Assembly: GCF_029263155.1 (NCBI RefSeq) | Contig: NZ_JAJCYB010000118.1 | Coordinates: forward strand, 1-64,000 | Source: Pseudonocardia sp. | GTDB lineage: Bacteria > Actinomycetota > Actinomycetes > Mycobacteriales > Pseudonocardiaceae | DNA: 64,000 nucleotides | Reading direction: 5' to 3' | In this document: positions 1-64,000 of the stretch, in pieces | How positions within the stretch are numbered: position 1 is the stretch's first letter | Layout of the letters: the number at the start of each line of letters is the position of its first letter | Notes under the pieces: model-generated | Databases searched by the model: none | Told to the model about the DNA's origin: nothing | The model's input: only the letters and a program-made list of their open reading frames with translations | Made by a program: the position numbers and the translations under genes

Positions 1-63
1 AGCTACCGACCCCGCAAGAGACCCGGGCGCGCCGTCCCCACGGCCTCCACGACCACCAGCTAG
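1..63 (+). CDS. C-terminal tail of an unidentified protein (partial)
   Basis: An open frame enters from the left edge and stops with TAG after about 20 codons rich in Arg, Pro, Ser and Thr. It is too short to assign. It lies directly before IS21-like terminal repeats on the same strand, so the likeliest identity is the last gene of that element (IstB or an accessory protein). That identity rests on position only. Confidence 0.3.
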   Translation, partial: SYRPRKRPGRAVPTASTTTS

Positions 64-134
64 GCTGTCCACAACGGACCAGACCTGGGGAATTACCTGA
101 TCACAGCCCCTGGGGAATTACCTGATCGCCCACA
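64..134. mobile_element. Right end of an IS21-like element
   Basis: Two identical copies of CTGGGGAATTACCTGATC lie 25 bp apart (about 85-102 and 110-127), followed by GCCCACA. Repeated TGGGG...TGATC blocks ending in CA resemble the multiple terminal repeats of IS21-family elements and match the layout of the complete IS21 element at 52,091-58,832, although the sequence differs. Only the end of this element is in the window, so the family call is by analogy. Confidence 0.45.
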
Positions 135-328
135 CCAGAGCAGCAGGTCAGTGCGTCGTCGCTCTGGCCTGCAACTCTTTTTCGGAGATCCACCGGCGGA
201 GGTCTCCAGCAGAGCAGTGGGTCAGTCACCCCTACCGTGCGGCCCCCGGAACGACCCCGACGAAGATCGGCCTGCCCCACCACAGGATCAGTCGGCAACT
301 CCGTGTATCACCGGGTTCGTCGGGGCGA

Positions 329-967
329 TCAGCGAAGGAGCGCGCGCAGCACGCGGGCGTTCTGCTGAGGATCGGGAGCACCACCGGTGATCGCCGGGGT
401 GTGCACGAACGACTCGACGATGCGCACCGTCGCGTACGCGAGCTCTGCCGGTTCGAGCTCGATCGTGACCCGCCCGGCCGCGATGTCGTCGGCGAGGAGG
501 CCGGCCACCTTCTCGATCATCCGGCGCTGGAACTCGCTGGCGTCCCGTGTCAACAGCCTGGCCAGGAGGTCGGCCTCGGACTCCTGCAGGTGCCGGATCC
601 CCGGGTGCCGGACGACGTCGGCCGCCCAGCGGCTCAGGATCTCCGCCGTCCAGCTCGCGGGCGGGGAGTCCTGCCGTACGGCATCGGCCGTGCGGTCGAT
701 CGAGCGGTCGGCGTTGAGCCACAGGACTTCCACCAGGAGTTGCTCACGGGTGCCGACCCACCGATGCAGGGTCACCCGGCTCACGCCCAGTTCCGCGGCG
801 ATGGCCTGGATGTCGATCCGGCGTCCGGCCTGGAACCAGCGGTGGGCGACCTTCAGGGCGTCGAGTGCGGTCGCGCGCGAACCTGTCGTGCCGCCGCCGT
901 CGAGCTGTTGCCGCAACGCGGTTCCGGCGGCCACTTGACCGTTGGTCGCTGCAGAACCACCGCTCAT
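329..967 (-). CDS. TetR-family transcriptional regulator (QsdR-like)
   Basis: A 212-residue protein with an N-terminal TetR-type helix-turn-helix at about residues 40-85, with the recognition region AAELGVSRVTLHRW, followed by an all-helical ligand-binding half. The C-terminal part resembles the QsdR-type TetR regulators of actinobacteria. The chosen start (MSGGSA) leaves a short low-complexity leader; an upstream in-frame ATG (1040) would put the coding region across the palindromic site in the promoter. The gene is divergent from a secreted lipase and probably controls itself and perhaps that lipase. Ligand unknown. Confidence 0.8.
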   Translation of the reverse strand: MSGGSAATNGQVAAGTALRQQLDGGGTTGSRATALDALKVAHRWFQAGRRIDIQAIAAELGVSRVTLHRWVGTREQLLVEVLWLNADRSIDRTADAVRQDSPPASWTAEILSRWAADVVRHPGIRHLQESEADLLARLLTRDASEFQRRMIEKVAGLLADDIAAGRVTIELEPAELAYATVRIVESFVHTPAITGGAPDPQQNARVLRALLR

Positions 968-1012
968 CGCGGCACCGTCACCTTCGTCGGCCGACTTCGT
1001 TTCGTTGTTACA

Positions 1013-1040
1013 GATGCAGTCGAATGATACATCGTGCATC
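1013..1040. promoter_or_regulatory. Possible TetR operator in the divergent promoter region
   Basis: GATGCA (1013-1018) and TGCATC (1035-1040) form a perfect 6-bp inverted repeat with 16 bp between the arms, in the roughly 100 bp between the divergent TetR and lipase starts. A wider pair, GTTAC/GTAAC, brackets it. The position suits a TetR-type operator; binding is inferred. Confidence 0.4.
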
Positions 1041-1070
1041 GCAATGGAGCGAGTGTAACGGAGGATCTTC

Positions 1071-2204
1071 ATGGCGCGCCTCAGTCGACGGACCGCGAGG
1101 ATGACCCTGGCGAGCGCGGTCGTCCTGGCCTCGGTGATGCTGGCCGGCCAGGCGGTGGCGGCGCCGCCCTCGCCGCTCCCGCCGCTGACTCCGTCGCCGT
1201 TCCCGGTCGTCGCGCCTTCCGACCTCCCGCTCCCGCAGCCGACGCTTCCCGACGAGACCTTCGCACCTGTGGACCGCCCCGGGCCGGAGCTGAGCGTGCC
1301 GCAGGGTGAGCTCGACGCCGCGGTCACCTGCACCGCCGACGCCCGCGATGCCGACCGTGATGTCGCCCTGTTCGTGCCGGGCACGACGCTGACCCCCGAG
1401 GTGAACTTCGGCTTCAACTGGTTTTCCGCGCTCGACGACCTCGGGCGGCCCTACTGCTCGGTGACGCTGCCGAACAACGCGATGACCGACACGCAGATCG
1501 CCGCCGAGTACGTCGTGCACGCGATCCGGCATGTCCACGGGATCAGCGGCCACAAGGTCGACGTCCTCGGGCACAGCCAGGGCGGCACCGAACCGCGGTT
1601 CGCCATGCGCTTCTGGCCGGACCTGCGCGAGATGGTGGACGACTACGTCGCCTTCGGCGCCACCAACCACGGCAGCATCGCCATCAACGGGGCACTCTGC
1701 ACACCGGCGACCGGATGCGCCGAGGCGCTGTGGCAGCAGACGCTGAACTCGCTCTACACGCAGGCCATCAACTCGTACCAGGAGACCTTCGCGGGCATCT
1801 CCTACACCCAGATCTACACCAGGACCGACGAGTTCGTGCAGCCCAACCTCGACGACAGCGGGACCACCTCGCTGCGCGGCGGCGACGGCGAGATCACCAA
1901 CGTGGCCCTCCAGGACGTCTGCCTCACCGACGTGGCCTCCGAGCACCTCGCGATCGGCACCTACTCACCCGTGGCCTACGCACTGGCCATGGACGCGCTC
2001 GACCACGACGGCCCGGCCGACCCCGCCCGCGTCGACCGGGGCGTCTGCACGGAGCTGTTCATGCCCGGGGTCGATCCACTCACGTTCCCGATCGACTACG
2101 CGGCGCTGGCCGGAGTGGTCGCTAACCAGCTCGCGCTCGCTCCGAAGGTCGAGAGCGAGCCGGAACTGCGCCCGTACACCCTGGCCGACGACGAGCAAGG
2201 CTGA
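1071..2204 (+). CDS. Secreted lipase/esterase, alpha/beta hydrolase
   Basis: A 377-residue exported hydrolase. It opens with a Sec-type signal peptide (Arg-rich start, hydrophobic core, Ala-X-Ala near residue 30) and a Pro-rich linker. The nucleophile elbow GHSQGG places the catalytic Ser near residue 169; likely partners are the Asp in YTRTDEF (about 252) and the His in ASEHLA (about 291). The order and the long loop around 'NHGSIAING' fit actinobacterial lipases related to Candida antarctica lipase B. The substrate is probably an acyl ester or triglyceride. It is divergent from the TetR gene, which may control it. Start ATG has a GGAGG-like site upstream. Confidence 0.82.
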   Translation: MARLSRRTARMTLASAVVLASVMLAGQAVAAPPSPLPPLTPSPFPVVAPSDLPLPQPTLPDETFAPVDRPGPELSVPQGELDAAVTCTADARDADRDVALFVPGTTLTPEVNFGFNWFSALDDLGRPYCSVTLPNNAMTDTQIAAEYVVHAIRHVHGISGHKVDVLGHSQGGTEPRFAMRFWPDLREMVDDYVAFGATNHGSIAINGALCTPATGCAEALWQQTLNSLYTQAINSYQETFAGISYTQIYTRTDEFVQPNLDDSGTTSLRGGDGEITNVALQDVCLTDVASEHLAIGTYSPVAYALAMDALDHDGPADPARVDRGVCTELFMPGVDPLTFPIDYAALAGVVANQLALAPKVESEPELRPYTLADDEQG

Positions 2205-2337
2205 CGGAACCGGCGGAGGCCCGGCGTTCCCGCGGAAGACCGCGGACCCGACCCGCCGGCCCCGCACCACCGATCCGGCGCTGCAACGTTCGAACCGTCG
2301 CCGACGACAGGGAGATGTCCGGTCCGTCGTCGGTGAG

Positions 2338-3222
2338 GTGCCCATGGGTGTAGGCAAGTTGGTGTGGGGCGGCGTCGCGGTCGTGCTGGTGATCGGCGCA
2401 TGCAACAACCTCGGCGAGGACCAGGACGGACCGGTCGGTCCGGCCTCCCGTGAAGCAGCGGCGGCGGCCGCTTCCCTCGCCCCTACTCCGAGCGAGCCGT
2501 CGGCGTCCACGCCAGGGGCGGCGAGGTCCGGGGGCTCGACCGCCGCCGTCGTCTCGACGGCCGTGATCGCTTCCGTGTTCGACGGCGACACCTTCCGGAT
2601 GACCGACGGGCAGGTCGTGCGCGTGCTGGGCATCAACTCGTGCGAGATGACCACCCACTCCGGACGGCAGGCACGCGCGGACGCCCTCCGCCTGCTGCCC
2701 GTGGGGAAACCGGTGGGCCTGCGGAACGAGCCCGGGGTCGACCGCGACAGCTACGGGCGTCACCTGCGTTACGTCACGACCACCAACGGCCTGGACTTCG
2801 GGACCTCGATGATCCGGTTCGACCACACCGAGGTCTACGAGGGTGGCGACGCGGCCGCCACGTACACCGCGCAGCTGCGTCGCCTCGATGAGGGCCCGAG
2901 AGTGTGCACGCGGCGCACCCCGGCCACGTCCACCAATCCGGCGCCGTCCACCACCGCGACCACGCCCGGCCCGAAGGCTGCCCCGGATCCGCCTGTGCGG
3001 CGGGCACCCGATCCCCCGCGGCGTCCGGCACCGGAACCGGCCCCCGTGGTCGAGCCGGAGCCGGTCGAGCAGAACTGCCATCCCAGCTACACGCCATGCG
3101 TGCCCGACGGTCCGGACCTCGACTGCGGGGACATCCGGAAGTTGGTGATCGTCAGCGGCCCGGACGAGTTCCGGCTCGACGGCGACGACAACGACGGCCG
3201 CGGCTGCGAGAGCTACGGCTAG
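2338..3222 (+). CDS. Thermonuclease-like lipoprotein with C-terminal Excalibur-type domain
   Basis: About 294 residues. The N-terminus has a hydrophobic segment ending in VIGAC, a lipobox, then a low-complexity Ala/Ser/Pro linker. Residues about 78-185 match a staphylococcal-nuclease fold (FDGDTFRM, VRVLGIN..E, DSYGRHLRY), keeping the counterparts of Asp21, Arg35, Glu43 and Arg87 while the Asp40 position is Asn. A Pro-rich linker leads to a short C-terminal module with DGDDNDGRGCE, the calcium-binding pattern of Excalibur domains. Likely a cell-surface nuclease. Start is GTG 2338 or ATG 2344; the next gene is a fragment. Confidence 0.75.
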   Translation: MPMGVGKLVWGGVAVVLVIGACNNLGEDQDGPVGPASREAAAAAASLAPTPSEPSASTPGAARSGGSTAAVVSTAVIASVFDGDTFRMTDGQVVRVLGINSCEMTTHSGRQARADALRLLPVGKPVGLRNEPGVDRDSYGRHLRYVTTTNGLDFGTSMIRFDHTEVYEGGDAAATYTAQLRRLDEGPRVCTRRTPATSTNPAPSTTATTPGPKAAPDPPVRRAPDPPRRPAPEPAPVVEPEPVEQNCHPSYTPCVPDGPDLDCGDIRKLVIVSGPDEFRLDGDDNDGRGCESYG

Positions 3223-3225
3223 CGC

Positions 3226-3417
3226 TTGAGCAGGGACCACAGCAACCACCTGATCGCGATGAAGAAGGGGACCGTCGTCGCCGAGGGCGCGCCGTCGGAC
3301 ATCGTCACCGCGGATCTGGTGCAGGAGGTCTTCGGGCTGCGCTGCCTCGTGGTGGCCGACCCGGTCTCCGGCACCCCCTCGGTCGTGCCCCTCGGCCGGG
3401 ATCGATCCTGTGACTGA
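3226..3417 (+). pseudogene. C-terminal fragment of a ferric-siderophore ABC transporter ATPase
   Basis: The 63-residue frame matches only the tail of FecE/FepC-type ATPases: 'HLIAMKKGTVVAEGAP' followed by 'VQEVFGL' and 'DPVSGTP'. Walker A, the signature motif and Walker B are absent, and the frame is closed upstream by the stop of the nuclease gene, so the homology begins abruptly near 3226. It appears to be the remnant of a transporter operon whose binding-protein gene follows after an iron box. It is unlikely to be functional. Confidence 0.75.
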
Positions 3418-3425
3418 TCCGTTGA

Positions 3426-3444
3426 TTAGGTGAGGCTATCCTGC
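3426..3444. promoter_or_regulatory. Iron box (DtxR/IdeR-type operator)
   Basis: TTAGGTGAGGCTATCCTGC matches 15 of 19 positions of the actinobacterial iron-box consensus TWAGGTWAGSCTWACCTWA. It lies about 60 bp upstream of the siderophore-binding protein start, where a DtxR/IdeR/DmdR repressor would block transcription when iron is sufficient. Confidence 0.7.
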
Positions 3445-3505
3445 TTAAAATTCTCCTGTCCGTTGTCCGCCGTTGCCGCGTTCACACGTCATGGAGAAGC
3501 CGACG

Positions 3506-4591
3506 ATGCCCAGTGACACCACCCTCGCTTCGTGCACCCCCTCCCGGAGCGGCGACATCGACGCCGACGCGACCCGGCGGCGGTTCCTCCAGCTGATCGC
3601 CACCGCCGGGTTGGTGGCGGGCTGCGCCGGGAACGGGCCACCGGCGCCGCCCACCCCGGCCGGGCCGGCGACGCGAACGGTGACGACACCGCGAGGACCG
3701 GTCGAGATCCCGACCGAGCCGGCCCGCGTGGTGGCGTTGTTCACCCACGACACGGCCAACGCGCTGGTGCTCGGCCTGCCGCTGATCGCGGGAGCGAGTG
3801 AGCGCGGCGTCGCGGCCGCGCCGTTCCCCGCCTACGTCGTCGACGCCTTCCCCCAGGTGAAGAGCGTGGCCCGGATCGAGAGCCAACCCGAGGTCAACAT
3901 CGAGCAGCTGGCCGCCCTGCGCCCGGACGTCATCATCGCGGGGGTCTTCGGCTCCGACACCAGCGACGCCATCGCCCCCTACAGCGCCCTGGAGGAGGTC
4001 GCCCCGGTCGTCACCTACGAGTACTCGCGCGGCGCGGACTTCCGGAACGTGCCGTGGCGTGAGGTCCTGCGCGTCAACGGCGCCCAGTTCGACCGGTCCC
4101 GGGCCGCCGAGGAGTGGATCGCCCGGTTCGACACCGAGGCCGCGGCCCTGCGTGAGCGGCTGCGGGCCGACTGGGCGGGCCGGCGGTGGGCGTTCGTGGA
4201 GCCCTACGCCTCGGGTTTCCTGCTCTTCGGCCCGACCTCCGGTCACGCCCCGGTGACGCTGACCGACGAGCTGGGCCTGACGCCGGCACCGGCCGTCGAC
4301 ACCCTGCTCGGTGAGGCGGACGGGCTCGTACGCGGCCGTGCCGAGATCTCCTACGAGCGCCTGGGCGTGCTCGACGCCGACGTCGTCTTCGTCCTCCTCG
4401 GCGCCGGCGAGTCCGGCGACACCGATCGCAGCGGCGTACAGGTACTGGAGGCCCAGCCGCTGTGGCGGTCGCTCCCGGCGGTCGAGAACGGTCACGTCGT
4501 CGAGCTCACCAGCGACATCTTCGGGGAGTCGGCGCTGGGCGCCACGGCGTTCCTCGACGTCGTCGAACGCGCGCTCCTCGGGGACGGGTAG
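3506..4591 (+). CDS. Iron-siderophore ABC transporter substrate-binding lipoprotein
   Basis: A 361-residue periplasmic-binding-protein type II (FepB/FhuD-like) protein. The leader has a twin-arginine-like RRRF (residues 24-27) and a lipobox ending at Cys40. The mature part shows the FecCD-partner pattern: 'PARVVAL' near the start, 'LRPDVIIAG', and a closing 'LPAVENGHVVEL'. It should capture a ferric siderophore at the cell surface. The start at ATG 3506 is chosen because GGAGAAG lies 7 bp upstream; ATG 3491 is an alternative. Iron control is indicated by the upstream iron box. No intact permease adjoins, only an ATPase fragment. Confidence 0.85.
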   Translation: MPSDTTLASCTPSRSGDIDADATRRRFLQLIATAGLVAGCAGNGPPAPPTPAGPATRTVTTPRGPVEIPTEPARVVALFTHDTANALVLGLPLIAGASERGVAAAPFPAYVVDAFPQVKSVARIESQPEVNIEQLAALRPDVIIAGVFGSDTSDAIAPYSALEEVAPVVTYEYSRGADFRNVPWREVLRVNGAQFDRSRAAEEWIARFDTEAAALRERLRADWAGRRWAFVEPYASGFLLFGPTSGHAPVTLTDELGLTPAPAVDTLLGEADGLVRGRAEISYERLGVLDADVVFVLLGAGESGDTDRSGVQVLEAQPLWRSLPAVENGHVVELTSDIFGESALGATAFLDVVERALLGDG

Positions 4592-4603
4592 CCCGCCGCG
4601 GGA

Positions 4604-5485
4604 TCAGCGCACGGCGTGCGGGATCTTGAACGGCGCGGTCATCCCGCCGTCGACGGGCAGGGCGACGCCGGTCACGTAGCGGGCCTCGTCGGAGACCAGC
4701 CACGCCACCGCGTTGCTGATATCGGCCGGGTCGACCCACGGGATGGGCAGCGCGTGCATGCTCTTCATCGCGGCGGCGGCCGTGGCCGGGTCGGCGTCGG
4801 GCACCCCGCTGAACAGGCTGTGGATGGCCGGGTTCTGGATCATGTCGGTGTCGACGTTGGTGGGGTGCACGGAGTTGACGCGGATCGAGTGCGGCGCGAG
4901 CTCGACGGCCAGCACCTTCATCAGCCCCACCAGCCCGTGCTTGGCCGCGCAGTAGTGGGCCAGGTTCGGGAAGCCCATGAGCCCGGCGACCGAGCTGGTG
5001 AGCACGATCGCCCCGCCCCGGCCGCCGTCGACCAGGGCCGGGGCGGCCGCCCCGACCAGGGCCGGGGCGGCCGCCCGGACCGTCTTCCACACCCCCGTCA
5101 GGTTGATGTCGATCATCTCCTGCCAGGTGGCCTCGTCCATCTCCAGCGCGGGGGCGTAGCCGGCGATCCCGGCGTTGGCGACGACGACGTCGAGCCGGCC
5201 GAACGTGGTGAGCGCGTCGGCGACCGCGGCCTGCAGGGCGGCCAGGTCGCGGACGTCGGCCCGGACGGCCAGCACCCGGCGGTCGAGGGCCTCGACGAGT
5301 GTCACCGTCCGGTCGAGGTCGGCGGCCTCGGCCATCGGGTACGGGGCCGAGTCGACCGGGGCGCACAGGTCCACGAGCACGACGTCGGCGCCCTCCTCGG
5401 CGAGGCGGACGGCGTGCGAGCGGCCCTGCCCGCGCGCCCCGCCGGTGATCAGCGCGACCTTGCCGGCCAGGCGCCCGCCGCTCAC
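4604..5485 (-). CDS. Mycofactocin-type short-chain dehydrogenase/reductase
   Basis: A 293-residue SDR with the cofactor motif TGGARGQG near residue 15, NAG(I) after the fourth strand, a Ser-containing LTSSVAG, and the YCAAKHG Tyr/Lys catalytic pair. The opening TGGARGQGRSHAVRLAEEGA is typical of the SDR family associated with mycofactocin and tightly bound NAD (TIGR03971). An in-frame tandem duplication adds eight residues before 'GGRGGAIVLTSS'. The GTG start overlaps the TGA of the NTF2-like gene upstream (GTGA), implying coupled translation. The alcohol/ketone substrate is unknown. Confidence 0.82.
   Translation of the reverse strand: MSGGRLAGKVALITGGARGQGRSHAVRLAEEGADVVLVDLCAPVDSAPYPMAEAADLDRTVTLVEALDRRVLAVRADVRDLAALQAAVADALTTFGRLDVVVANAGIAGYAPALEMDEATWQEMIDINLTGVWKTVRAAAPALVGAAAPALVDGGRGGAIVLTSSVAGLMGFPNLAHYCAAKHGLVGLMKVLAVELAPHSIRVNSVHPTNVDTDMIQNPAIHSLFSGVPDADPATAAAAMKSMHALPIPWVDPADISNAVAWLVSDEARYVTGVALPVDGGMTAPFKIPHAVR
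5031..5078. repeat. 24-bp tandem duplication inside the SDR gene
   Basis: Two adjacent 24-bp units (5031-5054 and 5055-5078) differ only at their last bases. They encode the repeated peptide AAAPALVG/AAAPALVD, while related SDRs have one such segment. The frame is kept. Confidence 0.8.
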
Positions 5486-6080
5486 GGCAGCACCCGGTCG
5501 ATCTCGGGGGCCAGCAGCTCGGCGGCGCGGGCGGCGGTGATGACGTCGGCGGGTCGGGCCGGGTGATCTCGCGGGACGCCCCGTCCTCGTAGACGTGCTC
5601 CCCGATCATCCGGCCCCGCTCGTCGTAGGGCCAGACGAACGCCAGGGTGCGCCGCAGCAGGTACATCTCCCCCGGGTCGTCGCCGGCGCGGATGTCGGAG
5701 AAGGCGCTGTCGCCGAGCATCGGGGCCGAGACGAACGCGTTGAACACGACCTCGCCGGAGAACCCGTGGTCGTTGACCGCGATGTCCTGCTCGGCCACCC
5801 ACATGACGATCGCGTTCGCGGCCATCAGCGACTCGTAGAACCCGACGACCTGCTCCATCCCGTCGAGGACGATCGTCTGGCCACCCTCGTGCAGCCGGTA
5901 GTGCGGGTGCTCGACGGTCATGTCCGGGGCGAGCAGCTCCTTGTAGCGCCCGGCCACCTCCAGCAGACCGTGGCGGCGGTAGTTCTTCAAGATCGCGCGG
6001 TGGCGGGGGTTGTCGATGCCGTCGAGCTGGTTCTCCAACCCGGCGAACATGTTCACGAACTCGTGCTCGTAGCGGCTCAT
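5482..6080 (-). pseudogene. SnoaL/NTF2-like protein, frameshifted near its 3' end
   Basis: From ATG 6080 the frame encodes about 170 residues of an NTF2-like protein (for example 'GRYKELLAPDMTVEHPHYRLHEGG' and later 'MYLLRRTLAFVWPYDERGR'), then leaves the coding frame near 5550-5575. The adjacent frame continues with 'ARPADVITAARAAELLAPEIDRVLP' and stops at 5482, exactly overlapping the SDR start, so one base has been lost or gained in the GGGTCGGGCCGGGTG stretch. The stop/start overlap suggests the intact gene was paired with the SDR. It could be a real mutation or a sequencing error. Confidence 0.7.
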
Positions 6081-6795
6081 GCGGTCGAGGCTGGCGGGCG
6101 TGTCCCGTACCGGCGCGGACCTCAACCTGCATCTCGTGCGCTACCTCGTGACCGTCGTCGACGAGGGGCACTTCGGCCGGGCCGCGGCGCGGCTCTACGT
6201 CAGCGGGCCCGCGCTGAGCAAGCAGATCCGCACGCTGGAGCGCAAGGTCGGGGCCGAACTGCTCGACCGCGTCGCGCACCCGGTCGTGCCCACCGAGGCG
6301 GGCCACCGATTCCTCCCCGACGCGCGTACGGCGCTGGCCGCCGCCGACCGGGCCGTCGCCGCCGTCGAGGCACACCGCCGCGCCGCCGACGGGGTCCTGC
6401 GGCTGGGTTCATGACCGCTGCGACCGGCACCCACACCCGGCGCATCCTCGACCTCGTGCAGCGCGACGTCCCCGCGGTGTCGGTGCAGCTCGTGCAGCTG
6501 CCCTGGCCCGACCAGGCGGAGGCGGTCCGTGCCGGGACCGTCGGGCTCCGGCGAGGCCATCGCGATCACCGGCAGCTCCGTGATGGACAGCTACCGCCAT
6601 CCGGAGGTGGTCTTCCTCCCCGTCACCGACGCCGAGCCCTGCCCCATCTCGCTGTGCACCCGGATCGACGACCCGTCGCCGATCGTCGCGACGCTCCGCC
6701 GGGCGGTGCGGGTGGTCCGGGAGTCGGGCGCCGGTGGTCACCGGTCCCGGGGGCCCACCTCCGACGGCTCCCGTTCCGTGCGGTCGAACAGGTAG
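6079..6795 (+). pseudogene. Degraded LysR-family regulator
   Basis: The first 112 codons encode a normal LysR helix-turn-helix ('FGRAAARLYVSGPALSKQIRTLE'). The frame then breaks at about 6411, resumes in another frame with 'GTHTRRILDLVQRDVPAVSVQLVQLPWPDQAEAV', and after about 6540 jumps to a third frame with 'GEAIAITGSSVMDSYRHPEVVFLPVTDAEPC'. About 80 codons of the effector domain are missing. Divergent from the NTF2-like/SDR pair, it was presumably their regulator. The decayed 3' end overlaps the end of the monooxygenase gene. Confidence 0.75.
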
Positions 6796-8243
6796 CTCGC
6801 GAGGTCGAACCGGCGCAGCCGCCGCCGCAGCTCCGTGGTGGTCCCCGGCCAGTTCGTGGTGTTGCGGCCCCGCCGGTCGAGGTACCAGGCCCGGCAGCCG
6901 CTCGCCCACACCGTGTCGACGAGCCGCCGCCGCACCTCCTGCTCGCCGGCGCGGGCCACCTCGGGCCGCACCTCCACCCGGTCGGCGCCCACGTCGCGGG
7001 CGGCCGACAGGGCGGCTGCGACGTGGTCGACCTGCGCCTCCAGCACCGTCACCGACGAGGTCTGCACGGTGGAGTTGGGGCCGGCGAGCAGGAAGAGGTT
7101 GGGCGCGCCCGCCACGGTCGTGCCGAGGTGCGCCCGGGCACCGGTGGCCGCGAACCGCTCGGCCAGCGACGCGCCGTCGGCGCCGTGCAGCAGCCGGAAG
7201 ACCGGCGGCTCCGCGGCGTGGAAGCCGGTGGCCAGGATCAGGGTGTCGACGGCGTGCTCGCGACCGTCGCCGTCGACGACCGACCCCGGCCGGACCTCGC
7301 GGACGTCACCGGCGACCGTGACATCGGGCCGGGTCAACGTCGGGTACCAGGTGTTGGACCGCAGCAGCCGCCGGCAGCCGATGTCCTCCGAGGGCAGCAG
7401 CCGCGCCCGCAGCGCCGGATCGGTGACGGTGCGCCGCAGGTTGCGGCGCGCGAGCCAGGTCAGCTGGGGGCGCAACCACCGGTGCCGCACCCCGAGCGCC
7501 ACCGCCTCGGCGGCGAGGTAGACGCCCAGCCGCGCCACCCGCTGGGCGGCCGGGAACCGCCGGAACAGCCGGCGCTCCAGACCGGTGACCGACCGGTCGA
7601 ACCGCGGCAGCACCCACTGCGGGCTGCGCTGAAACAGCACCAGGCGGCGGACCCGCGGGGCGATCCGCGGGACGAACTGCAGCGCCGACGCGCCGCTGCC
7701 GACGACGGCCACCCGGCGGCCGCGCAGATCGTGGTCGTGCCGCCAGCGCGAGCTGTGGAAGACCGTGCCGCGGAAGGTGTCGAGGCCGGGGAGGTCCGGC
7801 CAGGCCGGCTCGTGCAGCGTGCCGCCCGCGGCCACCAGCCAACGCGCGGAGATCGGGCCCGTCGAGGTCTCCAACCGCCACCGGCGCTCGTCCTCGTCCC
7901 AGTCACCACGCAGCAGCCGGGTGCCGAGACGGATGCTGCGGGTGGCGGAGAAGCGGTCCGCCGTGCGGCGCAGGTAGTCGAGGATCTCCGCCTGCCCGGC
8001 GTAGCGGGCGCTCCAGTCGGGGTTCGGCGCGAACGAGTAGGAGTAGAGCGACGACGGCACGTCGCAGCCCGCCCCGGGATAGGAGTTGTCCCGCCACGTC
8101 CCGCCGATCCGGTCGGCCTGCTCGACGGCCAGCACGTCATGGCCCTGCCCGCGCAGCCGGATCAGCGCGGCGAGGCCCCCGAACCCGGTACCGACGACGA
8201 CGACCTCACGACGCTCGACGGGCGGACCGCAGCTACCGACCAC
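6738..8243 (-). CDS. Flavin-binding monooxygenase (Baeyer-Villiger type)
   Basis: A 501-residue NAD(P)/FAD monooxygenase. The FAD Rossmann motif GTGFGG is near residue 18, the NADPH motif GSGASA near 188, and the BVMO fingerprint appears as FRGTVFHSSRWR, that is FxGxxxHxxxW with Arg where Pro or Asp is usual. 'IGGTWRDNSYPGAGCDVPSSLYSYSF' is typical of CzcO/BVMO proteins. It would insert oxygen into a ketone or oxidise a heteroatom. GTG start at 8243; the first 11 bp overlap the end of the DoxX gene upstream, so the two are probably co-transcribed. Confidence 0.85.
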   Translation of the reverse strand: MVGSCGPPVERREVVVVGTGFGGLAALIRLRGQGHDVLAVEQADRIGGTWRDNSYPGAGCDVPSSLYSYSFAPNPDWSARYAGQAEILDYLRRTADRFSATRSIRLGTRLLRGDWDEDERRWRLETSTGPISARWLVAAGGTLHEPAWPDLPGLDTFRGTVFHSSRWRHDHDLRGRRVAVVGSGASALQFVPRIAPRVRRLVLFQRSPQWVLPRFDRSVTGLERRLFRRFPAAQRVARLGVYLAAEAVALGVRHRWLRPQLTWLARRNLRRTVTDPALRARLLPSEDIGCRRLLRSNTWYPTLTRPDVTVAGDVREVRPGSVVDGDGREHAVDTLILATGFHAAEPPVFRLLHGADGASLAERFAATGARAHLGTTVAGAPNLFLLAGPNSTVQTSSVTVLEAQVDHVAAALSAARDVGADRVEVRPEVARAGEQEVRRRLVDTVWASGCRAWYLDRRGRNTTNWPGTTTELRRRLRRFDLASYLFDRTEREPSEVGPRDR

Positions 8244-8667
8244 GCCGCCGCTCGGTCGCCGTCGCGGTGCCCGCCCCCGATCCGTAGGTGGACCAGGCCA
8301 CGAACACCGACGCGACCAGCAGCGCCGGGGCCAGGGTGAGCGAGGAGACGCTGCCCCCGACGAACCCTCCGCTGACCACCGCCCCGGCCATGACGAGCGC
8401 CAGCAGCACCGCGACCACCCGGACGCCCACGCCGACCACCAGCGCCAGCCCGCCGAGCACCTCGGCCAGCCCGGTGCCGTACACGAGCAGGCTCGACTCG
8501 GGCAGACCGTAGGAGCCGAAGCCGGCCACCCAGCCGGCGTGGTCGGTGAACTTCGGGATCCCGAACCAGACGAACAGGACGCCCGCGACCACCCGCACGA
8601 CCGCCGCGATCCGTGGTGTCCGGTGGTGCAGCCCGGTGCGCAGCACGCTGTCGATCGGGCCGGTCAT
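8233..8667 (-). CDS. DoxX-family membrane protein
   Basis: About 144 residues with four predicted membrane segments and the DoxX hallmark 'LFVWFGIPKFTDHAGW' after the first segment, then 'GLAEVLGGLALVVG'. DoxX proteins are small inner-membrane proteins linked to thiol redox and respiratory functions; the role here is unknown. The start MTGPIDS is chosen because upstream codons give low-complexity sequence. It overlaps the monooxygenase start. The 276 bp between it and the next gene (8668-8943) show no convincing gene. Confidence 0.75.
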   Translation of the reverse strand: MTGPIDSVLRTGLHHRTPRIAAVVRVVAGVLFVWFGIPKFTDHAGWVAGFGSYGLPESSLLVYGTGLAEVLGGLALVVGVGVRVVAVLLALVMAGAVVSGGFVGGSVSSLTLAPALLVASVFVAWSTYGSGAGTATATERRRGR

Positions 8668-8943
8668 CGAACCTCCGCCGTCGGGTCCGCCGGAACTCGC
8701 GCCCGGCAGGTGCAGCACCGGTGGGTGCCCACCCGCCACCGTACGTGTCACGAGGACGCGGCTACCTGGGCCGTGCGGCACGCCGGCCGAGACGGCGTCC
8801 CCGGCTGGCTCGATCCGGGCCCGCCCGGCACGGCGACCCGCTTCGACCGTGTCGGCGGTGCGCACCGGTGGCGTGATCCTGATCGACTCGGCCGCGTGGC
8901 CGGCGACCGACCCGCTCCCGGTCGCCACCCCCACCTCACGGGG

Positions 8944-9936
8944 TCAGCCGAGCCGCTCGTACACCCGGTCCCACAGCCGCATGCACTCCATGACCGTGTA
9001 GAGGTGGCCGGAGCCGACGTTCTGCTCGGAGACGATCACCCGGTCCTCGGCGACGGCAGGGACCTCCGCCCAGAGCGGGTTCGAGGTCAGGGCGTCGCGC
9101 GACGGCTGGTCCGGCCCCCAGATCAGGGCGGCGTCCGCACCCTCGAGCTCACCGATCCGTTCCGGGGAGAGCGTGAGCCAGCCGTTGTCGACCGCACCGG
9201 CGTCGCGGAACGGCATCAGCGACCCGCCCAGCTCCTGCAGGGCCAGGCTCGCCGGGGTCCCGGAGTCGAGGTCGGCCAACCAGAGCGCCGGATCCTCGGC
9301 GGATCCCATCGCGACCTGCGCGGTGCCGAGCGTCCCGGCGTACCTGGACCTGATGGAGTCGCGCAGTTCGGCGAACTCGGCGAGCGTCCGGTCCAGCGCG
9401 TCGGTCCGCTGCATCCAGCCGGCGACCTGGCGCAGGTCCTCCCGCCAGTCCGTGTCGACGAGTCCCACGGGCACCACCGGCGCGACCCTGGACAGGGCGC
9501 CGTAGGACCAGTACGGCGGGTCGGACGCGTCGAGCCAGTTCGCTCCGCTGAGGATCAGATCGGGTCGCATCGCCAGCAGCGACTCGGTGTTGGTGGCGAA
9601 GGACTCGAAGGTCTGCTCGGCACCCGTCGGCTCGTACGGCACCCATGGCGCCACCCACGGTGCGGCGCCGCCCTCGAACTCGAAGAAGTAGCCCACCGCC
9701 GTCGGGGTCAGCCCGATCGCGGTGGCGATCTCCAGCTCCCGTCGGTTCTCCATGAGGACCAGCCGTTGCGGGTCGAGCGGGATCTCGTAGGTCCCGTACC
9801 TGTTCGTGATCGGCACGCGGCCCGCGGACCCTCCCTCGGCCGGGGCGGGGGAGCCGTCCCCGCCGGAACATCCGCCGAGCGCGACCGCACCCACCGTGCC
9901 GCCCAGCCCGATCAGTACTCGCCGACGGGTCAGCAT
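8944..9936 (-). CDS. Iron-siderophore ABC transporter substrate-binding lipoprotein
   Basis: A 330-residue FepB-like binding protein with a twin-arginine start (TRRRVLIG) and a lipobox ending at Cys23 (ALGGC). Features are 'DPQRLVLMENRRELEIATAIGLTPTAVGYFF', 'MRPDLILSG', 'LWAEVPAVAEDRVIV'. It likely captures a ferric siderophore; no permease genes adjoin. GGGGAG sits 8 bp before ATG 9936. The gene is divergent from an AraC regulator, with an iron-box-like site between them, suggesting control by iron and possibly by the siderophore-sensing regulator. Confidence 0.82.
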   Translation of the reverse strand: MLTRRRVLIGLGGTVGAVALGGCSGGDGSPAPAEGGSAGRVPITNRYGTYEIPLDPQRLVLMENRRELEIATAIGLTPTAVGYFFEFEGGAAPWVAPWVPYEPTGAEQTFESFATNTESLLAMRPDLILSGANWLDASDPPYWSYGALSRVAPVVPVGLVDTDWREDLRQVAGWMQRTDALDRTLAEFAELRDSIRSRYAGTLGTAQVAMGSAEDPALWLADLDSGTPASLALQELGGSLMPFRDAGAVDNGWLTLSPERIGELEGADAALIWGPDQPSRDALTSNPLWAEVPAVAEDRVIVSEQNVGSGHLYTVMECMRLWDRVYERLG

Positions 9937-9952
9937 CGCATGCACTCCCCTC

Positions 9953-9971
9953 TTATTAGGCCTGCCTAAGC
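9953..9971. promoter_or_regulatory. Iron-box-like site
   Basis: TTATTAGGCCTGCCTAAGC contains TTAGG...GCCTAA, an imperfect palindrome resembling the DtxR/IdeR iron box, immediately upstream of the siderophore-binding protein gene and within 100 bp of the AraC gene. The match is weaker than at 3426. Confidence 0.5.
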
Positions 9972-10049
9972 TGAGCACGTAGTCTGGCAGGACGGTTGCG
10001 AGCGGTGCGGCCAGATGATGTGGCGATCCGGCCAGGAGGGAGGCCACCG

Positions 10050-10823
10050 ATGACGGCGGCCGCCATCTCGATCCTGCGGTACCGGATCTCCCTCGGCGGG
10101 CGGACCGAGGCCCACACGCACGACGACCACCAGCTGGTGTGGGCGCCGGAGGACGTGCTGATGGTCGACATCGAGGACCGGAGCTGGATCCTGCCTCCCC
10201 CACAGGCGCTCTTCGTGCCCGCGGGCGTCGTGCACGCGACGAGCGCGCGGGAACACGGCCTGATGGCCGGGGTCCATCTCCCGCCGGAGCTGTGCCCACT
10301 GGCCTTCCCGGAACCGACGGTCGTGTCCATCACGCCGCTGCTGCGCCAGCTCCTGCTGTTCCTGGAGTCCGGACCGTCCGGAGGCCCGCTCGCGATCGAC
10401 TCCCGCGCCCACGCCGAGGCCCTGGTCTACGACCTGCTGGAGCCGGTCTCAGGCACCACGGTGCACCTGCCGATGCCGGTCGACGTCCGGGCCCGCGAGG
10501 TGGCGGACACGATCGTCGCGGACCCCGGCGACACCCGGACCCTCGGCCAGTGGGCGTTCGCGGTCGGCTCCAGCGTCCGCTCGCTGTCCCGGGCGTTCAC
10601 CGAGGAGACGGGGATGCCGTTCGCCAGGTGGCGGACCCAGGTCCGGTTGCGGGCCGCGCTGCTGCTGCTCGCCGAGCGGGTCCCGGTCAAGACCGTCGCC
10701 CGTGCGGTGGGCTACGAGACGACCAGCTCGTTCGTGGCCGTCTTCCGTCGCCACACCGGCCGGTCCCCGGCGTCGTTCCGCCGGCCGATGTCGTCCGGGT
10801 GCGGGTCCCGGGGCCTGCGCTGA
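10050..10823 (+). CDS. AraC-family transcriptional regulator with cupin domain
   Basis: A 257-residue protein. Residues 1-110 form a cupin-like sensor (HTHDDHQLVWAPE; 'ALFVPAGVVHATSA'), and the C-terminal 100 residues carry two AraC helix-turn-helices, the first in 'TLGQWAFAVGSSVRSLSRAFTEETG', the second in 'VKTVARAVGYETTSSFVAVFRRHTG'. The start at ATG 10050 follows GGAGGGAGG. Divergent from a siderophore-binding protein and near an iron box, it may activate that gene in response to a ligand; this is inferred from position. A strong hairpin follows the stop. Confidence 0.82.
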   Translation: MTAAAISILRYRISLGGRTEAHTHDDHQLVWAPEDVLMVDIEDRSWILPPPQALFVPAGVVHATSAREHGLMAGVHLPPELCPLAFPEPTVVSITPLLRQLLLFLESGPSGGPLAIDSRAHAEALVYDLLEPVSGTTVHLPMPVDVRAREVADTIVADPGDTRTLGQWAFAVGSSVRSLSRAFTEETGMPFARWRTQVRLRAALLLLAERVPVKTVARAVGYETTSSFVAVFRRHTGRSPASFRRPMSSGCGSRGLR

Positions 10824-10824
10824 C

Positions 10825-10864
10825 CGGGCGGCGCGCGTCGGCGGCGCAGACGCGCGCCGACCCG
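10825..10864 (+). terminator. Hairpin terminator after the AraC gene
   Basis: Arms 10825-10839 and 10849-10864 pair over 15 bp with a one-base bulge around a 9-nt loop, starting 1-2 bp after the AraC stop. There is no T-tract, as is common in GC-rich actinobacteria. It lies between convergent genes and may serve both. Confidence 0.55.
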
Positions 10865-10937
10865 TGGGCGGTTCCCCGCGCGAGGGAGGTGGGCCGCCCG
10901 CCCGGTGGCCGGCCGCCGGCTCGGGTCGCGGACGTCG

Positions 10938-11678
10938 TCAGGGCAGCAGCGCCCGGACCTGCTCCGGGGACGGCCCGTCCGGCTCGATCACCACGACGGC
11001 GTCGTCGAACCCGGCGTCGGCGTAGCGCCGGAGCTGATCGCCCACGGGACCGAGGTCATCGCCCACCGGGATGGCGCACACGATCGCCCGCCCGCCGCCG
11101 GCGGCCCGGAACCGCTCGTGGGCCTCGACGATCTGGTCGGCGGTGGTCCGGTAGCCCGAGGCCAGCCAGCCGTCGAACTCGCGGGCGGCCCGCTCCACGT
11201 TCCGCCCCCACGAGCCGAGCAGGATCGGGGGGACCCTGGCCGGGGCGGGGCCGAGGTCGGCGTGGGCGTCCCCGCCGCGGGTGATCAGGTCGCGGACCCT
11301 CGGCAGGTTCTCCCGGAACGTGCGGAAGCGTGCGGCGTGGTCACGGTCCAGGGTGGCGAAGTCGACCTCGGTCGAGCCGGGGCTGACGCCGAGGGTCAGC
11401 CGGTCGCCGCACACCGCCATCAGCGAGAGGATCTTGTGCGCGAGCGCGGCGGGGTGGTGCAGCGGGACCTGCACGGTGGCCGTGCCGATCTCGACGCCCT
11501 CGGTGACGCTCGCGGCCACCGCCAGCGCCACGAACGGGTCCGGCACCAGGTAGCCGCGGCCGATCACCTGGTGGATCCACAGGCTCTCGAACCCGGCCCC
11601 CACCAGTCGCCTCGACCACTCCGCGGTGGGCGGGGGCGGGCCCGGGGACAGGTGGGCGAGCGTCGCGCCCAGCCTCAC
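10938..11678 (-). CDS. LLM-class F420-dependent oxidoreductase
   Basis: About 246 residues with a luciferase-like TIM-barrel pattern: 'AGFESLWIHQV', 'PHHPAALAHKILSLMAVCGDRLTLGVSPGS' and the closing 'LRRYADAGFDDAVVV'. These proteins usually use F420H2 or FMNH2. It is shorter than the 290-350 residues typical of the family. The GTG start overlaps the TGA of acetoacetyl-CoA synthetase (GTGA), so the two are coupled and co-transcribed. Substrate unknown. Confidence 0.72.
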   Translation of the reverse strand: MRLGATLAHLSPGPPPPTAEWSRRLVGAGFESLWIHQVIGRGYLVPDPFVALAVAASVTEGVEIGTATVQVPLHHPAALAHKILSLMAVCGDRLTLGVSPGSTEVDFATLDRDHAARFRTFRENLPRVRDLITRGGDAHADLGPAPARVPPILLGSWGRNVERAAREFDGWLASGYRTTADQIVEAHERFRAAGGGRAIVCAIPVGDDLGPVGDQLRRYADAGFDDAVVVIEPDGPSPEQVRALLP

Positions 11679-13633
11679 GCGCCACCGGCCCGCTCGGCGG
11701 CGAACCGCGCGTACCAGTGCAGCGCGTCGGGATCGTCGACGGACGCGAGGTTGGCGGCCTTCTCCAGCGGCCGCCCGGCCAGCAGCTTCTTGATCGGCAC
11801 CTCCAGCTTCTTGCCCGACAGGGTGTGCGGCACCGCGGGTGCCTCGACGATCTCGTCGGGCACGTGGCGCGCGGTCAGCCGCGTCCGCAGCGTGCGGACG
11901 ATCTCCTGTCTCAGCGCGTCGTCGACCGCCTGCCCGGGCGCCGGGACGACGAACAGCCCGAGCCAGTAGCCGTCGTCGGGCAGTTCCAGGCCGATCACCA
12001 GTGCCTCGGCGATCTCCGGCATCGGTTCCAGCACGTCGTAGAAGTCGCTGCTGCCCAGCCGCACGCCCTGGCGGTTGAGCGTCGAGTCCGACCGGCCGTG
12101 GATGGAGACGCTGCCGTCGGCGTGCATCACCACCCAGTCGCCGTGGCGCCACACGCCGGGCCAGGTGTCGAAGTAGGACTCGCGATAGCGCACGGCGTCC
12201 GGGTCGTTCCACAGGTGGACCGGCATCGACGGCATCGGCTGGGTGATCACCAGGTCGCCCACCGCGTCGACGACCGGCTTCCCGTCCTCGTCCCAGGCCG
12301 CGCAGTCGACGCCCGCCAGCGCGCCGCCGATCCGGCCCGCCCGGACGGGGGTGTACTCGTTGGCGCCGACGAAGGCGCCGGAGATGTCGGTGCCGCCGCT
12401 GGTCGAGTCGATGCGCAGGTCCCCGCCGACGTTCTCCAGCAGCCAGTGGTAGCCGGCAGGGGGCAGGGCCGAGCCACTCACCATGACGTGCCGCAACCGG
12501 CTCAGGTCGTGCTCCTCGTTCGGGCGGACCCCGGTGTTCGCCGTCGCCATGATCACGGCGGCGCCGATCAGCACGACCTGCGCGCGGGTGCGCGACGCGA
12601 CCTCCCACACCGCGCCGGCGGGGAAGCCCGGGCTGCCCTCGTACAGCACGATGCCCGCGCCGTGCATCAACGTGTTGATCTGCATGTTCCACAGGGCCCA
12701 GCCCGTGGAGGTGAACGCGAACATCCGCTCGCCCGGCCGCATCCCGGCGTAGAGCCCCGCCCACTTCAGGCCCTCCAGGGTGATCCCGCCGTGCCCGTGC
12801 ACCAGGCCCTTGGGCAGGCCGGTGGTGCCGGAGGTGAACAGCACCCACAGCGGGTGCGAGAACTCCACCTGCTCGAACTCCGGCGGCGCGTCGACGGCCA
12901 GCAGCTCGTCCCACGCGGTGGTGCCCCCCGGATGTGGGCGGTCGAACACGTACGGGACGTGGACGACGTGGCGCACCGACGGCAGCTGCGCACGCAGCTG
13001 CTCGACGACGTCGCCGCGGTCGATCTCCTTGCCGTTCCAGTGGTAGCCGTCCGCCGCGATGAGCACGACGGGCTCGAGCTGGGCGAGGCGGCCGATGGTG
13101 CCGTCGGCTCCGAAGTCCGGGGAGCAGCAGGCCCACACCGCGCCGACGGCGGCGGTGGCCAGCGCGCCGATCACCGCGTGCTCGGTGTTGGGCAGGTAGG
13201 CCCCGACCCGGTCGCCGGGCCGCACCCCCGCCCGCCGCAGCCAGCCCGCCGCCGCCGCGACCGATCGGCGCAGCTCACCGAAGGTGATCTCCCGGGCGGC
13301 CCCGCCGCCCTCCTGGACGCACACCAGCGCCGGGGCGTCCTCGGCCCCGTGGCGCAGCGCGTGCTGCGCCCAGTTCAGCCGCGCCCCGGTGAACCAGCGG
13401 GTGCGGGGCATGTCCTCGGCGGTGCGCACCTGCGTCCACGGCGTGGAGAACCCGACCCCGTAGTAGTCGACCACCGAGGTCCAGAACCGGTCGATGTCCT
13501 CGATCGACCAGGCGTGCAGGGCGTCGTGGTCGACGAACGGCCGCCCCTCGCGCGCCTCCAGCCAGTCCAGGTACGCGCGCAACGCGGAGTTCTCGATGCG
13601 GTCCGCCGTCGGGCTCCAGAGCGTGTCGGTCAT
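11675..13633 (-). CDS. aacS: Acetoacetyl-CoA synthetase
   Basis: A 652-residue ANL-superfamily enzyme that activates acetoacetate to its CoA thioester with ATP. The AMP-binding loop is LFTSGTTGLPKG near residue 275, adenylate-binding 'STSGGTDISGAFVG', hinge and C-terminal 'GRSDSTLNRQGVRLG', and the acyl-transfer Lys region 'HTLSGKKLEVPIKKLL'. Length and the N-terminal ACAS-like domain match AacS (about 650 residues). The ATG start has GAGGTG upstream. Coupled to the LLM oxidoreductase downstream. It probably serves ketone-body or short-chain polymer use. Confidence 0.88.
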   Translation of the reverse strand: MTDTLWSPTADRIENSALRAYLDWLEAREGRPFVDHDALHAWSIEDIDRFWTSVVDYYGVGFSTPWTQVRTAEDMPRTRWFTGARLNWAQHALRHGAEDAPALVCVQEGGGAAREITFGELRRSVAAAAGWLRRAGVRPGDRVGAYLPNTEHAVIGALATAAVGAVWACCSPDFGADGTIGRLAQLEPVVLIAADGYHWNGKEIDRGDVVEQLRAQLPSVRHVVHVPYVFDRPHPGGTTAWDELLAVDAPPEFEQVEFSHPLWVLFTSGTTGLPKGLVHGHGGITLEGLKWAGLYAGMRPGERMFAFTSTGWALWNMQINTLMHGAGIVLYEGSPGFPAGAVWEVASRTRAQVVLIGAAVIMATANTGVRPNEEHDLSRLRHVMVSGSALPPAGYHWLLENVGGDLRIDSTSGGTDISGAFVGANEYTPVRAGRIGGALAGVDCAAWDEDGKPVVDAVGDLVITQPMPSMPVHLWNDPDAVRYRESYFDTWPGVWRHGDWVVMHADGSVSIHGRSDSTLNRQGVRLGSSDFYDVLEPMPEIAEALVIGLELPDDGYWLGLFVVPAPGQAVDDALRQEIVRTLRTRLTARHVPDEIVEAPAVPHTLSGKKLEVPIKKLLAGRPLEKAANLASVDDPDALHWYARFAAERAGGA

Positions 13634-13893
13634 CGGCGGCACCTCACCGTGCGAGCGTCCATGCCTGGAAGATAGAGGTGGCGGGCGGTGCCGACCACCG
13701 CGTCGACGGCCCGGCCGGGCGCCGCCGCTCCCGTTCCGGCCCCGGTGGCCTGCGCAGTTGACGGTGCGTTGAGATCCAGGTGAGACCTGGTTGAGGTGGC
13801 CCGAGCACACTGCGTGCCAGTGTCCGCCTCGGCGTCGTCCGGACGCCCAGGGCGCACGACCGCTCGACGATGAGCCCCGAGGAGGCCGAACAC

Positions 13894-14880
13894 ATGAAGC
13901 TCGCTCTCTACCTTCCGAACTTCCGCGACGAGGTGACCGTCAAGGAACTCGAGGACCTCACGGCGCTGGCCGAGGACCTCGACTTCGACTCGGTGTGGAC
14001 TCTCGACCGCGTCATCGTCCCGGAGAAGTCCGACCGGGCCGAGATGGAGTACCCGTTCGGCATGATGGCAGGGCTGCCCAGCGGCCTGCCCGTCATCTCG
14101 CGGGGCAAGTGGTTCCAGGGCTGGCCGCTGATCCCCTGGCTGGCCGCCAAGACCACGAAGCTGCGGATCGGCATGAGCATCACCAACACCCCGTTCCGCG
14201 GGCCTGCCGTGCTCGCCACGGAGCTGGCCACCGTCGACCACCTCTCCGGCGGACGGCTCAACGTCGGCGTCGGTTCCGGCTGGATGCCCGAGGAGTTCGC
14301 CGCGGCCAGCGTCCCGCACCTGTTCCCGCGCCGGCACGCCCACGTGCGCGACACCCTGGAGATCATGCAGGGCATCTGGAACAACGAGCTCTACGAGCAC
14401 CACAGCGAGTTCGCCGACTTCGAGCTCTCCGGCTTCGGCCACAAGCCGGTCCAGGACCCCCTGCCGATCTTCTTCTCCGGCCTGCAGGACCCCAAGCGGT
14501 CGGCCAAGCGCATCGCGAAGTACGGCCTCAACGGCTGGATCGGCATCCAGGACTCCCCCGAGGACATCAAGCGCTGGAAGGGCGAGATGGAGCGCGAGCT
14601 GAACGAGCTCGGCCGCGGCTTCCCCGACAACTTCGAGATGTGCTCCATGATCTGGACCGTCATCACCGACGAGCCGATGGACCAGAGCGACAACGGCAAG
14701 GTCACCAACCTGCTGGCGGGCACCGCCCAGCAGATCGAGGACCGGCTCAAGGCCTACAAGGAGGCCGGCATGACCATGCCGCTCATCTGGCCGCCGTTCC
14801 GGGACGTGCCGACCTCCAAGACCATGGACGACCTCAAGCGGATCAACGACGAGATCATGCCGAAGGTCAACGCCAGCTGA
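13894..14880 (+). CDS. LLM-class F420-dependent oxidoreductase
   Basis: A 328-residue luciferase-like monooxygenase-fold protein: 'KLALYLPNFRDEVTVKELEDL', 'FDSVWTLDRVIVPE', 'RGPAVLATELATVDHLSGGRLNVGVGSGWMPEEF'. The VGVGSGW motif and the SGGR loop are characteristic of F420-dependent members. ATG 13894 is chosen over 13870 because GAGGAGG lies 8 bp upstream. Codon use is less extreme and more Lys-rich than the neighbours, suggesting good expression. Preceded by 260 bp without a gene and followed by a strong hairpin, so probably monocistronic. Confidence 0.8.
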   Translation: MKLALYLPNFRDEVTVKELEDLTALAEDLDFDSVWTLDRVIVPEKSDRAEMEYPFGMMAGLPSGLPVISRGKWFQGWPLIPWLAAKTTKLRIGMSITNTPFRGPAVLATELATVDHLSGGRLNVGVGSGWMPEEFAAASVPHLFPRRHAHVRDTLEIMQGIWNNELYEHHSEFADFELSGFGHKPVQDPLPIFFSGLQDPKRSAKRIAKYGLNGWIGIQDSPEDIKRWKGEMERELNELGRGFPDNFEMCSMIWTVITDEPMDQSDNGKVTNLLAGTAQQIEDRLKAYKEAGMTMPLIWPPFRDVPTSKTMDDLKRINDEIMPKVNAS

Positions 14881-14888
14881 CGGCGACC

Positions 14889-14921
14889 GACCGGGCCCAC
14901 GCCCCCGGCGTGGGCCCGGTC
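14889..14921 (+). terminator. Strong hairpin terminator
   Basis: A perfect 15-bp inverted repeat (14889-14903 with 14907-14921) around a CCC loop starts 9 bp after the LLM gene stop. It lies between convergent genes and could terminate transcription from both sides. Confidence 0.75.
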
Positions 14922-14982
14922 GTGGGCCGGTCCCCGGCGCCGCCACGGCAGGAGGGCCACCCCGCGCCGGCGAGCGCGCCGC

Positions 14983-15960
14983 TCAGGCCTCCCCCGGTCC
15001 GGGGCGCCCACCGGCCGACAGCAGCCGCTCCCCCAGCTCCCGGCAGCGGCCCGTCAGCTCCGGTGGGTCGAGCACCTCGAAGTCGTGCCCGAGCAGCAGC
15101 ACGTGCAGGAGCACGACGTCGAGGGAGCCCGCGCCGCTGCGCACCTCGCAGCGCGCGCCGGACCGCGGTCGCACGACGGCCGCTCCGGCCGGGATCTGCG
15201 CGCGCACCGTCGCGGCCGGGGCGTGCACCAGGAAGCGCGCCTGGTGCGGGTAGACCCGGCTCGCCACGCCCTCCTGCACGTAGGCCGCCGCGTCGGGCGC
15301 GTCGCGCGGGCGGAAGCGCCAGGAACTCGCGGCCGCCGCCGTGATCCGGTCGACGCGGAAGGTGCGCCAGTCGTCGCGGGCGAGATCGTAGGCGAGCAGG
15401 TACCAGTGGCGGTCCGAGGCGACCAGGCGGTGGGGCTCGACCCGCCGGCGCCGCACCTCGCTCCCCGACGGGTAGTCGAAGCCCGTCTCGACCTCGTCGC
15501 GGCAGGCCCTGGCCAGCGTCATCAGCAGGTCGGGATCGACCGGCGTGCGGCCCCCGTCGAAGGACTCCACCGACCCGGAGAGCGTGCGCACCGCGTGTCG
15601 CAGCCGGACGGGCAGCACCCGGTCGAGCTTGGTCAGCGCGCGCAGCGCGGCATCACCGGCCCCGGCCACCGCGCCGCCCGCGCCGACGAGCAGCGACACC
15701 GCGGTGGCGATCGCCTCGTCGTCGTCGAGGAGCAGCGGGGGCAGGTCCCGCCCCGGGCCGAGCCGGTAGCCGCCTCCGACGCCCGGGCCGGCCTGCACCG
15801 GATAGCCGAGCGTGCGCAGCCGCTCGACGTCGCGCCGCACCGTGCGCGGGGTGACCCCGAGCCGGGCCGCGAGCTCGGTGCCCGTCCAGACCTGGCGCTG
15901 CTGCAGGAGCCCGAGCAGGGTGAGCACGCGCTCCGTCGTGCCCCGCTCGTCACCGGTCAT
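14983..15960 (-). CDS. WYL-domain transcriptional regulator
   Basis: About 325 residues: an N-terminal winged HTH of the HTH_11/DeoR type (LLQQRQVWTGTELAARLGVTPRTVRRDVERL), a WYL domain with the literal W-Y-L in 'SDRHWYLLAYD', and a C-terminal WCX extension. The ATG at 15960 is preferred to the one at 15981, because the latter sits inside the palindromic operator. Divergent from the DinB/VOC operon with only about 60 bp between starts, it most likely represses both directions. WYL domains sense nucleic-acid or small ligands; the signal is unknown. Confidence 0.85.
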   Translation of the reverse strand: MTGDERGTTERVLTLLGLLQQRQVWTGTELAARLGVTPRTVRRDVERLRTLGYPVQAGPGVGGGYRLGPGRDLPPLLLDDDEAIATAVSLLVGAGGAVAGAGDAALRALTKLDRVLPVRLRHAVRTLSGSVESFDGGRTPVDPDLLMTLARACRDEVETGFDYPSGSEVRRRRVEPHRLVASDRHWYLLAYDLARDDWRTFRVDRITAAAASSWRFRPRDAPDAAAYVQEGVASRVYPHQARFLVHAPAATVRAQIPAGAAVVRPRSGARCEVRSGAGSLDVVLLHVLLLGHDFEVLDPPELTGRCRELGERLLSAGGRPGPGEA

Positions 15961-15979
15961 GCGGGTCACCCTGCCGGAC

Positions 15980-16004
15980 ATAGCGGAGCGATTCTGTCCG
16001 CTAT
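15980..16004. promoter_or_regulatory. Operator of the WYL regulator
   Basis: ATAGCGGA (15980-15987) and TCCGCTAT (15997-16004) form a perfect 8-bp inverted repeat with 9 bp between, about one helical turn and a half centre to centre. It is centred between the divergent WYL and DinB starts, the expected place for autorepression and for control of the DinB/VOC pair. Confidence 0.7.
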
Positions 16005-16022
16005 CGGTGTGAGGGTGGTGCC

Positions 16023-16598
16023 ATGAACGCCGACGAACTCGACTGGAACCGGACGCTGCGCGCGCAGTGGGAGTTCCACTGGGACCACCAGATCCGCGAC
16101 CGGCTCCACGGCCTCACCGACGGGGAGTACCTCTGGGCGCCGGTGCCCGACGCATGGAGCGTGCGACCCCACGGCGACCCGGCGGCGCCCGCGCAGTTCG
16201 GAGCCGGTGGGTTCCGGATCGACTACGCCTTCCCCGAGCCGGCGCCCGCCCCCTTCACCACGATCGCCTGGCGCCTGGGTCACGTCATCGTCGGCGTGCT
16301 CGCCATGCGCAACGCGTCGCACTTCGGCGCACCGCCCGCCTCCTACGAGACCTGGCCGTACGCGGGCGGCGCCGCCACCGCGCTCGATCAGCTGCACGCG
16401 CAGCTCGACACCTGGCTGGCCGGGGTACGCGGTCTCGGCGAGGACGGCCTGCGGGTCGCCGTCGGCGAGCGCGAGCCCTACCCCGACGCGCCCATGGCCG
16501 ATCTGGTGCTGCACATCCACCGCGAGCTGATCCACCACCTCTCCGAGGTCTGCCTGCTGCGCGACCTGTACCTGCACACGGACGGAGCATCCCGATGA
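16023..16598 (+). CDS. DinB-family protein
   Basis: A 191-residue four-helix-bundle protein. The DinB pattern is seen in 'LRAQWEFHWDHQIRDRLHGLTDGEYLWAPVPDAWSVR', the His in 'WRLGHVIVGVLAMRN', and the C-terminal 'HIHRELIHHLSEVCLLRDLY', which supply the metal-binding His set typical of the DinB/YfiT superfamily (thiol S-transferases and related enzymes). Substrate unknown. It is the first gene of an operon controlled by the WYL site and overlaps the VOC gene by ATGA. Confidence 0.8.
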   Translation: MNADELDWNRTLRAQWEFHWDHQIRDRLHGLTDGEYLWAPVPDAWSVRPHGDPAAPAQFGAGGFRIDYAFPEPAPAPFTTIAWRLGHVIVGVLAMRNASHFGAPPASYETWPYAGGAATALDQLHAQLDTWLAGVRGLGEDGLRVAVGEREPYPDAPMADLVLHIHRELIHHLSEVCLLRDLYLHTDGASR

Positions 16599-17056
16599 GC
16601 CGCCACGTCCAGGTCACCGTCGACGCCTACGACCCGCGGGCGCTGTCGACCTTCTGGCGCGACGTGCTGGGCTACGTCCATCCCGGCCCGCCGGGGGTGG
16701 ACCTGCCCGAGGGTGCCGACCCGCTGGCCGCGTGGGACGAGTTCCTCGCGGGGATCGGCGTCCCCGAGGACCGGCGCAACACGCGATCCGCCATCGAGGA
16801 CCCGGACGGGCGCGGCCCGCGGCTGTTCTTCCAGCAGGTCCCGGAGGGCAAGGTCGCGACGAACCGGATCCACCTCGACGTCCGCGCCGCTCCGGGGCTG
16901 CAGGGAGAGGCGCGCATGTCCGCGCTGGAGACCGAGTGCGACCGGCTGGTCGCCCGGGGAGCGACGCGGGTGCGGCGCCACGAGCCCGCACCGCCGATGA
17001 GCACCGGGCACATCGTCATGGCCGATCCCGAGGGCAACGAGTTCTGCCTCGACTGA
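16595..17056 (+). CDS. VOC-superfamily (glyoxalase-like) protein
   Basis: A 153-residue protein of two beta-alpha-beta-beta-beta units: 'HVQVTVDAYDPRALSTFWRDVLGYV' at the start and 'MADPEGNEFCLD' at the end, standard for vicinal-oxygen-chelate proteins. Potential metal ligands include the first His, the His in 'RIHLDVR' and the Glu near the C-terminus. The function may be detoxification or resistance; no substrate can be given. Translationally coupled to DinB (ATGA). Confidence 0.8.
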   Translation: MSRHVQVTVDAYDPRALSTFWRDVLGYVHPGPPGVDLPEGADPLAAWDEFLAGIGVPEDRRNTRSAIEDPDGRGPRLFFQQVPEGKVATNRIHLDVRAAPGLQGEARMSALETECDRLVARGATRVRRHEPAPPMSTGHIVMADPEGNEFCLD

Positions 17057-17071
17057 TGCGTGTCCCGCGCG

Positions 17072-17308
17072 CTACCGGGGGTGGTGGCCGGTGTGCAGGT
17101 CGCGCACACCGCACGCGTCGCGGGCGCCGCACCCGCAGGTCCCCGAGGCGCACGTGCGAAGCTGGGCCAGCAGCCGGGCGAGCGGGTCGGCGGAGGCGTC
17201 GTCGCGGAGCCAGCCGGCCCGCGCCGCCTCCACGAGCAGGTCGTCGTCGAACGCGTCCTGGGACTCGGTGGTGTCGCGTCGCGTACCCGGACGGGATTCC
17301 TCGGACAT
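17072..17308 (-). CDS. Small Cys-rich hypothetical protein
   Basis: A 78-residue protein: an acidic N-terminus (MSEESRPG), a helical middle ('DDDLLVEAARAGWLRDD'), and a Cys-rich end with CASGTCGCGARDACG and His residues, which could bind a metal. I do not recognise the family. It is convergent with the VOC gene, 15 bp away. The 252 bp upstream (17309-17560) hold no gene I can support. Confidence 0.45.
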   Translation of the reverse strand: MSEESRPGTRRDTTESQDAFDDDLLVEAARAGWLRDDASADPLARLLAQLRTCASGTCGCGARDACGVRDLHTGHHPR

Positions 17309-17560
17309 CGTTCGGACCACCCCCACAGCCGATTGCCGATACTCGCGCACGCTCGTCCCGAGCACATCATGCGTACGCCTGACAGATCTTCACGAACGAG
17401 TGATCCGATGGTAACCGCCTGTCGCTCCAGGACCGGGCGAACCGGCCGGCGCTTCGACCCGGCGAACGATTTCACCCACATGCGTACCGCCCGGCGGTCC
17501 GGAAGCGCCCGTCGCGCTCCCCCGCGACCGTGCCGTCCACGCGGCGGCTACGGTCGGAGG

Positions 17561-17884
17561 ATGACTGAGCGCAGTGGCCGGGTCGGCCGGTACGTGCGGA
17601 TGGTGGCTCAGCCCGGGCGGGGCGCCGCGCTCGCCGACACCCTGCTCCGGGTCGCCGACGGCCTGCGCGACGCACCCGGCTGCGAGCTCTACCTGATCAA
17701 CTCCTCGGCCGACGAGAGCGACACCGTCTGGGTCACCGAGGTCTGGGCCGACGCCGACGCCTCGGACCGCGCGCTGTCCGGCGAGCTCGGCGAGGTCGGC
17801 ATCGGCGAGGTGCTGGAGCTGCTCGCCGGGCCGCCGGAGCTGGTGGACCTCACCCCGCTGGGCGGAGCGGGCCTGCCCCGCTGA
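17561..17884 (+). CDS. Antibiotic-biosynthesis-monooxygenase (ABM) domain protein
   Basis: 107 residues forming one ferredoxin-like ABM domain: 'GRYVRMVAQPGRGAALADTLLRVADGLRDAPGCELYLIN', 'DTVWVTEVWADADASDRAL'. Such proteins act as cofactor-free quinol monooxygenases or heme-degrading enzymes. GGAGG directly precedes the ATG with short spacing. Probably monocistronic. The specific activity cannot be assigned. Confidence 0.75.
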   Translation: MTERSGRVGRYVRMVAQPGRGAALADTLLRVADGLRDAPGCELYLINSSADESDTVWVTEVWADADASDRALSGELGEVGIGEVLELLAGPPELVDLTPLGGAGLPR

Positions 17885-17936
17885 TGCCCGGTCGACGCGA
17901 CGTCAGCGACGCGAAGACCCGGCGGGACGTGAGGAC

Positions 17937-18791
17937 TCAGCGGGACGCGAAGACCCCGTCCGGAAAGCATCCCGCCGCGAGCAGCGACCGCACCAGCCCG
18001 CCGCCGATCTCGCCCAGGCGGGCGGCGCCGTCGTCGCCGAGGTGGATCCACGGGTCGGCCCCGAGCCGGTTGGTGTCGTCCTCGATGCGCTTGCGCAGCG
18101 CCGTGCCGTCGGCGGTGAGCTCGCCGGCCGCGGTCAGGAGACCCCGCTCGGCCAGCCGGACGACGGCGGCGTCCCACTGCTCCTGCGACCAGCCGCGGCT
18201 GGCCATCGCGAAGGACGTGACGAACCCCCGGCCCGTGGCCGTGTAGGAGACCAGCGCCTCCAGCCCGTCCAGACCGGCCCCGACCAGCACCGCGATGTGA
18301 CCGTCGCCCCGGTGCTCGCGCAGGATCGTCAGCGCGTGCCACAGCACCAGGTGCGGCTCGGTGGGCCAGTCCAGGTCGAGATGCGCGGCGGCGAGCGCCC
18401 GGCCCTCCACCGTGCACCCCTCGGCCGCGCGCCGGGCAAGTGCGGCCGCCTCCGCCACCGCGGGCGAGGCCACGACGTCGTCACCCAGCATCCGGCGCAG
18501 CGCGGCGTCGACGGCGGCGAACCGCGCCGTGACCAGGACCGCAGGGGTGGCCATCGACCACGCGGCCGGGATGCTGCGGGCCACCAGCTCGGGGTTGAAG
18601 TTGTAGAAGGTCGCCGCCACGACGCCCGGGAACACCGCCCCCATCGGGGCCGAGCGGCCGGCGAAGTAGCTCATCCGGCCCGGCTTGAGCCCCACCGCGG
18701 TCAGGTGCTGCTCGGTCTCCGGGGCGAAGTAGCACATGGCGTGCAGGGGTTCGAGGCTGCGGGCGAGGCGCCCGGATTCACGGATGTCCAC
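17937..18791 (-). CDS. SCO6745-family protein
   Basis: About 284 residues, all-helical, with the conserved opening 'ARSLEPLHAMCYFAPE', 'FAGRSAPMGAV...VAATFYNFNPELV', and a C-terminal 'RGWSQEQWDAAVVRLAERGLL' resembling a winged-helix. This matches the actinobacterial SCO6745 family, of unknown function. GTG 18791 is chosen so that the conserved 'LEPLHA' segment is kept; ATG 18737 would remove it. The 5' end overlaps the presumed start of the divergent JmjC gene. Confidence 0.72.
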   Translation of the reverse strand: MDIRESGRLARSLEPLHAMCYFAPETEQHLTAVGLKPGRMSYFAGRSAPMGAVFPGVVAATFYNFNPELVARSIPAAWSMATPAVLVTARFAAVDAALRRMLGDDVVASPAVAEAAALARRAAEGCTVEGRALAAAHLDLDWPTEPHLVLWHALTILREHRGDGHIAVLVGAGLDGLEALVSYTATGRGFVTSFAMASRGWSQEQWDAAVVRLAERGLLTAAGELTADGTALRKRIEDDTNRLGADPWIHLGDDGAARLGEIGGGLVRSLLAAGCFPDGVFASR

Positions 18792-20024
18792 CCGGCCGAC
18801 GCTACCGGGACCGCCCGGGGGCACGGGTCGGCCCTGCGCCGGGCCACCGGCGTCGACGCGGGCACCTTCGCCACCGAGCACTGGGGCCGCGCCCCGCTGC
18901 TCACCCGCGGCGCCGACCGCGCGGCGTTCCGGGACCTGCTCGACCTCGACGGCGTCGACGAGCTGCTGTCGCGCCGCGGCCTGCGCACCCCGTTCCTGCG
19001 CCTGGCCCGCCACGGTGCGGTGCTCGACTCCGGGTCGTTCACCGGGCCCGGGGGCGCGGGCGCGGAGGTCGGTGACCAGGTGCGCGAGGACCGCGTCGCC
19101 GCGCTGTTCGCCGACGGCACGACCGTCGTGCTGCAGGCCCTGCACCGGCTGTGGCCCCCGCTGATCGACTTCGCTACCCGGCTCGGCAGCGAGCTCGGGC
19201 ATCCCGTGCAGGTCAACGCCTACGTCACCCCGCCGTCGTCACAGGGCTTCTCCGCGCACTACGACGTCCACGACGTCTTCGTGCTGCAGCTCGCCGGGCG
19301 CAAGCACTGGACGGTGCACGCGCCCGTGCACCCCGACCCGTTGCGCGACCAGCCGTGGAGCGACCACGCCACGGCCGTCGCCGCCCGCGCCCGCGACGAC
19401 GATCCCGTGATCGACACCGTCCTCGGGCCCGGTGACGCGCTGTACCTGCCGCGAGGCTGGCTGCACGCCGCCACCGCGCTCGGCGGCGTCTGTGCGCACC
19501 TGACCGTCGGCGTCCATGTCGTCACCGGGTACGCGCTGGTGCAGGCGCTGACCGCGCTGGTGGCCGACGACCCGGCCCTGCGCGCCTCGCTGCCGCTCGG
19601 GCTCGACATCGCCGATCCCGAGGCGCTGGGCCCGCACGTCGATGCCGTCCGGGACGCCCTGGTGGCGGCCGTGGCGCGGATACCGGCGGAGCGCGTGGCG
19701 CGGCGGGTACGGCAGCGGGTCTGGGACGGCACCCGGCCCGAACCGGTGCGGCCGGTCGCCGGTGCGTCGTTCGCGGCCGGCCTGGCCGCGGGTGACGTGG
19801 TGCGCAGGCGACTCGGGCTCGGCCATCGCGTCGTCGCGCGCGGGGACCGGGTGCTGCTCGAGCTGGCCGACCGCGAGATCGCGCTGCCCGCCACCACCGC
19901 CCCGGCCCTGCACGTTCTGCTGGACGGGGACCCGCACGCGGTCGGTAGCCTGCCCGACATGGACGAGGCCGACCAGCTGGTGCTGATCCGGCGGCTGCTG
20001 CGGGAGGGCGTGCTGGTGCCGTGA
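18741..20024 (+). CDS. JmjC/cupin-4 domain oxygenase
   Basis: About 427 residues of the Cupin_4 (ROX/ribosomal oxygenase-like) family. The Fe(II) facial triad is visible: His and Asp in 'SAHYDVHDVFVLQLAGRKHW' and His in 'YLPRGWLHAA', and a C-terminal winged-helix-like part follows. Members hydroxylate ribosomal proteins with 2-oxoglutarate; this one's target is unknown. The 5' end is uncertain: GTG 18741 is the nearest in-frame start before 'TFATEHWGRAPLL', and it overlaps the divergent SCO6745-family gene. The stop overlaps the next gene (GTGA). Confidence 0.75.
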   Translation: MQGFEAAGEAPGFTDVHPADATGTARGHGSALRRATGVDAGTFATEHWGRAPLLTRGADRAAFRDLLDLDGVDELLSRRGLRTPFLRLARHGAVLDSGSFTGPGGAGAEVGDQVREDRVAALFADGTTVVLQALHRLWPPLIDFATRLGSELGHPVQVNAYVTPPSSQGFSAHYDVHDVFVLQLAGRKHWTVHAPVHPDPLRDQPWSDHATAVAARARDDDPVIDTVLGPGDALYLPRGWLHAATALGGVCAHLTVGVHVVTGYALVQALTALVADDPALRASLPLGLDIADPEALGPHVDAVRDALVAAVARIPAERVARRVRQRVWDGTRPEPVRPVAGASFAAGLAAGDVVRRRLGLGHRVVARGDRVLLELADREIALPATTAPALHVLLDGDPHAVGSLPDMDEADQLVLIRRLLREGVLVP

Positions 20025-20893
20025 CCGGTCCGCGCTGCGCCGAGGTCGCCGACGCGGCGGGCGACGCCCGCGAGGGCACCGCGCCGCCCGCCGAGCGCTG
20101 GTTCCTGATCGAGCACCCGGGGCCGTGGGGGCGGGTCGCGTTCGCCGAGTCGGGACTGCCGGACGCCGTGGTCGCCGCCGCCGACCGGTGGGCGGGGGCG
20201 CACGGCGGGCGGGTGCTGCTGGTGCGCAGGCCGGGCCGCCGCCCGCGCCGGGCCGGGTCGCGTCGCTGGTTCCGCGTGGACTCCCGCCCCGGTCGCGAGT
20301 CGGTCCGTACCGGCACGGTCGTCCACGACGACGAGCTGGTCACCGCACTCGACGACCCCGGCCAGCCGCACGACGCGCTGCACCTGGTGTGCGCGCACGG
20401 CCGGCACGACACCTGTTGCGCGGTGCGCGGCCGCCCCGTCGCGGCCGCGCTGGCCGCCGCCGATCCCGACCGCACCTGGGAGTGCTCGCACGTCGGTGGC
20501 TGCCGCTTCGCGCCGGCGCTGGTGCTGCTCCCGCACGGGTTCGTCTACGGCGGGATGCCCGCCGTCGACGCCGTCACGCTCGTGAAGGACCACGCGGCCG
20601 GCCTGGTGGATCCACGATGGCTGCGGGGCCGGTCCTCGCTGCCCCCGGCGGTGCAGGCCGCGCAGCACCACGCCCGGTCCGCCACGGGTGAGCTGGGCGT
20701 GGACGCGCTGCGCCCCGTCGGGCTCACGTCGAACGGGACACGGTGGCGGGTGGAGCTGGCCGGCCCGGGCTGCGTGGTGGAGCTCGACGAGCGGTTCGTC
20801 GACGCGGGACGGCCCCTCACGTGCGCGGCGGTCACCCCGGGCCGGATGCGCGTGCTCGACCTGGTGTCCCTGCGCGTGGCCGGCCGCTGCTGA
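20021..20893 (+). CDS. Sucrase/ferredoxin-like protein
   Basis: A 290-residue protein of the Suc_Fer-like family, a thioredoxin-like ferredoxin fold. The signature is 'CAHGRHDTCCAVRGRPVA', then 'ECSHVGGCRFAPALVLLPHGFVYG'; the conserved Cys and His residues may hold a [2Fe-2S] cluster. The GTG start is nested in the TGA of the JmjC gene, implying coupled expression. An electron-transfer partner for the iron-dependent oxygenase is an attractive inference but not shown. Confidence 0.78.
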   Translation: MTGPRCAEVADAAGDAREGTAPPAERWFLIEHPGPWGRVAFAESGLPDAVVAAADRWAGAHGGRVLLVRRPGRRPRRAGSRRWFRVDSRPGRESVRTGTVVHDDELVTALDDPGQPHDALHLVCAHGRHDTCCAVRGRPVAAALAAADPDRTWECSHVGGCRFAPALVLLPHGFVYGGMPAVDAVTLVKDHAAGLVDPRWLRGRSSLPPAVQAAQHHARSATGELGVDALRPVGLTSNGTRWRVELAGPGCVVELDERFVDAGRPLTCAAVTPGRMRVLDLVSLRVAGRC

Positions 20894-20901
20894 CCTGACC
20901 G

Positions 20902-22035
20902 TCACCCCGAGCCGAGCTCGGCCCGCACCGAGGCCACCGCGGCGTCGTCGACGAGGCCCTGACCCGCGGCGTGGACGGCGATGTCGCCGCTGTCGTCCAC
21001 GGCCAGCATCGGCACCCCCAGCGCGGTGATCTCCGCCGCGAGCCGCTCGATCTCGCCGCCCCGGCCCAGGTCGAGACCGGTGATGCGGCGGATGTAGATC
21101 GCCGCGACCCGGTCCGGGCGGTCCCGGGCGATGTCGGCGTAGATCTCCGGGTCCTCCTGGCCGCTGTCGCCGATCAGCACCAGCCGCAGGTGCGGGTGCT
21201 CGTCGAGCAGGCGGCGCACCAGGGCGGGCTTGTGCGCCTGCGCGCCGATCCGGAACAGCCCCGTGTGCGACGGGCCCCAGTCGGTGAGCAGCAGCGGTCC
21301 GAGCGGGAACCCGCGCAGCGACACGAACTGCAGCAGCATCTCGTGCAGGTTCCACGGGCTCGTCGACACGTAGAACACCGGACGCTCCGGCTTGCCCTCC
21401 TTCCCCACCAGCGCGCGGTAGAGGGCAGCCGCGCCGGGCAGCGGGGTCCGCTCCTCGACGTCGGTGAGCAGGGTGGCCCGCAGGAAGTCCAGCCCGCGGG
21501 TGAGGCCGGTGTGCAGGATCGTGTCGTCGACGTCGCTGATCACGCCGACGTCGACCACCGGGTCGACGACCAGCACGCGCGCCGTCGCGGTGGCCCCCTC
21601 GGGCCCGGTCAGCCCGATCTCCAGCCAGCCGGGCTCGACGTCGGGCAGCTCCACCTCGTGGTCGACGTACCCGTCGCGGTCGGTCCGCACGACGACGTCC
21701 CCGCCGGGCGCGTGGATCGTCACCGCGGCCCGCGGCACCTCGACGGTCAGGAACCGGGCCAGGCTCACCCGCAGCACGGCGCGGCGCGAGCGCGGGGACG
21801 GTTCGGCGTCCCCGACGAGCGCCGCGGGAGCGGGCGGCGGCTCCGCGTTGCGGTGCCCCAGCACCAGGCGCGCCCCGACCCGGGCCCGCCGGCTGGTGCC
21901 GTGCCCGATGAACGGGACGATCATCGGGTAGCGCCTGCCGCCGATCTGCGCGAACGCCCCGATCCCCGCCTCGACGACGTCCTCCAGCGCCAGCATCGCC
22001 GAGGTGATCCGCCGTCGCCCATCCGCACCCGTCAC
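20902..22035 (-). CDS. App1-family phosphatase (DUF2183)
   Basis: About 377 residues. The C-terminal half carries the App1/LNS2 catalytic motif 'ISDVDDTILHTG' (DxDxT), followed by 'FYVSTSPWNLHEMLLQF', 'HK' and 'LIGDSGQEDPEIYADIA', the HAD-like set of phosphatidate phosphatases. The N-terminal half is a beta-rich module ('VTIHAPGGDVVVRTDRDGYV'). A lipid-phosphate phosphatase role is inferred from the family. The start is GTG 22035 or TTG 22041; ATG 21996 is a shorter option. It is divergent from a HAD hydrolase. Confidence 0.8.
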   Translation of the reverse strand: MTGADGRRRITSAMLALEDVVEAGIGAFAQIGGRRYPMIVPFIGHGTSRRARVGARLVLGHRNAEPPPAPAALVGDAEPSPRSRRAVLRVSLARFLTVEVPRAAVTIHAPGGDVVVRTDRDGYVDHEVELPDVEPGWLEIGLTGPEGATATARVLVVDPVVDVGVISDVDDTILHTGLTRGLDFLRATLLTDVEERTPLPGAAALYRALVGKEGKPERPVFYVSTSPWNLHEMLLQFVSLRGFPLGPLLLTDWGPSHTGLFRIGAQAHKPALVRRLLDEHPHLRLVLIGDSGQEDPEIYADIARDRPDRVAAIYIRRITGLDLGRGGEIERLAAEITALGVPMLAVDDSGDIAVHAAGQGLVDDAAVASVRAELGSG

Positions 22036-22092
22036 GGCCAATGGCTACCGCACGACGGCCGGATGCGCCACACCGGGTTAGGCTCCGCGGAC

Positions 22093-22746
22093 GTGAGAAC
22101 CGCGCTGCTCGACCTCGACGGCACGCTCGTCGATTCCGCCGCCCTGATCACCGGGCACCTCTCGGCGGCGCTGGCCACGATCGGTGTTACGCGTAGCCCG
22201 CGGGAGCTGCTGCCGCTCGTCGGGCCGCCGTTCGAGATCGCCCTCCCGGCGCTGGGCCTCACCGCCGAGCAGACGGTCGAGGTGATCGACGCCTATCGGG
22301 CCACCTACGACGCGGTGGCCGCCACGGAGACGCCGCTGTACCCGGGGATTCCCGCGCTGCTCGACCGCCTCGGCGGGTTGCGGCTCGCCGTCGCCACCTC
22401 GAAGCCGGAACGGGTGGCGCGGCGCATCGTCGACGGCGTCGGGATCACCGGGCACTTCGTGCTCGTCGGTGGCGCCGACCAGCCCGCGGGGCGGCTGGGC
22501 AAGGCGGCCGTCGTCGGGTCGGTGCTGCAGCGGCTGGGCCTGGACCCCGCGCGCGAGCAGGTCCTGATGGTCGGCGACCGCCACCACGACGTCGACGGCG
22601 CCGCGGCACACGGCGTCCGCACCGTCGGCGTGGCATGGGGCTACGCGCAGCCGGGCGAGCTGACCGGCGCCCTCAAGGTCGCCTCGGACGTCGACGAGCT
22701 CGCCGACCTGCTCATCGACGACGCCGTGTGGGCCGTGCGTACGTGA
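22093..22746 (+). CDS. HAD-superfamily hydrolase, phosphoglycolate phosphatase-like
   Basis: 217 residues with the HAD motifs: 'LLDLDGTLVDS' (nucleophile Asp), 'LAVATSKPE', a Lys in 'LGKAAVVG', and 'MVGDRHHDVDGAAAHGV'. A helical cap follows motif I. The family includes phosphoglycolate phosphatase (Gph) and pyrophosphatase PpaX, and the exact substrate cannot be read. GTG start at 22093. Closely divergent from the App1 phosphatase. Confidence 0.82.
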   Translation: MRTALLDLDGTLVDSAALITGHLSAALATIGVTRSPRELLPLVGPPFEIALPALGLTAEQTVEVIDAYRATYDAVAATETPLYPGIPALLDRLGGLRLAVATSKPERVARRIVDGVGITGHFVLVGGADQPAGRLGKAAVVGSVLQRLGLDPAREQVLMVGDRHHDVDGAAAHGVRTVGVAWGYAQPGELTGALKVASDVDELADLLIDDAVWAVRT

Positions 22747-22763
22747 CCCGGGCGCACCGAGAG

Positions 22764-22800
22764 CCCGACTCGCGCACCCGCAGGCCCCGACTCGCGGGGG
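22764..22800. repeat. CCCGACTCGCG intergenic repeats
   Basis: Two copies of CCCGACTCGCG (about 22769 and 22787) sit between the HAD and glycerol kinase genes. The same motif recurs at least five times at the other end of that kinase gene (24341-24439). Confidence 0.65.
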
Positions 22801-22814
22801 CCGGGCCGGGGCGG

Positions 22815-24326
22815 TCAGTCGCCCGGGGCCTGGACCCAGCCGTAGCTGCGGTTGACCGCGCGCCCCCAGCTGGCGTGCTCGCGTTCCCGCAGGCCGGGCT
22901 GCATGGCCGGCTCCCACGCCGCGGCGCGGTGCCAGTTGCCGCGCAGCACCTCCACGTCCGACCAGTGGCCCACCGCGAGGCCCGCGGCATAGGCCGCGCC
23001 GAGCGACACGGCCTCCGAGCCCAGCGGCCGCTCGACCGGCACGTCGAGGACGTCGGCGACGAACTGCATGAGCAGGTGGTTGGCCGTCATCCCGCCGTCG
23101 ACCTTGAGCCGGGTGACGGGCACCCCGGAGTCGAGGTTCATGGCGTCGACGACCTCGCGCGTCTGCCAGCCGGTGGCCTCCAGCACCGCGCGGGCGAGGT
23201 GGCCGCGGTTGATGAACGAGGTGAGCCCGACCATCACCCCGCGCGCGTCGGGGTGCCAGCGCGGCGAGTACAACCCGGAGAACGCGGGCACGATGTAGCA
23301 GCCGCCGTTGTCCGGGACGGTCTCGGCGAGCGTCTCGATCTGGGCGGCGGTGCCGATCATGCCGAGCGAGTCGCGGAACCACTGGACCAGGGAGCCGGTC
23401 ATCGCGATCGCACCCTCCAGCGCGTACACGGGAGCGTCCCCGAACAGGTAGCCGACCGTCGGGATCAGGCCGTGCGTCGACCCGGCGATGCGGGGGCCGG
23501 TGTTCATCAGCAGGAACGCGCCCGTGCCGTAGGTGCACTTGACCTCACCCGGCGAGAAGCAGGTCTGCCCGACGAGCGCGGCCTGCTGGTCGCCCAGCGC
23601 CCCGGACACCGGCACCCCCGGCAGCACCGTGGTGCAGGTGCCGTAGACCTCGGCGTTGGACCGGATCTCCGGCAGCATCCGGCGCGGGACGGCCAGCATG
23701 CCGAGCAGGGCGTCGGACCACTGGCGCGTGCGCAGGTCCATCAGCATCGTGCGGCTGGCGTTGGTGACGTCGGTGACGTGGCGCCCCCCACGGGCGCCGC
23801 CGGTGAGGTTCCAGATCAGCCAGCTCTCCATCGTGCCGAACAGCAGGTCGCCGGCCTCGGCGCGCGCGCGGGCCCCGGGCACGTGGTCGAGGATCCAGCG
23901 CAGGCGCGGGCCCGCGAAGTAGGTGGCGGGCGCCAGGCCGCACACCCGGGTGATCAGCTCGCCGTGCCCGTCGTCGACGAGGCGGGCGACGATCCCGTCG
24001 GTGCGCGTGTCCTGCCAGGTGATCGCACGGCTGATCGGGACCCCGGTGTGCCGGTCCCACACGACCGTGGTCTCGCGCTGGTTGGCGATGCCGAGCCCGA
24101 CGAGGTCGTCGGGGCCGAGGCCCGCGCTGCGCAGCGCGGCCGGCACGACGCGGCCGACGTTGCGCCAGATCTCGCCCGCGTCGTGCTCGACGCGCCCCGG
24201 CGCCGGGTAGTGCTGGCGGTGCTCGCGCTGCGCGACGGCGAGCATCCGCCCGGACCGGTTGAACAGCAGGCACCGGGTGGACGTGGTGCCCTGGTCGATG
24301 GCCGCGACGACCCGCTCCCGGATCAC
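22815..24326 (-). CDS. glpK: Glycerol kinase (second copy)
   Basis: A 503-residue FGGY-family kinase that phosphorylates glycerol to sn-glycerol 3-phosphate. It has the phosphate loop '[19 protein letters not shown]', '[10 protein letters not shown]', '[13 protein letters not shown]', '[15 protein letters not shown]' and '[16 protein letters not shown]'. GTG 24326 gives the expected length; longer starts would run into the repeat array. It is transcribed on the opposite strand from the glpFKD operon, directly downstream of the IclR gene. A second complete glycerol kinase follows within 2 kb, so this copy may have a different substrate or control. Confidence 0.85.
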
Positions 24327-24340
24327 GTCCGCACCGATCC

Positions 24341-24439
24341 CCCGACTCGCGCGCACGCACGCCCCGACTCGCGGGCGGCTTCCCGCGAGTCGGGGTCTGC
24401 GTGCGCGCGAGTCGGGGTCTGCGTGCGCGCGAGTCGGGG
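24341..24439. repeat. Palindromic repeat array with perfect hairpin
   Basis: A perfect 14-bp inverted repeat (24362-24375 with 24382-24395, loop CGGCTT) is built from CCCCGACTCGCGGG. It is followed by a 22-bp tandem repeat (24384-24405, 24406-24427, partial 24428-24439) and preceded by an inverted copy of the same unit at about 24343. It lies between the IclR stop and the glycerol kinase start, so it could be a terminator, an mRNA-stability element, or a REP-like mobile palindrome. Confidence 0.8.
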
Positions 24440-24441
24440 CG

Positions 24442-25200
24442 TCACGTCGACATCAGCTGCGCCGAGATCTCCCGGGCCGCGGCCAGCAGCTGCTCGGCCA
24501 GCACCGGTCGCAGCAGCCCGCCGATGCCGTAGAGCTCCTCCACCGGGCCGACGACGCCGATCGCGCCCGCGACCAGGCCCCCGCTGCCGCGCAGGGCCGC
24601 GGCCGCACCGCCCACGCCGGGCTCGAACTCCCCGGCGTCACCGGCCCAGCCCCGGCGCCGTGCCGTGGCCAGGTGTGCGGCGAGTGCGGCGACAGCGACG
24701 CAGGTGCGGCCGGTGTAGCGGGTGAGCACGAGCTCGCGCGGCGGCGGCGTGGCCACCGGCGCGAACGCCAGCAGGCACTTGCCCAGCGCGGTGGCGTGCA
24801 GCGGCTGCTCCTCCCCGGTGCGGATGCGCTGCGCCGAGCCGTCGGGGCGGAACACGTGGTGCACCAGCCGCACCACGCCGCCGTCGGGCACGCCCAGGTG
24901 CACGGCGAGCCCGGTGCTGCCGGCCAGCGAGTCGGCCCAGTTCATGGCCCGGGCGCGCAGGTCGTGGCGGTCCCAGCCACCGCGGCCGAGCTCCCGCAGG
25001 GCGTCACCGAGCAGGTAACGCGCCGACGGGTCCTGCGCGACGAACCCGACCTCGCGCAACGTCCGGACGATCCCGTGCGCGGTCGGCCGGGCCAGGTCCA
25101 GCGCCGCGGCGATCTCGCCCAGCCCGAGCGGGCGGTCGGTGCTGCCGAGCAGCCGCAGCACCGCGGCCGCCCGTTCGATCGACTGGATCGCCCCCGGCAC
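24442..25200 (-). CDS. IclR-family transcriptional regulator (GylR-like)
   Basis: A 252-residue protein: N-terminal winged HTH ('[30 protein letters not shown]') and a C-terminal IclR effector domain ('[12 protein letters not shown]', '[23 protein letters not shown]'). GTG start. It is divergent from the glpFKD operon and upstream of a second glycerol kinase. In Streptomyces, GylR, an IclR protein, represses the glycerol operon and responds to glycerol 3-phosphate, and the context here supports the same role. Confidence 0.83.
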
Positions 25201-25253
25201 CCCGGCACCCTACGCCCGAACGCTCACGAACTGTGACCTTCGCCCGAATGGGG

Positions 25254-25270
25254 GTTCGACAATGCCGAAC
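25254..25270. promoter_or_regulatory. Candidate IclR operator
   Basis: GTTCGACAATGCCGAAC, a 5-bp inverted repeat with a 7-bp spacer, lies in the 159 bp between the divergent IclR and glpF starts. TTCG/CGAA-type dyads suit IclR proteins. Confidence 0.5.
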
Positions 25271-25359
25271 AACCTGCGTTGACGCCCGACGGGCCGCTTC
25301 CTAGCGTCGTCCGGCAGCGACCTGTCACGGGGGTGGGTCGTACCGAGAGGACTTCGAAG

Positions 25360-26169
25360 ATGAAGAACTCGTACCTCGGGGAGCTGTTCGCGGAGTTCCT
25401 CGGCACCATGATCCTCATCCTGTTCGGGGCCGGCGTGGTGGCCCAGGTCGTGACGGCGCCGGACGGCAGCCTCGGCGACCACGACTCGATCGCGTGGGCC
25501 TGGGGCATCGGCGTCATGATGGGCGTCTTCGTGGCCGCGCGGATCTCCGGCGGGCACATCAACCCGGCCGTCACGATCGCCCTGGCCGCGTTCAAGGGCT
25601 TCCCGTGGCGCAAGGTGCTGCCCTACTCGCTCGCGCAGACCGCGGGCGCGTTCGTGGCGGCGCTGATCGTGCGGTTCGTGTACTCCGACCTGATCGCCAA
25701 GGTCGACCCCACACACACCATCGCCACCCAGGGCATCTTCTCGACGCTGCCGGGCAACGGTGTCGAGGGCGTCGGCATCGGCACCGCGTTCTTCGACCAG
25801 ATCGTCGGCACCGCCATCCTCGTCTTCGTCGTCCTCGCGCTGACGACGGCGGCCAACAACCCGCCACTGGCCAACCTCGGCCCGGTCGTCGTCGGCCTGC
25901 TCGTCGTCGGCATCGGCATGGCGTGGGGCGCGAACGCCGGCTACGCGATCAATCCGGCCCGCGACTTCGGTCCGCGCCTGGCGTCACTGCTCACCGGCTA
26001 CGAGAACGCGATGTTCGACCAGAACGGCACACTCTACTTCTGGTTGCCGATCGTGGCCCCCATCATCGGGGGACTCATCGGCGGTGCGTTGTTCAAGTAC
26101 ATGATCGAGGGCTTCCTCCCGACCGAGGCGGAGACCGTCGCGGTGTCCGAGCCCACCCCGAACGCCTGA
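25360..26169 (+). CDS. glpF: Aquaglyceroporin, glycerol uptake facilitator
   Basis: A 269-residue MIP-family channel with six membrane segments and both NPA boxes ('SGGHINPAVT', 'AINPARDFGPR'; the Asp after the second box favours glycerol-conducting channels). It lets glycerol diffuse in, where kinase trapping follows. ATG 25360 has GAGAGG upstream. It is the first gene of glpF-glpK-glpD, divergent from the IclR gene; glpK begins 15 bp after its stop. Confidence 0.9.
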   Translation: MKNSYLGELFAEFLGTMILILFGAGVVAQVVTAPDGSLGDHDSIAWAWGIGVMMGVFVAARISGGHINPAVTIALAAFKGFPWRKVLPYSLAQTAGAFVAALIVRFVYSDLIAKVDPTHTIATQGIFSTLPGNGVEGVGIGTAFFDQIVGTAILVFVVLALTTAANNPPLANLGPVVVGLLVVGIGMAWGANAGYAINPARDFGPRLASLLTGYENAMFDQNGTLYFWLPIVAPIIGGLIGGALFKYMIEGFLPTEAETVAVSEPTPNA

Positions 26170-26184
26170 GAAGGAGAGGACGCA

Positions 26185-27702
26185 ATGGCCGAGTTCGTCG
26201 GAGCCATCGACCAGGGCACCACCAGCAGCCGATTCATGATCTTCGATCACGGCGGCAACGAGGTGGGCCGCCACCAGCTCGAGCACGAGCAGATCCTCCC
26301 GCAGGCCGGCTGGGTCGAGCACAACCCCGTCGAGATCTGGGAGCGCACGTCCGCGGTCATCCAGACCGGGCTGAACAAGACCAACCTCTCGGCGGGCGAC
26401 CTGTGCGCGCTGGGCATCACCAACCAGCGCGAGACCACCGTGGTGTGGAACAGGCGCACCGGACGCCCGCTCTACAACGCGATCGTCTGGCAGGACACCC
26501 GCACCGACCGCATCGCCACCGCGCTGGACCGGGACGGCCGCGGTGACGTCATCCGGCGCAAGGCCGGGCTGCCACCCGCCACCTACTTCTCCGGGGGCAA
26601 GATCCAGTGGATCCTGGAGAACGTCGACGGGGCCCGCGAGCTCGCCGAGAGCGGCGACGCGCTCTTCGGCAACACCGACACGTGGCTGATCTGGCAGCTC
26701 ACCGGCGGCGTGAACGGGGGCGTGCACGTCACCGACCCGACCAACGCCAGCCGCACGATGCTGATGAACCTGGAGACCCTCGACTGGGACGACGAGCTGC
26801 TCGGCTTCTTCGGCGTGCCGCGGACGATGCTGCCGGCGATCAAGCCCAGCTCGGCGCCGACCCCGTACGGCACGACGCTGGTCAACGGCCCCTTCGCCGG
26901 CGAGGTGCCGATCACCGGCGACCTCGGTGACCAGCAGGCGGCCACCGTCGGCCAGGTCTGCTTCGCCCCCGGCGAGGCCAAGAACACCTACGGCACCGGC
27001 AACTTCATGCTGCTCAACACCGGCACCGAGCTGGTGCGGTCGAAGTCGGGCCTGCTGACGACGGTCGGCTACCAGTTCGGCGACGACGCGCCGGTCTACT
27101 GCCTGGAGGGCTCGATCGCCGTCACCGGGTCGGCGGTGCAGTGGCTGCGCGACCAGCTCGGCATCATCTCCGGGGCGTCAGAGAGCGAGTCGCTGGCCCG
27201 TCAGGTGCCCGACAACGGCGGGGTCTACTTCGTGCCCGCGTTCTCCGGGCTGTTCGCCCCGTACTGGCGCTCCGACGCCCGCGGCGCGATCGTCGGGCTC
27301 TCCCGGTTCAACACCAACGCCCACCTGGCCCGGGCCACGCTGGAGGCGATCTGCTACCAGAGCCGCGACGTCGTCGACGCGATGGAGAAGGACTCCGGCG
27401 TGCACCTGGAGACCCTCAAGGTCGACGGCGGCGTCACCTACAACGAGCTGTGCATGCAGATCCAGGCCGACGTGCTCGGCGTGGACGTCAGCCGCCCGGT
27501 CGTGGCGGAGACGACGGCGCTCGGCGCGGCGTACGCGGCGGGGCTCGCGGTGGGGTTCTGGAAGAACACCGACGAGTTGCGTTCCAACTGGAACGAGTCG
27601 AAGCGCTGGACACCGCAGTGGTCCACCGAACAGCGTGAACAGGGCCACGCACGCTGGAAGAAGGCCGTGGAACGGACGTTGGACTGGGTGGACGTCGACT
27701 GA
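26185..27702 (+). CDS. glpK: Glycerol kinase
   Basis: A 505-residue FGGY kinase. It has '[19 protein letters not shown]', '[15 protein letters not shown]', '[11 protein letters not shown]', '[13 protein letters not shown]', '[15 protein letters not shown]', and '[25 protein letters not shown]'. It makes sn-glycerol 3-phosphate. AAGGAGAGGA precedes the ATG. It sits between glpF and glpD in one operon, so it is the main glycerol kinase; the divergent copy at 22,815-24,326 is a paralogue. Confidence 0.92.
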
Positions 27703-27715
27703 CCCGACCCGCCAC

Positions 27716-27766
27716 CGACGAGTGGGACGTTCGTACGAACCGAGGCGACGGGCGTCCCACTCGTCG
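27716..27766. repeat. Large inverted repeat between glpK and glpD
   Basis: A perfect 14-bp inverted repeat (27716-27729 with 27753-27766) encloses a 23-nt loop containing the palindrome GTTCGTACGAAC (27729-27740). It is in the glpK-glpD spacer. It may attenuate glpD, protect the upstream mRNA, or hold a second operator half-site pair related to GTTCG...CGAAC at 25254. Confidence 0.7.
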
Positions 27767-27795
27767 CACACACCGAACGCACGAGAGGACACACC

Positions 27796-29520
27796 ATGAG
27801 ATCGGTCGCGCTCTCCCCCGAGGCCCGCGGGGCCGCGCTGGACGCGATGGCTGCGACCTCCTCACCCGGCACCGAGCTCGACGTGCTCGTCGTCGGGGGC
27901 GGCGTCGTCGGCGCCGGCAGCGCGCTCGACGCCGCCACCCGGGGGCTGACCGTCGGGCTCGTCGAGGCCCGCGACTTCGCGTCGGGGACGTCGAGCCGCT
28001 CCAGCAAGCTCATCCACGGCGGCCTGCGCTACCTGGAGATGCTGGACTTCCGGCTCGTCGCCGAGGCGCTGTCCGAGCGCGGGCTGCTGATCGACAAGCT
28101 GGCGCCGCACCTGATCCGGCCGGTGCCGTTCATCTACCCGCTCAAGCACCGCGGGTGGGAGCGGTTCTACGCCGGCGCGGGCGTGGCGCTCTACGACACG
28201 CTGGCCCGGGCGTCGGGCAACGCGGCCGGGCTGCCGCTGCACCGGCACCTGACGCGCCGCGGCGCGCGCCGGATCGTGCCGTCGCTGCGCAAGGACGCCC
28301 TGGTCGGCGCCCTGCAGTACTACGACGCCCAGGTCGACGACGCGCGGCACACGATGTTCATCGCCCGCACGGCTGCGGCGTACGGCGCGCACGTGGCCAC
28401 CCGGTCGCGGGTGGTGGGCCTGCTGCGCGAGGGCGAGCGCGTCACCGGTGCGGAGGTGCACGACCTGGAGACCGACCAGGTGATCAAGGTGCACGCCCGG
28501 CAGGTCATCAACGCCACGGGCGTGTGGACCGACGACACGCAGTCGATGGTGGGCGAGCGCGGCCAGTTCAAGGTCCGGGCGAGCAAGGGCATCCACCTGG
28601 TCGTGCCGCGCGACCGCATCCAGGGGTCGTCGGGGCTGATCCTGCGCACCGAGAAGTCGGTGCTGTTCGTCATCCCGTGGGGTCGGCACTGGATCATCGG
28701 CACCACCGACACCGACTGGGACCTCGACAAGGCCCACCCCGCCGCGTCCGCCGCCGACATCGACTACCTGCTCGACCACGTCAACGAGGTGCTCGAGCAA
28801 CCGCTCACCCACGCCGACGTCGAGGGCGTCTACGCGGGCCTGCGGCCGCTGCTCTCCGGCGAGTCGGACGCCACGTCGAAGCTGTCGCGCGAGCACGCGG
28901 TGGCGCACACCGCACCCGGGCTCGTCGTCGTCGCCGGGGGCAAGTACACGACCTACCGGATCATGGCCAAGGACGCCGTGGACGCGGCGGTGCACGCACT
29001 GGACGCGAAGGTGCCGCCCTCGGTCACCGAGAAGGTGCCGCTGCTGGGCGCCGAGGGGTTCAGCGCGCTGAAGAACTCCCGGTACGTCCTGGCGGCGCGC
29101 TACGGCGTGCACGAGGCGCGGATCGCCCACCTGCTCGGCCGGTACGGATCCATGATCCACGAGGTGCTCGAGCTCGTGGACGCCGATCCCGGCCTCGGCC
29201 AGGAGCTCGCCGGGGCCCCGGACTACCTGCGCGCGGAGGTCGTCTACGCGGCCTCGCACGAGGGTGCGCGGCACCTGGAGGACGTCCTGGCCCGCCGCAC
29301 CCGCATCTCGATCGAGACGTTCGACCGGGGCATCGGCGTGGTCGAGGAGGTCGCCGGGCTCATGGCACCGGTGCTGGGCTGGAGCACCGGCCAGGTCGCG
29401 CGCGAGGTGGAGCACTACCGCAAGCGCGTCGACGCGGAGCGGGAGAGCCAGAAGATGCCCGACGACGAGACGGCCGACTCCGCCCGCATGGGCGCGCCGG
29501 AGGTCGTGCCGCTGCGCTGA
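27796..29520 (+). CDS. glpD: Glycerol-3-phosphate dehydrogenase (FAD)
   Basis: A 574-residue membrane-associated flavoenzyme that oxidises glycerol 3-phosphate to dihydroxyacetone phosphate and feeds electrons to quinones. Seen are the FAD motif 'VLVVGGGVVGAGSALDAATRGL', the GlpD hallmark 'GTSSRSSKLIHGGLRYLEM', 'IIGTTDTDWD', and the C-terminal DAO_C domain. AGAGGA precedes the ATG. It completes glpFKD; the 93-bp gap after glpK holds a large inverted repeat. Confidence 0.9.
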   Translation: MRSVALSPEARGAALDAMAATSSPGTELDVLVVGGGVVGAGSALDAATRGLTVGLVEARDFASGTSSRSSKLIHGGLRYLEMLDFRLVAEALSERGLLIDKLAPHLIRPVPFIYPLKHRGWERFYAGAGVALYDTLARASGNAAGLPLHRHLTRRGARRIVPSLRKDALVGALQYYDAQVDDARHTMFIARTAAAYGAHVATRSRVVGLLREGERVTGAEVHDLETDQVIKVHARQVINATGVWTDDTQSMVGERGQFKVRASKGIHLVVPRDRIQGSSGLILRTEKSVLFVIPWGRHWIIGTTDTDWDLDKAHPAASAADIDYLLDHVNEVLEQPLTHADVEGVYAGLRPLLSGESDATSKLSREHAVAHTAPGLVVVAGGKYTTYRIMAKDAVDAAVHALDAKVPPSVTEKVPLLGAEGFSALKNSRYVLAARYGVHEARIAHLLGRYGSMIHEVLELVDADPGLGQELAGAPDYLRAEVVYAASHEGARHLEDVLARRTRISIETFDRGIGVVEEVAGLMAPVLGWSTGQVAREVEHYRKRVDAERESQKMPDDETADSARMGAPEVVPLR

Positions 29521-29558
29521 CCCCGGCGGGCGGGGGTGTGGGTCCGTACGGTGAGGGC

Positions 29559-30560
29559 GTGGCCGACCTGATCACCGTCGAGGACATCACCGCCGCCGCG
29601 GACGCCATCGCCGGGCACGTGTTGCGCACGCCGTCCGTGGCCTCGCCCGGGCTCGCCGCGCACCTCGGCGTGCCCGTGTCGCTCAAGCTGGAGATGCTGC
29701 AGCGCACCGGTTCGTTCAAGCCGCGCGGGGCCTTCCGCAAGCTGCTCGGCCTCTCCGCCGCCGAGCGTTCGGCCGGTGTGGTGGCCGTCAGCGGCGGCAA
29801 CCACGGGCTCGCGGTCGCCGACGCCGCGGGTGAGCTGGGGATCGCGGCCACGATCGTCATGCCGGAGTCGGTGCCGGCCCGGGCGGTCGAGCAGTGCCGC
29901 GCGTCGGGCGCGACGGTCCGGCTCACCCCGGAGATGGCGGGTGCGTTCGCGCTGCTCGACGAGCTGGTCGCGGCCGGGGCCACCCTGGTGCACCCCTTCG
30001 ACGACCGCACCGTGCTGACCGCGCAGGGCACGGTGGGCGCCGAGTTCGCCGCCGACGCGCCGGGGCTCACCGACGTGCTCGTCAGCATCGGCGGGGGCGC
30101 GCTGATCTCCGGGGTGGCCACGGCGTTGGGCGGGCGGGACAGCCGCGTGCGGGTGTGGGGCGTGGAGACCGAGGGCGCCGACTCGATGTCGCGGGCGATC
30201 GCCGCCGGGGCCCCTGTCCGGTTCGAGCCGACGTCGGTGGTGACGACCCTCAGCGCGCCCTACGTCACGGACCTGACCCTGGCGCACGTGCGCGCGCTCG
30301 TCGAGGACGTGCTGGTGGTGTCCGACGCCGACGCCGTGCGCGGCGCCCTCACCCTCGCCGAGCAGTCGAAGGTGTGGGCCGAGCCGGCCGCGGGCTGCCT
30401 GGTGGCGGCCGCGTACCGCGTGCTGGACCGCGTGGGGCCCGACGCCCACCTGGGGCTGGTGCTCTGCGGCGGCAACTCGACCGTCGCCGACCTCGCGTCC
30501 TGGACCGACCGCTTCGCCGCCACCCCCCTGCCGCCGCGCGAGCCCAGCCACACGCGCTGA
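29559..30560 (+). CDS. Threonine/serine dehydratase (PLP fold type II)
   Basis: A 333-residue PLP enzyme. The Schiff-base Lys is in 'TGSFKPRGAF', the substrate loop is 'VSGGNHGLAV', and the phosphate-binding Gly-rich loop 'SIGGGALISG'. It has no C-terminal ACT domain, so it resembles catabolic threonine dehydratases (about 320 residues) rather than IlvA. It deaminates Thr or Ser to the 2-oxo acid. GTG 29559 is the only start giving the full N-terminus. Confidence 0.82.
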   Translation: MADLITVEDITAAADAIAGHVLRTPSVASPGLAAHLGVPVSLKLEMLQRTGSFKPRGAFRKLLGLSAAERSAGVVAVSGGNHGLAVADAAGELGIAATIVMPESVPARAVEQCRASGATVRLTPEMAGAFALLDELVAAGATLVHPFDDRTVLTAQGTVGAEFAADAPGLTDVLVSIGGGALISGVATALGGRDSRVRVWGVETEGADSMSRAIAAGAPVRFEPTSVVTTLSAPYVTDLTLAHVRALVEDVLVVSDADAVRGALTLAEQSKVWAEPAAGCLVAAAYRVLDRVGPDAHLGLVLCGGNSTVADLASWTDRFAATPLPPREPSHTR

Positions 30561-30638
30561 GCGCCGACCCCCGGGGAAGCGCGGTTCGCGACCCGGACGA
30601 GGGGGAAGCGACCACGGGCGGCGGGCGTTGCACCGGGC

Positions 30639-31682
30639 GTGCGGACGGACGTGGTCGTGATCGGGGCCGGACAGGCCGGGCTCTCCGCCGCGTCCGGGCT
30701 CGCCCGGGCGGGCGCCGACTTCGTCGTGCTCGACGGCGAGGACGGCCCCGGCGGGGCGTGGCGGCACCGCTGGCCCACGCTGCGCGTGGACGACACGCAC
30801 CGCATCCACGACCTCCCGGGCCTGCCCTTCGACTCGGTCGACCCGACCCGTCCGGCGGCCGAGGTGGTGCCGGAGTACTTCGCGGCCTACGAGCGCGAGT
30901 TCGGCCTCGACGTGCGGCGGCCCGTGCGCGTGCGCGCCGTGCACGACGATCCCCCGGACCTGGTCGTGGAGACCGACCGCGGCACCTGGACGGCCCGCGC
31001 CCTGATCAACGCCACCGGCACCTGGACCCGCCCCTTCGTGCCCCGCTACCCCGGCACCTTCGACGGCAGGCAGCTGCACGTCGCCGAGTACGGCGGGCCG
31101 GCCGGGTTCGCGGGGGAGCGCGTGGTGGTCGTCGGCGGCGGGACGTCGGCGGTGCAGCTGCTGATCGAGATCGCGGCGGTGGCCGCGGACACCGCATGGG
31201 TGACGCGGCGCCCGCCCGTGTTCTCCGACGAGCCGTTCGACGGGCGCGCGGCCGTGGCGCGGGTCGAGGAGCGGGTGCGGGCGGGCCGGGCCCCCGGCAG
31301 CGTCGTGTCGGTGACGGGCCTGCTGCGCACCCCGGCGGTGCGCGCCGCGCAGGAGGCCGGGATCCTGCGACGCCGCCCGATGTTCGACCGGCTGGTGCCC
31401 GAGGGCGTCGCCTGGGCGGACGGGACGACGTACGCCGCCGACGTCGTCCTGTGGGCCACCGGCTGGCGGGCCGCGCTGGGCCACCTCGCCCCGCTGCGGC
31501 TGCGCGGCCCGGGCGGCGGGATCGCGATGGACGGCACGCGGGTGCGCGCCGACCCGCGGGTCCACCTCGTCGGCTACGGCCCGTCGGCCAGCACGATCGG
31601 TGCCAACCGCGCGGGGCGCGCCGCGGCCCGGGAGGTGCTGCGCGGCCTCGTTCCCGCGGCGGGCCGCTCGGGTTCCCCATGA
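30639..31682 (+). CDS. FAD-dependent oxidoreductase, CzcO/flavin monooxygenase-like
   Basis: A 347-residue two-dinucleotide-binding flavoprotein: 'VVVIGAGQAGLSAASGLARAGADFVVLDG' for FAD, 'GGAWRHRWPTLRVDDTHRIHDLPG' typical of CzcO-like proteins, and 'RVVVVGGGTSAVQLL' for NAD(P)H. It lacks the full BVMO fingerprint. Possible roles include thioredoxin-reductase-like or monooxygenase activity. GTG start. It follows the dehydratase on the same strand with a 78-bp gap. Confidence 0.77.
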   Translation: MRTDVVVIGAGQAGLSAASGLARAGADFVVLDGEDGPGGAWRHRWPTLRVDDTHRIHDLPGLPFDSVDPTRPAAEVVPEYFAAYEREFGLDVRRPVRVRAVHDDPPDLVVETDRGTWTARALINATGTWTRPFVPRYPGTFDGRQLHVAEYGGPAGFAGERVVVVGGGTSAVQLLIEIAAVAADTAWVTRRPPVFSDEPFDGRAAVARVEERVRAGRAPGSVVSVTGLLRTPAVRAAQEAGILRRRPMFDRLVPEGVAWADGTTYAADVVLWATGWRAALGHLAPLRLRGPGGGIAMDGTRVRADPRVHLVGYGPSASTIGANRAGRAAAREVLRGLVPAAGRSGSP

Positions 31683-31701
31683 CCTCCCGGTCGTGCCCGA
31701 G

Positions 31702-32913
31702 CTACCCCACCCGCCCCACCACCAGGCCGACGGCGGTGGCCGCGCTGCCCCCGATGTTGAGCGTCGCCACCGTCCCCGCCCCCTCGACCTGCGTGTCCCC
31801 CGCCCGCCCGGTGACCTGGCGCGCCGCGTCGTGCAGCATCCGCACCCCGGTGGCGCCCACCGGGTGCCCGCCCCCGATCAGCCCGCCGGAGGGGTTGACG
31901 GGCAGCGCGCCGCCGCGGGCGATGCGGCCGTCCTCGACGGCCTTCGCGGCCGGGATCCCGAGGTGCTCCAGCGCCACGTACTCGGTGATCGTGAAGCAGT
32001 CGTGCAGCTCGATCGCGTCCAGGCCCTCGGGTCCCGCGATCCCGGCCCGGCCGTAGGCCTCGGTGATCGCGGTGCGCAGGTGCGGGAACAGGTACTCCCC
32101 GCCCCGGCTCGCGTCGAGCTTGTCCTGCAGACCGAGCGAGCCGGTGCGATGGCCCCAGCCGCGGATCACCGCGGGGGTCCGGCCGGTGCGCCGCGCCCAC
32201 TCCTGCGCGTAGCGCCGCCCGGCGAGCACGACCGCCGCCGCGCCGTCGGTGATCCGCCCGCAGTCCGCCGCCCGCATCTCCCCCACCACCCGCGGGTTCG
32301 CCTCGTCGTCGGCCGCGGTGACGACGTCGGTCCAGCCCCGGGTCTGCGCGAGGGGGTTGGCGCGGGCGTTCTCGCGGTTGATCTCGGCGATGGCGCGCAG
32401 GTGGCCGCGGTCGAGGCCGTCGCGGTCGTCGACCTCCTGCGCGATCCGCTCGAACAGCGTGGGCCACGGCAGCCCGTCGGGGAACTCCTCGCGGCCCACC
32501 CAGGCCGCGCAGCCCAGGTGGTCGGCCGCCTGCCGCCCGCCGACGTTGCGCATCAGCTCGACGCCGGTGACCAGCGCGACGTCGTAGCGGCCCGCCTCGA
32601 TCTCGGCCATCGCGGTGAGCACTGCGATGCTGCCCGACGCGCACGCCGCCTCGTGGCGGCTCGTCGGGAGCGCGGACCAGGCCGGGTCGAGCGTGGTGAG
32701 CAGCGCACCGAGGTGGGCCTGCCCGGTGAACAGCTCGGCGGCGAGGTTGCCGACGTGCGCGGTCCCGATGTCCGCCGCGGGCACCTCGGCGTCGGTCAGC
32801 GCCCCGGTCACGGCGTCGGCCAGCATCGCGCGCAGCGGCTCGTCGGAGACCCTGCTCCAGTTCGTCGCGAAGTCGGTCTGCGCCCCGCCGAGCACGAACA
32901 TCTGTTCCGTCAT
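31702..32913 (-). CDS. Thiolase-family acetyl-CoA acetyltransferase (SCP-x type)
   Basis: A 403-residue thiolase-like protein. The nucleophilic Cys is in 'HEAACASGSIAV', and the catalytic His/Cys region is 'LHDCFTITEY' with 'GGGHPVGATGVRM'. The HDCF sequence and length match SCP2/SCP-x thiolases involved in lipid or steroid side-chain degradation rather than the classical FadA. ATG start at 32913. It is convergent with the flavoprotein gene and divergent from the Uma2 gene. Confidence 0.82.
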   Translation of the reverse strand: MTEQMFVLGGAQTDFATNWSRVSDEPLRAMLADAVTGALTDAEVPAADIGTAHVGNLAAELFTGQAHLGALLTTLDPAWSALPTSRHEAACASGSIAVLTAMAEIEAGRYDVALVTGVELMRNVGGRQAADHLGCAAWVGREEFPDGLPWPTLFERIAQEVDDRDGLDRGHLRAIAEINRENARANPLAQTRGWTDVVTAADDEANPRVVGEMRAADCGRITDGAAAVVLAGRRYAQEWARRTGRTPAVIRGWGHRTGSLGLQDKLDASRGGEYLFPHLRTAITEAYGRAGIAGPEGLDAIELHDCFTITEYVALEHLGIPAAKAVEDGRIARGGALPVNPSGGLIGGGHPVGATGVRMLHDAARQVTGRAGDTQVEGAGTVATLNIGGSAATAVGLVVGRVG

Positions 32914-32988
32914 GGGTCCACGATCGGCCCTGCGGCGCCTGTGGACAACTCCCCCGCGGGGTCGGACCTGCGTGCCACACTCCTCTCC

Positions 32989-33564
32989 ATGACCGCGCTG
33001 CCCGAGTACGCACGCCCGCTCACGAGCGCCGAGTACGCCGCGCTACCGGAGGACATCGATGCGCGCTTCGAGCTCCAGGAGGGCAACCGCGTGATGTCGC
33101 CCAGCCCGGTCCCCCGTCACCAGCTCGGCCATTTCCGGTTGGCCGCTCAACTCGACGCGCAGCTGCCCGGCCACGTCGTCCTGCAGGAGGTCGACATCGA
33201 TCTCGAGCTCGTTCCGCCCGACCAGCCGGGCACCGTGCGGGTCCCGGACGTGGTGGTCGTCCCCCGTGAGGCGTTCCAGCGGGTCGACGAGCATGGAGGT
33301 CTGCTGCGTGCGAGCGATGTCAGCCTCGCCGTCGAGATCCTGTCCCGCGGGTCGGTCCGCACGGACTCCAGGATCAAGCACGAGGAGTACGCCGATGCCG
33401 GTATCGGCCACTACTGGATGATCGACCTGCTCGACGGCCCGTCCCTTGTCGCCTGCCATCTGGCCGGCGCGTTCGGTTATCGCGACGACGAGCCCGTCCG
33501 CGGCACCGTCGTCACCAGAGCGCCGTTCCCACTGCGCATCGACCTCGACGCCCTGCTCGCCTAG
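32989..33564 (+). CDS. Uma2-family putative endonuclease
   Basis: A 191-residue protein of the Uma2 (DUF820) family, PD-(D/E)xK-like. Seen are 'RFELQEGNRVMSPSP', the Asp in 'TVRVPDVVVVPR', and the Glu/Lys pair of 'LAVEILSRGSVRTDSRIKHEEYADAGIGHYWMID'. These are abundant in actinobacteria and cyanobacteria; their in vivo role is unclear. It stands alone between thiolase and 6-phosphogluconate dehydrogenase genes. Confidence 0.82.
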   Translation: MTALPEYARPLTSAEYAALPEDIDARFELQEGNRVMSPSPVPRHQLGHFRLAAQLDAQLPGHVVLQEVDIDLELVPPDQPGTVRVPDVVVVPREAFQRVDEHGGLLRASDVSLAVEILSRGSVRTDSRIKHEEYADAGIGHYWMIDLLDGPSLVACHLAGAFGYRDDEPVRGTVVTRAPFPLRIDLDALLA

Positions 33565-33600
33565 TCGTACCCAGGCCTCCTCGGTCGGTCCGTCCACCCC

Positions 33601-35025
33601 TCACCCGTCCGTCCGCACCTCGGTGCCGTCCTGGCCCCACCGCGTGTGGAAGCTGCCCTCGGCGTCGGTGCGCCGGTAGGTGTGGGCGCCGAAGAAGTCG
33701 CGCAGGCCCTGGATGAGGTTGGCCGGGCCCCGCTCGCGCCGGTAGCCGTCGTAGTAGCTCAGCGAGCTCGCGAACGCCGGTACCGCCACGCCCTGCTCGG
33801 TGGCGGTCACCACCACCCGGCGCCACGCGTCCTGCGCGTCCGCCACGGCCTCGGTGAAGTAGGGCACCATCAGCAGGTTGTCGAGGTCCGGGTGCTCGGC
33901 GTAGGCGTCGCGGATCCGGTTGAGGAACTGCGCGCGGATGATGCAGCCGCCGCGCCAGATGGTGGCCATGGCGCCGAGGTCGAGGTCCCAGCCGTTGGCC
34001 TCCGACGCCGCCCGCATCTGCGCGAAGCCCTGCGCGTAGGCCACGACCTTGCTGGCGTAGAGCGCCTGGCGGATGTCGTCGACCAGCCCGTCCGGGCCCG
34101 CACCGGGCGTCGGGCCGGCCAGCGTGCCCGCCGCGGCCTTCCGCTCGTCGCGCAACGCCGAGAGCCCGCGGGCGAACACCGCCTCGGTGATGCCGGTGAG
34201 CGGCACGCCCAGGCCGAGTCCGTCGACGGCGGTCCAGGTTCCGGTGCCCTTCTGCTCGGCCTGGTCGACGATGACGTCGACGAGCGGGCCGCCGGTCGTC
34301 CCGTCGGTCTTGGCGAGCACCTTCGCGGTGATCTCGATGAGGAAGGACTCCAGGTCGCCGGAGTTCCACTCCTCGAAGACCTTCGCGATGGCCGGGGCGT
34401 CCAGCCCGCCGACGTGGGTGAGCAGGTCGTAGGCCTCGGCGATGAGCTGGATGTCGGCGTACTCGATGCCGTTGTGCACCATCTTCACGTAGTGCCCCGC
34501 GCCGTCGGGCCCCACGTGCACGCAGCACGGCGTGCCGTCGACGACGGCCGCGATGGACGTGAGGATCTGCTCCACCTCGGCGTAGGCGGCAGGGTCGCCG
34601 CCGGGCATGATGCTCGGCCCGAGCAGCGCGCCCTCCTCACCGCCGGACACGCCGACCCCCATGAACCGCAGACCCTTCGCCGCGCACTCCGCGGTGCGCC
34701 GCCTGGTGTCCGGGAAGTGCGAGTTGCCCGCGTCGATGATGATGTCGCCCTCGTCGAGCAGCGGCGTGAGCTCCTCGATCACGCCGTCGACGGGCTTGCC
34801 CGCCTTCACCATCACGATGATCCGGCGCGGCTTCTCCAGCGCCGCCACGAAGTCCTCCAGCGACTCGGCGGCGGTGAACGCCCCCTCGTCGGAGTAGGCC
34901 TGCATGAACTCCCTGGTCTTCGCGGCGGTGCGGTTGTGCACGGCGACCGGCACCCCCCGCGAGGCGATGTTGCGGGCCAGGTTCGCCCCCATGACGGCCA
35001 ACCCAGTGACCCCGATGACGCTCAC
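33601..35025 (-). CDS. gnd: 6-phosphogluconate dehydrogenase, decarboxylating
   Basis: A 474-residue enzyme of the oxidative pentose-phosphate pathway, converting 6-phosphogluconate and NADP+ to ribulose 5-phosphate, CO2 and NADPH. The nucleotide loop is 'GVTGLAVMGANLARNIASRG', substrate/catalytic 'GVGVSGGEEGA', 'GHYVKMVHNGIEYADIQLIAEAY', and 'KGTGTWTAVDGLGLGVP' near 250. Length matches the long homodimeric form. GAGAGA precedes the ATG. It is downstream of an LLM gene with a 14-bp inverted repeat in the gap. Confidence 0.93.
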   Translation of the reverse strand: MSVIGVTGLAVMGANLARNIASRGVPVAVHNRTAAKTREFMQAYSDEGAFTAAESLEDFVAALEKPRRIIVMVKAGKPVDGVIEELTPLLDEGDIIIDAGNSHFPDTRRRTAECAAKGLRFMGVGVSGGEEGALLGPSIMPGGDPAAYAEVEQILTSIAAVVDGTPCCVHVGPDGAGHYVKMVHNGIEYADIQLIAEAYDLLTHVGGLDAPAIAKVFEEWNSGDLESFLIEITAKVLAKTDGTTGGPLVDVIVDQAEQKGTGTWTAVDGLGLGVPLTGITEAVFARGLSALRDERKAAAGTLAGPTPGAGPDGLVDDIRQALYASKVVAYAQGFAQMRAASEANGWDLDLGAMATIWRGGCIIRAQFLNRIRDAYAEHPDLDNLLMVPYFTEAVADAQDAWRRVVVTATEQGVAVPAFASSLSYYDGYRRERGPANLIQGLRDFFGAHTYRRTDAEGSFHTRWGQDGTEVRTDG

Positions 35026-35049
35026 GGACTCTCTCCTTCGGTGGTGGAT

Positions 35050-35112
35050 CGCACTTCGGAGCCATACTGCTTACTTCCGGGCCTCGGCGCAGCGTTCCGG
35101 CTCCGAAGTGCG
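35050..35112. repeat. 14-bp inverted repeat between LLM gene and gnd
   Basis: CGCACTTCGGAGCC (35050-35063) and its exact complement (35099-35112) flank a 35-nt loop, starting 25 bp upstream of the gnd start. It could be a bipartite operator for gnd, or a leader or terminator structure. Confidence 0.65.
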
Positions 35113-35122
35113 GATGAACACG

Positions 35123-35989
35123 CTAGAAGGACGCGGCTGCGGGGATGATCTCCTTGCCCAGCAGCGTCAGGCGGTCGGTCTCCCAGACGCGGGGCACCCA
35201 GCCGTGGGCCTCCTGCACACCCTGCTTGCCGAGGGCCTCCAGCTGGGTGAGCAGGTCGTCGACCGTGCTGCCGCCCTCGCCCACGTCGAGGGGGAGCATC
35301 ACCGTCTTCTCGATGTCGTCGTAGTCGCGGCCGACGTCGGCGCAGTGGCCGCGCAGGACGTCGAGCTTGCGCTCCAGCTCCGGGCCGGGGAACAGGTTGC
35401 ACGCCTGGGCGTACTGCGCCACCAGCCGCAGCGTCTTGCGCTCCCCGCCCCCGCCGATGAGGATCGGCGGGCGCCGGATCGGCTGCGGCGCGTTGAGCGT
35501 GCGCCCGAGCCGGTAGTGCGTCCCCTCGAACGGCCCGTCGTCGTCACCCCACATCTGCAGGCAGATCCGCAGGGTCTCCTCCAGCCGCTCGAACCGCTCG
35601 GCGGTGCCCGGGAACGGCAGCCCCAGCCCAGCGGCCTCGTCGCCGTTCCAGGCCGCGCCGATGCCGAGCCAGGCCCGGCCCTTCGACAGCACGTCCAGCG
35701 TGCTCACCAGCTTCGCCAGCATCCCCGGCTCGCGGTAGGTCACGGCCGTGACCCAGGCCAGCAGCTCGACGCGCTCGGTGCGGGCCGCGAGGTAGCCCAG
35801 CGTGGTGTAGGCCTCCAGCATGTCGTGCTCGGGCGGGCCGAGCACGCCGATCTGCCAGACGTGGTCCATGACGCTCACGCGCGCGAACCCGGCCTCCTCG
35901 GCCGCCACCACGACGCGCGTCAGATCGTCGGCGAGCCCCGCGGGCCCGCTCGGGTAGGTGAAGTCCGCGACGTGCAGACCGATCTTCAC
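35123..35989 (-). CDS. LLM-class F420-dependent oxidoreductase (TIGR03560-like)
   Basis: 288 residues with 'KIGLHVADFTYPSGPAGLADDLTRVVVAAEEAGFARVSVMDHVWQ', 'GKGRAWLGIGAAWNGDEAAGLGLPFP' and 'RPPILIGGGGERKTLRLVAQYAQACN'. This is the common mycobacterial/actinobacterial F420 family. GTG start at 35989 with GGAAGAGAG upstream. Substrate unknown. It is probably transcribed together with gnd, though the inverted repeat between them may separate the units. Confidence 0.8.
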   Translation of the reverse strand: MKIGLHVADFTYPSGPAGLADDLTRVVVAAEEAGFARVSVMDHVWQIGVLGPPEHDMLEAYTTLGYLAARTERVELLAWVTAVTYREPGMLAKLVSTLDVLSKGRAWLGIGAAWNGDEAAGLGLPFPGTAERFERLEETLRICLQMWGDDDGPFEGTHYRLGRTLNAPQPIRRPPILIGGGGERKTLRLVAQYAQACNLFPGPELERKLDVLRGHCADVGRDYDDIEKTVMLPLDVGEGGSTVDDLLTQLEALGKQGVQEAHGWVPRVWETDRLTLLGKEIIPAAASF

Positions 35990-36206
35990 AGCGATCTCTC
36001 TTCCGCGGCCACCACCTGCGGCCGCTCGCCCCGACGCTAGTCCTGCCACGCCGGTCCTGCCTGGGCCCGACGATCCCTGGCGGCAGCGACCGGGCAGGCG
36101 TACCGGTCGCCCGCCGGACCGCCGTTCCGCCATCCGGCACACCCTGCCCGTCCCGGCCGCTCGCGACGTAGCGTGCGGCAGGTCGTCGAGTACGGGAGGT
36201 CCACCG

Positions 36207-36950
36207 GTGTCGGAGTACGAGGTCGTGTTGCTGCGGCACGGTGAGACCGTCGGCTACGACGGTGATCTCGGGCTCACCCCGCTGGGCGAGAAGCAGGCCC
36301 AGGAACGCGGGTCGGCCCTCGCCGCGGAGATCACCCCCGGCACCCCGGTGCGGATGCCGCACGCCCGCACCGCCCGCGCCGTCGCGACCGCCGTGACGTT
36401 GCGCGAGGCGCTGGTCGACGGCGGGGTCGCCCCGGGACCGCTGTACCCGGAACCGTGGTTCGACAACCTGCGCTACTCGCTGCACGGCGACGGCGTCGAC
36501 GCCTCCGACGGCGTCACCGCCCGGCTCGCCCTACCCGAGGGGGAGCTCCCGGACTGGGCGCGCGAGTTCGACCGCTTCGACAGCGACTACCGCTCCGGCG
36601 CCGCGGCGGGCGGGCCGATCGACTACTGGCTGCGCAACCCGACGCTGTACTTCGAGCCGCCGCACGTCGCCGCACACCGCTTCTGGCGCGGGATCACCGA
36701 GGTGGGGCGCGACGCGCCGGACGGCCTCCTCGTCATCGTCGCCACCCATTCCGCGCCGATGCGGGCGTTCATGGCGACGACGCTGGGCGAGGACCCGGGC
36801 GAGCCCCACAACCTCGAGGACATCCGGGTGCGGGTGCGCCCGGGCGGTGCGGCCACCGTCACCTTCCGCGGGCGCTCGACCGGGATGACGGTCCCGCCGC
36901 ACCTGCCGCCGTGGATCGACCGCGACTGGTTCGAGTCCTACGGCCGCTGA
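36207..36950 (+). CDS. Histidine phosphatase-family protein
   Basis: A 247-residue protein of the phosphoglycerate mutase-like superfamily. The catalytic 'VVLLRHGET' is at residues 6-14, and a second His in 'VIVATHSAPMRAF' completes the active site. The usual second Arg is in 'MPHARTARAVATA'. The long middle insert ('EWFDNL...FDRFDSDY') is unlike glycolytic mutases. Substrate unknown. GTG start preceded by GGGAGG. Confidence 0.78.
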   Translation: MSEYEVVLLRHGETVGYDGDLGLTPLGEKQAQERGSALAAEITPGTPVRMPHARTARAVATAVTLREALVDGGVAPGPLYPEPWFDNLRYSLHGDGVDASDGVTARLALPEGELPDWAREFDRFDSDYRSGAAAGGPIDYWLRNPTLYFEPPHVAAHRFWRGITEVGRDAPDGLLVIVATHSAPMRAFMATTLGEDPGEPHNLEDIRVRVRPGGAATVTFRGRSTGMTVPPHLPPWIDRDWFESYGR

Positions 36951-36968
36951 CCGGCTGCCCGGCGCCGT

Positions 36969-37796
36969 TCAGGTGGTCATCTCCTCCGGTGGACGCCCGG
37001 CGGGGACGGCGACCGGGGCCGGCAGGTCGAGCGTGTACGCCGTCATCGACAGCGAGCCGTAGGCGTAGCCGTCCACGAGCACGTCCGCGCCGCGGCCCGC
37101 GGCCGCGCCCAGCCCGGCCAGATAGAGCAGCGGGATGAAGTGGTCGGCCGTGGGCACCGCGGCGTCGAAATCAGGCGCGCACTGGATCGAGGGCAGCGTG
37201 TCGGGCGAGCCCGTCATCGTGGCGCGCGCGGCGTCGTCGAAGCGGTGGGCCCAGTCGAAGCCCTCGTCGGGGCGGCGCGGGTCGATCCCGCCCAGGTTGT
37301 GCACGACGTTGCCGCTGCCCACGATCATGACGCCGCTCTCGCGCAGCGGGGCGAGCTTCGCGCCGAGCTCCAGGTGCCGGTCGAACGGCTTGGTCGCGTC
37401 GATCGACAGCTGCACGACCGGGACGTCGGCGTCGGGGAACATGTGCGTGAGCACCGACCAGGTGCCGTGGTCGAGACCCCAGCTGTCGACGTCCTGGCCC
37501 ACCCAGGTCGGCTTCGCGATCTCCTCGACCTCGGCGGCCACGTCGGGCGCGCCGGGCGCCGGGTAGTCCAGCGCGAACAGGTCCTGCGGGAACCCGAAGA
37601 AGTCGTGGATGGTGCGCGGGCGCGGCATCGCGGTGACGGCGGTGGCGTTGATGTACCAGTGCGCCGACACCACCAGCACCGCGCGGGGACGGGGCAGTGC
37701 CGCACCCAGCGCCCGCCAGGACCCGGTGTAGCGGTTGGACTCCAGGGCGTTCATCGGGCTCCCGTGCCCGATGAACGCGGCGGGCATGACGGTCAT
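36969..37796 (-). CDS. 4,5-DOPA dioxygenase extradiol-type (YgiD/DODA family)
   Basis: A 275-residue class III extradiol dioxygenase: 'AAFIGHGSPMNALE' (metal His), 'VLVVSAHWYINATAVT' (second His), 'LDHGTWSVLTHMFPDADVPVVQLS', and 'HFIPLLYLAG'. It opens catechol-type rings such as L-DOPA in plants; bacterial YgiD homologues often act on similar catechols. The ATG at 37796 overlaps the stop of the DoxX gene (ATGA), so the two form an operon. Confidence 0.83.
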   Translation of the reverse strand: MTVMPAAFIGHGSPMNALESNRYTGSWRALGAALPRPRAVLVVSAHWYINATAVTAMPRPRTIHDFFGFPQDLFALDYPAPGAPDVAAEVEEIAKPTWVGQDVDSWGLDHGTWSVLTHMFPDADVPVVQLSIDATKPFDRHLELGAKLAPLRESGVMIVGSGNVVHNLGGIDPRRPDEGFDWAHRFDDAARATMTGSPDTLPSIQCAPDFDAAVPTADHFIPLLYLAGLGAAAGRGADVLVDGYAYGSLSMTAYTLDLPAPVAVPAGRPPEEMTT

Positions 37797-38158
37797 GCCG
37801 GGGTGCCGAACCGCAGCACCGCCAGCACCAGGGCCAGCACGCCCAGCACCAGCGGCGGGATGATCGTCTCCTTGCGGCGCAGGTGCACCACGACGGCGCA
37901 GGCCATCGTGATCGCCAGCCCGAGCGCCGCGATCGGCACGAGCACCGGCGCGATCCCGGTGACGGCGGGCAGGATCAGGCCCAGCGCCCCCAGCACCTCG
38001 ACGGCACCGATCCCCTTGACGGCGTTGCCGGAGAAGTCGTCGGCCCAGCCCATGCCGGAGCTCACGAGCGCGGGCTTGGGCCGGACGAGCTTCATGATCC
38101 CGGCAGCCAGGAAGGCCAGGGCCAGGACGATCTGCAGGATCCACGCGACGACGGTCAT
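37793..38158 (-). CDS. DoxX-family membrane protein
   Basis: 121 residues with four membrane segments: 'WILQIVLALAFLAAGIMKLVRPKPAL', 'GIGAVEVLGALGLILPAVTGIAPVLVPIAALGLAITMACAVVVHLRR'. DoxX-like. Directly coupled to the extradiol dioxygenase, a pairing seen widely in actinobacteria and often under MarR control, which suits the TTGA...TCAA site upstream. Confidence 0.8.
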   Translation of the reverse strand: MTVVAWILQIVLALAFLAAGIMKLVRPKPALVSSGMGWADDFSGNAVKGIGAVEVLGALGLILPAVTGIAPVLVPIAALGLAITMACAVVVHLRRKETIIPPLVLGVLALVLAVLRFGTPA

Positions 38159-38184
38159 GGTGCGCTCCTCGCGCTCGACGTGAC

Positions 38185-38196
38185 TTGAACACTCAA
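38185..38196. promoter_or_regulatory. Candidate MarR-type operator
   Basis: TTGAACACTCAA, a TTGA-N4-TCAA dyad, lies 27 bp upstream of the DoxX start, within an AT-richer stretch (ACTTGAACACTCAACAATG) that probably holds the promoter. MarR-family regulators commonly bind such dyads; no MarR gene is in the window. Confidence 0.45.
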
Positions 38197-38276
38197 CAAT
38201 GTAGTGCATGAAGCATGAACGCTGAAGTATCTGGGCCGCTCGTCACCCGACCGTGACCGGTGCCGCACGATGAGCC

Positions 38277-39110
38277 GTGCTCCCCATCCTGCTGGCGCTC
38301 GGCACCGCGGTCGGCTACGGCGTCGCCAACTACCTCGCGCCCGTGCTCGGCCGCCGCATGCCGCTCGCCGCCGTGCTGCTGGGCAGCCAGGTCGCCGGGC
38401 TCGCCGTCTCGTTCCTGCTGACGCTGGGCGCCGACCTGCGCATGACCGGTCCCGGCCTGGCGTTCGCACTGGCCGCGGGCGTGAGCAACGCCGGCGCGCT
38501 GGCCTGCTTCTACCGCGCGGGCCGCACCGGCAACCTCAGCGTCCTGTCCCCGATCGCGGCGAGCGGCGCGATCGTGCCCGTGCTCGTCGGGCTGGCCGCG
38601 GGCGACCGCCCGAGCCCCCTGCAGGCGGCCGGCATCCCGCTCGTGATGGCCGGGGTCGTGCTCGCCGCGCGGCGGCCGTCGGCCGCGTCCGGTGTCCGGC
38701 GCACCGACGGCGTCGGGTGGGCCCTGCTCGCGGGTGCCCTGTTCGGCACGTTCCTCGCGACCTACGCCGGCGCGGCGGCCGACACCTCGGCCGGGGCCCT
38801 GCTCTGGTCGCGCGTCGCGCTCGTGGTGTCCACGGGCCTGGGGATCGCGCTGCTGCGCGCGCCCGTCCGGGTCACCCCGCGCGACGGCGGGCTCGTGCTC
38901 GTACCCGGCCTGCTGCTGGCCCTGGGCACCTTCGCGTTCGGCGAGGCGACCCGGCTCGGGCTGCTCAGCGTCGTCTCGGTGATCGCCACCCTCAACCCGG
39001 TGGTGACGGTCGTGCTCGCCTACCTGCTCCTGCGGGAGCGTCCCGCGCGGGTCCAGCGGGCCGGGGCGGTGCTGGCGCTGGCCGGGATCGCGTTGCTCGC
39101 CGCGGGTTGA
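38277..39110 (+). CDS. EamA-family transporter
   Basis: A 277-residue protein with ten membrane helices in two EamA/DMT repeats ('LPILLALGTAVGYGVANYLAP' and 'GVGWALLAGALFGTFLATYAGA'), with 'YLLLRERPARVQRAGAVLALAG' at the end. It exports or imports an unknown metabolite. GTG start, leaderless-looking (no clear Shine-Dalgarno). It is divergent from the DoxX/DODA operon with about 120 bp between. Confidence 0.8.
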   Translation: MLPILLALGTAVGYGVANYLAPVLGRRMPLAAVLLGSQVAGLAVSFLLTLGADLRMTGPGLAFALAAGVSNAGALACFYRAGRTGNLSVLSPIAASGAIVPVLVGLAAGDRPSPLQAAGIPLVMAGVVLAARRPSAASGVRRTDGVGWALLAGALFGTFLATYAGAAADTSAGALLWSRVALVVSTGLGIALLRAPVRVTPRDGGLVLVPGLLLALGTFAFGEATRLGLLSVVSVIATLNPVVTVVLAYLLLRERPARVQRAGAVLALAGIALLAAG

Positions 39111-39145
39111 GGCGCACACGACGTCGCCGGCAACGGTGAGCCCGA

Positions 39146-39955
39146 CTAGAACGCGGGCCAGGGGATGGCCGGGCCGTACCCGGTGGGCTCGGGGAAGGTC
39201 GGCTCGGCCAGCAGGGCGTCGACGCGGGACGAGAGCGTGCGCACCTCACGCCGGGTGAGGTGCTCGCCCAGGATGTCGGCGAGGCTGCCGTCGAGTTCGG
39301 CGCGCAGCTTCTCCAGCGCCTCGACGACCTCGGCCGGGAGGGCCTGGCCGACCCAGCCCCACAGCACGGTGCGCAGCTTGTCCTCGACGTGCAGCGTCAG
39401 CCCGTGGTCCACGCCGTAGAGGTGGCCGTCGGTACCGGCGAGCACGTGCCCGCCCTTGCGGTCGGCGTTGTTGACGACGACGTCGAACGCGGCCATCCGC
39501 TGCAGGGCGGGGGTGTCGGCGTGCACCAGCACGGCGGGCTCGCCCCGCTCGCCGCGTGCCCGCAGCACCCCGATCCAGCCCTGCGGCACCCGTTTCGGTG
39601 AGCAGACGTCCACCAGCTCCCGCTCGTCGGTGGTGTCCACCCACACCTGCACCATCCCCGGGCCGAACGGCCCGTCCCGCAGCAGCGTCGGCGGCACGAC
39701 GCGGAGACCGGCCGCCTCGGACACCAGGTACGACGCGACCTCGCGCCCGGCGAGAGTGCCGTCCGGGAAGTCCCAGAGCGGGCGCTCCCCGCGCACCGGC
39801 TTGTACACGCACTTCGCCTCGACCCCGTCGGCGCTGACCGTGCCGAACAGGGTGGCGTTGGAGGCGTCGACGAGGCGGCCGGTGATGTCGATGCGGCCGT
39901 GGCGGAGCAGCTCCGGCACCGCCGGGTCGCGCGGATCCACCTGCGAGGCGCCCAA
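39146..39955 (-). CDS. TIGR03843 / SCO1664-family protein
   Basis: A 269-residue protein with kinase-like features (PI3K/PI4K-like fold): 'GRLVDASNATLFGTV', a Lys in 'KCVYKPVRGERPLWDFP', 'REVASYLVSEA', 'VVNNADRKGGHVL' (Asn-Asp catalytic-type loop) and 'YGVDHGLTLH'. In many actinobacteria it lies between DUF3090 and mshC. The start is TTG 39955, with a downstream GTG as alternative. DUF3090 ends 10 bp upstream. Function unknown; phosphotransfer is inferred from fold features. Confidence 0.82.
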   Translation of the reverse strand: MGASQVDPRDPAVPELLRHGRIDITGRLVDASNATLFGTVSADGVEAKCVYKPVRGERPLWDFPDGTLAGREVASYLVSEAAGLRVVPPTLLRDGPFGPGMVQVWVDTTDERELVDVCSPKRVPQGWIGVLRARGERGEPAVLVHADTPALQRMAAFDVVVNNADRKGGHVLAGTDGHLYGVDHGLTLHVEDKLRTVLWGWVGQALPAEVVEALEKLRAELDGSLADILGEHLTRREVRTLSSRVDALLAEPTFPEPTGYGPAIPWPAF

Positions 39956-39965
39956 GGAATCGGGC

Positions 39966-40532
39966 TCAGTCGCCGACGGGGGTGCGCTGGCGGTAGCCGT
40001 TGAGGCGCACGCAGACGTGGCCCTCGGGATCGAGCGCCTCGGCGCACAGCGGGCACGGCGGCCGGCCGGCCGAGACGACCTTCTCGGCGCGGTCGGCGAA
40101 CGCCTGGGCCTGCGTCGGGGAGAGGAACACGCGCAGCGCGTCCGGGCCCTCCTCGGCGTCGTCGAGGACGACCGACTCGTCGACCTCCTCCTCGCTCACC
40201 GCGAGCAGCTCGACGACGACCGACTTCGAGTCGGCGTCCCAGCCCAGGCCCATCGTGCCGACGCGGAACTCCTCCTCCAGCGGCACGGCGAGGGGGTCGA
40301 GGTCGCTGCCGGGGCCGGTCTCGGACTCGTCGGTACCGAACCGGCGCGAGACCTCCTCCAGCAGCGCGGCGATGCGCTCGGCGAGCACCGACACCTGTTG
40401 CTTCTCCAGGAGCACGCTGATCGTGCGCGACTCCTCGATGGCCTGCAGGTAGAAGGAGCGGTCGCCGGGCTCGCCGACGGTCCCGGCGACGAAGCGCTCG
40501 GGCTGGCGGAAGACGTGGATGACGCGTGACAT
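39966..40532 (-). CDS. DUF3090-family protein
   Basis: A 188-residue actinobacterial protein: 'RVIHVFRQPERFVAGTVGEPGDRSFYLQAIE' at the start and a C-terminal zinc-ribbon-like 'CPLCAEALDPEGHVC'. The function is unknown. It sits in the conserved order phosphatase - DUF3090 - TIGR03843. An ATG with AGGGGCC-like spacing upstream. The operon is probably shared with its neighbours (46-bp gap to the phosphatase). Confidence 0.85.
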   Translation of the reverse strand: MSRVIHVFRQPERFVAGTVGEPGDRSFYLQAIEESRTISVLLEKQQVSVLAERIAALLEEVSRRFGTDESETGPGSDLDPLAVPLEEEFRVGTMGLGWDADSKSVVVELLAVSEEEVDESVVLDDAEEGPDALRVFLSPTQAQAFADRAEKVVSAGRPPCPLCAEALDPEGHVCVRLNGYRQRTPVGD

Positions 40533-40578
40533 GGCCCCTCCATCGTAGACCGCCCGGAGCCCGAAGGCAGGTCGCGGA

Positions 40579-41277
40579 TCAGGTGGTACCGCCCACCACG
40601 GCGTCGGAGCTGCGGGCGGCGGACCGGCGGCGCCTCTTCGGCGGCGGCGGGATCAGGCCCGCGACGTCGCCCCCGAGGTCGTTGACCCGCGCCACGAACG
40701 GCCGGGTCTCGGTGTAGTGCACGACGCTGATCGAGGCCGTGTCGACCATGATCCGCTGGAAGTTGTCGAGGTGGCTGGCCAGGGCGTCGGCCAGGATCGC
40801 CTTGATGACGTCGCCGTGGCTGCACGCCACCCAGACGGCCTGCGGGCCGTGCGCGGCCGCGATCCGGGCGTCGTGGCGCCGCACCGCGGCCACCGCGCGG
40901 GCCTGCATGGCGGCCAGCCCCTCGCCGCCGGGGAACACCGCGGCCGACGGGTGGCCCTGCACCACCTTCCACAGCGGTTCCTTGCCCAGCTTCTTGAGCT
41001 CGGAGCCGGTCCAGCTGCCGTAGTCGACCTCGGCGAGGTCGGGTTCGGTGAGCGGTGCCAGCTCCCGCTCGGTGGCGAGTGGGGCGACGGTCTGCTCACA
41101 GCGCAGCATCGGCGAGCACACGATCTCCGCGATCGGCACCCCGGAGAGCCGCCCGACGACCTTCTCGGCCTGCGCGCGGCCGGTGTCGTCGAGTTCGACG
41201 CCCGGCGTGCGCCCGGCGAGCACGCCGGACACGTTGGCCGAGGACCGGCCGTGCCGCAGCAGGATCAGGGTGGTCAC
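40579..41277 (-). CDS. Histidine phosphatase, MSMEG_4193-like phosphomutase family
   Basis: 232 residues with 'LILLRHGRSSANVSGVLAGRTPGVELDDTGRAQA' (catalytic His, RHG), 'CSPMLRCEQT', and 'VACSHGDVIKAILADAL' (second His). This matches the actinobacterial MSMEG_4193 family (TIGR03848), the first gene of the conserved trio with DUF3090 and TIGR03843. The C-terminal tail is basic ('PPPKRRRRS'). Substrate unknown. Confidence 0.85.
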   Translation of the reverse strand: MTTLILLRHGRSSANVSGVLAGRTPGVELDDTGRAQAEKVVGRLSGVPIAEIVCSPMLRCEQTVAPLATERELAPLTEPDLAEVDYGSWTGSELKKLGKEPLWKVVQGHPSAAVFPGGEGLAAMQARAVAAVRRHDARIAAAHGPQAVWVACSHGDVIKAILADALASHLDNFQRIMVDTASISVVHYTETRPFVARVNDLGGDVAGLIPPPPKRRRRSAARSSDAVVGGTT

Positions 41278-41333
41278 AGCACGACCCTACGTGCCGATCA
41301 CCGGACCCGGCCCGCAGCGCACCCCGCCCCGAC

Positions 41334-41390
41334 GTCGCAGTGGCGTGGCCCCACTCCGACCCGGTTGCAGTGGAGCCACACCACTGCGAC
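41334..41390. repeat. 22-bp inverted repeat upstream of the phosphatase trio
   Basis: Arms 41334-41355 and 41369-41390 pair with two mismatches around a 13-nt loop. Both arms carry GTCGCAGTGG. It lies in the 126-bp spacer between uppP (stop 41404) and the phosphatase start, so it could terminate uppP, or be a REP-like intergenic palindrome. Confidence 0.75.
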
Positions 41391-41403
41391 CCGGGGGCGA
41401 GGG

Positions 41404-42225
41404 TCAGACCGCAGAGAGCCAGCCGGCGCTCAGGGCGACCAGGAGCACCGCGCCCAGGGCCACGCGGTACCAGACGAACAGGTAGACGCTGTGGCCCTCC
41501 ACGTAGCGCAGCAACCAGGCGATGGAGGCGTACCCGACCACGAAGGCGATGACGGTGGCCACGATCATCTGGACCGGGCTCGGCCCGTCGCCCGCGAAGA
41601 CGTCGGGGATCTGGAACAGCCCGGCGGCGAACACCGCCGGGATCGCCAGCAGGAACGAGTAGCGCACGATGGCCGGGCGGGTCATGCCGAGGAACAGGCC
41701 CGCGGTGATCGTGCCACCGGAGCGGGACACCCCCGGGATCAGGGCCATGGCCTGCGCGAACCCGAGCGCGATGCCGGTCCGCGGCGTGATCTTGCGCAGC
41801 TCGGTCTGCTGGCGCCCGACGCGCTCGGCCAGCCCGAGCAGCAGCCCGAAGACGATCAGCGAGACGGCGATCAGCCACAGGTTGCGGCCCACCGTCTGGA
41901 TCTGGTCCTCGAACAGCAGGCCCAGCACCGCGATCGGGATGGTGCCGATGATCACCAGCCAGGCGATCTTGTAGTCGTCGGTGATACGCACCATCGGCGT
42001 GCGGAAGCCGCGGAACCAGACCGCCACCAGGCGCCCGATGTCCTTGGCGAAGTAGACGACCACCGCCGCCTCCGTGCCCAGCTGGGTGACCGCCGTGAAC
42101 GCCGCGCCGGCGTCGCGGCCGAAGAACACCTCGGAGGTGATCCGCAGGTGGGCCGAGGAGGAGATCGGGAGGAACTCCGTCAGACCCTGCACCAGTCCGA
42201 GAACGAGAACTTCGAGCCACGTCAC
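41404..42225 (-). CDS. uppP: Undecaprenyl-diphosphatase
   Basis: A 273-residue polytopic BacA/UppP enzyme that dephosphorylates undecaprenyl pyrophosphate to recycle the cell-wall lipid carrier. The motifs '[14 protein letters not shown]' (EF..SSS region) and '[22 protein letters not shown]' (PGxSRSG) are both present. GTG start at 42225 with a GTG-rich upstream. The neighbour trio follows after the hairpin spacer. In other actinobacteria these genes are also close together. Confidence 0.9.
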
Positions 42226-42276
42226 GTGGAGCGACCGTACTGGGGTCGGTGATCGCACCCGCCGTAGGCTCCCCGC

Positions 42277-43221
42277 ATGCGGCGGCGACGGGTCGGGAGC
42301 AGCGGGCTGGAGGTGTCCCGCATCGGCCTCGGCACCATGACGTGGGGCGAGGCCACCGACCTCGACGCCGCCACCGCCCAGCTCACCGCGTTCGTCGACG
42401 CCGGGGGCAGCCTGGTGGAGACCGCCGACGGCTACGGCGACGGCGCCGCGCAGGAGACGCTCGGCGCGGTGCTGGCGGCCTCGGTGCCCCGCGAGTACGT
42501 CGTCATCGCCGGGCGCTCGACCCTTCCCGGCGGCCCCTTGGGCGACGGCCCGGCCCGCGGCGCCCTGCTCACCGGCCTGGAGGCCACCCTCACCCGACTG
42601 GGCACCGACCATCTCGACCTCTGGCAGCTCCCCGCCTTCGACGCGACCGTGCCGCTGGACGAGACCCTGTCGGCGGTGCAGGTCGCGGTCATGTCGGGCC
42701 GGGCACGCTACGCCGGGCTGGTCGCACCGAAGGGCTGGCAGCTCGCCACGGTGGCCGAGCGGGGGCGCGCCCTGGGCGCGGTGACGGTGCCGGTGTCGGC
42801 GCAGGTGGAGTACTCGCTGCTGGTCCGCGACGTCGAGGCCGAGCTGCTGCCCGCCGCGCTGCACCACGGCGTCGGGCTGCTGGCGTGGGCCCCGCTCGGA
42901 CGCGGCGTGCTCACCGGAAAGTACGCCGACGGCACCCCCGCCGACTCCCGCGGTGCGTCGGCCTCGCTCGCCCCCTACGTCGAGACGCGGCGCACCGAGC
43001 GGGCCGGTCGGATCGTGCAGGCGGTGCTCACCGCCGCCGACGGGTTGGGCACGTCCCCGCTGGCCGTCGCGCTGGCCTGGGTGCGGGACCTGCCCGGCGT
43101 CGCGGCGGCGGTGGTCGGGGCCCGCGACGCCGCGCAGCTCGCCGCATCGATGGCTACGGAGTCGGTGACGCTGCCCGCGGAGATCCGGGCGGCGCTCGAC
43201 GACGTCAGCGAACCGGGCTGA
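42277..43221 (+). CDS. Aldo/keto reductase-family protein with altered active site
   Basis: A 314-residue TIM-barrel protein clearly of the AKR family: '[19 protein letters not shown]', '[25 protein letters not shown]', '[19 protein letters not shown]', and '[20 protein letters not shown]'. The catalytic Tyr (in 'DGYGDG') and Asp-position Glu/Asp appear present, but the usual Lys ('ATK') reads 'IAGRST' and the usual His ('DLYQVH') reads 'DLWQLPAFD'. A catalytic role is therefore uncertain. It is divergent from uppP, 51 bp away. Confidence 0.78.
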
Positions 43222-43345
43222 GACCGACGAGCTGGGACCGTCGAGTTGGGACCGTCAGGTCCCTGGCCCCGGCGCGTGACCGGGCCTATCGTGTGGTGCC
43301 ATCCGCCGTTCACCACGGCGTAACGCGGGAACGGGAGGTGAGCCG

Positions 43346-43585
43346 GTGGCGCGCAGCCGACCTACCGGTGAGATCGAGGGAGACCCGAGCGACGGGGAAT
43401 GGGAGTACCGCCCGCTGCAGCTTCCGGGGGACGTGTCCCGGATGACCGCAGCGGTGCGGCTGGCGATCCAGGCCGAGTTCGGCGGGTGGGAGCTCTCCCG
43501 CGTGCGGCTCTACCCCGGCGGCGTGCGCAAGGTGTGGTTGCGCAGGCGCCGCAGCACGCACATGCTCCCGGAGCTCTCGGTCTGA
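43346..43585 (+). CDS. DUF5703-family small protein
   Basis: A 79-residue basic protein ('WEYRPLQLPGDVSRMTAAVRLAIQAEFGGWELSRVRLYPGGVRKVWLRRR'), matching the DUF5703 family found beside such genes in actinobacteria. Function unknown. GGGAGGTGAG precedes the GTG start. Its 3' end is convergent with the siderophore-binding protein gene. Confidence 0.75.
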   Translation: MARSRPTGEIEGDPSDGEWEYRPLQLPGDVSRMTAAVRLAIQAEFGGWELSRVRLYPGGVRKVWLRRRRSTHMLPELSV

Positions 43586-43595
43586 GGACCGCCGC

Positions 43596-44642
43596 TCACC
43601 CGAGGTTGCCGACCGCCTCCGCCAGCCGGGCGACGTAGTCCTCCAACCCCCAGGTCAGCGACAGCGCGGTCGGCGGACCGACCGACGCGACGAAGTCCTG
43701 CCCCACGACCTCGGCGACGGCGCCCGCGCGGACCTGCTCCATCAGCTGGGCCGGGGGCGAGGCCAGGAAGGTGTCGGAGAGCTCCGCGGAGTCCGCGTAG
43801 CTGACCAGGATGTCGCTGTCGAGCTCGCCGAGTCGCTCGTAGCTGAGGTCGTAGTAGAACGTCTCGTCGCCGTTCGCGAGCCGGTCCACGCTCTCGGCGT
43901 GCTCGAACCCGAGGTCGAGGGTGAACTGGACCCGGGGATCAGCCGGCTTGTAGACCGAGAACGTGCCGGCGTAGTCGAAGACGACGGCCACCGACCGGCC
44001 CTGGAACTCCGGGTGCGCCTGCGCCTGCGCGGCGATCTCCTCGTCGATCCCGGCGAGCAGCTCCTGCGCCCGGTCCGGGCGGCCCAGGGCGTTGCCGACG
44101 ATCTGGATGGTCTCCCGCCACGGGGTCGCCCAGGGCTGCTCGGGGTAGGCGACGGTCGGGGCGATGTTGGACAGCAGCGCGTACTCGCTGTCGGTGATCC
44201 CGGAGTAGGGGGCCAGGATGACGTCGGGGTTCATCGCGGCGATCGCCTCGACCGGGGCGTCCTGGGCGTCGGGCAGCACCTCCGGCATCGGGGCACCCTG
44301 GCGCTCCAGCTCCTCGGCGATCCACGGCAGGACGCCCTGCTCGTCGCCGCCGTAGGCCTGGAACGGGATGGCCACCGGGACCACCCCGAGGGCGATCGCG
44401 GCGTCGGCGCTGCCCCACCCCCAGGCCACCACCCGGACCGGCTCCTGCGGGATCGTGGTCGAGCCGAAGGCGTGCTCGATGCTGACCGGGAAACCGGCCC
44501 CGGACGCCGCCTCCTCACCCCCGTCGGTGGCCGGACCGGAGCAGCCGGCCAGCAGGATCGCCGCCACCGCCCCACCGATGAGCCGACGACGGGTGAGGCC
44601 GCTGACGGCGTTCGGCGTGGATCGACAGGACATGGCCGACAT
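43596..44642 (-). CDS. Iron-siderophore ABC transporter substrate-binding lipoprotein
   Basis: A 348-residue FepB/FhuD-type protein: leader with 'TRRRLIGG' (twin-Arg-like) and a lipobox ending at Cys34 (LLAGC); 'EPVRVVAWGWGSADAAIALGVVPVAIPFQAYGGDE', 'MNPDVILAPYSGITDSEYALLSNIAPTVAYP'. This pattern is typical of actinobacterial siderophore binders. The start is ATG 44642 or 44633. An iron box lies about 70 bp upstream. No permease or ATPase adjoins. Confidence 0.85.
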   Translation of the reverse strand: MSAMSCRSTPNAVSGLTRRRLIGGAVAAILLAGCSGPATDGGEEAASGAGFPVSIEHAFGSTTIPQEPVRVVAWGWGSADAAIALGVVPVAIPFQAYGGDEQGVLPWIAEELERQGAPMPEVLPDAQDAPVEAIAAMNPDVILAPYSGITDSEYALLSNIAPTVAYPEQPWATPWRETIQIVGNALGRPDRAQELLAGIDEEIAAQAQAHPEFQGRSVAVVFDYAGTFSVYKPADPRVQFTLDLGFEHAESVDRLANGDETFYYDLSYERLGELDSDILVSYADSAELSDTFLASPPAQLMEQVRAGAVAEVVGQDFVASVGPPTALSLTWGLEDYVARLAEAVGNLG

Positions 44643-44714
44643 TCATCACTCTCCGTGGCACAGAGATCGCCGTTGATCCCGACGATCTGGGTCACCACAG
44701 AGTGAACGGTGAAT

Positions 44715-44733
44715 TTAGTTTAGGCAACCCTTG
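44715..44733. promoter_or_regulatory. Iron box (DtxR/IdeR-type operator)
   Basis: TTAGTTTAGGCAACCCTTG matches about 15 of 19 positions of the iron-box consensus and lies 73 bp upstream of the siderophore-binding protein start. A second weaker half, GCTAGCCTCACC, follows at about 44744. Confidence 0.6.
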
Positions 44734-44750
44734 ATTGGGTAACGCTAGCC

Positions 44751-45737
44751 TCACCACGAGGGGACGAGGACGACCTTGCCGGTCGTGCCGCGCGAGCCGA
44801 GCCGGCGCAGCGCCTCGACGGCGTCGGTGAGCGGGAGCTCGGCGCCCACCAGCGGGTCGATCGCGCGGCGCGCCCACAGCTCGTTCACCACCGCCTGCCA
44901 CTCGTCGATCCTGGTCGGCGCCATGGTGCGGTAGAAACCCCAGTGCACGCCCACGACCTCGTAGTTCTTGACGAGCACGTGGTTGGTCGGCGCCTCGGCG
45001 ATCCGCCCGCCTGCGAACCCGATGACCAGGATCCGCCCCTCGAACGCGACGACCCGCCGCGACAGGTCGAAGATGTCGCCGCCGACCGGGTCGAAGACCA
45101 CGTCCACGCCGCGCCCGTCCGTGAGCTCCTTCACCCGCGCGACGACGTCCTCGCCGGTGTAGTCGATCACCTCGTCGGCGCCGAGCGTGCGCACCACCGC
45201 GCACTTCTCCGGCCCGCCCGCCGTGCCGACGACGCGCGCGCCCAGCGCCTTCCCGAGCTGCACCGCCGCGCTGCCGACGCCACCGGCCGCCGCGTGCACC
45301 AGCAGCGTCTCCCCCGTCCGCAGCCGCCCGCGGTGTGCGAGCGCGCACACCCCGGTCTGGTAGGTGACGAACAGCCCCGCCGCCTGTCCCGCCGTCATGC
45401 CGTCCGGCCAGGGGAAGGTGGACGCGGCGTCGAGCACGGCCAGCTCGGCGTACCCGCCGCGACCCATCGGCGGGGTGCCGAGCACGCGGTCGCCGACCGC
45501 GGCCCGTGCGCCGTCCCCGGCCGCGACGACCTCACCGGCGATCTCCAGGCCCGGGGTGAACGGCAGCGTCGGTTTCTCCTGGTAGCGGCCCTGGCAGACC
45601 AGGATGTCCGGGAAGTTGCACGCGACCGCGTGCACCCGCACGAGCACCTGCCCCGGCCCGGGTTCCGGGTCGGGCAGCTCGCCGAACTCCAGCACCTCGG
45701 ACGGCTCGCCGAGTGCGCGGACCTGCCAGCCCCGCAT
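44751..45737 (-). CDS. NADPH:quinone oxidoreductase-like zinc-independent MDR protein
   Basis: 328 residues of the MDR/QOR family: 'GLEIAGEVVAAGDGA', 'VHAAAGGVGSAAVQLGKALGARVVGTAG' (NADPH loop), 'VDVVFDPVGGDIFDLS'. No catalytic zinc ligands are seen, as in quinone/enoyl reductases. The ATG overlaps the TGA of the SDR gene by one base (TGATG), so the genes are co-transcribed. Substrate unknown. Confidence 0.82.
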   Translation of the reverse strand: MRGWQVRALGEPSEVLEFGELPDPEPGPGQVLVRVHAVACNFPDILVCQGRYQEKPTLPFTPGLEIAGEVVAAGDGARAAVGDRVLGTPPMGRGGYAELAVLDAASTFPWPDGMTAGQAAGLFVTYQTGVCALAHRGRLRTGETLLVHAAAGGVGSAAVQLGKALGARVVGTAGGPEKCAVVRTLGADEVIDYTGEDVVARVKELTDGRGVDVVFDPVGGDIFDLSRRVVAFEGRILVIGFAGGRIAEAPTNHVLVKNYEVVGVHWGFYRTMAPTRIDEWQAVVNELWARRAIDPLVGAELPLTDAVEALRRLGSRGTTGKVVLVPSW

Positions 45738-46507
45738 CAGTGGTCCTCCCAGGACACCGCGGGCGGCGCCCCGGCACCCTTCGGCCCCGGTACCCCGCGG
45801 AACCCGTAGGGCGCGGGCTCCCGCCCCGGTTGCACGAACCAGCACTCCCCCGGCTCGCCGCGGTCGAGGACGTCGTCGATCGCCGCGGCCACGTCGTCCG
45901 CCGTGAGCAGGGGGAAGTCACCGAACTGCGCCTTCGCGTGGGCGATGAGCGGGGTGTCGGCGAACCCGGGGCAGACCGCGTTGACGCGGATGGCCTCGGC
46001 GGCCAGCAGCGGCGCCACCGACCGCACGTAGCCCACCACGGCGTGCTTGGTGAGCGTGTAGATCGGGTCGCCGGGCATCGGCAGCAGCCCGGCCAGCGAC
46101 GCGGTGGCGACGATCGCGCCGCCCCCGGCGCGGCGCAGCGCGGGCACGGCCGCGGCCAGCCCGAACACCACGTGGTCGACGTTGACGCCCATGATCCTGC
46201 GGTACGCCTCGACGTCGAGGTCCGCGATCCCGGACTGTCCCGCCGTCATGCCCGCGTTGAGCAGCACGATGTCCAGGTGCCCGAACCGGCTCTCGGCGAT
46301 CTCGGTGACCATCGGCATCGTGTCCGGGTCGGTGACGTCGCCGGGCAGCGCGAGCCCGCCGATCTCACCGGCCAGTGCGCGGGACCGCTCCTCGTCGCGG
46401 TCGACGACCGCGACGACCGCTCCGGCCGCGGCCAGTCGTCGCACCGCGGCCTCGCCGATCCCCGACGCCCCGCCCGTGACGAGCGCCGCTTTGCCGTTCA
46501 GGTCCAT
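45737..46507 (-). CDS. Short-chain dehydrogenase/reductase
   Basis: A 256-residue classical SDR: cofactor motif 'VTGGASGIG', 'DIVLLNAG', Ser in 'VATASLAG', catalytic 'YTLTKHA'. The Asp after the second strand ('VVDRDEE') favours NAD(H). The C-terminus has an unusual Pro/Gly-rich tail ('FRGVPGPKGAGAPPAVSWEDH'). It sits between the M20 hydrolase (TGATG overlap upstream) and the quinone reductase-like gene (TGATG overlap downstream), in one tightly packed operon. Confidence 0.83.
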   Translation of the reverse strand: MDLNGKAALVTGGASGIGEAAVRRLAAAGAVVAVVDRDEERSRALAGEIGGLALPGDVTDPDTMPMVTEIAESRFGHLDIVLLNAGMTAGQSGIADLDVEAYRRIMGVNVDHVVFGLAAAVPALRRAGGGAIVATASLAGLLPMPGDPIYTLTKHAVVGYVRSVAPLLAAEAIRVNAVCPGFADTPLIAHAKAQFGDFPLLTADDVAAAIDDVLDRGEPGECWFVQPGREPAPYGFRGVPGPKGAGAPPAVSWEDH

Positions 46508-47823
46508 CAGATGCTCCGGAGGAAGGTGTCCAGCACGCGGGTACCGAACGTCAGCGCGTCGACGGGCACGCGCTCGTCGATGCCGTGGAACAGGGACGCG
46601 AAGTCGAGGTCGGGCGGCAGCCGCAGGGGCGCGAAGCCGAAACACCGCATGCCGAGCTGGGCGAAGTGCTTGGAGTCGGTGCCACCGGAGAGCATGTAGG
46701 GCACCGTGGCGGCGGTGGGGTCCTGGGTACGCAGCGCCGCGGCCATCGCCTCCACCAGCGGCCCCTCGAACGGGGTCTCCACCGGCGGCAGGTCGGTGAC
46801 CCACTCCCGGGTGACGTCCGGCCCGAGCAGCTCGTCGACCTCGCGCAGGAACGCCTCCTGGCGCCCCGGCAGCACCCGGCAGTCGACGACCGCCTCGGCC
46901 GAGGACGGGATGACGTTGGCCTTGTACCCGGCGGAGAGCATCGTGGGATTGGCGGTGTCGCGGATCGTGGCCCCGACGATCCGCGCCAGCGGCCCGAGCT
47001 TGGCCAGCGAGCCCTCCAGGTCGTCCTCGGGGAACTCCAGCCCGGTGAGCTCGGACATCTGCTCCAGGAAGGCACGCACCGTGTCGGTGAGCGTGAGCGG
47101 GAAGGTGTGGTTGCCCAGCCGCGCGACGGCCTCGGCCACCTTGGTGACGGCGTTGTCCTCGTGCAGGAACGAGCCGTGCCCCGGCTTGCCGCGCGCCCGC
47201 AGCCGCATCCAGGCGATGCCCTTCTCGGCCGACTCGATGAGGTAGACCCGCTTGTCCTCAGCCAGGGTGAGCGAGAACCCGCCGACCTCCCCGACCGCCT
47301 CGGTGCACCCGGCGAACAGGTCCGGCCGGTTCTCGACCAGCCACCCGGCTCCGTACTTGCCGCCCGCCTCCTCGTCGGCGACGAACGCGAACACGATGTC
47401 GCGCGGCGGCACCACCCCGTCGCGCTTGAACCGCCGCGCCACGGCGAGCGTCATCGCCACCATGTCCTTCATGTCGACGGCCCCGCGCCCCCACACGTAG
47501 CCGTCCCGCACCGCGCCGGAGAACGGGTGCACCGACCATTCCGACGGGTCGGCAGGCACGACATCGAGATGACCATGGACGAGCAGCGCCCCCCGCGAGG
47601 GGTCGGCGCCCTTGAGCCGGCAGAACACGTTGTCGCGCCGCGGGGCACCGGACTCGACCGTCTCGATCTCGTAGCCGACCTCCACGAGCTTGGCCGCGAC
47701 GTACTCCGCCGCCTCCCGCTCGCCGGTGACGGTGGCGGGGTCGCCGGTGTTGGTGGTGTCGATCCGGATGAGCTCGGAGCAGAGCTCGACGACCTCGGCC
47801 TCAGCTGTGTCGGTGCGGGTCAC
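46507..47823 (-). CDS. M20-family metallopeptidase
   Basis: A 438-residue zinc-dependent M20 hydrolase (dipeptidase/deacylase type). Metal and catalytic residues are visible in 'ALLVHGHLDVVPAD' (His, Asp), 'GRGAVDMKDM' (Asp), 'VADEEAGGKYG' (Glu-Glu), and 'GGTDSKHFAQLG' (His). A dimerisation/lid domain occupies about residues 190-310. GTG start. It is the first gene of the M20-SDR-QOR operon. The specific peptide or amide substrate is unknown. Confidence 0.85.
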   Translation of the reverse strand: MTRTDTAEAEVVELCSELIRIDTTNTGDPATVTGEREAAEYVAAKLVEVGYEIETVESGAPRRDNVFCRLKGADPSRGALLVHGHLDVVPADPSEWSVHPFSGAVRDGYVWGRGAVDMKDMVAMTLAVARRFKRDGVVPPRDIVFAFVADEEAGGKYGAGWLVENRPDLFAGCTEAVGEVGGFSLTLAEDKRVYLIESAEKGIAWMRLRARGKPGHGSFLHEDNAVTKVAEAVARLGNHTFPLTLTDTVRAFLEQMSELTGLEFPEDDLEGSLAKLGPLARIVGATIRDTANPTMLSAGYKANVIPSSAEAVVDCRVLPGRQEAFLREVDELLGPDVTREWVTDLPPVETPFEGPLVEAMAAALRTQDPTAATVPYMLSGGTDSKHFAQLGMRCFGFAPLRLPPDLDFASLFHGIDERVPVDALTFGTRVLDTFLRSI

Positions 47824-47890
47824 GCGGCCTTCCTACCACCGACCCCCGAGGACGACCGGCCCCGGACCGGTCGGCTATCCTCCTGACCGA

Positions 47891-47910
47891 AGCGCAGCCC
47901 CGGCTGCGCT
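47891..47910 (+). promoter_or_regulatory. Hairpin in the tRNA-Leu leader
   Basis: AGCGCAGCC and GGCTGCGCT pair perfectly (9 bp) around CC, ending 2 bp before the mature tRNA 5' end. TATCCT at 47875-47880 looks like a -10 element. The hairpin could be a leader structure or a processing signal. Confidence 0.4.
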
Positions 47911-47912
47911 CG

Positions 47913-47999
47913 GTCCGAGTGGCGGAATGGCAGACGCGCTAGCTTGAGGTGCTAGTGCCCCAAAAGGGCGTGGGGGTTCAAGTCCCCCCTCGGACACCA
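47913..47999 (+). tRNA. tRNA-Leu (anticodon GAG)
   Basis: Acceptor arms GTCCGAG (47913-47919) and CTCGGAC (47989-47995) pair fully; ACCA follows. The anticodon arm is CTAGC-TTGAGGT-GCTAG, giving GAG, and a long variable arm (GTGCCCCAAAAGGGCGT) is typical of class II tRNA-Leu. T-loop GGTTCAAGTCC is present. The gene is immediately followed by a mobile region whose first genes are an AbrB-like protein and a tyrosine recombinase, so its 3' end is a probable attachment site. Confidence 0.95.
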
Positions 48000-48003
48000 C
48001 GCA

Positions 48004-48054
48004 GTTGCATCCCTGCAACACCCGACGTACCTGTGCTCAAGCGCACTTGAGCAC
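48004..48054. repeat. Two inverted repeats next to tRNA-Leu
   Basis: GTTGCA/TGCAAC (48004-48009 and 48014-48019) and the perfect 9-bp pair GTGCTCAAG/CTTGAGCAC (48033-48041 and 48046-48054, loop CGCA) occur within 55 bp of the tRNA. They may be recombinase core/arm sites, a tRNA terminator, or an operator for the AbrB-like protein. Confidence 0.55.
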
Positions 48055-48104
48055 CTCCCGTCCGCATCCGCCACATCCTGCCGTGCCTCCTGCCGGAGGT
48101 CGAG

Positions 48105-48575
48105 GTGGTGACATCGACCATCGTCCCCGCCCTGCCCTCGACCCGGTTGCGCAGCCCAGGCGGAGTCCCGGGGCGCGGGTCGGGCGCCGTCCGACCGATA
48201 CCGATCCCTGTGCTGCCCTGCCCGACTGCTTGTGAAGCGGAGTACGGCCTCGCGACACTCGACCAGTACGGCCGCCTCGCCGACCGCACCGTGCTCCGCG
48301 CCCTGCACTGGGGTCCCGGCCACCCGCTCGCCCTGACCCTGGTCTCCGGCTCCGTCCTCGTCGTCGCCCGCGACGACGCGACGGCCCGCGTCGGCAACGA
48401 CGGCTACCTCCGCCTCCCGGTCGGCGTGCGCCGAGCCTGTCGCCTCATGCCCGGCGACCGGGTGCTCCTCGTCGCCGACCCGTCCGCCGGCCGGCTCCTT
48501 CTGCACCCACCCGCCGCGCTGGGCGCGCTGCTCGATGCCCACCACGCAGCCATCCTGAGCGGAGCCACGCCATGA
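48105..48575 (+). CDS. AbrB/MazE-like DNA-binding protein, recombinase-linked (copy 1)
   Basis: Up to 156 residues from GTG 48105 (the N-terminal 40 are low complexity and the true start may be later). The core ends in an AbrB-like swapped-hairpin pattern, 'DGYLRLPVGVRRACRLMPGDRVLLVADP', preceded by 'DQYGRLADRTVLRALHWGPG'. It is paralogous to the protein at 60,013-60,489. Its stop overlaps the recombinase start (ATGA), so it may control recombination or recombinase expression. The family assignment rests on the hairpin pattern. Confidence 0.6.
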   Translation: MVTSTIVPALPSTRLRSPGGVPGRGSGAVRPIPIPVLPCPTACEAEYGLATLDQYGRLADRTVLRALHWGPGHPLALTLVSGSVLVVARDDATARVGNDGYLRLPVGVRRACRLMPGDRVLLVADPSAGRLLLHPPAALGALLDAHHAAILSGATP

Positions 48576-49612
48576 CCACGGCGCAGCCACACCCCGCCGC
48601 AGACCACGCCAGGCGCGCCGAGCTCGACGCCGCCCGGTTGCTGCTCGACCGCATGGGCATCACCCCCGCCGACCTGCTCACCACGCCCCGCCCCCGAGCC
48701 ACGGTCCCGACGTTCGCCCAGTACGTCCCCCGTGTCCGCGACGCGGTCGGCGACGGCACCCGCCGGGTGTACGGCTCGTACTGGAACCGCGTCGTCGACC
48801 GCTGGCCCGACCACCGCCTCGACGAGATCACCCCCACCGACATCAAGCAGCTCGTCGAGCACACCAAGACCCACGTCGTGGCCCGCCGCAACAACCGCGG
48901 CGGGCGCAGCGCCGCCGAACACCTCATCGCCGCGCTGCGCTGCCTCTACCGCCACGCCGAGGACGACGGTCTGATCGACCCGGCGGACAACCCCGCCCGG
49001 AAGGTGCCGAAGCCCCGCCGGCTGCCCAGCACCCGCCAGGCCGTCCCGGACGCCCGCCTGGCCGAGATCCACCACGCTGCGGCGACCACCGGGGACGACC
49101 CCGCCCTCGACACCCTCCTGCTGCGCCTGCACATCGAGACCGCCTGCCGCCGCGGCGGCGCCCTCGCCCTACGCCCTCAGGATCTCGACTCCACCCAATG
49201 CCTGATCTTCCTGCGGGAGAAGGCCGGCACCGTCCGCTGGCAACCGGTGTCCCCCACCCTCATGACTCACCTGCGCCAGCACATCGAGCAGCGTGGATCG
49301 GGCCCCCACGACCAACTGCTGCGCTACGCATCGGGCCGTCCGATCACCCGACGCCGCTACGACCACCTGTGGACGCGCATCGGCGAGGCGCTGCCCTGGG
49401 TAGCCGCCCAGCAGATCTCCACCCACTGGCTGCGGCATACCACCCTCACCTGGGTCGAGCGGAACTGCGGTTTCGCCGTCGCCCACGCCTACGCCGGCCA
49501 CACCGACGGCGCCGGCGACGGCTCGTCCACCGCCACCTACGTGCGGGCCACCGTCCAGGAGGTCGCTGCCGCGCTCGCCGCGCTCACCGACGAACCCCAC
49601 CCACTTGCATGA
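48572..49612 (+). CDS. Tyrosine recombinase/integrase (copy 1)
   Basis: A 346-residue phage-type integrase. A SAM-like core-binding domain occupies about residues 45-145 ('RVYGSYWNRVVDRWPDHRLDEITPTDIKQL'). The catalytic set is seen as Arg in 'ETACRRGGALALR', His-x-x-Arg in 'THWLRHTTLTW', His in 'YAGHTDG', and Tyr in 'STATYVRA'. It is translationally coupled to the AbrB-like gene. Located 570 bp from tRNA-Leu, it is the best candidate for the element integrase. The 285 bp after its stop (49,613-49,897) contain no gene I can support. Confidence 0.87.
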   Translation: MTTAQPHPAADHARRAELDAARLLLDRMGITPADLLTTPRPRATVPTFAQYVPRVRDAVGDGTRRVYGSYWNRVVDRWPDHRLDEITPTDIKQLVEHTKTHVVARRNNRGGRSAAEHLIAALRCLYRHAEDDGLIDPADNPARKVPKPRRLPSTRQAVPDARLAEIHHAAATTGDDPALDTLLLRLHIETACRRGGALALRPQDLDSTQCLIFLREKAGTVRWQPVSPTLMTHLRQHIEQRGSGPHDQLLRYASGRPITRRRYDHLWTRIGEALPWVAAQQISTHWLRHTTLTWVERNCGFAVAHAYAGHTDGAGDGSSTATYVRATVQEVAAALAALTDEPHPLA

Positions 49613-49897
49613 GCCCCCGCCGACGGTGCTGGAGACGGCGTCGAGCCGGTCCAGACGACTCGCCCGAAGGCGCCCGGGCAGGAACCGCCGTCATCGCCGC
49701 AGCGCGCCGTCCTGGGCGCGTAGATTCCCAGCGTGTGTTGCGCGTACGGGTGACTGGAGCATGCGCCGCAGTGATGCGGCCATCGTCGTGTCCGCTGCCC
49801 GATCACCCTAGCTCCACAGGGATGCTCATCTACACGATTAGGGCAGTTCTGCTACCTCCGCGAGGTTCCTGGATGGCGATCTGCTTAACTTCTGAAC

Positions 49898-50638
49898 GTG
49901 ACCGAGTATGACGCGCAGGTGTCGGAGTGGGCCGAGGCCAAGGTGGTGGAGCTGCGTGCGTTGGGGATAGCCCGGCTTCTACAGCAGACCGTCGGCCGGT
50001 CGTGGCGACGCAACGCCGACGGCTACGACCCGAACGCCGGAGACACCCCGAGGTCGCTCGGGGTGACGCAGTCGGAGAACCTGCGAGAACTGATGCTGCG
50101 CGAGTACCACGATCACCAGGAGCTGTGGAGGACACGCGGGGTCACGGTGTCGGCGCCGGAGCAGTCGCTGCTGGTGAACGCGGCCGGGCTGGCGCTGCAC
50201 CCAATGAAGGCGCGCACGAACTCCGAGCAGGACCCACAGTGGGACGCGATGCGCTGGTCGGAGCGCAGCCTCGTGCGTCGCACCGCCGCCCGCGAGAACC
50301 GGGCCGCCTACGTGCCCGCGTTCGCCACGCCCTTCCCGGGGATGGAGACGATGGGGCAGCACCCGGACGTGCTCGGTCACACCATGGTCGTCTACCGCGG
50401 GGATCTCGCGACCGGGCGGACCGCGGGCTGGTTCGCGGTTCCCAGCGCTGACGAGGCCGGACAGGAGGGCAACCACCCATGGATGGCGGTCACCGCGCTG
50501 TGGCGCGACGAGGGCGAAGTCGGCCGGGGAGCCCGACCCGAGGGTGGCAACCCGACCTCGCCGACGCGGTTCGACACCCGGCCCGCCCCCGAGGCGCCGG
50601 TGACGCTGAAGCCGGTCCGGCGCCCGTCGGCGAGCTGA
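49898..50638 (+). CDS. Unknown protein paired with XRE-ImmA protein
   Basis: A 246-residue protein I do not recognise. The N-terminal third is helical and charged ('VSEWAEAKVVELRALGIARLLQQTVGRSWRRN'), with a conserved-looking 'LREYHDHQELWRTRGVTVSAPEQSLLVNAAGLALHPMKA' in the middle and 'GHTMVVYRGDLATGRTAGWFAVPSADEAGQEGNHPWMAVTAL' after. The last 50 residues are Pro/Arg-rich. No membrane segment. GTG start. The stop overlaps the start of the XRE-ImmA gene (TGATG), implying a functional pair such as toxin/antitoxin, protease/substrate or defence cargo; no function is assigned. Confidence 0.65.
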   Translation: MTEYDAQVSEWAEAKVVELRALGIARLLQQTVGRSWRRNADGYDPNAGDTPRSLGVTQSENLRELMLREYHDHQELWRTRGVTVSAPEQSLLVNAAGLALHPMKARTNSEQDPQWDAMRWSERSLVRRTAARENRAAYVPAFATPFPGMETMGQHPDVLGHTMVVYRGDLATGRTAGWFAVPSADEAGQEGNHPWMAVTALWRDEGEVGRGARPEGGNPTSPTRFDTRPAPEAPVTLKPVRRPSAS

Positions 50639-51807
50639 TGGGCCTCGAGAGCGACGCCCAGCGAGCCGCGCGGCGACGGCGGGCCGCCGGCGTTGTCGCC
50701 GACTTCGACGGCGACCGGCTCAGCCTCGCCCGGCGTCTGGCCAGGACCACCCGGGCCGAGCTGGCTCGGCGCCTCGAGCTCAGCCCCGCGGCCATCTCCC
50801 AGTTCGAGCGCGGCCAATCCCGCCCTACTGCGCCCGTGGCCGCCGAGCTCGGGCTAGCCCTCGGGGTTTCGGGCGAGTTCTTCCGCCGCAACCACCCCGT
50901 GCCAACGCTGCCCGGGCACGCCGCACATTTCCGATCGCTGCGCTCGACCCCGGCGCTCTCGCGGGACCAAGCCCTCGCCTTCGGCGAGCTCGCGCTCGGG
51001 GTCGCTGAGGTCGTCGAGACCTACGTCGACCTCCCGGCGGTCGACCTGCCCTGGGTGGCGCTGCCCGCCGACCCCGGCCACGACGACGTGGCCGCGGCCG
51101 CGCGGCACACGCGCGAGAAGCTGGGCGTGCCGCCGGGCCCGGTCGCGCACGTCGCCCGGCTGCTCGAAGCCTGCGGGGTGCTGGTGCTGCGGCTACCCGA
51201 GGACTTCGTCGACCCCCGCGTCGACGCCTTCTCCACTCAGGCCGGTCACCGGCCGCTGGTGCTGTTGTCGCCATTGAAGAACGACCTCGTTCGCAGCCGC
51301 TTCGACGCCAGCCATGAACTCGGGCACCTGGTCATGCACCACGACGTCGAGCCCGGTTCGAAGATTGTCGAGGGTCAGGCCCAGGGGTTTGCCGCGGAGT
51401 TCCTGATGCCGGCCGAGCAGGTTGCGCCCGATCTGCCCTCGCGCTACGACCTCGAGCGCCTCATCCTGGCCAAGCGCAAGTGGGGTACCAGTGTGCGCGC
51501 TCTGGTGTATCGGGCCCACGCCCTCGGGATCATGTCCCCGATGGTCTACCGGCGTGCCAACCAGGACTTAGCGCAACGCGGAAACCCCGAGATCGCCTCG
51601 CTCGGCCCGCCCGAGGCGCCAAGCGTGCTCGGCGCCTCCGCCGACCTTCTCGAGCGCACCGGCATCCACCTGAACACCATCGCGCAGGACAACAATCTGC
51701 CGGTCGAACAGCTGCGAGCGGTCATCGCCGCCGGCTCCGACACCCGCCCGACCGTTCGTGCCGCAGCAGCCACGACCGCGCCTCGATCGTGGTCGCATCG
51801 AGTCTAG
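50638..51807 (+). CDS. XRE-family HTH protein with ImmA/IrrE metallopeptidase domain
   Basis: 389 residues. The N-terminal XRE helix-turn-helix is 'LARTTRAELARRLELSPAAISQFERGQSRPT' (about 33-63). The ImmA/IrrE (COG2856) peptidase domain follows with the zinc motif HELGH near residue 227 ('RFDASHELGHLVMHHD') and the downstream Glu of 'EGQAQGFAAEFLMP'. A C-terminal extension of about 90 residues follows. Members cleave a partner repressor or antitoxin, or act as antitoxins themselves. Coupled to the unknown gene upstream (TGATG). It is cargo of the mobile region. Confidence 0.85.
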   Translation: MGLESDAQRAARRRRAAGVVADFDGDRLSLARRLARTTRAELARRLELSPAAISQFERGQSRPTAPVAAELGLALGVSGEFFRRNHPVPTLPGHAAHFRSLRSTPALSRDQALAFGELALGVAEVVETYVDLPAVDLPWVALPADPGHDDVAAAARHTREKLGVPPGPVAHVARLLEACGVLVLRLPEDFVDPRVDAFSTQAGHRPLVLLSPLKNDLVRSRFDASHELGHLVMHHDVEPGSKIVEGQAQGFAAEFLMPAEQVAPDLPSRYDLERLILAKRKWGTSVRALVYRAHALGIMSPMVYRRANQDLAQRGNPEIASLGPPEAPSVLGASADLLERTGIHLNTIAQDNNLPVEQLRAVIAAGSDTRPTVRAAAATTAPRSWSHRV

Positions 51808-51824
51808 GCCGAGTGGACACCCAG

Positions 51825-52090
51825 CTAGCTCGCTGCGAGGAGGTGCCGGGCGACGGTGGCGTGCAGCCAGTCCGCCATCCGCTGCTCGGTCCAGCCGCAC
51901 TCGTGCACCAGCGCGTGGTGCGTGCCGGGTCTATGAGCAGCCAGAGCAGGTCGGCGGCGGTATCCGGCCGGCTGATCGGCGCGCTGCGGCGGGACCAGGA
52001 GGTCGACGACCCGGCGAGCGGCGTCGGCCCGCCGCTCCTGGAAGTGCTCGTACAGAGCGGGGACCTGGTCGTCGCCCGACGCGGTGGCCG
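51825..52090 (-). pseudogene. C-terminal remnant of a TetR-family regulator
   Basis: The peptide order 'ALYEHFQERRADAARRVVDLLV', 'DTAADLLWLLIDP' and 'THHALVHECGWTEQRMADWLHATVARHLLA' reads as the C-terminal domain of a TetR regulator, but the middle piece is in another frame, so two compensating indels have occurred. The gene is cut at its 5' side exactly where the IS21 element begins (52091). The N-terminal half was not found on the other flank. Confidence 0.65.
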
Positions 52091-52098
52091 TGTCAACC

Positions 52099-52395
52099 TC
52101 ATCTGGCCCCAGGGTGACGGCTTGATCTGGCCCCACCTGCTGCTCGGGAGGGGTTGAGCTGTCGTCCTCGTCCGCCGCGGGGTTGAGCGGGGGCGTTCTC
52201 CAGAACCTGGGCCTGGCGGCGGCGATAGGCGGCTTGGCGGCAGGCCGGCGAGCAGAACCGTTGGCTGCTGCCTCGGGCGGGGGTCGAGTACAGCCCTTCG
52301 ACGCTCAGGATGGTGGTCCGACCGCAGCATTGGCATTGCAGCCCGGTCCGCTCAAGTCCGTCACTGTTGGGGGGTAGGGGGAAAGCGTCACGCAT
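52099..52395 (-). CDS. Small zinc-finger protein of the IS21 element
   Basis: A 98-residue protein with 'LQCQCCGRTTILSVEGLY' followed by 'QRFCSPACRQAAYRRRQAQV', four or more Cys in a C-x2-C/C-x3-C zinc-finger arrangement. It overlaps the istB 3' end by 8 bp (ATG inside the last codons) and its TGA lies within the terminal repeat of the element, so it is part of the transposon. Its role (regulation of transposition or end binding) is unknown. Confidence 0.6.
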   Translation of the reverse strand: MRDAFPLPPNSDGLERTGLQCQCCGRTTILSVEGLYSTPARGSSQRFCSPACRQAAYRRRQAQVLENAPAQPRGGRGRQLNPSRAAGGARSSRHPGAR

Positions 52396-53227
52396 TCCGG
52401 CCTCGTTGCCCGCGGGCGTGCGCAAGGCGGTAGCTGCTGGTCCCGGTCTCGATGATGTTCCCGCCGAAGGTCAGGCGGTCCACGATGGCGGCGCAGAGCC
52501 GTGGGTCGGTGAAGGTTTTGGTCCAGCCACTGAAGCTGTCGTTGCTGGCGATCGCGACTGCGGTCTTCTCCTCGCGTTCGGTCAGGACCTGGAAGAGCAA
52601 CTCGGCGCCGCGGCGGTCGAGTTCCATATAGCCCAGCTCGTCGAGGCAGAGCAGCTCGACCCGGCCGTAGCGGGCGATGGTCCGCGACAGCTGGCGTTCG
52701 TCGGCGGCTTCGACGAGCTCGTTCACCAGCTTCGCCGCGAGGACATAGCGGACCTTATGACCGGTCTGGGCTGCGGCGGTCCCGAGCCCGATGAGCAGGT
52801 GGCTCTTGCCGGTGCCGCTGTCGCCGATCAAGCACAAGGACTGGCCTTTGCTGACCCAGCCGCAGCCGGCCAGGGTGTTGATGGTGGCGGGGTTGATCGC
52901 GGGGTTCGCGGCGAAGTCGAAGTCCGCGAGGCTCTTGGGCCGGGGGAAGCCGGCTTCGGCGACCCGGCGGGCGGCGCGGCGTTGTTCACGGTCGTCGCAC
53001 TCGGCGAGCAGCAGTTCGGACAGGAACGCCCGGTAGGACAGGTGCTCACGTCCGGCGGCGTCGGCGAACTCGCCGTAGCGGTCCCGCAACGTCGGTAGGC
53101 GCAGCAGCCGGGTGGCGCTGTCGATCGCGGCGTCGATGGCCTGCTCGCTGGGTTGCCGGCCGGTGCTGTTCGGGCGTCGGGTCGCGCCGGTTGTGCTGGT
53201 GGTCGTCGTGCTTGTGGTGGCGGTCAT
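52388..53227 (-). CDS. istB: IS21-family helper ATPase IstB
   Basis: A 279-residue AAA+ protein. The first 25 residues are Thr/Ser-rich. Walker A is 'LIGDSGTGKSHLLIGLG', Walker B 'VELLCLDELGYMELD', sensor 'AVAIASNDSFSGW', and the C-terminal 'IVDRLTFGGNIIETGTSSYRL' is a DnaC-like signature. It assembles on target DNA and directs the IstA transposase. The ATG overlaps the istA stop (ATGA). It looks intact although istA is broken. Confidence 0.92.
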   Translation of the reverse strand: MTATTSTTTTSTTGATRRPNSTGRQPSEQAIDAAIDSATRLLRLPTLRDRYGEFADAAGREHLSYRAFLSELLLAECDDREQRRAARRVAEAGFPRPKSLADFDFAANPAINPATINTLAGCGWVSKGQSLCLIGDSGTGKSHLLIGLGTAAAQTGHKVRYVLAAKLVNELVEAADERQLSRTIARYGRVELLCLDELGYMELDRRGAELLFQVLTEREEKTAVAIASNDSFSGWTKTFTDPRLCAAIVDRLTFGGNIIETGTSSYRLAHARGQRGRNA

Positions 53228-54123
53228 GCGTCCCTCGTTCCGGTGAGCAGGCTGTCGTAGACCGCGACCGACGGTGGCGGTCGCAGATCGAGCGGGAGCT
53301 GGTCGGTCATCTCGGCCAGCCGGCGGGCCTGCAGGCTGACCACCACCGGATCGGTCGTTGCGGGGGCGGCGTGCTGCTGGGCGTGCTTGCGGGTCTCCAG
53401 AGCGACCACATCGGGGCTGACCGCGCCGACTCCCAGCGCGGCGGTGATGCCGGCGACGACGTCAGCGTGGGTGTGGTGGCGGTGCAGCAGCAGGACCTCG
53501 ACCAGGGCGCGGGTGCCGCCGCCGTCACCGTGGGCCTTGCGAGCCGCGGCCCAGAACGCCTCATGCGCGGCGGTGAACGTCCCGGCGGCCCTGGCCTGGA
53601 CCAGCGCGGTCGCGCCGCGCAGCGCACCGGGCTTACGGACCAGCACTTCCAGCTAGTGGTCGAGCACCAGCGTCTCGCTGCCCCGCACCCTCGCCCGTTC
53701 GTGGCGGGCGACCTCGGTGCGGCCGCTGAACAGCACCAGTTCCGAGGCATGCAGGACGCCCCGGATCTGATGGCCGATCAGCCGGGCCGGGACCGAGTAG
53801 AAGCACTGCCGGACGGTGACCCGGGAGTACCGGTCGACCCGCGGGGTCAACGCCAGACCGGTCTCGAACAGCTCGCTCGACAACGGCCGCAGCAAGGTCG
53901 CCTCGAACGCGAAGTGCTGCCCGACGCTCATCGTGCGGTTGCTGATCCGGCGGGCATCATCGGCCAGGTCGTAGCCGATCAGCAGCGCGTTGAGCTCGGC
54001 CACTGTGTCGACCTTGGGGACCGGGACCAGGTGGTTGCGGCGGAACCGGCCGCCCTCACCCTCCACCCCGCCCTTCTCGTGGGCGCCCTCGACGCCGGGA
54101 CGGCAGTAGAACGACTCGAAGCC
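53224..54123 (-). pseudogene. istA: istA, C-terminal part (split; in-frame TAG)
   Basis: This piece starts at 'GFESFYCRPGVEGAHEKGGVEGEGGRFRRNHLVPVP' (the DDE catalytic Glu region) and continues to 'HHTHADVVAGITAALG'. At 53653-53655 a TAG replaces the Tyr codon expected in 'LDHYLEVL', and the same frame continues afterwards to the true stop at 53224. The N-terminal part is at 57,997-58,695, on the other side of the inserted element. Confidence 0.85.
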
Positions 54124-54170
54124 ATGTTCTCTGAACTTGATCTTCAGAGGCTCGTTGCGGGCGTGTGCGT

Positions 54171-56633
54171 TCAGCCGCTCGTGGTGATCGGCGGGATACC
54201 GAGGTCGACGGTCGCCGGGCGGGCGCGGCGGTCGATCTGGGCGAGTTTGTCCTGAGCGCCGGCGAGGCTGACCTGCAGGCCCTCGACCTCGCCGAGCCAT
54301 CCCTCGCGTCGGGCTTCGGCGATGCGGGCGGTGAGGTTGTCGTGGATCTCGACCAGCCGCTGGCGTTGGGTGGGGTCGGGCCAGAGCATCGGGCAGCGGA
54401 TGCAGGCGTGTTCGTGGATGCAGGGGGTGGCGAACGCGCGTCCGCAGGTTCCGGTGGAGACCTTGCGGCGTTCGAAGTGGCCGAGGAACTCGGTCCACTC
54501 CTCGTCGGTGGGGACGCGGTATTCCTCGCCGGGGCGCAGGGCGCGGCGGCGGGCGAGCAGCGCGAGGTGGGCCGCGATGGCTTCCTCGGGGTAGATCGCC
54601 TTGTAGCCGAGGGTGACGTTGATGTCCTGGTGGCCGGCGATGAGCTGGGCGATGTGCGGTGGTAGCCCGGCGAGGATGGCGTCGGTGATGAACAGGCGCC
54701 GGAAGTCGTGCGGGGTGAAGCGCAGCGGCCCGCCGGTGGCCGGGTCGATCAGCCCGGTGTGGGCCAGGGCGGCGGTGAGCATGTCGCGGATCACCTGGGC
54801 GGTGATCGGGCGGTGTTCGAAGCCGTAGCGGCGCTGGAACAGCAGCGGCATCGGCGGTGACCAGGCGCGTTCGCCGCTGTCGTAGGCGGCGATCAGCGGG
54901 ATCGCGCCGGTGTGGTCGCGGACCCGGGAGATGATCGCGGAGAGCACGTCGGCGAGCTCGGGGCTGACCAGCAGCAGCCGTTCGGTGTCGGTCTTGGACG
55001 GGGTGATCTGCAGCAGCGGGACGACCTCGCCGGTGCTGGGCAGCCGGTATTGGACCAGGCTGTGGTGGGTCAGCTCGGTGAGTTCCTCGATCCGGACGCC
55101 GGTGGCGCGTAGCACCTCGACTGCGGCGAACGCCCAGAACGCGTACTCCTCCTCGCGGTGCAGGTCCCGGCGTTGGCCGGTGACAGGGTCCTCGGCCCAG
55201 ACCTTCGTGGGGGCCGACCGGGCCGGGGCGACCCGCCGCAGGGTCTGACCGGCGGCGGTGAACGACTCGTCGGGCGCGGTGGCGATGGCCGCGGCGAGCA
55301 GCGCAGCGGCGTCGCGGCGGCGTCGATCGACGCAACCGACCAGGACCGGCAGCACGGGTAGCCGTTCCCGGGTCCGGGCGTCCATCCGGGACTTGCGGTG
55401 CCGTTTGTCCTTGCGCCGGTTGATCTCCTCGCTGCCGACCGGACAGCGCAGGACCCAGGGTCCCCAGCGGGCCGGGTCCTCGACCGCCCAGTGGGCCAGA
55501 TCCAGGTAGAACGCCCGCACCGGGGTGAGGCACTCGCGGTAGTTGATCCGCGCCGTGCGGGTCTGGACCCGACGACCGTCCGGGCCGCGGGTGGTCGTGG
55601 TGACCGTGCGCAGCCGCTGCTTCCAGCCCTCGGCGACATCGGCGGGCAGGGCCAGGCTGTCGATGCCGGGATGGTGGCGTTCCAGGTCCGCCCAGAACAG
55701 CTTGCCCAGGTAGTTGGCGAGAGACTCGAGGCTGTTGTAGTCCAGGGCGGGTTGGCGTTCGCGCAGGTAGTCCACCAGCAGCTCGCGGATCGGGCCGCAG
55801 ACCAGCCGGTAGCGGTCGATCATCTCCTCGGGGCGCAGCTGGCCCCGGGTCCGCAGCTCGCGCAGCGTGGCCGGCGCGTCGTCGCCGAGCACCCCCATGG
55901 TGTGCAGCACCCGGTAGAACAGATGCGTGGCGCCGACCGCGGTGCCGTGCGCGGCCGCCTCGACCTCCAGCAGCTCGACCACGTCACCGGTGGTGATCTC
56001 GGCCAGCGTGCCTCCCTTGGCCGCCAGGATCAGCGCGGCCCGGTAGGCGGTGCGGGTCGCCGCCGCCGGGGAGATGTCCGGGTCGGCGCAACACAACGCC
56101 CGCAACCGGGCGAACCCGTCGGCATCGCGGCACCGGGCCAACATGTTGACCAGCGAGCTGCTGTGGAATCGGGCGACGACCAGCCAGCCCGGTGAGGGCC
56201 GGATCAGGTCCGCGGCGATCGTGGCCTGCAGCGCCTTGAAGAACGCGTCGTGGTGCCAGCGGGCGTGGTGGCCGCGCTCGCGCAGCCAGGCGATCGGGAC
56301 CTCCCGCCAGGTCCGGCCCGCGGTGTCGACGCCGCTGGCCAGCCACCGGTCCTGCCAGGTCGCCCCCGGCTGGGCCCCCAGCCAGTCCAGCAGCAGCCCC
56401 AGCCCGCGCCCGTAGGCGCCCGGATGCCGCCCGCGCGCGCCGCGTTCGACGAACGGTGGCCCGGTCAGCCGCTCCCAGACCGTTGCGCGCTCCGCGCCGG
56501 TCACCGCCCAGCCCGAGCCCGCCGTTCGGGCGAGGAGCCCGGCGGTCACCGGCAGCGGCAGCGTCGTCGACGTCGACGGGGCCGAGGCCGGGACCCGTTC
56601 GGCGAGCACCGGCGCCGTCACGGTCAGGCTCAT
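54171..56633 (-). CDS. Large tyrosine recombinase, TnpB-like
   Basis: An 820-residue protein. The long N-terminal region (about 400 residues) is mostly helical; the C-terminal recombinase domain holds the catalytic set: Arg in 'ATGVRIEELTELTHH', His-x-x-Arg in 'FTPHDFRRLFITDAI', His in 'IAGHQDINVTLGYKAIYP' with Tyr following. A Cys-rich segment 'CGRAFATPCIHEHACIRCPM' could bind zinc. ATG 56633 overlaps the stop of the preceding recombinase (TGATG). It matches TnpB of Tn554-like elements in size and order. Confidence 0.85.
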   Translation of the reverse strand: MSLTVTAPVLAERVPASAPSTSTTLPLPVTAGLLARTAGSGWAVTGAERATVWERLTGPPFVERGARGRHPGAYGRGLGLLLDWLGAQPGATWQDRWLASGVDTAGRTWREVPIAWLRERGHHARWHHDAFFKALQATIAADLIRPSPGWLVVARFHSSSLVNMLARCRDADGFARLRALCCADPDISPAAATRTAYRAALILAAKGGTLAEITTGDVVELLEVEAAAHGTAVGATHLFYRVLHTMGVLGDDAPATLRELRTRGQLRPEEMIDRYRLVCGPIRELLVDYLRERQPALDYNSLESLANYLGKLFWADLERHHPGIDSLALPADVAEGWKQRLRTVTTTTRGPDGRRVQTRTARINYRECLTPVRAFYLDLAHWAVEDPARWGPWVLRCPVGSEEINRRKDKRHRKSRMDARTRERLPVLPVLVGCVDRRRRDAAALLAAAIATAPDESFTAAGQTLRRVAPARSAPTKVWAEDPVTGQRRDLHREEEYAFWAFAAVEVLRATGVRIEELTELTHHSLVQYRLPSTGEVVPLLQITPSKTDTERLLLVSPELADVLSAIISRVRDHTGAIPLIAAYDSGERAWSPPMPLLFQRRYGFEHRPITAQVIRDMLTAALAHTGLIDPATGGPLRFTPHDFRRLFITDAILAGLPPHIAQLIAGHQDINVTLGYKAIYPEEAIAAHLALLARRRALRPGEEYRVPTDEEWTEFLGHFERRKVSTGTCGRAFATPCIHEHACIRCPMLWPDPTQRQRLVEIHDNLTARIAEARREGWLGEVEGLQVSLAGAQDKLAQIDRRARPATVDLGIPPITTSG

Positions 56634-57925
56634 CACCCACCACCGCCGAAGAGGACCTGCAGCGTCTCGGGTCGGTAGCCCGGTGCAGGGGCGGGTCGGG
56701 CTCGTTCGGCGGCTCGGCGGGTCTGCTCGTCGTGGTGGGCAAGCACCCGACGGATCACTTCCTCCTTGCGTGGGGTCAGGTAGATCTGGGTGGTCGAGAG
56801 CTGGGCGTGTCCCAGGACGAACTGGACGTCGGTCAACGGCAGGGCGGGGTCCTCGGCCATCCGGTAGGCCGCGGTGTGTCGCAGCGCGTGCAACGTCACC
56901 GCCCCCGGCCCAGCGCCGATCCCAGCGCCGATCCCAGCGGCGGTCCCCGCCCCGCCCGCCGTGCCGTGAGCGCGGGTGACGGCGCGCTCGAACATGCGGT
57001 GCGCCGCGTGATAGGTCAGCGGCCGCGGCGGGCGGCGCGAGGTCCACCACAGCGGCTGATGGCGCCCGATCGGGATCGCTCCCTCCATCTCCAGCTGGTA
57101 GAGCCGCAACCACACGAACGCGTCGCTGGACGCGGGCAGCAGCGCCACCTCGCGGCTGCCCTTGCGGATCACCGAGACCGTCTGCCGGCCCGGGTCGACA
57201 TCGCGCTGTGTCACCGACAACAGCTCCGATGCCCGGGCCCCGGTCGAGACGTAGAACGCGACCAACGCCCGGTCCCGGTGCGATGAGAGCCGGGCGAAGA
57301 TCTCGTTGAACTCCGCGTCCGGGACGCTGCGCGGCAGCCGCGCCGGCACCGCCGGCCGGTAGCGCCCCGAGCGCTGGTCACGGAACGGCTCCATCGGGTT
57401 GTGATGGGCATGCGCTCGCCGGCCCCGCCGCGAGCGGTCCAGCGGGAACGGGTTGACGATCGGCCCGCTGCCCGCGTCGAGGTGGAACTCGTAGAAGCCG
57501 CGCAGCACCGTCTCGTTGTGCGCGCGCACCGACGCCGCATACGGTCGCCGGCCGCGCGCAGCCACCGTCGCGCCGCCGGTGTCCGTGCTCGCCGACCCGT
57601 CGCGGCGGCGCCAGTGCGGTCGCGGCGGCTTGCCCGCGATCTGCAGCCAACGGCAGAAATCACGGGCCTCGACCCGCGTCGCACGCTCCCAACCGACCCC
57701 GAGCGCCCACAAGAACCGCAACCACCGCAACAGGTCCAGCCCGTAGGAGCGGGCCGTGGCCGGTGACCGACCCGCCGCCTGCAAGTCCCGCAGGAACGCC
57801 GAGACCGCCTCCACCTCGTGGCCGTCGGCGTCGAGGAGCCGGAACGGCTCCCACTCATCACCGGTGGCGCTCAGCCGCCCGACCTGGGGCACCACCAACG
57901 CGGCGAGGTCCGTGGACTCCTGCAT
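56633..57925 (-). CDS. Tyrosine recombinase, TnpA-like
   Basis: A 430-residue integrase. The core-binding domain is at about residues 35-100 ('SPATARSYGLDLLRWLRFLWALG'). Catalytic residues are Arg in 'STGARASELLSV', His-x-x-Arg in 'TLHALRHTAAYRM', His in 'LGHAQLSTTQIYL', Tyr in IYL. A Gly/Ala repeat ('GTAAGIGAGIGAGPGA') interrupts the catalytic domain near residue 340, caused by a short tandem DNA repeat. It is the first gene of the recombinase pair. Confidence 0.87.
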   Translation of the reverse strand: MQESTDLAALVVPQVGRLSATGDEWEPFRLLDADGHEVEAVSAFLRDLQAAGRSPATARSYGLDLLRWLRFLWALGVGWERATRVEARDFCRWLQIAGKPPRPHWRRRDGSASTDTGGATVAARGRRPYAASVRAHNETVLRGFYEFHLDAGSGPIVNPFPLDRSRRGRRAHAHHNPMEPFRDQRSGRYRPAVPARLPRSVPDAEFNEIFARLSSHRDRALVAFYVSTGARASELLSVTQRDVDPGRQTVSVIRKGSREVALLPASSDAFVWLRLYQLEMEGAIPIGRHQPLWWTSRRPPRPLTYHAAHRMFERAVTRAHGTAGGAGTAAGIGAGIGAGPGAVTLHALRHTAAYRMAEDPALPLTDVQFVLGHAQLSTTQIYLTPRKEEVIRRVLAHHDEQTRRAAERARPAPAPGYRPETLQVLFGGGG

Positions 57926-57996
57926 GGCTGCCTCAACGACCGACCTCCCAAATGGTCACTGAGCTGCGGAAACGTCGCCAGTAGTTCAGTCAACGG

Positions 57997-58695
57997 GTAG
58001 TGGGACCGGAACGCCACCCAGCGGGTCGATTCGGTGCGGGTCCGGCCGAACAACACCCGCGACACCGCGGCCTTGAGGTTGTCGTAGCGGATGTGGAACA
58101 TCGGGGTCCCGCCGAACACCTCGAACGCCGCCTAGTGGCCCTCCAGGAACGCCTCCTGACCCTGGGTGGCGTAGGCGCGGTGCACCGCCTTGCCCGAGAA
58201 CGACAGCCGCATGGTGAACAAGAAGACCTTCGTCCGGACCCCGGCCAGATCGATCCACAGATCCGCGAAGTCGACCTCACCCTCGGCGCCGGGCTCGTGG
58301 GTCTGTGGCACGAACGCGTCCTCGACACCCTTGCCCGCGGCAGCCCAGATCTCGGGCCGGCGCTTCGCGACGTAGTCCCGCACCGCCGAGTACGTCAGGT
58401 CGTTCAGCTCGTGCTCATCGACGAGCCGCGCCAGGACCCGGCGGGCGGTGTGGCGCTGCTTGCGCGGCGCGGTCAGGTCCTCAGTCAGCATCGCGTCGAT
58501 CAGGGCCTTCGCCGGAGCCAGCTTCGGCGCCACCCGCACCGGGGTCTTGCGCTCGGGCGGGACCGCGTTCGCCAGGGCCTGCCGGACCGTCCGCCGATGC
58601 ACCCCGTACTTGTCCGACAGAGCCCGCACCGACAACTGCTCGATCCGGTCGTCGCGACGTATCGCCTCGAACAACTCCACCTTCGACCTCGCCAC
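57997..58695 (-). pseudogene. istA: istA, N-terminal part (split; in-frame TAG)
   Basis: GTG 58695 opens 'SKVELFEAIRRDDRIEQLSVRALSDKYGVHRRTVRQALA' (HTH for terminal repeats), then the DDE core begins with 'EVDFADLWIDLAG'. A TAG at 58132-58134 follows 'QEAFLEGH', after which the frame continues ('AAFEVFGGTPMFHIRYDNLKAAVSRVLFG') to 'FRSHY', where the Tn554-like element begins. With two stops and the insertion it cannot make full-length IstA. Confidence 0.87.
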
Positions 58696-58741
58696 TTCCG
58701 CCCCTCCCGAACACCGCCAGCAACACGGCGAGCCTTCGGGG

Positions 58742-58824
58742 TGGGGCCAGATCAGACCGTCATAACGGGTGCCCGGCGTGTCGGAGGTGGGGCCAAATCA
58801 GGCCGTCACGGTGGGGCCAAATCA
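58742..58824. repeat. Right terminal repeats of the IS21 element
   Basis: Three copies of TGGGGCCARATCA (58742, 58788, 58812) precede the terminal TGACA. They are the inverted counterparts of the two copies at the left end and presumably bind IstA. Confidence 0.8.
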
Positions 58825-58957
58825 GACTGACAGGGCCAACGCGGCGCGTAAGGCGGGGCGGGGCCGATCGGCCCTGGCCCCGATCTCCAGGCACCGTCGT
58901 GAGCAGGGTTTCGTGACTGCAGCGGTCGAGCGCGGCCGCCGGGCTCCCGTGCATGCA

Positions 58958-60016
58958 TCAACCCTTGCGAGGCTCGACCAGTGGACTGCGGCCGCCCTCC
59001 CCGACGGCAGGGGCAAGCGGGTGCGGCTCGCCACACAGCGCGGCGAGCGCGGCAGCGACCTCGGTGATGTCCGCGCGCACATAGGTCGAGGTGACGCCGA
59101 CGTCCCGGCTGCCGTTGTGCCCCGCGTAGGCCCGAGCGACCGCGTAGCCGGCGTTCCGTTCCACCCACGTCAAGGTCGTGTGCCGCAACCAGTGCGTGGA
59201 GACCTGCTGCGTCCGCACCCAAGCAAGATGCAGCCCCAGCCGCTGCCACAGGTGATCGTATCGGCGGGCACTGATCGGACGTCCCGACCGGTAGCGAAGG
59301 AGCGGACCGTCAACAGAGCCACCACGCTCGGCGTTGTGCTCGCGCAGCCGACGCATCAACGTGGGCGAGACCGGCTGCCAGCGGACGGTCTCCCCCTTCT
59401 CCCGCAGCCGGATCAGGCACTGCTCGACATCGAGATCCGACCGCCGCAGGGCCAGTGCCCCACCGCGCCGGGCCGCGGTCTCGGTGTGCAGCCGGAGCAG
59501 CAACATGTCCAGGTCCGGATCGTTGCCGGTCGATCCCGCGACGTCGTTGATCTCGGCGAGCCGCGCGTCGGGAAGGGCACGGCGCGTGCTCGCCAGCCTC
59601 CTCGGCTTCGCGACCGCCGTTGCCGGATTCCGCTCAGCGCGGATCAGGCCGTCCGCGACCGCATGGCGGTAGAGGCAGCGCAGTGCCCCGATCAGGTGCT
59701 CGGCCGCCGTCCTGCCACCGCGTGAGTTGCGACGGACCACGGCCTCCGACTTGATCTGCTCGGCAAGCTCTTGGATCTCGGTGGGTGTCGGCTCGTCGAG
59801 CCGTCGATGACCCCACATCTCGGATACGCGGCGCCAGTAGGTCCCGTACACCCGGTGCGCTCCGGGCGACACGGCCACCGCGACCAGGTCGACGTACTCG
59901 GCAATCGTCGGCATGCGCGTCGAGCGATGGGAGCCACCTTCGCCCAGCAGCTCCTCAGGCGAGATACCCAGCTGGTCGAGCAGCGCACGGACTGTGTCGA
60001 GCCGGTTCGCAGTCAC
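58958..60016 (-). CDS. Tyrosine recombinase/integrase (copy 2)
   Basis: A 352-residue integrase, paralogous along its length to copy 1 ('HRVYGTYWRRVSEMWGHRRLDEPTPTEIQEL'). Catalytic residues: Arg in 'ETAARRGGALALR', 'STHWLRHTTLTWVERN', His in 'AYAGHNGS', Tyr in 'STYVRAD'. The GTG start overlaps the stop of the AbrB-like gene (GTGA). It points toward copy 1, so the two modules face each other around the cargo and IS21 region. It may recombine its own site or be a decayed duplicate; no disabling change is seen. Confidence 0.86.
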   Translation of the reverse strand: MTANRLDTVRALLDQLGISPEELLGEGGSHRSTRMPTIAEYVDLVAVAVSPGAHRVYGTYWRRVSEMWGHRRLDEPTPTEIQELAEQIKSEAVVRRNSRGGRTAAEHLIGALRCLYRHAVADGLIRAERNPATAVAKPRRLASTRRALPDARLAEINDVAGSTGNDPDLDMLLLRLHTETAARRGGALALRRSDLDVEQCLIRLREKGETVRWQPVSPTLMRRLREHNAERGGSVDGPLLRYRSGRPISARRYDHLWQRLGLHLAWVRTQQVSTHWLRHTTLTWVERNAGYAVARAYAGHNGSRDVGVTSTYVRADITEVAAALAALCGEPHPLAPAVGEGGRSPLVEPRKG

Positions 60017-60489
60017 CAGCGACCTCCGGCACGCGTGCCGAGCACGGACAACTCCGCGAGTACCATCCGCTCGACGGCTGCGGCCGTGCAGATGACGAGC
60101 GTGCCGGTGCCCGTCCAGGCCACGATGAGCAGACGTGCGCCGGCCTCGATTCGGCACCGCCGCCGGACGGCGAGCGGTATCTGGAGATGCCCCTGGCTCG
60201 TGATCGACGACGTGCTGCCGTCCGCCGTGACCACGACCACGGCGTTGCTCTGAACGTCGAACCGGGTCACGGTCTGCCGGGACCATCCCAGGTGTCGAAG
60301 CGGCGAGCGATCCGCGATCCGACCTGCCCGATCGGGCGTCGTGGTCACGCAGAGCGGCGGCTCCCGGGCAGGCAGCCGATTCGACTCAGGGATCCGCTGC
60401 AGCCTCACCGGTACGTCACCGCCAGGCTCGCCGCCATTCAACTCGTGCGGCACTCGCCGGGCACCGACCTCGGGTGCTCGGTGCTGCAT
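60013..60489 (-). CDS. AbrB/MazE-like DNA-binding protein, recombinase-linked (copy 2)
   Basis: 158 residues. The core matches copy 1 in order: 'RAGRIADRSPLRHLGWS' followed by the hairpin 'GHLQIPLAVRRRCRIEAGARLLIVAWTGTGTLVI', the AbrB-like swapped-hairpin pattern. The first 50 residues are not conserved between the copies. Coupled to integrase copy 2 by GTGA. The fixed pairing in both modules suggests the small protein regulates or directs the recombinase. Confidence 0.6.
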   Translation of the reverse strand: MQHRAPEVGARRVPHELNGGEPGGDVPVRLQRIPESNRLPAREPPLCVTTTPDRAGRIADRSPLRHLGWSRQTVTRFDVQSNAVVVVTADGSTSSITSQGHLQIPLAVRRRCRIEAGARLLIVAWTGTGTLVICTAAAVERMVLAELSVLGTRAGGRW

Positions 60490-60571
60490 GCTGCCTCCTC
60501 AGGACCGATCTGCGACAAAGGCTCGCGGCGGCGGTGACCTGTTCCGTTGTCAGCGTGCTGCTGTGGCGTGG

Positions 60572-61099
60572 TCATGGCGAGCCGTGCGGCCCGCGCGGCC
60601 TGTGAAGATCACAAACCGCCGACCTGTCGGGGGCGGTCGCGCGGGAGTGCTGACCTGGGGGCTCCCACCGGTGAGCGGCCCGGAGCGGGGTCGTACCGGC
60701 GACTGCGCCGATGCGTGACCACGACAGACCGGCGAACCGTGCCGCCTGTACGGCGGCCTCGAGTCGTTCCTCGACGTCGGCGAGCTGCCTGGCGAGGTCG
60801 TGGACGGCGAGTTCGGGCAGGACGCGGTCGAGGTGGCGCTCCCACTCGGCGAATGCGGCGGTGCCGGTCTCCCAGCCGTCGACGCCGTCGGGGGCGCTGC
60901 CGGTGCGGCTGGGCCATTCGCTGCGCGGGTAAAACTCCATGCCCCGCCAGCCGCACTCGCACGCCGAGCGCCAGCCGATCACCTCGGAGGCGGTGCGGGC
61001 CGAGGAACTGGCGGTCTCGGTGCCGTCGAGCAGGACCGATACCGGGTAGCCGGTGTGGTCGTAGGCTGGCGCGTACCCGGTGTCGTGGACCCATGCCAT
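60572..61099 (-). CDS. Hypothetical element protein with C-terminal HTH-like segment
   Basis: 175 residues. N-terminal 'MAWVHDTGYAPAYDHTGYPVSVLLDG' and a Cys-containing 'RSACECGWRGMEFYP'; the C-terminal 'QAARFAGLSWSRIGAVAGTTPLRAAHRW' looks like a helix-turn-helix. I do not recognise the family. The ATG has GGAAGGG about 9 bp upstream. It lies upstream of the AbrB/integrase module on the same strand and overlaps the 3' end of the next upstream gene in another frame. Confidence 0.6.
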   Translation of the reverse strand: MAWVHDTGYAPAYDHTGYPVSVLLDGTETASSSARTASEVIGWRSACECGWRGMEFYPRSEWPSRTGSAPDGVDGWETGTAAFAEWERHLDRVLPELAVHDLARQLADVEERLEAAVQAARFAGLSWSRIGAVAGTTPLRAAHRWEPPGQHSRATAPDRSAVCDLHRPRGPHGSP

Positions 61100-61614
61100 G
61101 CCGCTTCACCCTTCCGCGCGCTGCGCCCCTGATTGCGGCCTCGATGCAGGATCCGGTGACGGGTCGGCGGCAGCGTGGTCGATCCGTTGTCGGCCCGACC
61201 ACGGATCGACCACCGGATTGCCGCGCTCGGTTGCACCGAGAGGACCTGGACCAGCGCAAGTGCGGGATCGAAGGCGACGCTGCTCAACAACCCTTGGTGC
61301 TCGCGGCCGGGCAGCCCGGTCAGGTGCGCTGAGGCGCCGCCGGACCTCCTCGCCGATCGACCCGAACAGGGCGAGTGGCGTACCGGGGAATCGGGGTCGA
61401 CGACGCGGACGCCCTCGTCGGTCCGGATGCGGCACAGCGCCCGCCCGTCGCGGTGCGACCAGGCAGGCACCGGACCGTCGGCGACCTTCCAGTAGCCGGG
61501 AGCCCGAGCCCGAACTGCCCGTCGACAAACCGGACAGCAGAAGTTCTCCACCAGCTGCCAGCGCCGCTCCTCACGCGCGGCCCGGCCGGCGATCACCACG
61601 CGGCGGATCGTCAC
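60979..61614 (-). CDS. Hypothetical Cys-containing element protein
   Basis: From GTG 61614 (preceded by GAGGAGG) the first 60 residues look like a real small zinc-ribbon-like protein: 'VENFCCPVCRRAVRARAPGYWKVADGP', then 'AWSHRDGRALC'. The later part of the 211-codon frame is low-complexity and crosses the palindrome at 61,174-61,214 before stopping inside the 60,572-61,099 gene, so the natural product may be shorter or the 3' half may be noncoding. No family recognised. Confidence 0.4.
   Translation of the reverse strand: MTIRRVVIAGRAAREERRWQLVENFCCPVCRRAVRARAPGYWKVADGPVPAWSHRDGRALCRIRTDEGVRVVDPDSPVRHSPCSGRSARRSGGASAHLTGLPGREHQGLLSSVAFDPALALVQVLSVQPSAAIRWSIRGRADNGSTTLPPTRHRILHRGRNQGRSARKGEAAWHGSTTPGTRQPTTTPATRYRSCSTAPRPPVPRPAPPPR
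61174..61214. promoter_or_regulatory. CGTGGTC-box dyad site 2
   Basis: Boxes CGTGGTC (61174) and CGTTGTC (61185) on one strand face GACCACG (61197) and GACCACC (61208). Boxes in each arm start 11 bp apart, and the arms are inverted around a 5-bp centre. The same box and phasing occur at 61,668-61,724. It lies about 75 bp upstream of the gene starting at 61,099. Confidence 0.6.
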
Positions 61615-61667
61615 CGAAGCCTCCTCGAACGACGGGTGACCACCTTGGCGCTCGCGGGTGGCTGAGC

Positions 61668-61724
61668 CGTGGTCGATACGTGGTCGCACGCACGCGGCCG
61701 CGGCGTGACCACGCAACGACCACG
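61668..61724. promoter_or_regulatory. CGTGGTC-box dyad site 1
   Basis: CGTGGTC at 61668-61674 and 61679-61685 faces GACCACG at 61707-61713 and 61718-61724. Each pair is spaced 11 bp, one helical turn, with 21 bp between the inner boxes. It lies in the divergent gap between the gene starting at 61,614 and the secretion operon starting at 61,781, the expected place for an operator, or for an origin of transfer. Confidence 0.65.
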
Positions 61725-61780
61725 CATCCGCAGCACCACGTTCGGACGCTTCCTCCTCAATGACGAAGGGAGGTGCTCCG

Positions 61781-62350
61781 ATGACGGCAGCTGCAGAGAC
61801 GCCCCGGGCGTGGGCGACACGCCACGAGTCACGTTCGGAACGGCGGACCCGGCTGTCGGTCGCGGGCGTCGCGGGCGGGGTCGGCGCGACCACCGTCGCG
61901 ACCGCGATCGGCGCCGCCGACCGCGGCGTGTACGTCGGTCGTGCGGTGGACGTGCTGGTGTGCCGAGCCACCGGCGACTCCCTGATCCGCGCCGGACGCG
62001 CCGCCCAACTCGTCGCCGCCGCGACCGGCCGCAAGCCGGTACTGGCGATCACGGCAGCCGACGCGTCGGGCCCGAGCCGCCCGGTGACCGCGCGGCTACG
62101 CCTGCTGGAGCCACACGCGGCCGCGGTCATCGTGCTGCCGTTCGTCCGCCGCTGGCGCGAGCTCGCCGTCCCGCTCGACGAGGTCCGCGGCCTGCTCGCC
62201 GTGCCACGCACCGAGCTGCCCCGCAGCCTGCGCCGCTACGCCGACGCCGCCCACGACCTGCGCGCCGCGCTGGACACCCGCTCCCCGGCCGCGGCCCGCC
62301 CGATCCCCGGGCGGGCCGCCCACACCTCGACACTCAGGAGAACCCCATGA
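61781..62350 (+). CDS. P-loop-like protein of the conjugation operon
   Basis: 189 residues. 'LSVAGVAGGVGATTVATAIGAAD' resembles the deviant Walker A of ParA/CpaE proteins but has no Lys in GGVGATT; 'VDVLVCRATGDSLIRAG' and 'PVLAITAAD' follow. Nucleotide binding is therefore uncertain. ATG 61781 is chosen because GGGAGG precedes it. The stop overlaps the next start (ATGA). It is the first of four coupled genes; the role may be in conjugation or partition. Confidence 0.6.
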   Translation: MTAAAETPRAWATRHESRSERRTRLSVAGVAGGVGATTVATAIGAADRGVYVGRAVDVLVCRATGDSLIRAGRAAQLVAAATGRKPVLAITAADASGPSRPVTARLRLLEPHAAAVIVLPFVRRWRELAVPLDEVRGLLAVPRTELPRSLRRYADAAHDLRAALDTRSPAAARPIPGRAAHTSTLRRTP

Positions 62351-62610
62351 ACCTCGCCAGCGTGCCCAACCCCGCACCCGTGGCGCCGCCGGGACTCGGT
62401 GAGCTCGCCGGCGAGCTGCTCGGCTGGCTCAAGTGGGGAGTGATCGTCGCCGGGGTGCTCGGGATCTTCATCTGCGCGCTGATGCTGATCATCGGGCGGC
62501 GCAACCGGTCGGCCACCGCCTACGAGGGCCTCGTCGGGTCGGCCTGGGTGATCGGCGGCCTCGCGCTCGCATCGGTCGCCGCACTGTTGGTCGGGGCGTT
62601 CCAGATATGA
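62347..62610 (+). CDS. Small two-TM protein, pilin/TrbC-VirB2-like position
   Basis: 87 residues with two hydrophobic segments ('WGVIVAGVLGIFICALMLIIG' and 'AWVIGGLALASVAALLVGAF') separated by a short polar loop. Size and topology suit VirB2/TrbC-like pilins or a small secretion-complex component; sequence alone does not decide. Overlaps both neighbours by ATGA, so it is translationally coupled within the operon. Confidence 0.6.
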   Translation: MNLASVPNPAPVAPPGLGELAGELLGWLKWGVIVAGVLGIFICALMLIIGRRNRSATAYEGLVGSAWVIGGLALASVAALLVGAFQI

Positions 62611-63206
62611 GCCGCCTCCGCCCCTCCCTGTGCCTGGCCGCGGTCCTCACCGCGACGCTCGGCTGCGCGACCGCACCACCAGCCTCCGACGTCGCCCCGG
62701 ACCTGGTGGTGCTGGTGGCCGTGCCGGGCGGGGTCGCCGCATCGTCGCAGCGGTACGGCCCGTTCCACGAGTTCGACGGCCGGGCGATCGGGTTTAGCCA
62801 CGACGAGCTGGGGGCCGCCCTCGCTGCTACCCACATCGGACCGCGCGTCACCGCGGCCGCCGATACCCCCGTCGTGGAAGCAACGCTGGAGCAGCAGTGC
62901 TGGGGCGAGGTCGCAGCCGCCCGGGAGCGTCTGGCAACGACGCTGCCCCGCCCGGACACAGCCGTACACGAAGACCTCACCCCGAGCACCATGTACTTCC
63001 GGGTGATCGCCGGGGACGCCGGCGGCGACCACGTCGTGGTGTCCTTGCTGGCCGACACCGCGCAGTCCCGGACGATGGGCGGCTACTCCCGCGTGGATGC
63101 CGCCCTGCGCTGGGTCGGCGACGACTGGCAGCTGCGTGTACCCGTCCGACGCCCGAACCTGCATCCGGACACCACCGGCTACCGGCTGCTGGGGCCGACG
63201 CCATGA
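62607..63206 (+). CDS. Conjugation-operon lipoprotein
   Basis: 199 residues with a lipoprotein signal ('LCLAAVLTATLGC', Cys near residue 20) and a soluble domain ending in 'RWVGDDWQLRVPVRRPNLHPDT', a pattern seen in NTF2-like/VirB8-type conjugation proteins of actinobacteria. Probably surface-anchored. Coupled to both neighbours (ATGA). The family is tentative. Confidence 0.6.
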   Translation: MSRLRPSLCLAAVLTATLGCATAPPASDVAPDLVVLVAVPGGVAASSQRYGPFHEFDGRAIGFSHDELGAALAATHIGPRVTAAADTPVVEATLEQQCWGEVAAARERLATTLPRPDTAVHEDLTPSTMYFRVIAGDAGGDHVVVSLLADTAQSRTMGGYSRVDAALRWVGDDWQLRVPVRRPNLHPDTTGYRLLGPTP

Positions 63207-64000
63207 CCGCGCTCGCACAGCCCGCCCAGGAATGCGGCACGTTCGACCTGGGCTGCCAGACCGGGCAGGCCATCGGATCGGCGTTCCAGGGCATCGTGGC
63301 CGAGGTCGCCCGCGGCGCCGCGGAGCTGGTCGTGACCACCGCGACGTGGTGGGTCGAGACCGACAGCATCGATCCCCGCGACCCTGCCGTCGCCGCCGCG
63401 CAGGACGCCACCCGCGAGCTGATCCTGATCATCCTCGTCGGGTCGGTGCTGGTGCAGTCGATCCGGATCATCCTCTCCCGCAAGGGCGAGCCGCTGGTCA
63501 TGGTCGCGACCGGGCTCATCCGCTTCGCGGTGGTGTCCGCCCTCGGTCTCGTGGCCCTGGAGATCGCGTTGCGCGCGGGGGACGCCTTGGCGAGCCAGCT
63601 TCTTGACGGCGCCGCGAGCAACTTCGCGCTGCTGATGGAAGACGTCCTCGTCGACGGGGATGCCACGTTCCTGGTGCTGCTGGTGTCGCTGATCGCCGCG
63701 GTGCTCTCGCTCGTGCAGTGGGTGCTGATGGCAATGCGCCAGGCCGGGCTGCTGGTGCTGGCCGCGATGCTCCCGCTGGCCGCGTCCGGGTCGCTGACCC
63801 GCTCCACACGGGGCTGGCTGGACAAGATCATGGTGTGGCTGCTCGCCATGGTCGCCTACAAGCCCGCGGCCGCGTTCATCTACTACATCGGGTTCTCCTA
63901 CCTGTCCTCCCCGAACGCCGCCCACGCCGGGAACGCCGGCACCATGATCACCGGGATCATGGTGCTGCTGCTCGCGGTGATCGCGATGCCGGTGCTGCTG
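63203..64000 (+). CDS. TrbL/VirB6-like integral membrane protein (partial)
   Basis: The reading frame is open from ATG 63203 to the window end. It has 'FDLGCQTGQAIGSAFQGIVAEVARGAAELVVTTATWWV' (typical of actinobacterial TrbL-like N-termini), then at least five membrane segments ('ELILIILVGSVLVQSIRIIL', 'VLVLLVSLIAAVLSLVQWVLMAMRQAGLLVLAAMLPLAAS', 'IMVLLLAVIAMPVLL'). It is a probable polytopic core of a type IV secretion system. The C-terminus is outside the window. Confidence 0.8.
   Translation, partial: MTALAQPAQECGTFDLGCQTGQAIGSAFQGIVAEVARGAAELVVTTATWWVETDSIDPRDPAVAAAQDATRELILIILVGSVLVQSIRIILSRKGEPLVMVATGLIRFAVVSALGLVALEIALRAGDALASQLLDGAASNFALLMEDVLVDGDATFLVLLVSLIAAVLSLVQWVLMAMRQAGLLVLAAMLPLAASGSLTRSTRGWLDKIMVWLLAMVAYKPAAAFIYYIGFSYLSSPNAAHAGNAGTMITGIMVLLLAVIAMPVLL

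Follow-up and report, generated by a model that had tools for sequence, protein, structure and literature searches.

Tandem arrays of the heptamer GACCACG (CGTGGTC on the opposite strand) look, on comparison of related elements, like conserved control sequences placed before the DNA-transfer genes of Pseudonocardia mobile elements. Two such sites, A and B, lie close to the conjugation operon in the stretch of 64,000 nucleotides analyzed here as a whole (the window), and in place of dyads we prefer to see in them tandem heptamer arrays set back to back, each usually facing a gene. That the arrays are operators of a transfer regulon is very probable; to the whole reading, in which these operators are read most likely by a LysM–BTAD protein, we would assign a rough probability of 0.5. 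The features in question are as follows.

61,668–61,685, plus strand: left array of site A, CGTGGTC-GATA-CGTGGTC, whose GACCACG reading faces the minus-strand gene at 61,614
61,707–61,724, minus strand: right array of site A, GACCACG-CAAC-GACCACG, facing gene A and the T4SS operon
61,174–61,191, plus strand: array of site B on the side of the 61,099 minus-strand gene, CGTGGTC-GATC-CGTTGTC, second box with one mismatch
61,197–61,214, minus strand: opposite array of site B, GACCACG-GATC-GACCACC, outer box with one mismatch
60,545–60,573, plus strand: possible degraded third site, CGTTGTC (60,545) and CGTGGTC (60,567), 22 bp apart
61,781–62,350, plus strand: gene A, which opens the conserved T4SS (conjugation) operon
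62,347–64,000, plus strand: continuation of the T4SS operon, which runs off the window
61,318–61,614, minus strand: small CPVC-type gene starting at 61,614, with 74–99 aa conserved in relatives and an uncertain 3′ end
60,572–61,099, minus strand: small gene of 175 aa, downstream of site B, with a C-terminus that is HTH-like by eye

The earlier note had described two dyads built from the same CGTGGTC box. In site A all four boxes are exact, with CGTGGTC at 61,668 and 61,679, GACCACG at 61,707 and 61,718, and an inner gap of 21 bp; site B keeps the geometry (61,174/61,185 facing 61,197/61,208, inner gap 5 bp) but not the exactness, its second and fourth boxes reading CGTTGTC and GACCACC. The right array of site A lies 57–74 bp upstream of the likely start of gene A at 61,781, and 75 bp separate the proximal array of site B from the start codon of the 61,099 gene. 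No −10-like or other promoter element was located. Single boxes are mildly enriched in the 64-kb window (47 vs. 27.8 expected, a number reached by none of 100 shuffles). If up to one mismatch is allowed, pairs of boxes at 11 bp are found four times in the 64 kb, and these are exactly the four half-sites of A and B; in 60 third-order Markov simulations the mean was 0.18 such places, no run had more than 1, and a facing dyad did not arise.

The possible third site lies upstream of an open reading frame with an excisionase-resembling start, and may be compared with the boxes at L191:2669 before an intact excisionase. This frame (60,013–60,489), earlier called AbrB-like, had no match in a Pfam scan up to E 1; its first residues (MQHRAPEV...GEPGG-VPVRL-RIP) resemble by eye the start of the intact L191 excisionase, as though the frame were a disrupted excisionase gene. 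Elsewhere in the window, genes at 52,388–58,695 resemble transposition genes by eye (IstB-like, tyrosine-recombinase-like, and an IstA fragment), and their neighbor at 58,958–60,286 is an integrase with a Pfam Phage_integrase match.

First, the motif is conserved before the same genes in relatives, where its absence would have counted against the earlier note. Gene A has relatives at E 1e-10 in 46 of 62 Pseudonocardia genomes and one weak match in plasmid records, and the operon continues after it with an 87-aa membrane protein, a 199-aa lipoprotein-like protein, and then a protein that weakly matches TrbL_4 and the SCO6881 family. Among 41 T4SS upstream regions (40 of the 76 gene A matches, plus the window), 27, the window included, contain exact boxes and 14 contain none. 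The nature of the array emerges from the spacings in 24 boxed loci (L104, L119, and L138, whose box layout repeats that of other loci, being left out): 25 of 34 same-direction spacings of up to 50 bp equal 11, 22, or 33 bp, and opposite-direction spacings have no clear 11-bp period, so helical phasing is a property of the direct array and not of the dyad. Three or four consecutive exact boxes at 11 bp stand in L103, L105, and L107, with a mismatched fifth in L107, and some T4SS loci have direct arrays only, of three to five boxes. The gap between facing arms is 21 bp in the window and 17 bp in the paralogue G000:C66. A dyad acting as one palindromic operator is rejected, since arm gaps differ between close copies and some loci dispense with the second arm altogether. 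What survives of the earlier proposal is that the secretion operon and the small divergent genes probably have a regulator of their own, without the dyad as its functional unit. The nearest boxes at T4SS promoters read toward the gene in 17 of the 24 loci and away from it in 7; as with the other box and promoter counts, these come from related lineages and are not independent.

Why, then, does the window have two sites? The DNA at about 60.7–61.2 kb aligns with L105 and L107, where a gene of the 61,099 type adjoins the operon, and that at 61.2–61.8 kb aligns with L101 and L102, where a gene of the 61,614 type does so; L099 covers both segments, with a gap. The window thus looks mosaic, combining a promoter type that ends at the 61,099 gene with another that starts at 61,614, so that each small divergent gene has its own array, and this would account for the pair of sites. 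It is tempting to regard the product of 60,572–61,099 itself as a local regulator, as its gene is adjacent and divergent to the operon in several relatives, its C-terminus appears HTH-like, and site B lies 75 bp upstream. We consider this very unlikely. Relatives at E 1e-5 are confined to 13 of 62 genomes, with none in boxed genomes such as G021 and G037, and in G034, G055, and G027 the gene seems to be frameshifted or split, although assembly error is possible there; a Pfam scan of the product was without a match. At the level of individual loci, the gene next to the operon is apparently frameshifted or split in L082, L083, L107, and L120, and the boxes upstream of the operon persist.

Second, the arrays are not confined to the T4SS promoter. 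Box pairs stand upstream of a Tad-like pilus operon in L161, L163, L173, L180, and L183; before the operon of a NikA-like gene and relaxase in L191 and, 246 bp upstream and reading away, in L179; and before the excisionase–integrase genes in L191. In L168, a pair occurs about 160 bp before the excisionase, inside the called end of the relaxase gene. Small mobilizable elements also carry arrays, and a small integrase cluster (L159, G001:C1:536000-545500) has three successive gene units each with an upstream array. A fourth array lies at 1,690–1,718 of the same stretch, in which T4SS genes are absent as far as it was read. Separately, the T4SS operon, the Tad-like pilus operon, and the relaxase are joined in one stretch in L177, L179–L180, L187, L193, and L266–L267, and in such joined elements (L177, L187, and others) the Tad-like operon genes are CpaF-, TadB/C-, and TadE-like by eye.

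By our home-made gene caller, which was trained on Pseudonocardia and missed gene A in some loci, 82 of 91 non-redundant box pairs in the fetched loci are intergenic. This proportion is an overestimate, since genes escape the caller and the motif itself guided the choice of many loci; in L144 and L148, at least, a pair overlaps a start codon (M-T-T). Pairs lie within 160 bp of 22 of 737 non-redundant gene starts, the nearest array facing the gene in 17 of the 22 and pointing away in 5 (p 0.017), with some of the latter preceding a divergent gene. The array reads toward the gene at all 13 Tad promoters examined; five of the seven family-1 promoters among them were motif-chosen (L159–L175 having been fetched for their box pairs, L180 and L183 not).

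These positions bear on whether the repeats are instead a partition, replication-iteron, or oriT site, as the earlier note's suggestion of a partition-type complex would have it. Phased repeats can occur at such sites, boxes are also found before relaxase operons, and gene A has a sub-threshold Pfam match to the MinD/ParA-like family CBP_BcsQ (E 0.15). Yet the arrays recur at several promoters of one element, mostly 50–150 bp from start codons, among the eight window proteins scanned by Pfam none matched Rep or ParB, and the Rossmann/P-loop-like fold matches of gene A are weak. We find no positive evidence for a partition complex and regard this whole class of explanation as highly improbable; the relaxase complex proposed alongside it is somewhat more likely, in the form of a NikA-like relaxosome protein that is the main rival reader (see below).

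Third comes the frequency of the motif elsewhere. By the earlier note, an equal frequency in unrelated chromosomal coding DNA would have refuted its proposal; in the 62 genomes of the genus there are 188 exact box pairs against 6 for the reversed control, many of the 188 being one EF-Tu coding sequence. About one pair per genome, among the matches listed, is GACCACGGCAAGACCACG or a close variant. This recurrent CGTGGTC-TTGC-CGTGGTC, whose complement reads DHGKTT, the EF-Tu P-loop, is a coding coincidence to be masked in scans. In a sample of 298 genomes of the order, a triple array with one mismatch allowed was found in 5, our own included, against 3 for the reversed control, and so there is no sign of the array outside the genus in that sample.

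The genomic background also informs the possibility that the reader is a response regulator, of the host or the element, or another winged-helix factor. Direct repeats of 7 bp with 4-bp spacers are the standard OmpR/PhoB format, Mycobacterium tuberculosis PhoP being an example in the accessible text of PMC4832192. The arrays share this 7+4-bp layout but differ in heptamer sequence, and no receiver domain or kinase was noticed in the stretches of the elements that were read. In several genomes, moreover, the EF-Tu coding sequence is the only exact pair among the matches listed, so that nothing in them points to a host regulon built on exact tandem boxes. Together with the concerted change of box in sister elements described next, which suggests a reader encoded by the element, this makes such a factor unlikely, at roughly the level of the NikA-like protein.

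Fourth, related elements keep the layout and exchange the seven-letter word, an exchange suggestive of a dedicated regulator with an altered reading code. The T4SS loci comprise 24 of family 1 (GACCACG), 5 of family 2, and 2 of family 3, with 7 other boxless loci left out. All five family-2 T4SS loci have a facing GTTCCCC/GGGGAAC pair at the equivalent place, and all four family-2 Tad promoters have GGGGAAC arrays with 3- to 5-bp spacers, the word having first been found at the T4SS promoter and then sought elsewhere; GGGGAAC is likewise present in the stretch upstream of the family-2 relaxase and, in three elements, about 90 bp before an excisionase-like gene. The NGCGAAC arrays of family 3 have the same layout at both of its Tad promoters, from which the word was defined post hoc, so that this agreement is not independent; exact NGCGAAC was found in neither of the two family-3 T4SS operons within 350 bp upstream, and the family is a weaker case than GGGGAAC. 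In all, the array matches the family at each of the 13 Tad promoters, none of which has an exact box belonging to a different family; among the T4SS promoters, an exact family-3 heptamer stands in 1 of the 24 of family 1. Upstream of the family-2 relaxases, strong palindromes that are possible oriT features occur in L187 (about 4.3 kb, GTAGACC-TTC-GGTCTAC) and L194 (about 5.9 kb, GGAACC-GGGG-GGTTCC).

Which protein would read this code? At slightly below even odds, we favor a LysM/SARP-like winged-helix/BTAD protein of the Tad operon, mainly because the SARP-type 7+4 geometry matches the arrays. The protein has 983–1067 aa, with LysM near the N-terminus and, at the C-terminus, a BTAD match that is below the Pfam cut-off in four of five copies scanned and absent in the fifth; Pfam winged-helix models had no match in these five copies. 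Hydropathy predicts membrane helices in the three copies analyzed, an arrangement that would place LysM outside and the C-terminus inside. Profile comparison of the last 280 residues with the BTAD regulators of three genus genomes gave a probability of 93.5% (P 2.4e-7) over 198 columns, which take in most of the winged-helix region, as against 0.1% for the NikA-like control. A PDB sequence search with the SARP-like part returned no useful match, and plasmid records returned two, annotated as LysM proteins.

The LysM–BTAD protein is present in 21 of 62 genomes, namely in 15 of the 16 whose T4SS is boxed and in 6 of the remaining 46, some of which have a T4SS promoter that was never fetched; the one boxed genome without it, G049, is an assembly of about 560 contigs. 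Both a family-1 copy (G000:C13) and a family-2 copy (G000:C126) are encoded in the genome of the window. In 30 loci the putative recognition helix reads RHA-Y-AR in 23, RRAVAEAR in 3 (family 2), RRTIAE-R in 3 (family 3), and otherwise in 1, the box family having been read from promoters in only part of these loci. Two genomes depart from the pattern: G019 has a boxed mobilizable element and no LysM–BTAD protein, and G011 has boxed elements and only the family-2 protein, so that a helper element or another reader is needed in both. SetCD-style, helper-dependent control of mobilizable elements would also explain these two cases. A weakness of the LysM–BTAD protein as reader is that its loci in other genera showed no clear array. 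Of 149 other genomes sampled in the order, 18 have the protein, and no triple array of 10–11-bp period lies outside called genes in 12 such loci, a survey in which the Tad promoters were not located one by one and the gene caller was the Pseudonocardia-trained one. In L311 a doubtful GC-rich repeat, with a period of 12 bp, lies before the Tad genes where no gene was called; it is probably coding-like chance.

The chief competitor is a NikA-like ribbon–helix–helix (RHH) relaxosome protein, which would bind boxes near oriT and repress its own and other transfer operons. We think it unlikely. Its gene lies directly upstream of the relaxase in 11 listed loci; in L179 the downstream relaxase matches PF03432 (E 3e-7), and in the other loci it is recognized by sequence pattern. 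The assignment itself draws on a weak Pfam match (E 7.7e-5, 23.2 bits vs. a cut-off of 27) and a match to PDB NikA 2ba3 (E 5.4e-4). Of 23 loci with a Q-type strand (QV-VRF and similar), 20 have an exact box in the 300 bp upstream, as against none of 7 loci with other strands (Fisher p 6e-5), in classes that were defined after seeing the data on RHH genes collected by profile search. The protein is also present in the minimal G019 element and with the boxed G011 elements, in genomes without the family-1 LysM–BTAD protein.

Against it, RHH dimers usually read near-symmetric sites, which the heptamers, being asymmetric and directional, are not. The SARP-like helix agrees with the box family too, and the NikA-like protein co-varies with the boxes about as well. 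In G001, the small integrase cluster carries arrays without any NikA-like gene among those called in its 9.5 kb, and the AlphaFold model of the monomer is poor, with a mean pLDDT of 72, three helices, and no strand. Precedents for RHH accessory proteins are available, to the extent covered by the accessible text of the sources: both are small DNA-binding proteins encoded beside the relaxase; MobC of RA3 autoregulates (PMC4175270), and SmpO of pWBG749 binds dyad-symmetric GNNNNC sites with a strand-determined specificity that one residue can switch (PMC8136818). As described there, MobC and SmpO sites are at oriT or at the protein's own promoter, whereas the boxes here span four promoter classes and several elements.

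Returning to the LysM–BTAD protein, its relation to known regulators can be specified further. SARPs are small soluble proteins or have a SARP–LAL layout; the candidate reader, at about 1000 aa, with LysM and predicted membrane anchoring, is for these reasons not filed as a canonical SARP. On the DNA side, the operators of PimR and of classical Streptomyces SARPs are two or three heptamer direct repeats with 4-nt spacers, along with a 3-nt variant, as far as the accessible text of PMC5930380 extends. The arrays are alike in being heptamer direct repeats, those at family-2 and family-3 Tad promoters mixing 3- and 4-bp spacers with a single 5-bp spacer in family 2, and differ in serving the conjugation genes of mobile elements where SARP operators serve antibiotic clusters.

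SetCD, an FlhDC-like protein, offers a second comparison. This transfer activator of SXT/R391 works through an operator shared within the element, controls int and xis, and has sites in an unrelated mobilizable island (PMC4344509, in its accessible part); the likeness is in one transfer activator with a common operator, and the differences are in protein class and in a 19-bp site vs. heptamer arrays. Overall, the two sites noted earlier are genuine and part of something more general, which looks like an operator code for a transfer regulon and would be a variant on the known heptamer-array type. Among the literature matches listed, judged by title and the start of the abstract, on Pseudonocardia or actinobacterial T4SS and Tad elements, LysM–BTAD proteins, and SARPs in conjugation, we found no description of the system, nor any account of how transfer switches on in such actinobacterial T4SS elements.

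Taken as a mechanism, the working unit would be the direct GACCACG array with a spacing of one helical turn, usually facing the gene it serves, and a divergent promoter would set two arrays back to back, giving the appearance of a dyad. As the same arrays recur on the T4SS, Tad-pilus, relaxase, and excisionase/integrase promoters and on co-resident mobilizable elements, one factor could switch them together. The LysM–BTAD membrane protein would perhaps activate transfer when its outer LysM part senses peptidoglycan; binding, activation, and the signal are what we infer, starting from the arrays, their positions, the box change, the co-occurrence, and the profile similarity that are observed. 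The full picture, in which a peptidoglycan-sensing membrane SARP-like activator turns on mating apparatus, pilus, relaxase, and excision, the heptamer and the recognition helix have changed in concert, and mobilizable elements tap the code, is a tentative proposal with the odds somewhat against it.

Finally, a shared heptamer code would provide a testable regulon and a sequence route to the mobilizable passengers of these elements. The three families form a natural series, across which the operator seems to have shifted jointly with its reader. If the proposal is true, gene transfer would be tied to the state of the cell wall by a LysM sensor joined to a SARP-like domain.
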